Shown: piece by piece, positions 1 to 23,038 of the stretch
Position numbering within the stretch: the stretch's first letter is position 1
How the letters are laid out: the number at the start of each line of letters is the position of its first letter
Origin: a virus
Length of the DNA: 23,038 nt
IMG/VR virus record: IMGVR_UViG_3300042344_000498
Location: 1-23,038 of that record
Reading direction: 5' to 3' (one strand)
Translations under genes and position numbers: made by a program
Notes under the pieces: generated by a model
Database searches by the model: none
What the model was told of the DNA's origin: nothing
The model's input: only the letters and a program-made list of their open reading frames with translations

Positions 1-74
1 CATTCTTTGCGACTCATGTTAAGGGACTTGCGTTTTTCGTCGGCTTTTTTCAGTAGATCTTGGATGTCTTCCAT
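1..74 (-). CDS. 5' end of a divergent gene, possible phage repressor (partial)
   Basis: Reading the minus strand from an ATG at 74-72 gives an open frame to the window edge. It encodes about 24 residues beginning MEDIQDLLKK and continuing ADEKRKSLNMSRKE. This charged, helical start resembles the first helix of XRE-family helix-turn-helix repressors, but the helix-turn-helix itself would lie outside the window. The gene is transcribed away from the recombination operon, the usual place for a phage repressor. There is no Shine-Dalgarno sequence; a -10-like TACAAA lies only seven bases upstream of the ATG. The open frame is seen; the repressor identity is inferred from position and a weak resemblance. 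It could equally be another small regulatory protein. Confidence 0.4.
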   Translation of the reverse strand, partial: MEDIQDLLKKADEKRKSLNMSRKE

Positions 75-131
75 GAAAAAATTTGTACGAAAATTCTTGT
101 CCGCCTGCAAGCGAAATGCAAGCATGCTGCA
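75..131. promoter_or_regulatory. Divergent control region with a candidate minus-strand promoter and direct repeats
   Basis: This 57-base gap separates two genes transcribed in opposite directions. On the minus strand, TTGCAG (plus positions 105-110) and TACAAA (82-87) are spaced by 17 bases, a plausible -35/-10 pair. The predicted transcript would begin almost at the ATG at 74, so it would be leaderless or nearly so. TGCAAGC occurs twice (106-112 and 117-123) at an 11-base interval, one helical turn, and could be an operator. The second copy runs into the near-palindrome AGCATGCT. I did not find a convincing plus-strand promoter. The motifs are visible; their function is inferred. Confidence 0.3.
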
Positions 132-923
132 ATGTCAGATTCAAACTTCATCTCGGACTGGCCCGCCGCCCAGTATCACGCAATCAGAGACAGGATTTCC
201 AAGCACGGGTTGGACCTGATTCGGCAAGCCCCGGCGCTTTACAAGCACCGTCAGGATCACCCCCAAGAAAGAACTGCCGCAATGCGCTGGGGCGGTCTGG
301 TCCACACCTACGTGTTGGAGCCTGACAAGTTTGATGCCGTTGTTGCGCCTGAATGCGACCGGCGAACAAAAGAAGGCAAAGCCTTGTGGGAAGTTTTCAA
401 TAAGGAAAACTCTTTTAAGGAAGTGGTGAAAGCAGAAGAAATGAAAGAACTTGAGGCGATACGCAGATCAATCAAAAGCCACCGGATTGGTTGCGCGTTG
501 ACTGAAAAAGGGAGTGTCGAGATGTCTTTATTTTGGACTCATTCGACCGGAGTGAAGTGCAAGGCTCGCCCTGATTTGATTCGGGAAGACGGGATCATTG
601 TAGACCTGAAAACATGCGCATCAGCATCCTCCCGCGAGTTTGCTCGCGATGCGTACAAGTACAGGTATCACGTGCAAGCTGCTTTTTATCTAGACGCAGC
701 GGCTGGCGTCGGAATTGAGGCAGACACATTTGTGTTTTTGTGCGTGGAAAAAGAAGCTCCGTTTTTGGTTCAAGCGTTTGAATGCGATGAAGAGCTAATC
801 GCATTGGGTCGCAAGGAATACCTCGAAGACCTTGCCCTCTATAAATCCTGCACAGAAACAGGCATTTGGCCGGGCTATGACGAATCAATTCAGACACTTA
901 GTCTTCCAAATTGGGCAAAATGA
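132..923 (+). CDS. PDDEXK-family phage exonuclease (RecE C-terminal / exodeoxyribonuclease VIII-like)
   Basis: This probable 5'-3' double-strand DNA exonuclease would make single-stranded tails for the RecT-like annealing protein two genes downstream. With the ATG at 132 it is 263 residues. N-terminal features match the RecE-like PDDEXK family: AAQYHAI, then SKHGLDLI, then GGLVHTYVLEP with His58. The nuclease core shows Glu130, ARPDLI with Asp148, VDLKT with Asp158-x-Lys160, and YHVQAAFY with Gln182, which is the D...DxK...Q layout. The frame opens upstream to a possible ATG at 60, but the family-like sequence begins just after residue 1 of the shorter form. The longer form would also overlap the divergent gene, so 132 is preferred. 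The stop overlaps the next ATG as ATGA. Confidence 0.85.
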   Translation: MSDSNFISDWPAAQYHAIRDRISKHGLDLIRQAPALYKHRQDHPQERTAAMRWGGLVHTYVLEPDKFDAVVAPECDRRTKEGKALWEVFNKENSFKEVVKAEEMKELEAIRRSIKSHRIGCALTEKGSVEMSLFWTHSTGVKCKARPDLIREDGIIVDLKTCASASSREFARDAYKYRYHVQAAFYLDAAAGVGIEADTFVFLCVEKEAPFLVQAFECDEELIALGRKEYLEDLALYKSCTETGIWPGYDESIQTLSLPNWAK

Positions 924-1132
924 GCTTGAAAAATTTTTGGCTAAATTTTGCGGCTGGCGGCCCAGATGGTATTGACGCTGAAGACTGCGAAACATGCGGA
1001 ACACCAATGTGGCCAGTTGAAGAAGCAGATGAGGATGGTGCCTACATTGTTTGGACATGCGAAAAATGCGATTTTCCCCAGAACAACCAACCAACAACAC
1101 ACGAAGAAAATGGAACTAGCAACAGTCAATAA
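920..1132 (+). CDS. Small zinc-ribbon protein between the exonuclease and RecT
   Basis: A 70-residue protein beginning MSLKNFWLNF. Its ATG overlaps the exonuclease stop as ATGA, suggesting translational coupling. Two Cys-x2-Cys knuckles, CETCG and CEKCD, lie about 25 residues apart, the pattern of a zinc ribbon. The segment between them is acidic (VEEADEDGAYIVW). The last 23 bases overlap the start of the recT-like gene in another frame. I do not recognise a specific family. Its position suggests a helper of recombination or a nucleic-acid-binding adaptor, but that is inference. Coding status is supported by the coupling and the paired Cys motifs. Confidence 0.7.
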   Translation: MSLKNFWLNFAAGGPDGIDAEDCETCGTPMWPVEEADEDGAYIVWTCEKCDFPQNNQPTTHEENGTSNSQ

Positions 1133-1937
1133 CAGTTTGGCATTTAGCGGCATTGCGGCTTTTGAAGCTGCGCAGCGGATGGCGAAATGCCTTAACAGCT
1201 CCGACCTTGTCCCCGAGCAGTACAGAGGCGGCGACAAATTGGGCAATGCAATTATTGCCTTGGAGATGGCGCAAAGGATCGGCGCGTCCCCTCTGGCGGT
1301 GATGCAGAACCTTCACGTCATCGAAGGTCGCCCAACATGGTCCAGTGCGTTTATTATTGCGGCCCTCAATGCCTGCGGAAAGTTTAGCCCCCTGCGCTTC
1401 AAGGTGGCCTCTTACGGGCCGAAACTGGTTGAGCACGAAGTGTCTTACTGGGACAAAAAAGCCGGGGAGCGAAAGAGCAGGATCATTAAAGTCAATCTCA
1501 AAGACAACAAAGGCTTTACCGCTGTGGCTATTGAAAAAGCAACCGGCGAGGTCCTTGAAGGCCCCGAGGTCACTTACGAAATGGCGGTCATGGAGCAGTG
1601 GTGGACAAAGCCGGGGAGCAAATGGCTAACTATGCCTGATTTAATGGGCAGATACCGAGCGGCGGCGTTCTTTGGCCGATTATACGCTCCAGATGTTCTC
1701 AGCGGGATGCACTCAGCGGACGAGGTTCAAGACTCTGTTGAAATTGATGTTTCTCATTCTTTGGTTCAAGAGCCAGAGGCACCTGCGCAGGATTTGCCGC
1801 CGAGGGGTAAGCGCGCAATGTCACGTTTGCAAAAGCCAGCGCCAGCGCCAATTGTTGATGTGGTTTTGGAGCCTGATGCGCCAACAGAGTTGCAAAACGA
1901 TTCGTTGACGAGCCACGCAAGCGATGAATGGGCTTGA
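1110..1937 (+). CDS. recT: RecT-family single-strand annealing protein
   Basis: A protein of 275 residues from the ATG at 1110. The central region has the look of the RecT family: a helical stretch with LGNAIIALEMAQRIGASPL (about 44-62), then AVMQNLHVIEGRPTWSSAF (63-81), and a C-terminal core ending WLTMPDLMGRYRAAAFFGRL (172-191). RecT proteins anneal complementary DNA strands and work with a RecE-type exonuclease, here encoded just upstream. The tail from about 210 is acidic and proline-rich and probably disordered. The frame is open upstream to 948, but that part overlaps the zinc-ribbon gene and looks like random translation, so 1110 is chosen. Only a weak GAAG lies before the start. Confidence 0.85.
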   Translation: MELATVNNSLAFSGIAAFEAAQRMAKCLNSSDLVPEQYRGGDKLGNAIIALEMAQRIGASPLAVMQNLHVIEGRPTWSSAFIIAALNACGKFSPLRFKVASYGPKLVEHEVSYWDKKAGERKSRIIKVNLKDNKGFTAVAIEKATGEVLEGPEVTYEMAVMEQWWTKPGSKWLTMPDLMGRYRAAAFFGRLYAPDVLSGMHSADEVQDSVEIDVSHSLVQEPEAPAQDLPPRGKRAMSRLQKPAPAPIVDVVLEPDAPTELQNDSLTSHASDEWA

Positions 1938-2021
1938 GAGCTTTAGTTCAAAGCTCTAAAAAATAAACAGCGACACCTGCCGACCTTTGGCCACCAGACC
2001 CGAGGCGCAAATGAGAGTGGT

Positions 2022-2038
2022 GTGACAGCCGGGAGAGA
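2022..2038 (+). repeat. 17-base direct repeat, copy 1
   Basis: GTGACAGCCGGGAGAGA occurs here and again, identically, 79 bases further on. In this copy the GCCG can pair with CGGC about ten bases downstream. Confidence 0.8.
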
Positions 2039-2100
2039 ATCCGACGGCAGCATGGGGCGACTAGGCCCATGCCTCAAACGCAGAGAGGTCAGTGGCCAGC

Positions 2101-2117
2101 GTGACAGCCGGGAGAGA
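2101..2117 (+). repeat. 17-base direct repeat, copy 2
   Basis: This is an identical second copy of GTGACAGCCGGGAGAGA. Here it continues into CCGGC, so GCCGG and CCGGC form a five-pair stem around a GAGAGA loop, ending about 15 bases before the next start codon. Confidence 0.8.
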
Positions 2118-2135
2118 CCGGCAAAATTTTGTTAT

Positions 2136-2636
2136 ATGACAAACGCACAAAAAGATAGATTAGCATTTAGAATTAAAGTTGCTCAAGAACTGGGCGTACA
2201 GCTCGACCCGCCTTTGAGTTTTCGGGCTGCCCGGTTTGCGTCGATGCATAGCAGTCGCGATGAACTGGTGCATTGGCTACTCAAGCCCAGTACGGTCAAC
2301 ACACGAGGGTTTGGCCGAAAAACCTACACGGAGCTGTGTATGGCTTTTGGGCTCGCAATCCCAGCAAAAGCGCCCCGGACGATTGGGCGCAAGCTTGCGG
2401 AAGCGCAAAAACGCTGTTCCGAGCTTGAGCAAATCATCCATGACCTGCGGATCGAAAACAGCGGTCAGGCTGCTGAGATTGAAAAACTGAGACAAGCCTG
2501 CGACAAGGCGCGTGAGGCTTTAGCGTCCGTGCTTTGTGCCGAAGAGCCCCTGTGCCCTACTTACACAAAATCCCGTTGCTTGTGTGTGGAGGCATTACAA
2601 GCACTTAACAAGCTGACAGAATTGAACACGAATTAA
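2136..2636 (+). CDS. Phage protein with RpoA-CTD-like helix-hairpin motif and coiled coil
   Basis: From the ATG at 2136 this is 166 residues. The frame is open upstream to a GTG at 2022, but that part lies in the repeat-bearing non-coding region. The N-terminal half contains STVNTRGFGRKTYTELCMAFGL (about 51-72). This resembles the helix-hairpin segment of the RNA polymerase alpha C-terminal domain (the ...FGxKxxxEL...LGL pattern), which binds DNA and transcription factors. Residues about 84-130 are charged and heptad-like (LAEAQKR, IEKLRQACDKA), probably a coiled coil. A Cys-rich tail follows. No family is recognised with confidence. A DNA-binding or transcription-related role is inference from the motif. 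Confidence 0.6.
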   Translation: MTNAQKDRLAFRIKVAQELGVQLDPPLSFRAARFASMHSSRDELVHWLLKPSTVNTRGFGRKTYTELCMAFGLAIPAKAPRTIGRKLAEAQKRCSELEQIIHDLRIENSGQAAEIEKLRQACDKAREALASVLCAEEPLCPTYTKSRCLCVEALQALNKLTELNTN

Positions 2637-2652
2637 ACACGAATTAAACACG
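2625..2652 (+). repeat. 11-base tandem repeat across a stop codon
   Basis: The unit AACACGAATTA occurs twice in tandem and is followed by a partial third copy, AACACG. It spans the stop codon of the upstream gene and reaches two bases before the next ATG. It may be a replication-slippage product. Confidence 0.75.
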
Positions 2653-2654
2653 CC

Positions 2655-3230
2655 ATGACTGACGAACAAATCAACGCTGCAATCCATGATGCACTTGGTA
2701 ATCCGATTGGGTGTCCTCGGTGCTCAGATCCAGCGTGCAGTTACAACCAAGGTTTGAATTACTGCAACGATCTCAACGCGATGCACGAGGCGGAGAAAGT
2801 GCTGACCAGCCAGCAGGAAGAGGATTACTTTGCCAATTTAAGGGCAATCAACGGAGATCTTATTTGGTACAGAACGGTTGGCAAAACTTACAGGGCCACC
2901 GCCCGCCAGCGTGCAGAGGCGTTTCTGCGGACGTTGGGGAAGTGGCAGGAGGCAACTGACAAGGAATCCTTGACGGTTGGCGGCGCAACCGCCGAGCAAT
3001 CCTCGGCAGATCAAACAGAAAGCACTAAAGTGACTTGGCGCAATAAATACATGCGTGACCCAGAACTGGCTGACTCGATCATCCAAACTCTAAAAAGTGA
3101 CCTAGCAGAAGCGGAAAAACGCATTGAGATGCTAACGTATGCGCTTGAACGGATCCGGGACATTGAGTGGTCGCAATACAGCAACCGGATTGACGCAATT
3201 CAAGAACTGGCAAAACAGGCGCTAAAATGA
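2655..3230 (+). CDS. Phage ABA-sandwich-like protein with Cys-rich N-terminus
   Basis: A 191-residue protein. The middle reads YCNDLNAMHEAEKVL, then a YRATARQRAEAFLRTLGKW stretch. This resembles small phage proteins with the so-called phage ABA sandwich domain, often found in early regions and of unknown function. Before it is a Cys cluster, CPRCSDPACSYNQG...YC, that could bind zinc. The C-terminal third is charged and helical (LKSDLAEAEKRIEMLTYALE), probably a coiled coil. The stop overlaps the next ATG as ATGA. The family assignment is from memory of the motif and is moderate. No function is claimed. Confidence 0.65.
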   Translation: MTDEQINAAIHDALGNPIGCPRCSDPACSYNQGLNYCNDLNAMHEAEKVLTSQQEEDYFANLRAINGDLIWYRTVGKTYRATARQRAEAFLRTLGKWQEATDKESLTVGGATAEQSSADQTESTKVTWRNKYMRDPELADSIIQTLKSDLAEAEKRIEMLTYALERIRDIEWSQYSNRIDAIQELAKQALK

Positions 3231-3430
3231 GCGATACATTGCACCGCAGCAGTTTGGCCTACCAATCCGGGCCCCTATTGGCGCTTCAACGACAAGCCGC
3301 AGCCATGCGGGCTCGCGGGGTCCTGTACGCTGAGATGGTTAAACACTTTGGTGTCTCAAGGGAGACGCTCCGAAAGTGGGTACGTAAAAGAAATGCAATT
3401 GACCATGCGCGGCGCTCTGGCAATTTTTAA
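3227..3430 (+). CDS. Small helix-turn-helix protein
   Basis: A 67-residue protein with AAAMRARGVLYAEMVKHFGVSRETLRKWVRKR near its middle. This is a helix-turn-helix of the transposase/Hin-like type: a short helix, the HFGVS turn, and a recognition helix RETLRKWVRKR. It starts at an ATGA overlap with the upstream gene, so it is probably co-translated. It could be a small transcription regulator of the phage. The fold is well supported by the motif; its target is unknown. Confidence 0.7.
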   Translation: MSDTLHRSSLAYQSGPLLALQRQAAAMRARGVLYAEMVKHFGVSRETLRKWVRKRNAIDHARRSGNF

Positions 3431-3432
3431 AC

Positions 3433-3672
3433 ATGATTTCCATTGCACCCATTGCCTCTGTCCATCAAGTAGCTCAACATTCGGCTATTCGCCCGCTTGT
3501 CCGAGCTGTCACAGAATCTTTTGACCGGATGCCAAAGACATCTTTGCCGACTGAAATTCCCGGTTCAGTACAGTCTCAGGCCCGGCTCCTCCCTCCAGTC
3601 ACACTATACACTGAACATGGCCGCCTTGTGCGCAGAAGCGCCGAGCCCGGAACTTTAATCGCATACGCATAA
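3433..3672 (+). CDS. Hypothetical protein
   Basis: A 79-residue open frame starting two bases after the helix-turn-helix gene. Its stop TAA overlaps the next ATG (TAATG). The protein has no recognisable domain. It contains a basic C-terminal segment, YTEHGRLVRRSAEPGTLIAYA, with a strand-like character. Coding status rests on the tight packing with both neighbours and the lack of a better frame. Confidence 0.5.
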   Translation: MISIAPIASVHQVAQHSAIRPLVRAVTESFDRMPKTSLPTEIPGSVQSQARLLPPVTLYTEHGRLVRRSAEPGTLIAYA

Positions 3673-3875
3673 TGGAAACAATAATATGGGAACGCTTGAT
3701 CGACAAAGAGCTGGAGTGCAGAGCTTTGAAAGAAGAGCTTTTGAGACTTCAGGAATCTTACAACAGAGCGAGAAATTTAATAGTGGAACTTCAAGACCAA
3801 ACAGAAAATTTGTTATTGAATTCAGAGAAAAACCGTTGTTCGCGTTGCAGGAAAGAGAAAAGTGTTTGTGGGTAG
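3672..3875 (+). CDS. Small coiled-coil protein with C-terminal Cys motif
   Basis: A 67-residue protein that starts at a TAATG overlap with the preceding gene. Residues about 8-50 are a heptad-like helix (CRALKEELLRLQESYNRA, then LIVELQDQTENLLL). The last residues, CSRCRKEKSVCG, carry three cysteines that could bind metal. The function is unknown. It is the last clearly coupled gene before a 97-base gap. Confidence 0.55.
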   Translation: METIIWERLIDKELECRALKEELLRLQESYNRARNLIVELQDQTENLLLNSEKNRCSRCRKEKSVCG

Positions 3876-3972
3876 CAAACGCAGAACACGCAACAAATTT
3901 TAACAGTAAAGAGATTGCTATTAAATTTTGCAAACTGCATTTTTTGCATTCATCAATTTATAAAATAACAGA

Positions 3973-4173
3973 ATGGAACGCAAATTGACGGCAAGAGAAC
4001 TAAAACTTGAAGAAATTGTCTTCAATCTTGCGCAACGACTTAGATCAAAACTACACAATGACGAAACAGCAACTCCCGGAGATAGATCTGCCCTTCTCGA
4101 CGCCGATAACATCCTTGGAGAAATCTACAGACAAAGATTTTCGCAAGATTGCATTCAGAAGATCTCCGATTGA
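3973..4173 (+). CDS. Hypothetical small helical protein
   Basis: A 66-residue protein beginning MERKLTARELKLEEIVFNLA. It is predicted to be helical, with an amphipathic N-terminal half. TATAAA at 3959-3964 lies about eight bases before the ATG and could be a -10 element for a nearly leaderless transcript, but no good -35 is visible. Its second half overlaps the next gene in a different frame. Both frames read like real protein, so I keep both with reduced confidence. Confidence 0.45.
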   Translation: MERKLTARELKLEEIVFNLAQRLRSKLHNDETATPGDRSALLDADNILGEIYRQRFSQDCIQKISD

Positions 4174-4348
4174 TTACGCCAACCCGCGTTGGCATTTTAA
4201 TGCAAAAGGCATCAATGCTCGAATTGATTGGGTCGGGGCTTGGGTGTACGAGTTTAAATGCGGAACTAGAATTGCCGCATATTCATACGAACATGCGTAT
4301 GAAAGACTTGTTGAGGTCACTCAAGAAAAAATTAAAGAACACCAGTAA
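4058..4348 (+). CDS. Hypothetical protein at the end of the left operon
   Basis: A 96-residue protein from the ATG at 4058. The C-terminal half is convincingly protein-like, with alternating strands and aromatic residues (ARIDWVGAWVYEFKCG, then YSYEHAYERLVEVTQ). The N-terminal 39 codons overlap the upstream gene, so the start could be an internal non-ATG codon such as the TTG at 4115. The 3' end overlaps the 3' end of the glycosyltransferase gene on the other strand by 17 bases. No domain is recognised. Confidence 0.5.
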   Translation: MTKQQLPEIDLPFSTPITSLEKSTDKDFRKIAFRRSPIDYANPRWHFNAKGINARIDWVGAWVYEFKCGTRIAAYSYEHAYERLVEVTQEKIKEHQ

Positions 4349-5477
4349 GCCGTTGACGACGGCTGATGTTAAAGCGGTCTGAGTAATCACGCTCAGTCCG
4401 CTTGTACCATCCGGGACCTTCCCAAACAGCGTGGATGTCTCTAAAAACGTGTTCGTATCGGCGGCCAACTACGTCCAACGAATAATTTCCTTTGGCCCAT
4501 TCCGCGCACGCCAAAGGTTGTAGTTTTTTGCGATTGCGCAAAGCCCACAAAAGCTGATCGTAAGTTTGGTATTTCCAACCTGTTGCACCGTGATCGACGG
4601 TTTCAGCAAAAGCTCCCCAAGGCGGGCAAATGACAGGCGTGCCAGAAAACATTGCTTCCACAGCAACGCCACCAAAAGGCTCAATGTACGTTGAGCCGAT
4701 AAAAAACGCGCTGGCTCCTGCCATCAGTTCTTTGCGTTTGTCAATTCCTGCGTAACCGACGTACTCAACATTATCAGGCCATTCAGTCAATCCCAGCTCT
4801 TCAGGCCCTCCTTGTCCCGCGATAACTAATTTAAGACCTAGCTCTTTGGTAGCCTGTAAAATTTGGTCTGTGCCCTTATGTCTGCCAATTCTTCCCAAGG
4901 CAAGAACGTAATCCGATTTGTGTTCTCGAAATTCAAATTCCGCAGGGTCAAAATAATTTGGAACAACAAACTCATACCAATCTTGATTGCAGCGGCGAAC
5001 TGAATCAATTCCTCGGTAAGCGTGGTACAATGCGTAAGATTCAAAAATTTTGAACCGAGCAAACGTATCTGGGTATCCAATTCCCGGCTCAACCACTAAA
5101 AGGTCTGGGTTTACATCGCACGCTTCTTTTACGCCCCATCCCCAAAACGCAAGAACAAAATCGCCCGGTTGTTTGCGCAGTTTAATTTCTTCGCCTGCGC
5201 GGGCATTGAAAGTTTTGTGTGCGTAATCTTCTCTGCTGTGTTTGAAAAAATTACGTTTCCAATTGTAATCGCCGTAGGCTTTTTCAAGAACAGAATCATC
5301 TGTTACCGCAACTTCTTCATTTGCATCAGTTTCAGATCGCTCGTGTCCGTAATGAATGCAATGGTGCCCGCGTTTTCTCATCATTTTGATGAACTTGCGG
5401 ACTTTTTGCGTAAAAGCGCACGCAACGTATTCTTCGTTTGTAATTGTGTGAGGAACACCAAGGCAATGAAATCTCAT
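4332..5477 (-). CDS. GT4-type (group 1) glycosyltransferase
   Basis: A 381-residue protein, a usual length for a two-domain GT-B glycosyltransferase. The C-terminal domain has the family's nucleotide-sugar binding features: ALGRIGRHKGTDQILQA (about 193-209), a loop with VIAGQGG, and EPFGGVAVEAMFSGTPVI, which holds the E-x7-E pair typical of GT4 retaining enzymes. It is the last gene of the virion and lysis block on the minus strand, downstream of the lysozyme. Phage glycosyltransferases can modify virion proteins, phage DNA or host surface glycans. The nearby Thr-rich collagen-like fibre makes virion glycosylation a reasonable guess, but the acceptor cannot be told from sequence. There is no signal peptide or membrane helix. 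Confidence 0.85.
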   Translation of the reverse strand: MRFHCLGVPHTITNEEYVACAFTQKVRKFIKMMRKRGHHCIHYGHERSETDANEEVAVTDDSVLEKAYGDYNWKRNFFKHSREDYAHKTFNARAGEEIKLRKQPGDFVLAFWGWGVKEACDVNPDLLVVEPGIGYPDTFARFKIFESYALYHAYRGIDSVRRCNQDWYEFVVPNYFDPAEFEFREHKSDYVLALGRIGRHKGTDQILQATKELGLKLVIAGQGGPEELGLTEWPDNVEYVGYAGIDKRKELMAGASAFFIGSTYIEPFGGVAVEAMFSGTPVICPPWGAFAETVDHGATGWKYQTYDQLLWALRNRKKLQPLACAEWAKGNYSLDVVGRRYEHVFRDIHAVWEGPGWYKRTERDYSDRFNISRRQRLTGVL

Positions 5478-5494
5478 AATATAATCAATTAATA

Positions 5495-6115
5495 TTAAAC
5501 AGTTTGTAGTCCTTTTTCAAATAGCACTGCTTCGTTTTCTCTTCGGTTTTTAAGGCCTTTATGGTTTGGCCAAATTCTTTTCATTGACCGAATGTAAGCT
5601 GGAATTTCTTGCAATCTGTTTTGCGTCAATGCTTCTCGGATTTGCCTCATTTCTCTTCGCCTGTCTTCCGAATCGCTTGAGTTTAAACTATTTCCTCGAT
5701 TAAAAACGATTGACAGCAAAGCGGTTGCGCAATCAGCAGGAATACTTTCTGCTTGCGGATAAATACGCAATGTCATTAAATAGTACCGAGGCAAAGTTGC
5801 TTGGCGAAAAACAGTTAAAGCGTCGTCCCATGAAATTGTAATGTCTGAAAGTGTTGGAACCAAAGCGTTTGCTGCGTCTTTTGTGATTCCGCAAGCTTTA
5901 ACTAATCGCTCGATGTTTTTTGCGTCGAGGATTTCGCCCCAGTCAGAACGCACATCGCCAGCCCTGCGATAGCCAATGTCATAACCGCAGCCAATTGTAA
6001 CTCCTGATGAAAACCCCGGCCACGTCGGCCTGTTAAGTCCGCGCCTAAGCCAATACGTTTTTCCGCCCGTTTCTTCGCGGATGATAAGATTAATTCCTTC
6101 ATCGCTTAAATTCAT
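5495..6115 (-). CDS. Endolysin, pesticin/T4-lysozyme-like muramidase
   Basis: A 206-residue peptidoglycan hydrolase. The N-terminus has IIREETGG (Glu15 as candidate acid), then GFSSGVTIGCGYDIGY with Thr40 and Asp46. The Glu...Thr-x5-Asp layout matches pesticin-type lysozymes, where Glu, Thr and Asp form the active site. The C-terminal half is helical with ALLSIVFNRGNSL and SMKRIWPNHKGLKNRRENEA, as in lysozyme folds of this group. There is no signal peptide, so export would depend on the adjacent holin. Its start overlaps the end of the lipoprotein gene (6112-6115, ATGA). Confidence 0.85.
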   Translation of the reverse strand: MNLSDEGINLIIREETGGKTYWLRRGLNRPTWPGFSSGVTIGCGYDIGYRRAGDVRSDWGEILDAKNIERLVKACGITKDAANALVPTLSDITISWDDALTVFRQATLPRYYLMTLRIYPQAESIPADCATALLSIVFNRGNSLNSSDSEDRRREMRQIREALTQNRLQEIPAYIRSMKRIWPNHKGLKNRRENEAVLFEKGLQTV

Positions 6116-6318
6116 TTGTTGTCGCGTTGTTTAAGCGCCGCAGCGCAATTAATTAATTCTTGTTCTAAAGCAGAATAACGCTCTGCCGAATGCCACACCT
6201 CAACAGTTTTTGCTTGATGCATCTGCCCCGGTTGCAGCCTGAGAATTTGGTTGCCTAGGGAGGATGATTCCCGACGACCGCAACAACTGGTGGCGCACAC
6301 GATCAGCAGTAGCATCAT
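6112..6318 (-). CDS. Small lipoprotein, candidate outer-membrane spanin subunit
   Basis: A 68-residue protein starting at an internal ATG pair at 6318. It begins MMLLLIVCATSCCGRRE, a short hydrophobic signal with a lipobox-like ATSC followed by a polar chain, as in Rz1-type o-spanins. The first 119 bases overlap the preceding gene in another frame, which recalls Rz/Rz1 nesting. The frame is open upstream to a TTG at 6453, but that part is not convincing. Caveats are that the signal lacks an N-terminal basic residue and that the mature part is not proline-rich. The lysis position is solid; the o-spanin call is inferred. Confidence 0.5.
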   Translation of the reverse strand: MMLLLIVCATSCCGRRESSSLGNQILRLQPGQMHQAKTVEVWHSAERYSALEQELINCAAALKQRDNK

Positions 6319-6457
6319 CGCCGTTTGCGCGAAGCCTGCGAATGTCGCTTTCGCAGCGTTGAACGTAGTGCTCAATGTCGCGTTCAAGCTCCCACTGCGC
6401 TCGTGTTGCTTGGATGCAAAGCCAATGCTCAAGAAGTTTAAGAATTGAACCAATCAC
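6200..6457 (-). CDS. Hypothetical helical protein of the lysis cassette
   Basis: An 85-residue protein with an ATGA overlap to the holin gene (6457-6454). It starts MIGSILKLLEHWLCIQA, an amphipathic rather than clearly membrane-spanning helix, and continues into a charged helix (ELERDIEHYVQRCESDIRRL). The tail is flexible. Because it lacks an obvious transmembrane segment it is not a standard i-spanin. It might be a lysis accessory or antiholin-like protein. The function is not known. Confidence 0.55.
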   Translation of the reverse strand: MIGSILKLLEHWLCIQATRAQWELERDIEHYVQRCESDIRRLRANGDDATADRVRHQLLRSSGIILPRQPNSQAATGADASSKNC

Positions 6458-6621
6458 TTGCGTTCAACTCGAAACACATTGATAAGCCCAATGAGCGCAA
6501 GACCTGTGCTCAGTATTGCTTCTTGTAACTCTGGGTGCAGCTTGACGCCTAACGCAGTCGTGAGCGCCAGTAATCCGCGCCATGTAGACGGTTCTTTTAA
6601 CCGTTCCAACAAATAGTTCAT
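6454..6621 (-). CDS. Small holin
   Basis: A 55-residue protein. ATG at 6621 overlaps the upstream stop as ATGA, so this start is preferred to one at 6654. The sequence MNYLLERLKEPSTWRG then two hydrophobic segments (about 15-26 and 35-49, with ILSTGLALIGLINVF) and a basic tail FRVERK matches small two-helix phage holins with the EPSTWRG...LTALGV pattern. It would permeabilise or depolarise the inner membrane so the lysozyme can act. It sits two genes before the endolysin. Confidence 0.75.
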   Translation of the reverse strand: MNYLLERLKEPSTWRGLLALTTALGVKLHPELQEAILSTGLALIGLINVFRVERK

Positions 6622-6836
6622 TTGCCCTCCGTGTGTTGTAAAATTTTCTGCCACAATTCTTTGCGGTCGCGTTCACACTCGGAAATTGCCGTTTCTAAAC
6701 GGTCAAGCCGTTCTGCGCGCTCGGCGTGCAGGCGGCCAATCAAATCAGTGTTGGTGCGATTCATCCACCAGATTGCAATGAGAAGCATGACAACAGTGAA
6801 CGGTTGCCCGTGCGCAACTTCAAGAAGTTCTTTCAT
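6618..6836 (-). CDS. Single-TM coiled-coil protein of the lysis cassette (i-spanin-like or holin-like)
   Basis: A 72-residue protein from the ATG at 6836; a TTG at 6857 overlapping the upstream stop is an alternative start. One hydrophobic segment (FTVVMLLIAIWWM, about 13-25) is followed by a charged coiled-coil helix (LHAERAERLDRLETAISECE). A TM plus coiled coil with the N-terminus inside is the topology of inner-membrane spanins, but at 72 residues it is short. It could also be a holin partner. Its stop overlaps the holin start as ATGA. Confidence 0.55.
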   Translation of the reverse strand: MKELLEVAHGQPFTVVMLLIAIWWMNRTNTDLIGRLHAERAERLDRLETAISECERDRKELWQKILQHTEGK

Positions 6837-6853
6837 GTTCGAGTAAGTAAACG

Positions 6854-7042
6854 TCAATCAACCGACAAATCATCAGGAGGCGCAAAACTGCCGTCCGGCT
6901 GTTGGATCCAGCCAATGTTGCATTGGACGTTTTCCACGTTCACCGCAGTGGTCCCTGTTGGCGGGGTCCACGGTGTGATGCCGTCCCATTTGGAAATATT
7001 GATCACGACTTTCGTCGCGTTTTCGACAATTGCGTATCTCAT
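6854..7042 (-). CDS. Small tail-fibre-associated protein
   Basis: A 62-residue protein: MRYAIVENATKVVINISKWDG, then NVQCNIGWIQQPDGSFAPP. This two-part pattern (an N-terminal strand pair naming an own value, then a CNIGW...DGSFxxP motif) is common in short phage proteins next to tail fibre genes. It sits directly after the glycine-rich fibre gene with a three-base gap. It is probably a fibre-associated or fibre-assembly protein. The exact role is unknown. Confidence 0.6.
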   Translation of the reverse strand: MRYAIVENATKVVINISKWDGITPWTPPTGTTAVNVENVQCNIGWIQQPDGSFAPPDDLSVD

Positions 7043-7045
7043 TGT

Positions 7046-8026
7046 TTAAAAGTAGGTTGTGACCACAATAATTCCGGCTCCACCATTCCCACCTGCGCCA
7101 GAGTTTCGTCCGTTGACCGCCGCGCCTCCGCCGCCTCCGCCGCCGCCATAAAACCCTGCTGAGCCTCCTGCTCCGGCGGGGTTTGTTGCGCCTCCTGCTC
7201 CGCCGCCTCCACCCATTCCACCCAGAGGCCAATTTGTGTTCACAGATAATCCTGCCGTGCCAGACGCTCCATCACTTGCTCCCCCCGTTGTAGCGGTTGC
7301 GGTTGTAAACGATGCAAAAGCAATTCCGCCGGTGCTGCCGTTTTGAGCAACCCCCGTGGTAGTGATTCCGCCTCCTGCTCCGCCGCCGCCGCCGCCGCCC
7401 AACGAGTTCGTCGCTGACGTGCCGGTTCCTGTATTTGAGCTGGATCCGCCGCCGCCCCCCAAAATCATTGCGCGTTGAGATGCAACCGAGCCTCCAGCGC
7501 CACCATTTGTGAGCCCAGAATTGCCAACCGCGCCGCCCGCCGCAAAAATCCACGTGCCAAACGACGACGTACCGCCAGCTCCTCCAGATAAACCATTTGT
7601 ATCGTCGGTCGTCCGCGCAGCCCCGCCGGTGCCTCCTGCAGCCACAGTCACGGATTCTGTGGCTCCAAGCAAATTGGCAGCAATTGTCCGCTGCGTAAAG
7701 CCGCCTCCTGCTCCACCGCCGCCCCCGTAAAGACCGTTTGACGCAATACCACGCCGACCAGACCCGCCCCCGCCTCCACCGCCGATCACAGTGACCTGCA
7801 CCGCACGCGCGCCCGCCGGTTTTGTCCACGTCCCGTTCGAGGTAAAAATCTGAATGTTTGTCGGCGTTGCGCTGCCTCCGGACGCGGGTTGCGTTGTCGC
7901 GCTCGTGATCCGGCCCGCCGCGTCAATTGTGAGCGCCGGGATCTGCGCGCTGCTACCGTATGTTCCGGGAGTCACCCCGGTGTCTTTCATCAGGTCGCTG
8001 CCGACTTTTGTAATTTGTTGGGGCAT
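7046..8026 (-). CDS. Glycine-rich tail fibre / adhesin-like protein
   Basis: A 326-residue protein. The N-terminus (about 17-45) contains [20 protein letters not shown], a short module also present in the large collagen-like fibre. Residues about 55-80 (IQIFTSNGTWTKPAGARAVQVTVIGG) are the entry strand of the Gly-rich phage domain. The rest is runs of glycine separated by short strands, ending GAGIIVVTTYF. Glycine-rich phage adhesins can form polyglycine-II helix bundles that display variable receptor-binding loops, as in S16-like Gp38. A distal receptor-binding role is inferred. The very G-rich DNA on the minus strand opens long false frames on both strands. Confidence 0.75.
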   Translation of the reverse strand: MPQQITKVGSDLMKDTGVTPGTYGSSAQIPALTIDAAGRITSATTQPASGGSATPTNIQIFTSNGTWTKPAGARAVQVTVIGGGGGGGSGRRGIASNGLYGGGGGAGGGFTQRTIAANLLGATESVTVAAGGTGGAARTTDDTNGLSGGAGGTSSFGTWIFAAGGAVGNSGLTNGGAGGSVASQRAMILGGGGGSSSNTGTGTSATNSLGGGGGGGAGGGITTTGVAQNGSTGGIAFASFTTATATTGGASDGASGTAGLSVNTNWPLGGMGGGGGAGGATNPAGAGGSAGFYGGGGGGGGAAVNGRNSGAGGNGGAGIIVVTTYF

Positions 8027-8029
8027 AAA

Positions 8030-8461
8030 CTATTGAGGAGCTTGAGGCCACACTACCGGGTCACGCGGGTCCGCAAGCGTGCCGGGTAAATCTCGCAAAG
8101 CTTGACGATACGCGCCCCACGCGGCTTTGTCTGCCGTCGAGTCGGGCAGTTGTGTCCAGTCGCAAGCCAATAGTCTCGAGTTGCGATCGTTTCGGATTTT
8201 GTGCAGAGCAATAACTTTGTCAGCAGCGATGTTGGCATCTGTCTTGTCTACAATCTTGACAACAAACACTTTACCGTCTTGTATAACTGGATCGCACCCG
8301 GCTAGTTTTTTCGTCCGAGTATCGTGCTCCAGTTCTGTGATCACGGGCAAAAAGCCGCGCTCCTCCAACTGCTCTGGAAGCGGCGGATTGCAAAACCCGC
8401 CAAACTCGTAGTGGTCTCCAATTTTGGCAATGATGCCGTTTTCTATTTTTGCAAGAAACAT
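8030..8461 (-). CDS. Tail fibre assembly chaperone-like protein
   Basis: A 143-residue protein. The C-terminal domain reads KIRNDRNSRLLACDWTQLPD, then AWGAYRQALRDLPG, the signature of the phage tail assembly chaperone (Phage_tail_APC) family. The N-terminal MFLAKIENGIIAKIG resembles the start of the 62-residue protein downstream. It lies between the two fibre genes with three-base gaps on each side, consistent with a role in fibre folding or attachment. Confidence 0.8.
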   Translation of the reverse strand: MFLAKIENGIIAKIGDHYEFGGFCNPPLPEQLEERGFLPVITELEHDTRTKKLAGCDPVIQDGKVFVVKIVDKTDANIAADKVIALHKIRNDRNSRLLACDWTQLPDSTADKAAWGAYRQALRDLPGTLADPRDPVVWPQAPQ

Positions 8462-8464
8462 AAA

Positions 8465-11400
8465 CTAGAAATTTGGGTATGCACTTAAAGGAGGAGTAAA
8501 ATTTGCATAGGCATACCTTTGAACATTTGATGTGCAACGAAAATCATCAATATATACAGGCTGATAATTGTTTGAGGAGTAAAATATAAGCTTATTCCCG
8601 TCGGTAGAATTAACGTCATAAAAAGTTCCAAACACTCCATTGATCCAAAAAACAGTGGTTTGATATCCAGTTCTAAATGCAATGTGTGTCCATTGATTTA
8701 ATGGAATTGCACTGTTTCCACTAGCTGTTTCAGTGCCTGCAATGTTGGTCCATTGCGGGATGCGATTGTTTGTAATCTTAAACTTGTACCCAACATTTAA
8801 ATCATCATTTGAAATAAAGAAAACATCTTGATCTTGTTGTATGGACGAAATGTAGATCCAAAATTCAAACGTGATGTTTAGTATAGTGTTGACACTAAAC
8901 GGATTTCCACTATTTGGAGTGTACGTAAGGCGATTGTTTCCTTGTGGCAACAATAAAGACCCTGAGCCAAATTTAACAATTGAGGTGTTTATTGATGGAG
9001 ATCCAGTTGTTAAAAATGAATTTGCATTTTTATAATCAGCAAAAGAATCGTCAAAATGCAAAAGCAAGTTTACATTTGAAAAATACGGGTCTCCAAAAGC
9101 ACTAAATGAATTTAACTGTCCAAGCGTAGTATATGTGTTATTTGCTGTTTTTCTAATGTTAAAACTCCATGAAGATATTGATCCTGCAACTGGTGTTGGA
9201 ATTGTGTTTGTTGAGTTATTCCATGCAACAGGCTGTAAAGCGTCGTCAATATAAACCCCGTTTAGTTGGCGGGCTGTGCTTCCGTTTTGCACAGCAAGAT
9301 TAACTGTAATTCCTTGAGTGGTGCTTAAAAGCGAATTTAAAGTAGAAGATTCGCTCCCTCTTAAAAATAAAAAGTAATTTCCAGAGGCAGGCAAAGTATA
9401 AAACAAATTCTTTTGAGAAAGAACGTCAAAATAGACAAAGCTGGGGGCTCCAGAATTAACAAGTGTGACCGTGTCGTAAATGCTGCCGCTGGAAGCGGGA
9501 GAAGCAGTACTTGCAAGCGTCAAACGACCCAGCGCATCAACCGTTAGCACCGGTATAGCCGCACTGCTGCCATACGTCCCCGGCGTGACCCCGCTTGCAG
9601 GAAGCTGAGACGTGGTGATTGCGGGGATCTGCGAAGTGGCTAGTACCCCAGTAATCTGAGCCGAAGAAATGGCAATTAGCGAGCTTGTCGCTCCGGTCAG
9701 TTGCCCAAACTGGTTAACCGTAAAAGCTCCGACCGAATTCTCGCTTCCGTAAGTTCCTGCGGTGACGCCGGTTAAAGAAACGCCCGGTCCAGTTGCCCCG
9801 CTTGCGCCCACCTCACCTTGGATTCCTTGAGGCCCTTGAATGCCTTGAATGCCCTGTGATCCCGTAGCTCCGGTTGGTCCGGGCACGGTTGAAGGTTCGC
9901 CGGAAGGGCCTTGAGCCCCAACAGGGCCCGTGGCTCCACTTGAACCCACCTCGCCTTGAATTCCCTGAGGCCCTTGAATGCCTTGAATTCCCTGAATGCC
10001 TTGCGGTCCCGTAGCGCCAACCGGCCCTGCGTCTCCCTGAATGCCTTGCGGTCCCGTAGCGCCAACCGGCCCTGCGTCTCCTTGAATACCTTGAGTTCCC
10101 TGTGGCCCCGTCGCACCAACAGCTCCAGCTTGCCCTTGAATGCCTTGAATGCCCTGCGCGCCCTGAGCCCCGGTGGCCCCTGCCTGTCCACGCACGACAC
10201 GCACTGTAATAAGTGCCCCGACGGCAGGCGCGGTTGCAAATGTAATTGTTCCGCCGTTATCAGCGGTAATTGTGTACGCGCCATCTGTTGCGCCCGGATG
10301 CTGGATCGTGCCGTCAATGGTGACTAGGTACGACGCCGCCTCGGTGCCAAGGTAGCCGTTGATCGGGCTAAACTGTGTCGCCCCACTCCCGGCAAACTCG
10401 GTCAACACGCCAATTCCCGCTGCCCCCGGGCCCGTGGCTCCAATTGGGCCTTGCGGTCCAGTTGCCCCGCTTGGTCCGGGCACGGTCGAAGGTTCGCCCG
10501 CAGGGCCTTGAGCCCCAACAGGGCCGGTCGCCCCGCTTGCGCCCACCTCACCTTGGATTCCTTGAGGCCCTTGAATGCCTTGCGCCCCAGCGGGGCCCGT
10601 GGCCCCGCTTGGTCCTAGCTGCCCATAAAGCACTTGCGCAGCAGTTAAAATCACACTCGGGATTGCCGGTGCAGGTGCAGAGGCCGCTGCGTACTCAAGA
10701 GTGACCGCCGTATCGGTGGTCTGCCAATGAAGTTCAAGGTAATCGTTTGCTGCAAGCTTGAGGACGTAATTAACCGTGCCAATCTGCCGCCCCGGCGCAC
10801 CCCCGTGACTTTCTGTGATGCTCCACCGGGAGTCTGTGTCAGGGACGGTTGTGCCATTTTTTGAAAGCCAAATGCTGGCGTCGTGGATTTGATTGCTGCT
10901 GTTGTTCCACTGAACGCTGAAAGTGATCGAATAAACGCCAGCGACAGCAAACGTAACGCGGCTACCCGACACAATAGACACGCCCGCAGAATTAGGATCA
11001 GTGTTGTTGTAACTGATCGGGTATCCCGTGTTGATCGCCGCTGCGCTTTGATTGATTGTGCTCCAAAAAGATCCCCAGAAAGCGTCGGTTGAACTAATGC
11101 CCGCAGGGCCTTGAGCCCCAACAGGGCCGGTCGCGCCAGTTGCACCAGAAGGTCCGGCCTCACCAACTGGGCCAATCGGGCCCGTAGCGCCAGTCGCGCC
11201 AGAAGGTCCGGCCTCACCAACTGGGCCAACAGGGCCGGTCGCGCCAGTCGCGCCAGAAGGTCCGGCCTCACCAACTGGGCCAACAGGGCCGGTCGCGCCA
11301 GTTGCACCAGAGGGTCCGGTCTCGCCAATCGGGCCAACAGGGCCTGTAGCGCCAGTCGCACCAGAAGGTCCGGCCTCACCAACTGAGCCAACAGGGCCGG

Positions 11401-12025
11401 TCGCGCCAGTCGCGCCAGAGGGTCCGGTCTCGCCAATCGGGCCAACAGGGCCCGTAGCGCCAGTCGCACCAACGCCAGTTGCGCCAGTCGCGCCAGAAGG
11501 TCCGGTCTCACCAACTGAGCCAACAGGGCCGGTCGCGCCAGTCGCGCCAGAAGGTCCGGCCTCACCAACTGAGCCAACAGGGCCGGTCGCGCCAGTCGCG
11601 CCAGAAGGTCCGGTCTCGCCAATCGGGCCAACAGGGCCCGTAGCGCCAGTCGCGCCAGAAGGTCCGGCCTCACCAACTGGGCCAACAGGGCCGGTCGCGC
11701 CAGTCGCGCCAGAGGGTCCGGTCTCGCCAATCGGGCCAACAGGGCCCGTAGCGCCAGTCGCACCAACGCCAGTTGCGCCAGTCGCGCCAGAAGGTCCGGT
11801 CTCGCCAATCAGGCCAATCGGGCCCGTAGCGCCAGTTGCGCCAGCTCCGGACGGGCCAGTCGCGCCAGAAGGTCCGGCCTCACCAACTGGGCCAATCGGG
11901 CCCGTAGCGCCAGTCGCACCTTGTGCCCCAGCCGGGCCAACGGGCCCAACTGCCCCGCCGTTAGAACCGGGAACTCCCGTCAAAAGTTCTACAACAACAG
12001 TGTTTAAAGAATTGAAATCGGTCAT
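8465..12025 (-). CDS. Collagen-like tail fibre with C1q-like and LamG-like domains
   Basis: A 1186-residue protein and the largest gene here. Approximate layout: N-terminal cap (1-16); collagen-like Gly-x-y segment 1 (17-308) dominated by GAT, GPV and GPS triplets; a jellyroll domain resembling C1q/TNF heads (about 310-465, with [20 protein letters not shown]); collagen segment 2 (465-540); a strand-rich insert (540-610, [20 protein letters not shown]); collagen segment 3 with GIQGIQGPQ repeats (610-752); a linker with two copies of a GTYGS...LTVDA...GRLT module; a further strand-rich domain (848-985); and a LamG/concanavalin-like terminal domain (985-1186, [23 protein letters not shown]). 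The collagen parts should trimerise. The LamG end is a likely glycan-binding tip. The final third is visibly more A/T-rich than the collagen parts. Confidence 0.85.
11130..11950 (-). repeat. Degenerate 54-base tandem repeats encoding collagen triplets
   Basis: Thirteen GE[A/T]GPSG units encode an 18-residue block of the type [18 protein letters not shown]. Some units are identical at DNA level. Three irregular units contain a Gly-x-Gly break (one GAG and two GVG), as in natural collagen interruptions. Such repeats are prone to slippage and may vary in number. Confidence 0.8.
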
Positions 12026-12073
12026 GCTAAATAAATTAAATTTTTAAATTTGTTTTTAATTTTTCAGCACTGT

Positions 12074-12418
12074 TTAGGGCGTTGGGATTACTGCGGTAAC
12101 TGACCCTCTTACAGTTATTTTGTTAACAAGAAAACAAATAATTCTACCGTCTGGAGTGCGAGCAAACAAATCTGAATACACAATGTTTTCTGTGATTGCT
12201 CTTGTAGCTGTCCCAGAAAGAAAAACTCGCAACGTAATGCCGTCAGGCAATATTTCCGTTTCAAACTGCCCTACCAATTCTTGGTCGGCATTGCGTATTT
12301 CTGAGGCAAAAATCCAATCAGAAATATCTTGGTATGAACAATTTATCTTTAAACGAAACCCATACGCAAAATCAGCTCCTCGTGTTAAAGCAAAATTGTA
12401 AATGCTTGGGGCTGCCAT
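12074..12418 (-). CDS. Hypothetical small tail/baseplate protein
   Basis: A 114-residue strand-rich protein beginning MAAPSIYNFALTRGADFAYGF, then a segment ISDWIFASEIRNADQEL. The pattern (RGADF, then W...A.IR..) resembles small phage proteins encoded just before fibre genes, including the N-terminal domain of lactococcal BppU-type baseplate proteins. It ends 48 A/T-rich bases before the collagen-like fibre start. A role at the tail tip as fibre adaptor is a guess from position and a weak motif match. Confidence 0.55.
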   Translation of the reverse strand: MAAPSIYNFALTRGADFAYGFRLKINCSYQDISDWIFASEIRNADQELVGQFETEILPDGITLRVFLSGTATRAITENIVYSDLFARTPDGRIICFLVNKITVRGSVTAVIPTP

Positions 12419-12459
12419 TTCTGCAATTTAAAAAAAGCCAACATCCAAAGCAATCAAAA

Positions 12460-14220
12460 TTAAAACGCCTGAAGCGTGTCTCGGTATTTAATTGCTTTGT
12501 ATGTAATATTAATATTTTCGACTGATTGCGGTGTCGCAAAAAGTTGATGCGTGTAGACTTGCTCGTTTTCTGCGCCTAAAATCTGGAACAACCCGCACGG
12601 CGTGCCTGCGGGACTTGTAGCTTCCCACTGGTCTGCTAGCGCGGTCGCTGCCGTCTGCCACAGCGTTTGCAGCCCGGAAACGTCAACCGCTTCTGAAGGC
12701 GCAAAAGGGTCTTCCGGATTAGCGGGCAGCGTTGTGTAGGTAGCGTAGGGGCTTTGAAACGCCCACGCTCGCGTGTTGTCGGGCCCCAACGGAAGGTCCC
12801 CCGGAACCTGATAGGCGACGGTAGATCCGTCGTTGGCAAAAACCTCCCCGAACTCAATTGAATGCCCCACTAAACCAATCTCCGGGTCGTAAAGTCGCCC
12901 CGAAAGAATTTGGCCCTCTAGGACATGCATTCGCGGCGAGTAGTAAGGAGCGCAGCCGAATTTTAACTGCGCGATGCAGTCATCCGGGGTGAACCCAATC
13001 GCGACAGGATGGACGGCGACGCTGAGCTTTCCCTCCCCTTCGATTGATGTTTGCCCGTCGTCGATCATCCATCCGCTGACGGTGTGCTCAAGTTGCGACC
13101 AGTACCCGCTGACAAAATTAGGGTCTCCAAACTCGTCGATAAAACTCGGCAACGGTCCCGACAGGTGCAGCGCCAAATCGGCATTTCCAAATGCGGGAAT
13201 TAACGTCGATTCTCCGCCGCCAACCGTCGCAAGTTTTCCGCCAGCAAACCCAAGGCCGTAGATTTTGTCAATGCTGTACACCGCAGCTTCTTCCGCGCCA
13301 AACATCCCCGCAGACGCGCGCCGCCTGCACCAGTCGCTAATGTTGTTCCGAAATTGTTGCAACGATCCGTACCGCAACGCAAAAGCCTCAAGCTCTTCCT
13401 CCGCCCGGATCCACCGCGCAAACGCATCAATCTCTGCAAGAAGGCCGTTGGTCGCAAACCGATCCGCCCACACTTGATCAGCGGTTTCGAGATCTGCTTT
13501 TGCCTCTTCCATTCGGTCAATCTGCGCCGCTTTCCTTAGTTGCGCTTGCGACTGCAAGATAACTAATGCCGCTTGCTGCCGTTGAATTTCTTCTAGCCGA
13601 TCTCCAGTGGCTGTTGCCGCCTGCGCGGCCAATCGGGCCGACCACGCGCTAAACATGTTGGTGATCACCGTGGAGAGTTCCGCTTTTGCAGTTTCGTAAT
13701 CCTCCGGCGCATCGTAGCGCATTACCTTGTCCGTGACGGACATCCGAGGGTCCCAAGAGTGCGCAATGAAGCTGTACACGGGCCCAGAACCTAACCCGAC
13801 GCCCATCCACTCACCGGCGATCGCGTCGCCCAGCTCATCGCCTAATTGATACCCACGGACAAAAGCCCGCAGAGAGTCGTCCGGCATCGTATTGTTGTTA
13901 ACACCTAAAGTCGGCAACGGAGGATCCGCGGTAATCGTGTCCCGCCGCACAAACTTGCCATCCTCCCAATTGGGCTGCAAGGAATAGTCAATGCCCGTCA
14001 GGTTTCCAATTGAAGAAATAGGAGTAAATTCAATGGTGCGCTCCCACTGCTCAACAGCGTGATAGAGCCAGCCCGCCTGCGCCATCGGCACGGTCACGCT
14101 TGATATTGGGTTTACCGAGTTTTCAAAACCTCCAATCGTTGGGCTTTTTGGCGCAAGTTGTTGGAGTGGAATTGGATAAGGAGCGCCGCCTGTCATGGGA
14201 CAATAAAAGGTCCGTGCCAA
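12460..14220 (-). CDS. Unrecognised 586-residue distal tail protein
   Basis: A long protein of no family I recognise. The N-terminal third (to about 180) is soluble and mixed (MARTFYCPMTGGAPYPIPLQ). Residues about 185-285 are a charged helical segment, probably coiled coil (LEEIQRQQAALVILQSQAQL, then RMEEAKADLETADQVWADRF). The rest is strand-rich with many Gly and aromatic residues. It lies between tail proteins and the fibre, suggesting a tail-tip or hub role. It overlaps the upstream gene by 28 bases. Its DNA is richer in G/C than the tape-measure region, hinting at a different history. Confidence 0.6.
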   Translation of the reverse strand: MARTFYCPMTGGAPYPIPLQQLAPKSPTIGGFENSVNPISSVTVPMAQAGWLYHAVEQWERTIEFTPISSIGNLTGIDYSLQPNWEDGKFVRRDTITADPPLPTLGVNNNTMPDDSLRAFVRGYQLGDELGDAIAGEWMGVGLGSGPVYSFIAHSWDPRMSVTDKVMRYDAPEDYETAKAELSTVITNMFSAWSARLAAQAATATGDRLEEIQRQQAALVILQSQAQLRKAAQIDRMEEAKADLETADQVWADRFATNGLLAEIDAFARWIRAEEELEAFALRYGSLQQFRNNISDWCRRRASAGMFGAEEAAVYSIDKIYGLGFAGGKLATVGGGESTLIPAFGNADLALHLSGPLPSFIDEFGDPNFVSGYWSQLEHTVSGWMIDDGQTSIEGEGKLSVAVHPVAIGFTPDDCIAQLKFGCAPYYSPRMHVLEGQILSGRLYDPEIGLVGHSIEFGEVFANDGSTVAYQVPGDLPLGPDNTRAWAFQSPYATYTTLPANPEDPFAPSEAVDVSGLQTLWQTAATALADQWEATSPAGTPCGLFQILGAENEQVYTHQLFATPQSVENINITYKAIKYRDTLQAF

Positions 14221-14930
14221 GGCACAATTACCGGCGCAGCAATGCCGCGCATCATAAGAACTTGCACGCCAATGTGCGTTCGTAATTGTTGAAGCACTTT
14301 TCGTTGTTCCGGCTCTTCTCCAGCTCCTACGTTATAAACATTACCGTGACGAGGATCGTTGCCGTACACTACGTGCGCAATTAGCACACGGCTTTTGCTA
14401 ACTGTAAAAGGGTCATTAGAGACCATTTCAATTGGATCTGGGTAATTTAACCATCCTTCAGTAAAAGGCACTCCTGTTTTAAGAGTGGCGCTTGCAATTG
14501 TGATTCCATCAACGCTGCATTCAAGCCATACCGATTCACCAATGTTTGGAAGCGAAAATTGCCCCGGATCATCAGCATTGTCTTGCTCGCTTCCAACAAT
14601 AGCTCCAAGGCGCAAATTTCCAGCAATGGGAATTAATTCTCCAGTTTCAATTGATGAAAAATAAGACTCCCCTTGAACACGCATTACTGGAAAAGCTGGG
14701 TCTGACGGATAGCCTTCAATAACTTGAAAAGGCAAAAGTTCGCTTGTGCTATAACTTCCGCCGCCAGAACCGCCAGTTTGAGCTTCAATTCTTAACCTTG
14801 TTCCAGCGGAACTTCTTTCAAAAGTGTAACCCGTTCCTTTTTGAATAGTTGCTGCTTGTATTGCATTTTTTAATTGTTGCAATTGTGAGGCAAACAGTCT
14901 TTGTCCTGATTGAAAATTTGGAAGATCCAC
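14193..14930 (-). CDS. Hypothetical distal tail protein
   Basis: A 245-residue protein starting at GTG (14930), one base after the stop of the preceding gene. N-terminal helix (QSGQRLFASQLQQLKNAIQA), then a Gly/Ser linker, then strand-rich sequence containing FQVIEGYPSDPAFPVMRVQG. I do not recognise a domain. It is co-packed with two other unknown tail genes, so a tail-tip structural role is likely. Confidence 0.55.
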   Translation of the reverse strand: MDLPNFQSGQRLFASQLQQLKNAIQAATIQKGTGYTFERSSAGTRLRIEAQTGGSGGGSYSTSELLPFQVIEGYPSDPAFPVMRVQGESYFSSIETGELIPIAGNLRLGAIVGSEQDNADDPGQFSLPNIGESVWLECSVDGITIASATLKTGVPFTEGWLNYPDPIEMVSNDPFTVSKSRVLIAHVVYGNDPRHGNVYNVGAGEEPEQRKVLQQLRTHIGVQVLMMRGIAAPVIVPWHGPFIVP

Positions 14931-14931
14931 G

Positions 14932-15624
14932 TTAAGATCCCGCTGTTCCGGAATAAAGATTTGCGTTCCACCCTAAAGGTCCAGAAAGCACATATTCGTA
15001 TGTGTTCATCCACCATTTTCCACTTTGCCGCCCAGAAGCTCCTATATAAAGAAAATTTCGACTTCCTAAATTTGCTGGGCCCGGATAAATTGAAGCGCCT
15101 TGAATTAATCCTAATCCATCCAAATTAGGTGGATCAGTTTCAATAATTTCTCGTTTTAATGTTAATTTAGGTTCGTAGTAATCTGTAATTCCTTGTTTCC
15201 AAAAATTGTACAAATCATTAACTGCCCAAGAGCTTGTGCCTCCGCCTCCTGTGGCAGTAATTTTTGACGGATCCCAACCTATCACTAAAGGATCGCCGGG
15301 ATTTGATTTCCAAATTTGCCATTTTTTTAATTCTTCTTTTTGCCAATCTTCATTAAATGCCGAACTGTATCTTATATTTGTTTCAATTGGCTCAGTTGAA
15401 TTTCCAATTTCTACAGACCAATGATTCTCTCCGGGGCTATCAATAGTTTCTTCATCAACAGTGTAAAGCGGGCCACCATTAGAATCTTGAGTAATTGTGT
15501 ACCCTTGTAAACCGTCCGCAGTATTAGATTCGGGCGCAAAATCAGAAAACGATTCCCTAAGTTTTCTTGTTGTCGTAACACCATGCGCGTCAACACGTGT
15601 TTCAAGTTTTGATAAACAAGCCAT
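14932..15624 (-). CDS. Hypothetical distal tail protein
   Basis: A 230-residue protein following the tape-measure gene. It contains NHWSVEIGNSTEPIETN, a WQIWKSNPGDP segment and a C-terminal SGKWWMNTYEYVLSGPLGWN. Aromatic-rich strands are typical of tail structural proteins, but no family is recognised. The position right after the tape measure is where the distal tail protein sits in many siphoviruses. Confidence 0.55.
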   Translation of the reverse strand: MACLSKLETRVDAHGVTTTRKLRESFSDFAPESNTADGLQGYTITQDSNGGPLYTVDEETIDSPGENHWSVEIGNSTEPIETNIRYSSAFNEDWQKEELKKWQIWKSNPGDPLVIGWDPSKITATGGGGTSSWAVNDLYNFWKQGITDYYEPKLTLKREIIETDPPNLDGLGLIQGASIYPGPANLGSRNFLYIGASGRQSGKWWMNTYEYVLSGPLGWNANLYSGTAGS

Positions 15625-15629
15625 ATATT

Positions 15630-17303
15630 TTAAAAAAGAATTGCTCCAGCAGCTTCGTACCCTTTTTGAGTGTTTGTTTTGTCGTATTTATTGTTAAGAC
15701 TTTTTAAAGCTTCAAGTTGCTGTTGCTGGATTGAAGTTTGTTTTCGAGTTTCGTTTAACTGCAAACTTCCAACATTCATTGCTCCTCCAGCAACAAATCC
15801 TCCTCCTCCAACTTTAGCCATTGATGAGACAAATTGCGCAACTCTAGCAACTTTAGGAAGCTCTTGGGCTCCGCCGCCTTCAGGAATAGCAAATTTTTTT
15901 AAAGTTTGATCAGTTGTTTTTTGCGAAGCTTTTCCAAGTTCTTCTATGTCTTTTGATACTGTTGAAATTGAACCTCCTAAGCTTTCAGTAAAACGAGGTC
16001 CCATTTCAGGTTGAGATAAATTTCCTTGTTTTCCTTTGTTAAAAATTTTAGCAAGAAATCTTACTGGGCCCATAAGATATTCTCCAATTGATTGAAACGC
16101 TTTTAACATTAAATTTATTGCGTCAAATAAAACGCCAACAACTCTTCCAAAAAGAGTTAAAATTACTCCAAAAGAAGCTATAGCTGGATTTAAAGTCCCT
16201 AAACCAAATGCTGTTAAAGCGTATCCAACAAAGCTTGCTAAATTTACAACAACACTTTTAACAACATTAACTGCTGCAATTAAAGCGTTTATAACTACAT
16301 TTCCAAGAAACCCAGCAAGATTTGCCCAAAAAGAAGCGTCAGTTAAAATATCTAAAGTTGCTGTTACTAAAGCAGCTATTGTGTTAACTAATGCATTTAC
16401 CGCTGCTCCAGCAATTTCAAACCATAATTTGTAAATTGCCGGTTTGTTGTCTGAAAAATTTTGGATAAAATTAGATGCTATGTTTCCAATTTGAGTTCCC
16501 AAATTTGCAAAATCAAAATTTTGCAATTTTTCAATAACTGGCAAAAATCCGGGAAGAACTCGCGCAGAAAAAGCTACCCAAAAGCCAGTTATTTTTTCTT
16601 TTGCAAGAGCTAAAACGCCAGCAAAATAATCTAAAAATCCTGCTGCTTGCTTGTAAACTTGAGCTTGCGTTTGCATTGACGCGGAAATTGCAACAAGCTT
16701 TTTTTCGTCAATAGAAAGCATTCTTCGCCCAGCTTTTCCAAAAATTTCCATTGAAAGAGCTGTACGCAAAGCATCGTTTTTTACCCCCGATAAAGCTTGG
16801 CGAATTTTCAAAAAATTAGCCATTCCGTCTCCGCTTTCGGCCATTTTTCGCATGTTCAAGCCAAGCAAAGAAAATGCACGCACGCCTTCACCTGTTCCAA
16901 ACATTGCGCCTTCAGCGAGACGTTTTTGCATTTGTCCGAATGCTTGCCCGGCCTCATCCGCGCCAATGCCAGTTTCTGCAAATGCTGCTCTCAAAACAAC
17001 AAGCTTGCTTACAGCAAGCCCGCTTTCTTCAGCCATGTTTTGTATGGCTTGTGCTGATTTTGCGGCTCCAACAATAGCCGTTCCCACTGCGCTTAAAGCT
17101 TTAGTAGCGCCCGAAACAATGCCAGTAAACGCGTTCCATACTGCGTTTACTACTACCATCCGTGCTGCTAATTGAGCCCAAGCAGAATTGTTTCTTGCAG
17201 CTTGACCGGCCATTGTTTGGCCAAGCTTGCCAAAAGCAGTAGTAGCTTGTGCCGCTCCAGCAGCAAAACCAGCAATGTTTAAACCAAGAACTGCTTGAAT
17301 CAT
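15630..17303 (-). CDS. Tape measure protein
   Basis: A 557-residue protein with the features of a short tape measure: an Ala/Gly-rich N-terminal helix (MIQAVLGLNIAGFAAGAAQA), a conserved-looking block with MAEESGLAVSKLVVLRAAF and GIGADEAGQAFGQMQKRLAEG (about 90-132), and several hydrophobic segments in the middle (FWANLAGFLGNVVINALIAA and others). At roughly 1.5 angstrom per residue the tail would be near 80 nm, the usual rule of thumb. It follows the tail chaperone pair and one unknown gene, the standard order. Start ATG overlaps the upstream stop (17300-17303). The DNA is A/T-rich. Confidence 0.85.
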   Translation of the reverse strand: MIQAVLGLNIAGFAAGAAQATTAFGKLGQTMAGQAARNNSAWAQLAARMVVVNAVWNAFTGIVSGATKALSAVGTAIVGAAKSAQAIQNMAEESGLAVSKLVVLRAAFAETGIGADEAGQAFGQMQKRLAEGAMFGTGEGVRAFSLLGLNMRKMAESGDGMANFLKIRQALSGVKNDALRTALSMEIFGKAGRRMLSIDEKKLVAISASMQTQAQVYKQAAGFLDYFAGVLALAKEKITGFWVAFSARVLPGFLPVIEKLQNFDFANLGTQIGNIASNFIQNFSDNKPAIYKLWFEIAGAAVNALVNTIAALVTATLDILTDASFWANLAGFLGNVVINALIAAVNVVKSVVVNLASFVGYALTAFGLGTLNPAIASFGVILTLFGRVVGVLFDAINLMLKAFQSIGEYLMGPVRFLAKIFNKGKQGNLSQPEMGPRFTESLGGSISTVSKDIEELGKASQKTTDQTLKKFAIPEGGGAQELPKVARVAQFVSSMAKVGGGGFVAGGAMNVGSLQLNETRKQTSIQQQQLEALKSLNNKYDKTNTQKGYEAAGAILF

Positions 17304-18103
17304 GGAATTTTTTGTTTCTTTTTTGCCCAGTCAGCAAGCTGGCGTTCCATTTTATTTGCTTGGGCGTTTAACGCAACAGAAATTCGGCGTTCAACTGAAG
17401 CACTCATTTTTGCGTTAGTGTTGTTTGTTGCCCGAAATCCGTAAAAAATATCAGTGTCAATAATTTGACAACTGCCAGCTAAATTGTGGCGATTAACCCA
17501 AGCCGGAATTGCAAGGCCAAATGTTTTTAACATTTGTTTCCAACCACTTGGAATGTATCCTTGCCTTGCAAATAATTCTTTTTCTAAAGCTAAAAACTGC
17601 GACCTATTAATGCGAAGTTGATCAACAGGTTTAATTTTTCGCTGGCGTTTATGTTCTGGCTGAATTGAAAGATACCAAGAAAGAGGTTCTCGGTCTTCAA
17701 GTTCCAGCATGCTAAAGGTTGAAGGTTTTGTTCCGCTTACGCCGCTTTTTGACATTGCCTTTGCAAGCGTGTTCCATTTTTTTTCCCGAATTTTAGCAAG
17801 CCTGCGTTCTTCGTTTTCATTTAACACAGTGATGACGTTTTCCATTGATTGCCGAATCCGAATTTGACCAGCAATTCTTCCTTGGCCCCAATTAATCCGG
17901 GAGCCCATCATCATTCCAGTTCCTTGCCCTGAATAAAGCGGCGGCGTGACGTTTAAAATGTTTCGAGCCACACCTCGAAATTGCACGTACATTGCTTTTT
18001 TTACCGATCGCTTTGACCCTTCTAAATATTTGGTCAATACTTCATAAAAGCGCGTTTCAGCTTTTTGAAATTGCTGTGTTGTAAAAATTTTCCATTTAGA
18101 CAT
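17300..18103 (-). CDS. Hypothetical basic tail protein
   Basis: A 267-residue basic protein (MSKWKIFTTQQFQKAETRFY start, SRINWGQGRIAGQIRIRQS in the first third, a Lys/Arg-rich C-terminus). It lies between the tail chaperone pair and the tape measure and overlaps both neighbours. There is no signal peptide or recognised domain. It may be a tail or connector component, but nothing firmer can be said. Confidence 0.55.
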   Translation of the reverse strand: MSKWKIFTTQQFQKAETRFYEVLTKYLEGSKRSVKKAMYVQFRGVARNILNVTPPLYSGQGTGMMMGSRINWGQGRIAGQIRIRQSMENVITVLNENEERRLAKIREKKWNTLAKAMSKSGVSGTKPSTFSMLELEDREPLSWYLSIQPEHKRQRKIKPVDQLRINRSQFLALEKELFARQGYIPSGWKQMLKTFGLAIPAWVNRHNLAGSCQIIDTDIFYGFRATNNTNAKMSASVERRISVALNAQANKMERQLADWAKKKQKIP

Positions 18104-18341
18104 CTTCGTCTTCGATGTTATAATTTTTACTTTGCAATCGATTTAATGCGTCTTCAAGGCTGCTTTGAATTTCAGCTTCGTCAACAGGCTTGACGGTCCA
18201 TTGTCCACTTGCCCACAGCAAGGCATGATAATATTGCATTGCCCTAACAAAAGGCAATTCCCAAAGAATAAAATGCTCTGACCACCCGGTTTCTTTGGCC
18301 AGACCAAACACGAAAGCCGCGTCTGAATCTGGCGCAATTAG
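18096..18341 (-). CDS. Downstream part of tail assembly chaperone, made by -1 frameshift
   Basis: This frame continues the upstream chaperone after a -1 shift at 18341-18347. It is read CTA-ATT-GCG with no stop to the end, adding 81 residues (LIAPDSDAAFVFGLAKETGW then SEHFILWELPFVRAMQYYHA). The KETGWSEHFILWELPFVRA motif resembles the T-domain of phage tail assembly chaperones, as in lambda G-T. A GTG at 18311 could give a separate 71-residue protein, but no Shine-Dalgarno is present and the homologous-looking sequence begins upstream of it, so the fused product (about 207 residues) is preferred. Confidence 0.75.
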   Translation of the reverse strand, partial: LIAPDSDAAFVFGLAKETGWSEHFILWELPFVRAMQYYHALLWASGQWTVKPVDEAEIQSSLEDALNRLQSKNYNIEDEDV

Positions 18342-18718
18342 TTTGGGGGCGCGTCTTTGTCGGAAGAGTTTGGCCGAGGAGCTACCGCAATCATTTGCGC
18401 TTTTACCATTTCGCCAATGCGCGTAATTTCATCGCAAAGCTGAGGCAACAAAGGCAAAGAAACAGAAAACATAAAAGCGTCAACTTTTTCTTTGAAACTT
18501 CCGTTTCTGACAGACAATATCACTTCTTGAAGAGGCGCGCTTTGCATCCACGCAAAAGCGTGAACTTGCCATTCAATTTCCGATTCTAGAAGTCCTTCAA
18601 TTTTGCCTTCAAAAATTGTAAGACCCATTTTGCTGGCGTACATTTTGCTGCCGCTTGTCCAAGGACGCAGCGTAAGCGAGCCAATTTGCCGATCACCTTC
18701 AATAAAAGCTTCGTTCAT
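18338..18718 (-). CDS. Tail assembly chaperone, upstream part (gpG-like)
   Basis: A 126-residue protein (MNEAFIEGDRQIGSLTLRPW start), close in length to gpG-type chaperones. It is placed between a small gene and the tape-measure module, as expected. The stop TAA (18338-18340) immediately follows the heptamer CCCAAAC in the frame C-CCA-AAC, so most ribosomes would end here and a fraction would slip. In phages both products assist tail assembly around the tape measure. Confidence 0.75.
   Translation of the reverse strand: MNEAFIEGDRQIGSLTLRPWTSGSKMYASKMGLTIFEGKIEGLLESEIEWQVHAFAWMQSAPLQEVILSVRNGSFKEKVDAFMFSVSLPLLPQLCDEITRIGEMVKAQMIAVAPRPNSSDKDAPPN
18341..18347 (-). promoter_or_regulatory. Probable -1 programmed frameshift heptamer CCCAAAC
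   Basis: On the mRNA the heptamer is CCCAAAC, read C-CCA-AAC, with UAA directly after. It fits the X-XXY-YYZ rule. Slipping back one base re-pairs the tRNAs on CCC and AAA and opens the downstream frame exactly. TCAGAC and GTCTGG can pair further 3' as a possible weak stimulatory stem. Confidence 0.75.
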
Positions 18719-18722
18719 ATAA

Positions 18723-19190
18723 TTAAGATCTAAGCTCTGCTAAAATTTTTGCTTTTTTTGCTTCCGGGCAATCCGCAGGAATAATTGCCGTTTTGTTGTT
18801 TCTTTGAATTAAAACTGCTGGTTTTTGTTTTTTAATCCAATCTCTAATCTTTTTTTCGTTTTCGCGATACGTTTTAAGATAAGCAATTGGATGATTTAAA
18901 TTTGATTGAATCCAATCTTCGCTCATCCATCTGCGCTTAAACTCTTGAAAATTAATTTTGTCTTTTACGTTTTCAGACAAATCAAATTCAATAGGGCGAG
19001 TGTCATCAATTTTCCAAGTGACTTGCCTTTTTTCAGTGCCGTCAGGCATCACCTGCACCGTGTCCAAATATTCTGCCCCTTTAACGCAACTGCCCCCGCA
19101 CGTCACCCACGCAAGAACCATGTCTGTGTGCGGGGACTGCAATGGGGGCAAATTGTCTTTTATAAATGTAATTTTTTGACCAACAAACAT
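18723..19190 (-). CDS. Hypothetical protein upstream of the tail chaperones
   Basis: A 155-residue protein. The first part is strand-like (QKITFIKDNLPPLQ, MVLAWVTCGGSCVKGAEYLD) and the second is a charged helix-rich region (FQEFKRRWMSEDWIQSNLNH). No domain is recognised. It lies in the tail module, after the tube-like genes. Its leader is A/T-rich with no Shine-Dalgarno. Confidence 0.55.
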   Translation of the reverse strand: MFVGQKITFIKDNLPPLQSPHTDMVLAWVTCGGSCVKGAEYLDTVQVMPDGTEKRQVTWKIDDTRPIEFDLSENVKDKINFQEFKRRWMSEDWIQSNLNHPIAYLKTYRENEKKIRDWIKKQKPAVLIQRNNKTAIIPADCPEAKKAKILAELRS

Positions 19191-19204
19191 ATAAATTTAT
19201 AAAT

Positions 19205-19528
19205 TTAATTACAGCCTCCAGCAGTTGCTGAAGGAAACACAACTCCGCTGTATTCAAAACTTTCCCAGTCTTCGTTTGACTGCATGTTTTTTACGCTTGT
19301 AATAATAACTTGTCCGCCAATTCCTTGCGGAGCAGGGCCTCCGGAAATTCCTAAACTAGCAGGGGCGCTGCCTTTTCCTTTTACTGAAAAATTGTAAGAA
19401 GGATCATAATTCATGGCTTCACCAAAACTTCCGTCACTTGTAAGTAAAACTTTGCTTTCAACTTTTACTTCAACATCAACGGATTCAATGTAAGCGCCAG
19501 TAACTTTAGTAATTCCAAAAGATGCCAT
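19205..19528 (-). CDS. Small tail-tube-like protein, related to its neighbour
   Basis: A 107-residue strand-rich protein: MASFGITKVTGAYIESVDVE, then YNFSVKGKGSAPASLG, then VIITSVKNMQSNEDWESFEY. The order of motifs (GIT start, K-G-K-G strand, SN-E/D-DW/F segment) parallels the gene just upstream, suggesting an old tandem duplication. Its place between the tail terminator candidate and the chaperones is where the tail tube protein is expected. Tube identity is inferred from position and fold-like pattern. Confidence 0.5.
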   Translation of the reverse strand: MASFGITKVTGAYIESVDVEVKVESKVLLTSDGSFGEAMNYDPSYNFSVKGKGSAPASLGISGGPAPQGIGGQVIITSVKNMQSNEDWESFEYSGVVFPSATAGGCN

Positions 19529-19531
19529 AAA

Positions 19532-19834
19532 TTACTTGTAGTAAATTGCTTCAATTTCAGAAGTTGCAAAATCATCATTTGATTCACTGTATTTTGCGCT
19601 AACAACTGCTATTGCGCTTGTTTGCGCACCAGTATCATAATCAACTAATTCAGCAGCTCCTTTGCATTTAATATTTATTTTTCCAGTTCGCAAAGGTTTG
19701 TCAATTGCGGCGTAAGTGATTCCATCATCTCCTCGAATTGAAGCAACTTCGCATGTTTCTTCACAAGAAGCTTCTTGAATACATCCATTTGGCGGCGTTG
19801 CGTTAAAAGTGTCAGTAATTCCCCAAGCAGGCAT
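19532..19834 (-). CDS. Small tail-tube-like protein, related to its neighbour
   Basis: A 100-residue protein: MPAWGITDTFNATPPNGCIQ, a Cys-containing segment EASCEETCEVAS, then GKINIKCKGAAELVDYDTG and VVSAKYSESNDDFATSEIEA. It shares the motif order of the following gene, with three bases between them. One of the pair may be the tube subunit. The Cys residues in the first half are unusual for tail tubes and could form disulfides. Confidence 0.5.
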   Translation of the reverse strand: MPAWGITDTFNATPPNGCIQEASCEETCEVASIRGDDGITYAAIDKPLRTGKINIKCKGAAELVDYDTGAQTSAIAVVSAKYSESNDDFATSEIEAIYYK

Positions 19835-19839
19835 AAGCT

Positions 19840-20229
19840 TTAACAGTTTGAATTGGCTTCGTGGTATCCTAAAACAAATTGTAAATTTGTCTGAAAATGG
19901 CGCTCTGCGCGAAAAGAATCAGAACTGCTGTAAACAACTCCAGCAATTGTCGCATAACCTGTTTCTCCGGTCAAATTAGAAATTGCCGCCCCTATTTGTT
20001 CCACAAGGTTTCCGTGCGCTTCCGGAGTTGTATCGTCAGCTTGAGAAGTAATTTCTGCCGTAAGCGTTCCTTTGTGTAAAGGGCCACCTACAACTCCTTC
20101 ACTTTTTATATCTAGCAATACAGCAGGAAGAGTAATCGGAGTGTTTTCATGCTGCCCTCCGATGTAAATTTGCGGAAAATTTCCCCGGAGAATTCCGCAA
20201 ATTTGTTGAATGAGTTTTAAATCAATCAC
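19840..20229 (-). CDS. Probable tail terminator / tail completion protein
   Basis: A 129-residue protein starting at GTG (20229), whose codon overlaps the upstream stop. MIDLKLIQQICGILRGNF, then TLPAVLLDIKSEGV and a C-terminal ERHFQTNLQFVLGYHE, fit the alpha/beta pattern of short gpU-like tail terminators (N-terminal helix, strands, C-terminal strand). It lies between the neck candidate and the tube candidates, the expected position. A GAGG lies just before the start, one of few SD-like sequences here. Confidence 0.5.
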   Translation of the reverse strand: MIDLKLIQQICGILRGNFPQIYIGGQHENTPITLPAVLLDIKSEGVVGGPLHKGTLTAEITSQADDTTPEAHGNLVEQIGAAISNLTGETGYATIAGVVYSSSDSFRAERHFQTNLQFVLGYHEANSNC

Positions 20230-20531
20230 CGATTTACCTCTTCAAGATGCAATGTAAAAGAAATTGGATCTTCGTCAATTGCAACAATACGACGGTTTTT
20301 GCCCCCGGCCACTACTTTTGCTCCAATGACCGGGGCGGGAAATCCGTTTTTTGCAACTTGAATGCTGGCGCTTAAAATGACATCAAAGCCGCCAACCATA
20401 ATTCGTTGGCTTTGCTTTAGCTCGTTTAAAACGCCAAAATGCTGAACACCGTCTACAGTAAAAGATTGACCCATGACATTAACGGCGGCAGCAAGTCCGC
20501 TCTTTGTAATGCCATAGAAGTCAACCCTCAC
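20226..20531 (-). CDS. Probable head-tail joining (neck) protein
   Basis: A 101-residue strand-rich protein (MRVDFYGITKSGLAAAVNVM, HFGVLNELKQSQRIMVGGFD, GAKVVAGGKNRRIVAIDEDP). The last part, with a K-N-R-R-I-V strand followed by D-P-x-S-x-T-L-x-L, resembles small beta-barrel head-closure proteins of the gpFII type. GTG start overlaps the upstream TGA. The function is inferred from fold pattern and position. Confidence 0.5.
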   Translation of the reverse strand: MRVDFYGITKSGLAAAVNVMGQSFTVDGVQHFGVLNELKQSQRIMVGGFDVILSASIQVAKNGFPAPVIGAKVVAGGKNRRIVAIDEDPISFTLHLEEVNR

Positions 20532-20749
20532 TTGCGTTTATCTTTTGAAGATTCGGTTTTTTCCTGTATAGGTTCCTGTACAGGAAAATTTTTGAACTTT
20601 GTCAAAGACAAATACATGTAAAGCTCTGTCCGAGCCGCCCCCGGAGCTTTGTCAAGGGCGGCCCTAGCGGCTTCGCGATCAGGCCCACAGTAGAGAGTTG
20701 TAATCTCGCCAGTGGGACTGATTGCAATCGTAAGGTGGTTGCGCGTCAT
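20528..20749 (-). CDS. Hypothetical small protein after the major capsid gene
   Basis: A 73-residue protein (MTRNHLTIAISPTGEITTLY, DREAARAALDKAPG) ending in a charged tail with many Lys and Glu. It starts one base after the capsid gene ends, and its stop overlaps the next start as GTGA. The DREAARAAL segment looks like a short helix. Small proteins at this point of the module are often neck or decoration proteins, but I do not recognise it. Confidence 0.5.
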   Translation of the reverse strand: MTRNHLTIAISPTGEITTLYCGPDREAARAALDKAPGAARTELYMYLSLTKFKNFPVQEPIQEKTESSKDKRK

Positions 20750-20750
20750 A

Positions 20751-21635
20751 TTAGGCGCTTACAAGCCGCTGACCGCAAACTGCATTGCCTTTAGCAACGC
20801 CGTAGATCCAAGCCATGTAGACTTTTGCGCTCAGATTGTCGTAATCCACTTTTTCTACAGCAAGAACCGAAAATCCAGTCCGAGGATCGGTAATGACTTC
20901 CGCGTTTGCTGTTGCTGGAGCTGACGGCAAAACTTCACGCGGGTCTGTAGGAACCCGAGTTGCAAGAACTACAGATTCTTGCGTTCCAAAAAAGCCGGTC
21001 AAATTTCCAGTAGTCGGAAGATTTGGATACTCAAAAAGATAAGTAAATCCAGCAATATTTGGCAGCAACCCGTCAGCAATTGGGTCAGGGCCTTGATCTT
21101 TGTACTGGCGATTGCACAAAGGATCATTCAGCAACGCTGCGTAAACGTCAGGGTTGACAACGCCAAAACGAGGGCCCTGACATCCACGGCTAACAAGAGC
21201 TTTTCGAATTGTAACCAACGTGTCGTAACCGGCAGTACTATCAACGGTTTGATTGGTGAAATTTGCGGAAGTGTAAAGCGCGGCAACCGAGTCGATAATT
21301 GCATTGCCCATTGCAATAGCAAGAGGCTGCGCAGCTTCGCGAATCAGATTGCGGTCCGTGCTGTTAAGCTCGGTTGCCGTAAACTCGTAGCCAACTTGTT
21401 TAAAGCTGCTCAAAGTCACCGGCACATCGGTATCCACTTTGTTTGCGATTCCACTAGGAAAATCGCCAACTGCGGGCACGGCAAGTGTGCGAGAAATAAC
21501 CGTTTGGTTTAGCTTTGCGTTTGTAGGTTGCAAATCCTTGCTAATCATTTGCAACTGCGGACGTTGCGCGAAAACAAGGGACAAAGCTTCCTGAAGAATC
21601 AGGGAGCTACTAAGAGTTCCAAGAGTGTTGGGCAT
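20751..21635 (-). CDS. Major capsid protein, HK97-fold family
   Basis: A 294-residue protein in the right position and length. N-terminal MPNTLGTLSSSLILQEALSL, then TDVPVTLSSFKQVGYEFTAT (about 68-87) with E-L-N-S, the E-loop/P-domain type pattern. A middle segment GNAIIDSVAALYTSANF is followed by GVVNPDVYAALLND and EYPNLPTTGNLTGFFGTQES, with TGFFGTQESVVLATR typical of capsid A-domains in this family. C-terminal FSVLAVEKVDYDNLSAKVYM resembles the conserved ending before the terminal Gly-x-Ala. The overall likeness is to P22/HK97-like coat proteins. There is no visible N-terminal scaffold domain; scaffold is likely a separate gene just upstream. Confidence 0.8.
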   Translation of the reverse strand: MPNTLGTLSSSLILQEALSLVFAQRPQLQMISKDLQPTNAKLNQTVISRTLAVPAVGDFPSGIANKVDTDVPVTLSSFKQVGYEFTATELNSTDRNLIREAAQPLAIAMGNAIIDSVAALYTSANFTNQTVDSTAGYDTLVTIRKALVSRGCQGPRFGVVNPDVYAALLNDPLCNRQYKDQGPDPIADGLLPNIAGFTYLFEYPNLPTTGNLTGFFGTQESVVLATRVPTDPREVLPSAPATANAEVITDPRTGFSVLAVEKVDYDNLSAKVYMAWIYGVAKGNAVCGQRLVSA

Positions 21636-21646
21636 AAGTGGTTAGG

Positions 21647-22045
21647 TTAGCGATTTTTCAAAAGTTCATCAAAATTGTCTCTGCGGAAAATGGCGCGTGC
21701 CATCGGATCTTTAATCTGAGCAAGTTGTTCTTTTGCTGGGAGCTTGTTGGTTACAAGCTCCGAGCTTTGCACTGAGGCAACAGGCGGCACCGCAAGACCC
21801 GCAAGAGCCGCAGCTACCTTTTGGTCAACAGTTGCCGATTCGGCCTTCATTGTTTCAATCTGACTTTTCAACAATTCGTTTTGCTCAGTCAATTGAGCCA
21901 TGATTTGCTGCGCGTCAGTAGCCTGTTTAAAGGCGTTTTCAAAATTTGCTTGAGCCTCTTTGAGTTCAGCAACAAGTACTTGATTTTTTTGCATTTCTGC
22001 ATCAACTGCTGAAGCAGCTTCAGCCAAGGTTTTAAATTCCTTCAT
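21647..22045 (-). CDS. Coiled-coil protein, probable scaffold
   Basis: A 132-residue protein from the ATG at 22045; a TTG at 22054 is an alternative. Residues about 5-75 form a long heptad-rich helix (QVLVAELKEAQANFENAFKQ then MAQLTEQNELLKSQIETMKA). A short Pro/Val linker and a basic C-terminal end (DPMARAIFRRDNFDELLKN) follow. A long coiled coil with a basic C-terminal capsid-binding tail, encoded between prohead protease and capsid genes, is the typical scaffold arrangement. Function is inferred from layout and position. Confidence 0.65.
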   Translation of the reverse strand: MKEFKTLAEAASAVDAEMQKNQVLVAELKEAQANFENAFKQATDAQQIMAQLTEQNELLKSQIETMKAESATVDQKVAAALAGLAVPPVASVQSSELVTNKLPAKEQLAQIKDPMARAIFRRDNFDELLKNR

Positions 22046-22080
22046 TGCGCACAAATACCATACTTATTTTATTGTGCAAT
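22046..22080 (-). promoter_or_regulatory. Candidate promoter for the scaffold and capsid genes
   Basis: Directly after an intrinsic terminator, the minus strand has TTGCAC (plus 22072-22077), then 16 bases, then TATTTG preceded by TGG, which resembles an extended -10. The start of transcription would fall close to the ATG at 22045. A fresh promoter after a terminator before highly expressed capsid genes would make sense. The motif match is weak. Confidence 0.3.
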
Positions 22081-22085
22081 AAAAA

Positions 22086-22115
22086 AACGCCGAGGATTTT
22101 TAGGCCCTCGGCGTT
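22086..22115 (-). terminator. Intrinsic terminator between prohead protease and scaffold genes
   Basis: A perfect ten-pair stem, AACGCCGAGG (22086-22095) with CCTCGGCGTT (22106-22115), and a ten-base loop. Read on the minus strand it is followed by TTTTTTTATT. It would stop transcripts arriving from the protease gene. On the plus strand no T-run follows. Confidence 0.85.
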
Positions 22116-22145
22116 AGCGGTGTTTCAATAGGACTCTCAACCCGT

Positions 22146-22162
22146 CGCAGGATCTCCCTGCG
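22146..22162 (-). other. Short hairpin in the protease-scaffold gap
   Basis: CGCAGG and CCTGCG form a six-pair stem with a five-base loop, between the protease stop and the terminator. The hairpin stem is perfect. Without a T-run it is not a terminator itself. It may stabilise the 3' end of the upstream transcript. Confidence 0.4.
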
Positions 22163-22188
22163 CACCATTCCGCCCACACTTCGATCAA

Positions 22189-23038
22189 TCACATCGCGTC
22201 AATCAACGCCTCGTATGCTTCCCTTTCTGAGGCAATTTCGTCAATCAAATTGTTTTCAAGGGCTCGTTTTGCGTAAAAAGCCTGCCCTCTCATGGCAGTC
22301 AACGGAACCTTTCGGTTTCTCAAAACATTTGCTTTGAAATCTTCAAACGCATCTTCAACAAGCTCTTGCATTGAAGCTCGTTGTTCAACCGTAAGGGAGG
22401 GGCCATGCCCGGCAGCTTTTAAATCTCCAGCTTGATTGGTAATCGGGTCCCAAACAAGACCTTCTTCTGCCCACATTTTTGTTTTGTCCACCCAAGGGAT
22501 CAGCGTCCCAATTGATCCCACAATTGCGCTTTGCGTCGCGTAAATAGCGTTTGTTGAGCAGGCTAGATTGTAAGCCGCAGAGCATGCTTCTGCGTCAACG
22601 TAAGCTACTTTTGGAGCCGAAATTGCTTGCACGATTTCAACTAGTTCAGAGTTGCCAGTTACCGTTCCTCCGGGACTGTCCACGTGGAACATAAATGCTC
22701 GGGCCCCAAACTCGGTTGCTTTTTCTATATCTTTTTGAATATCAAGATAATCCGTGTTTCCGCATGATTTTTCAATCAAGCTCATTCTTCTCCCCAGCAC
22801 GCCCATAATCCAAATGTGCGCAACCCCGTTTGGATCTACTGTTAACGCCGGTCGAATCGGAAAAAGCATTGCGCTTTCGTTTTCATCCTCGTCCTCCCCT
22901 TCGTCATCTTTTCGCGGCTTCCAGTCGTCGTATTGCTCGCCCATCGCAGCCGCGTCAAATCGTTTTGCCAGCAGGTCAACGATGGACTGGTGACCCGAAG
23001 CCGTGATCAGCCAAGGCTTGAAAAATACTTCTTCTCGA
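22189..23038 (-). CDS. Prohead protease, S49 (SppA/gpC-like) family (5' end beyond window)
   Basis: At least 282 residues; the frame is open to the window edge, with an upstream part EEVFFKPWLITASGHQSIVD that resembles the N-terminus of phage S49 proteases, so the ATG at 22944 is internal. The core shows FMFHVDSPGGTVTGNSELVE, then VDAEACSAAYNLACSTNAIY with the candidate nucleophile Ser in ACSAAY, then SAIVGSIGTLIPWVDKTKMW. The C-terminal part has AMRGQAFYAKRALENNLID, the usual end block. It cleaves scaffold and capsid tails during head maturation. A Glu/Asp-rich segment (RKDDEGEDEDENES) sits between N-terminus and protease core. The gene is followed by a strong terminator. Confidence 0.85.
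   Translation of the reverse strand, partial: REEVFFKPWLITASGHQSIVDLLAKRFDAAAMGEQYDDWKPRKDDEGEDEDENESAMLFPIRPALTVDPNGVAHIWIMGVLGRRMSLIEKSCGNTDYLDIQKDIEKATEFGARAFMFHVDSPGGTVTGNSELVEIVQAISAPKVAYVDAEACSAAYNLACSTNAIYATQSAIVGSIGTLIPWVDKTKMWAEEGLVWDPITNQAGDLKAAGHGPSLTVEQRASMQELVEDAFEDFKANVLRNRKVPLTAMRGQAFYAKRALENNLIDEIASEREAYEALIDAM

Follow-up and report, generated by a model that had tools for sequence, protein, structure and literature searches.

A probable programmed -1 ribosomal frameshift joins a putative tail assembly chaperone to a start-less T domain in phages of Verrucomicrobia-type bacteria

A -1 slip of the ribosome very probably lets a phage of Verrucomicrobia-type bacteria, like dozens of uncultured relatives, produce an extended form of a tail-helper protein. 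In the window, by which we mean the whole 23,038-nt stretch of DNA analysed (IMG/VR virus record IMGVR_UViG_3300042344_000498), a programmed -1 ribosomal frameshift would fuse a lambda-like G tail assembly chaperone to a T domain, and gene comparisons leave us highly confident in this reading. Such a frameshift is expected here because G/GT frameshifting is textbook. Within the clade, heptamer, stop codon and hairpin pairs have repeatedly been exchanged, yet the layout has been kept.

The G–T junction and its conservation

All frameshift elements lie on the minus strand of the window:

18341–18718, minus strand: ORF G, putative short tail assembly chaperone in the 0 frame, 126 sense codons with the ATG at 18718; homologues in all relatives
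18341–18347, minus strand: slippery heptamer C_CCA_AAC (CCCAAAC, in phase)
18338–18340, minus strand: 0-frame stop UAA, directly 3' of the heptamer; 0 or 1 codon past the heptamer in 84 of 84 relatives
18334–18340, minus strand: 7-nt spacer between heptamer and hairpin, stop codon included
18298–18333, minus strand: 3' hairpin, putative stimulator, with arms 18333–18325 and 18306–18298, indicated by covariation and fold energy
18099–18341, minus strand: T domain in the -1 frame, 81 codons without a start of its own, stop at 18098–18096; better conserved than G

The 3' end of ORF G reads GAC-GCG-CCC-CCA-AAC-UAA. With its interval 18296–18360, the initial annotation took in the heptamer, the stop and the hairpin, and of T only the beginning. 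It had described CCCAAAC in the phase C-CCA-AAC, a UAA directly after it, a -1 frame open to its own stop and a fused product of about 207 residues. Each of these holds at the positions listed, and the predicted G–T fusion is 207 aa long with the junction ...APPN-LIAPDSDAAF... (junction peptide DAPPNLIAPDSDAAF...).

In the proposed mechanism, the majority of ribosomes would translate G and terminate at the UAA. A minority would be paused by the hairpin 7 nt downstream while CCA occupies the P site and AAC the A site, would slip one base back (to CCC AAA) and would continue with CUA AUU GCG CCA... to produce the 207-aa G–T protein. We infer the occurrence of slippage, its rate and the tandem P/A mechanism.

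A scan with the T alignment led to seven Verrucomicrobia genomes (including Chthoniobacter, Pedosphaera, Verrucomicrobium and Haloferula) and to 106 relatives on viral contigs, 80 of which were retained; 85 loci from IMG/VR and Verrucomicrobia genomes were examined. The initial annotation had read the junction as a G/GT frameshift to be checked in related phages by the recurrence of the heptamer with both frames, against a conserved start codon in the second frame. An in-phase heptamer was kept at the G/T junction, exactly where T homology begins, in 84 of the 85 loci, the remaining one being a natural in-frame G–T fusion, and no conserved T-frame start codon was found among the 85. The relatives' heptamers, the T homology and the covarying 3' hairpin described below thus support that reading. 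Across the sequences compared, the heptamer, its phase, the stop, the covarying hairpin and the start-less T frame are conserved together.

The heptamer was CCCAAAC in 34 loci, GGGAAAC in 30, GGGAAAG in 13 and AAAAAAC in 7, so that the X base differs between relatives (CCC, GGG, AAA) and slipperiness is kept. The stop followed immediately in 65 loci and one codon on in 19 (n = 84); for example, the junction reads CCC-CCA-AAC-UAG in relatives L008 and L010 and CCG-GGA-AAC-UAA in L009. A tree of 44 representatives, reconstructed with the signal columns left out and having many weak branches, needs at least eight heptamer changes, each made up of several linked base changes, and at least 11 changes in stop codon identity. 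An in-phase XXX(AAA/TTT)N heptamer with an immediate stop occurred at the end of 37 of 1081 ORFs of at least 100 codons in the 44 representative loci; 36 of the 37 were the G gene and one was another ORF. The combination is found at the G gene more often than by chance.

Three other origins for the two frames were weighed. An indel introduced by sequencing error, or a broken gene, can produce a frame change between two ORFs, but a second contig (L001), 99.9% identical to the window over 12.3 kb, has zero differences in the G/T region, and dozens of diverged relatives are built alike; this reading is already refuted. Polymerase slippage on a homopolymer run, giving mixed mRNAs, would suit the six-A run of the AAAAAAC members and the five-C run in the window. 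The GGGAAAC members keep the same arrangement with runs of three only, and slippage of this kind does not call for a hairpin at ribosomal spacing, so that we regard it as extremely improbable.

Separate production of T by re-initiation after termination of G could use a GTG that forms T codon 11 both in the window and in L014. Elsewhere in the family this codon varies (GTC, GCC, ATT and others), many members lack ATG, GTG or TTG among the first 15 T codons, and T residues L1, P4 and A8 are conserved 5' of codon 11. T homology itself starts with the first codon past the heptamer, 5' of any start codon. Re-initiation would also leave unexplained both the heptamer and the natural in-frame G–T fusion, which occurs, without a heptamer, in two copies in one MAG (G003; L095 at 1120–1770, and L120). 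Sequence comparison has thus largely refuted this explanation, and we consider it very unlikely.

The downstream stem of L095 is broken at several pairs, as judged by eye from the sequence. The L095/L120 lineage would be able to make the long product only, barring another device, and the existence of such an in-frame-only lineage means that not every family member sets a G:GT balance by slippage.

The 3' hairpin and the adjacent stop codon

The programmed frameshift is further indicated by a hairpin that starts 7 nt 3' of the heptamer and has a 9-bp stem. The spacer falls inside the 5–8 nt range past the heptamer at which 3' structures stand in hairpin-stimulated -1 signals (PMC4066793). In the window, the conserved stem pairs GCCAGAUU (18333–18326) with GGUCUGGC (18305–18298), forming eight of the nine pairs with the innermost absent, and the single-strand fold has an energy of -25.1 kcal/mol (z -3.2). 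In the alignment of relatives, 93.4% of stem cells were paired, the covariation score of the stem was 0.329 vs 0.165, and RNAalifold recovered the same stem unprompted. Changes on both sides of a pair were found in 36 cells, against a shuffled mean of 9.3 and at most 12 with the partners slid, although shuffles overstate the significance of the hairpin because the sequences are related.

In the strongest pair, the third base of codon 13 is matched with the middle base of T codon 5; on the tree this pair shows at least 13 changes of state. Among the 34 representatives with Thr at codon 13, the third base was the Watson–Crick partner in 29, vs 9.3 expected. In these sequences a synonymous Thr base tracks an amino-acid-changing base, for which protein selection is no explanation. 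The initial annotation had suggested a stem TCAGAC/GTCTGG at this place. The presence of a hairpin is borne out by the covariation; the exact pairing is not, since TCAGAC/GTCTGG shares the 3' arm but pairs it in a shifted register, and the covarying register is preferred.

The position of the stop codon also bears marks of selection. The -1-frame codon past AAC is Leu, and an immediate 0-frame stop therefore needs CUA, or CUG followed by A. CUA, which makes up about 7% of Leu codons across these loci and is thus rare, stood at T codon 1 in 24 of the 42 Leu-bearing representatives, vs 2.9 expected (relatedness uncorrected). CUG at this codon never had G next among the representatives, and where codon 1 lacked a stop, codon 2 supplied it. 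Because the rare CUA is enriched at T codon 1, stop position appears selected; it appears to be the position of the stop, rather than its identity, that is conserved.

In E. coli, AAR codons shift well and AAC poorly, the best heptamers being CCCAAAG, GGGAAAG and AAAAAAG (PMC4066793). Slippage here could therefore be infrequent, barring compensation by the hairpin, the stop or host tRNAs. As far as sequences tell, the family mostly uses heptamers expected to be weak and keeps the hairpin and a near stop alongside them. Queuosine loss in the hosts was considered as a cause of AAC use but is not supported, tRNA-guanine transglycosylase being present in seven of seven host genomes.

The adjacent stop could be an active stimulator, with slippage mainly post-translocation, when AAC occupies the P site and the stop waits in the A site for release factor; the A-site monitoring that makes AAC heptamers poor in bacteria would then be avoided. 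We consider this unlikely, although several observations agree with it: the short distance of the stop (at most one codon in 84 of 84), the CUA enrichment with codon 2 backing up codon 1, and the precedent of pea enation mosaic virus, in which high frameshifting depends on a stop 3 nt past the site (PMC5009743). The initial annotation had already suggested that a stop directly after the site could raise slippage through pausing, and the selection on stop position lends this idea indirect support.

Divergent homologues in 388 Verrucomicrobiota genomes, which have in-phase heptamers too (L102–L104, L108–L110, L114, L115), bear on the same question. Where the heptamer ends in AAC, the stop is almost always at most one codon away, also in the distant L108 and L121 (from the host genome of L096, GGGAAAC-UGA), whereas AAA/AAG members often have it farther off: the stop lies 10 codons on in L099 (read from the sequence), 9 in L102 and L104, 23 in L115 and 38 in L114. 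Exceptions break the pattern in both directions, since L103 and L110 are AAC members with the stop 5 and 6 codons on, and L109 is an AAG member with an adjacent stop. In addition, the 7-nt spacer suits ordinary P/A slippage, competition from release factor could instead lower fusion, and selection on the stop may serve the C-terminus of G. Among the divergent loci, downstream folding was strong in the three AAC members (-20 to -27 kcal/mol) and weak in the three AAG members (-11 to -16 kcal/mol), numbers too small for statistics.

A broader proposal, that the adjacent stop and the hairpin jointly enable AAC heptamers on bacterial ribosomes for one group of Verrucomicrobia phages, strikes us as rather doubtful. 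Competition between release factor and slippage, with the stop in the A site, would then set the G:GT ratio, unlike the AAG-driven A-site slippage of lambda.

Selection of the adjacent stop may instead serve only to define the C-terminus of G, giving a compact P-(P/G/K)-N end and preventing a 0-frame tail, a reading that we would place a little below an even call. G ends in P-x-N in almost all members, and the hairpin-less GGGAAAG clade still keeps near-adjacent stops; the looser stops of AAA/AAG members are not explained by this reading by itself. Both views of the stop, as stimulator and as C-terminus, are compatible with the main explanation, a programmed -1 frameshift.

The GGGAAAG clade (13 loci) has no stem, has its stop one codon past the heptamer, and represents a single evolutionary event. 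A GAGGA lies about 10 nt 5' of GGGAAAG in L027 and L030, with 11 near copies, in this hairpin-less clade and at a dnaX-like Shine–Dalgarno (SD) spacing. The presence of an SD-like element at normal -1 signal spacing in this clade is only suggestive; across the family the upstream SD-like element is weak on average, and it is absent in the window (-0.2 kcal/mol).

Gene context and likely function

The window carries a structural operon on the minus strand comprising an S49 protease, a major head protein (identified by phrog_283), small connector and tube-like genes, a 155-aa gene, G, T, a 267-aa gene and the tape measure gene. The contig L001 adds an upstream gpA-type terminase and a lambda-family portal gene, and relatives L008–L010 are syntenic with the window. 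G/T sits between the head/connector genes and the tape measure gene, with the following neighbours:

18723–19190, minus strand: 155-aa gene directly upstream of G, conserved and syntenic; weak phrog_21634 match (E 0.009)
17300–18103, minus strand: 267-aa gene between T and the tape measure gene, its ATG overlapping the end of T
15630–17303, minus strand: tape measure protein, matching phrog_8462 tail length tape measure (E 8.5e-7)

Since its start lies within the last part of T, the 267-aa gene may need frameshifted ribosomes for its translation.

Pfam and PHROG scans of G and T gave zero matches to tail chaperone families, a PDB sequence search with the G profile gave nothing useful, and Foldseek against PDB gave no significant matches. 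The AlphaFold model of G (pLDDT 82) is helical with an N-terminal beta hairpin. With VIA-align, the HK97 chaperone 2ob9 was matched at Z 2.8 and rmsd 5.4 over 82 residues, which we do not take as proof because unrelated chains score alike. Weak viral fold matches include several annotated tail chaperones (Foldseek probability at most 0.47), and the viral fold matches of T are weak. Identity as a tail chaperone is accordingly supported by gene order and weak fold similarity, with no family match. Gene order and the G/T layout likewise support a function like that of G/GT, kinship with lambda G aside. If lambda is a guide, G would engage the tape measure protein and the T domain would bring in tube subunits. 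Among 50,697 GenBank phage records, G, T and the capsid protein all had no match. The best-covering terminase relative, Verrucomicrobia phage P8625, matched neither T nor G, and the end of its gp16 has no in-phase heptamer. The junction layout offers an annotation rule for GT fusions in phage contigs in which neither G nor T matches a family and T would otherwise be overlooked.

Other genes in the window were recorded as side observations. Two adjacent small genes (100 and 107 aa) lie upstream of G at 19205–19834, and the homologue of the first in L008 and L010 also matches the region of the second (E 4e-4); the two may be tandem paralogues, perhaps two tube proteins. A 1186-aa protein (8465–12025) has long collagen-like Gly-X-Y repeats, a stretch that matches itself in many registers, and a C-terminal concanavalin-like domain; it is probably a tail fibre. 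A glycosyl transferase group 1 gene (4332–5477) adjoins a lysozyme-like gene (5495–6115; weak Pfam match, below the cut-off). On the plus strand, a PDDEXK nuclease (DUF3799; 60–923) is followed by a RecT-like gene (948–1937; weak match), forming a recombination pair.

Comparison with known frameshift systems

The arrangement shares with lambda G/GT and its homologues (Xu, Hendrix and Duda 2004, cited in PMC5009743) the place before the tape measure gene, a short 0-frame ORF, a start-less T domain in the -1 frame, and an X_XXY_YYZ heptamer near the end of G. The lambda proteins gpG and gpGT both bind the tape measure protein, and tube subunits are recruited by the T part (PMC5009743). Unlike the lambda-like systems, the heptamers here mostly end in AAC, not AAG, and are accompanied by a conserved covarying hairpin; the stop is 0–1 codon off, vs a mean of 26 nt in SEA-PHAGES and 36 nt in the Xu set (PMC10885494). 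The family also has no detectable sequence kinship to known chaperone families.

A shift site close to a stop is likewise found in pea enation mosaic virus (G_GAU_UUU_UGG_UAG), where the stop lies one codon past the site and its change to a sense codon strongly lowers frameshifting (PMC5009743). That system differs in being a plant RNA virus using a eukaryotic ribosome and another heptamer, and the effect of the stop was measured there, whereas here the evidence is of selection on its position. Bacterial dnaX variants with a stop directly past the shift site (PMC5009743) make a short product by termination and a longer one by -1 shifting, as would be the case here. However, dnaX is a cellular gene, and in E. 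coli it has an SD-like element plus a hairpin; the window has no clear SD-like element. Bacterial insertion sequences with A_AAA_AAC provide a proven bacterial AAC heptamer of the kind used here (PMC4066793), although an established stimulator is absent from that insertion-sequence cluster (PMC4066793) and here the hairpin is conserved.

A literature search for stops adjacent to bacterial -1 sites gave none beyond the review PMC5009743. The layout of AAC, adjacent stop and hairpin looks like a clade-specific variant in Verrucomicrobia phages, undescribed in the literature searched. The clade offers natural swaps, namely AAC with a hairpin and a near stop, AAG without a hairpin, and an in-frame fusion with neither, which should be useful for studying what makes AAC heptamers poor on bacterial ribosomes and whether -1 slippage in bacteria can be stimulated by a stop.
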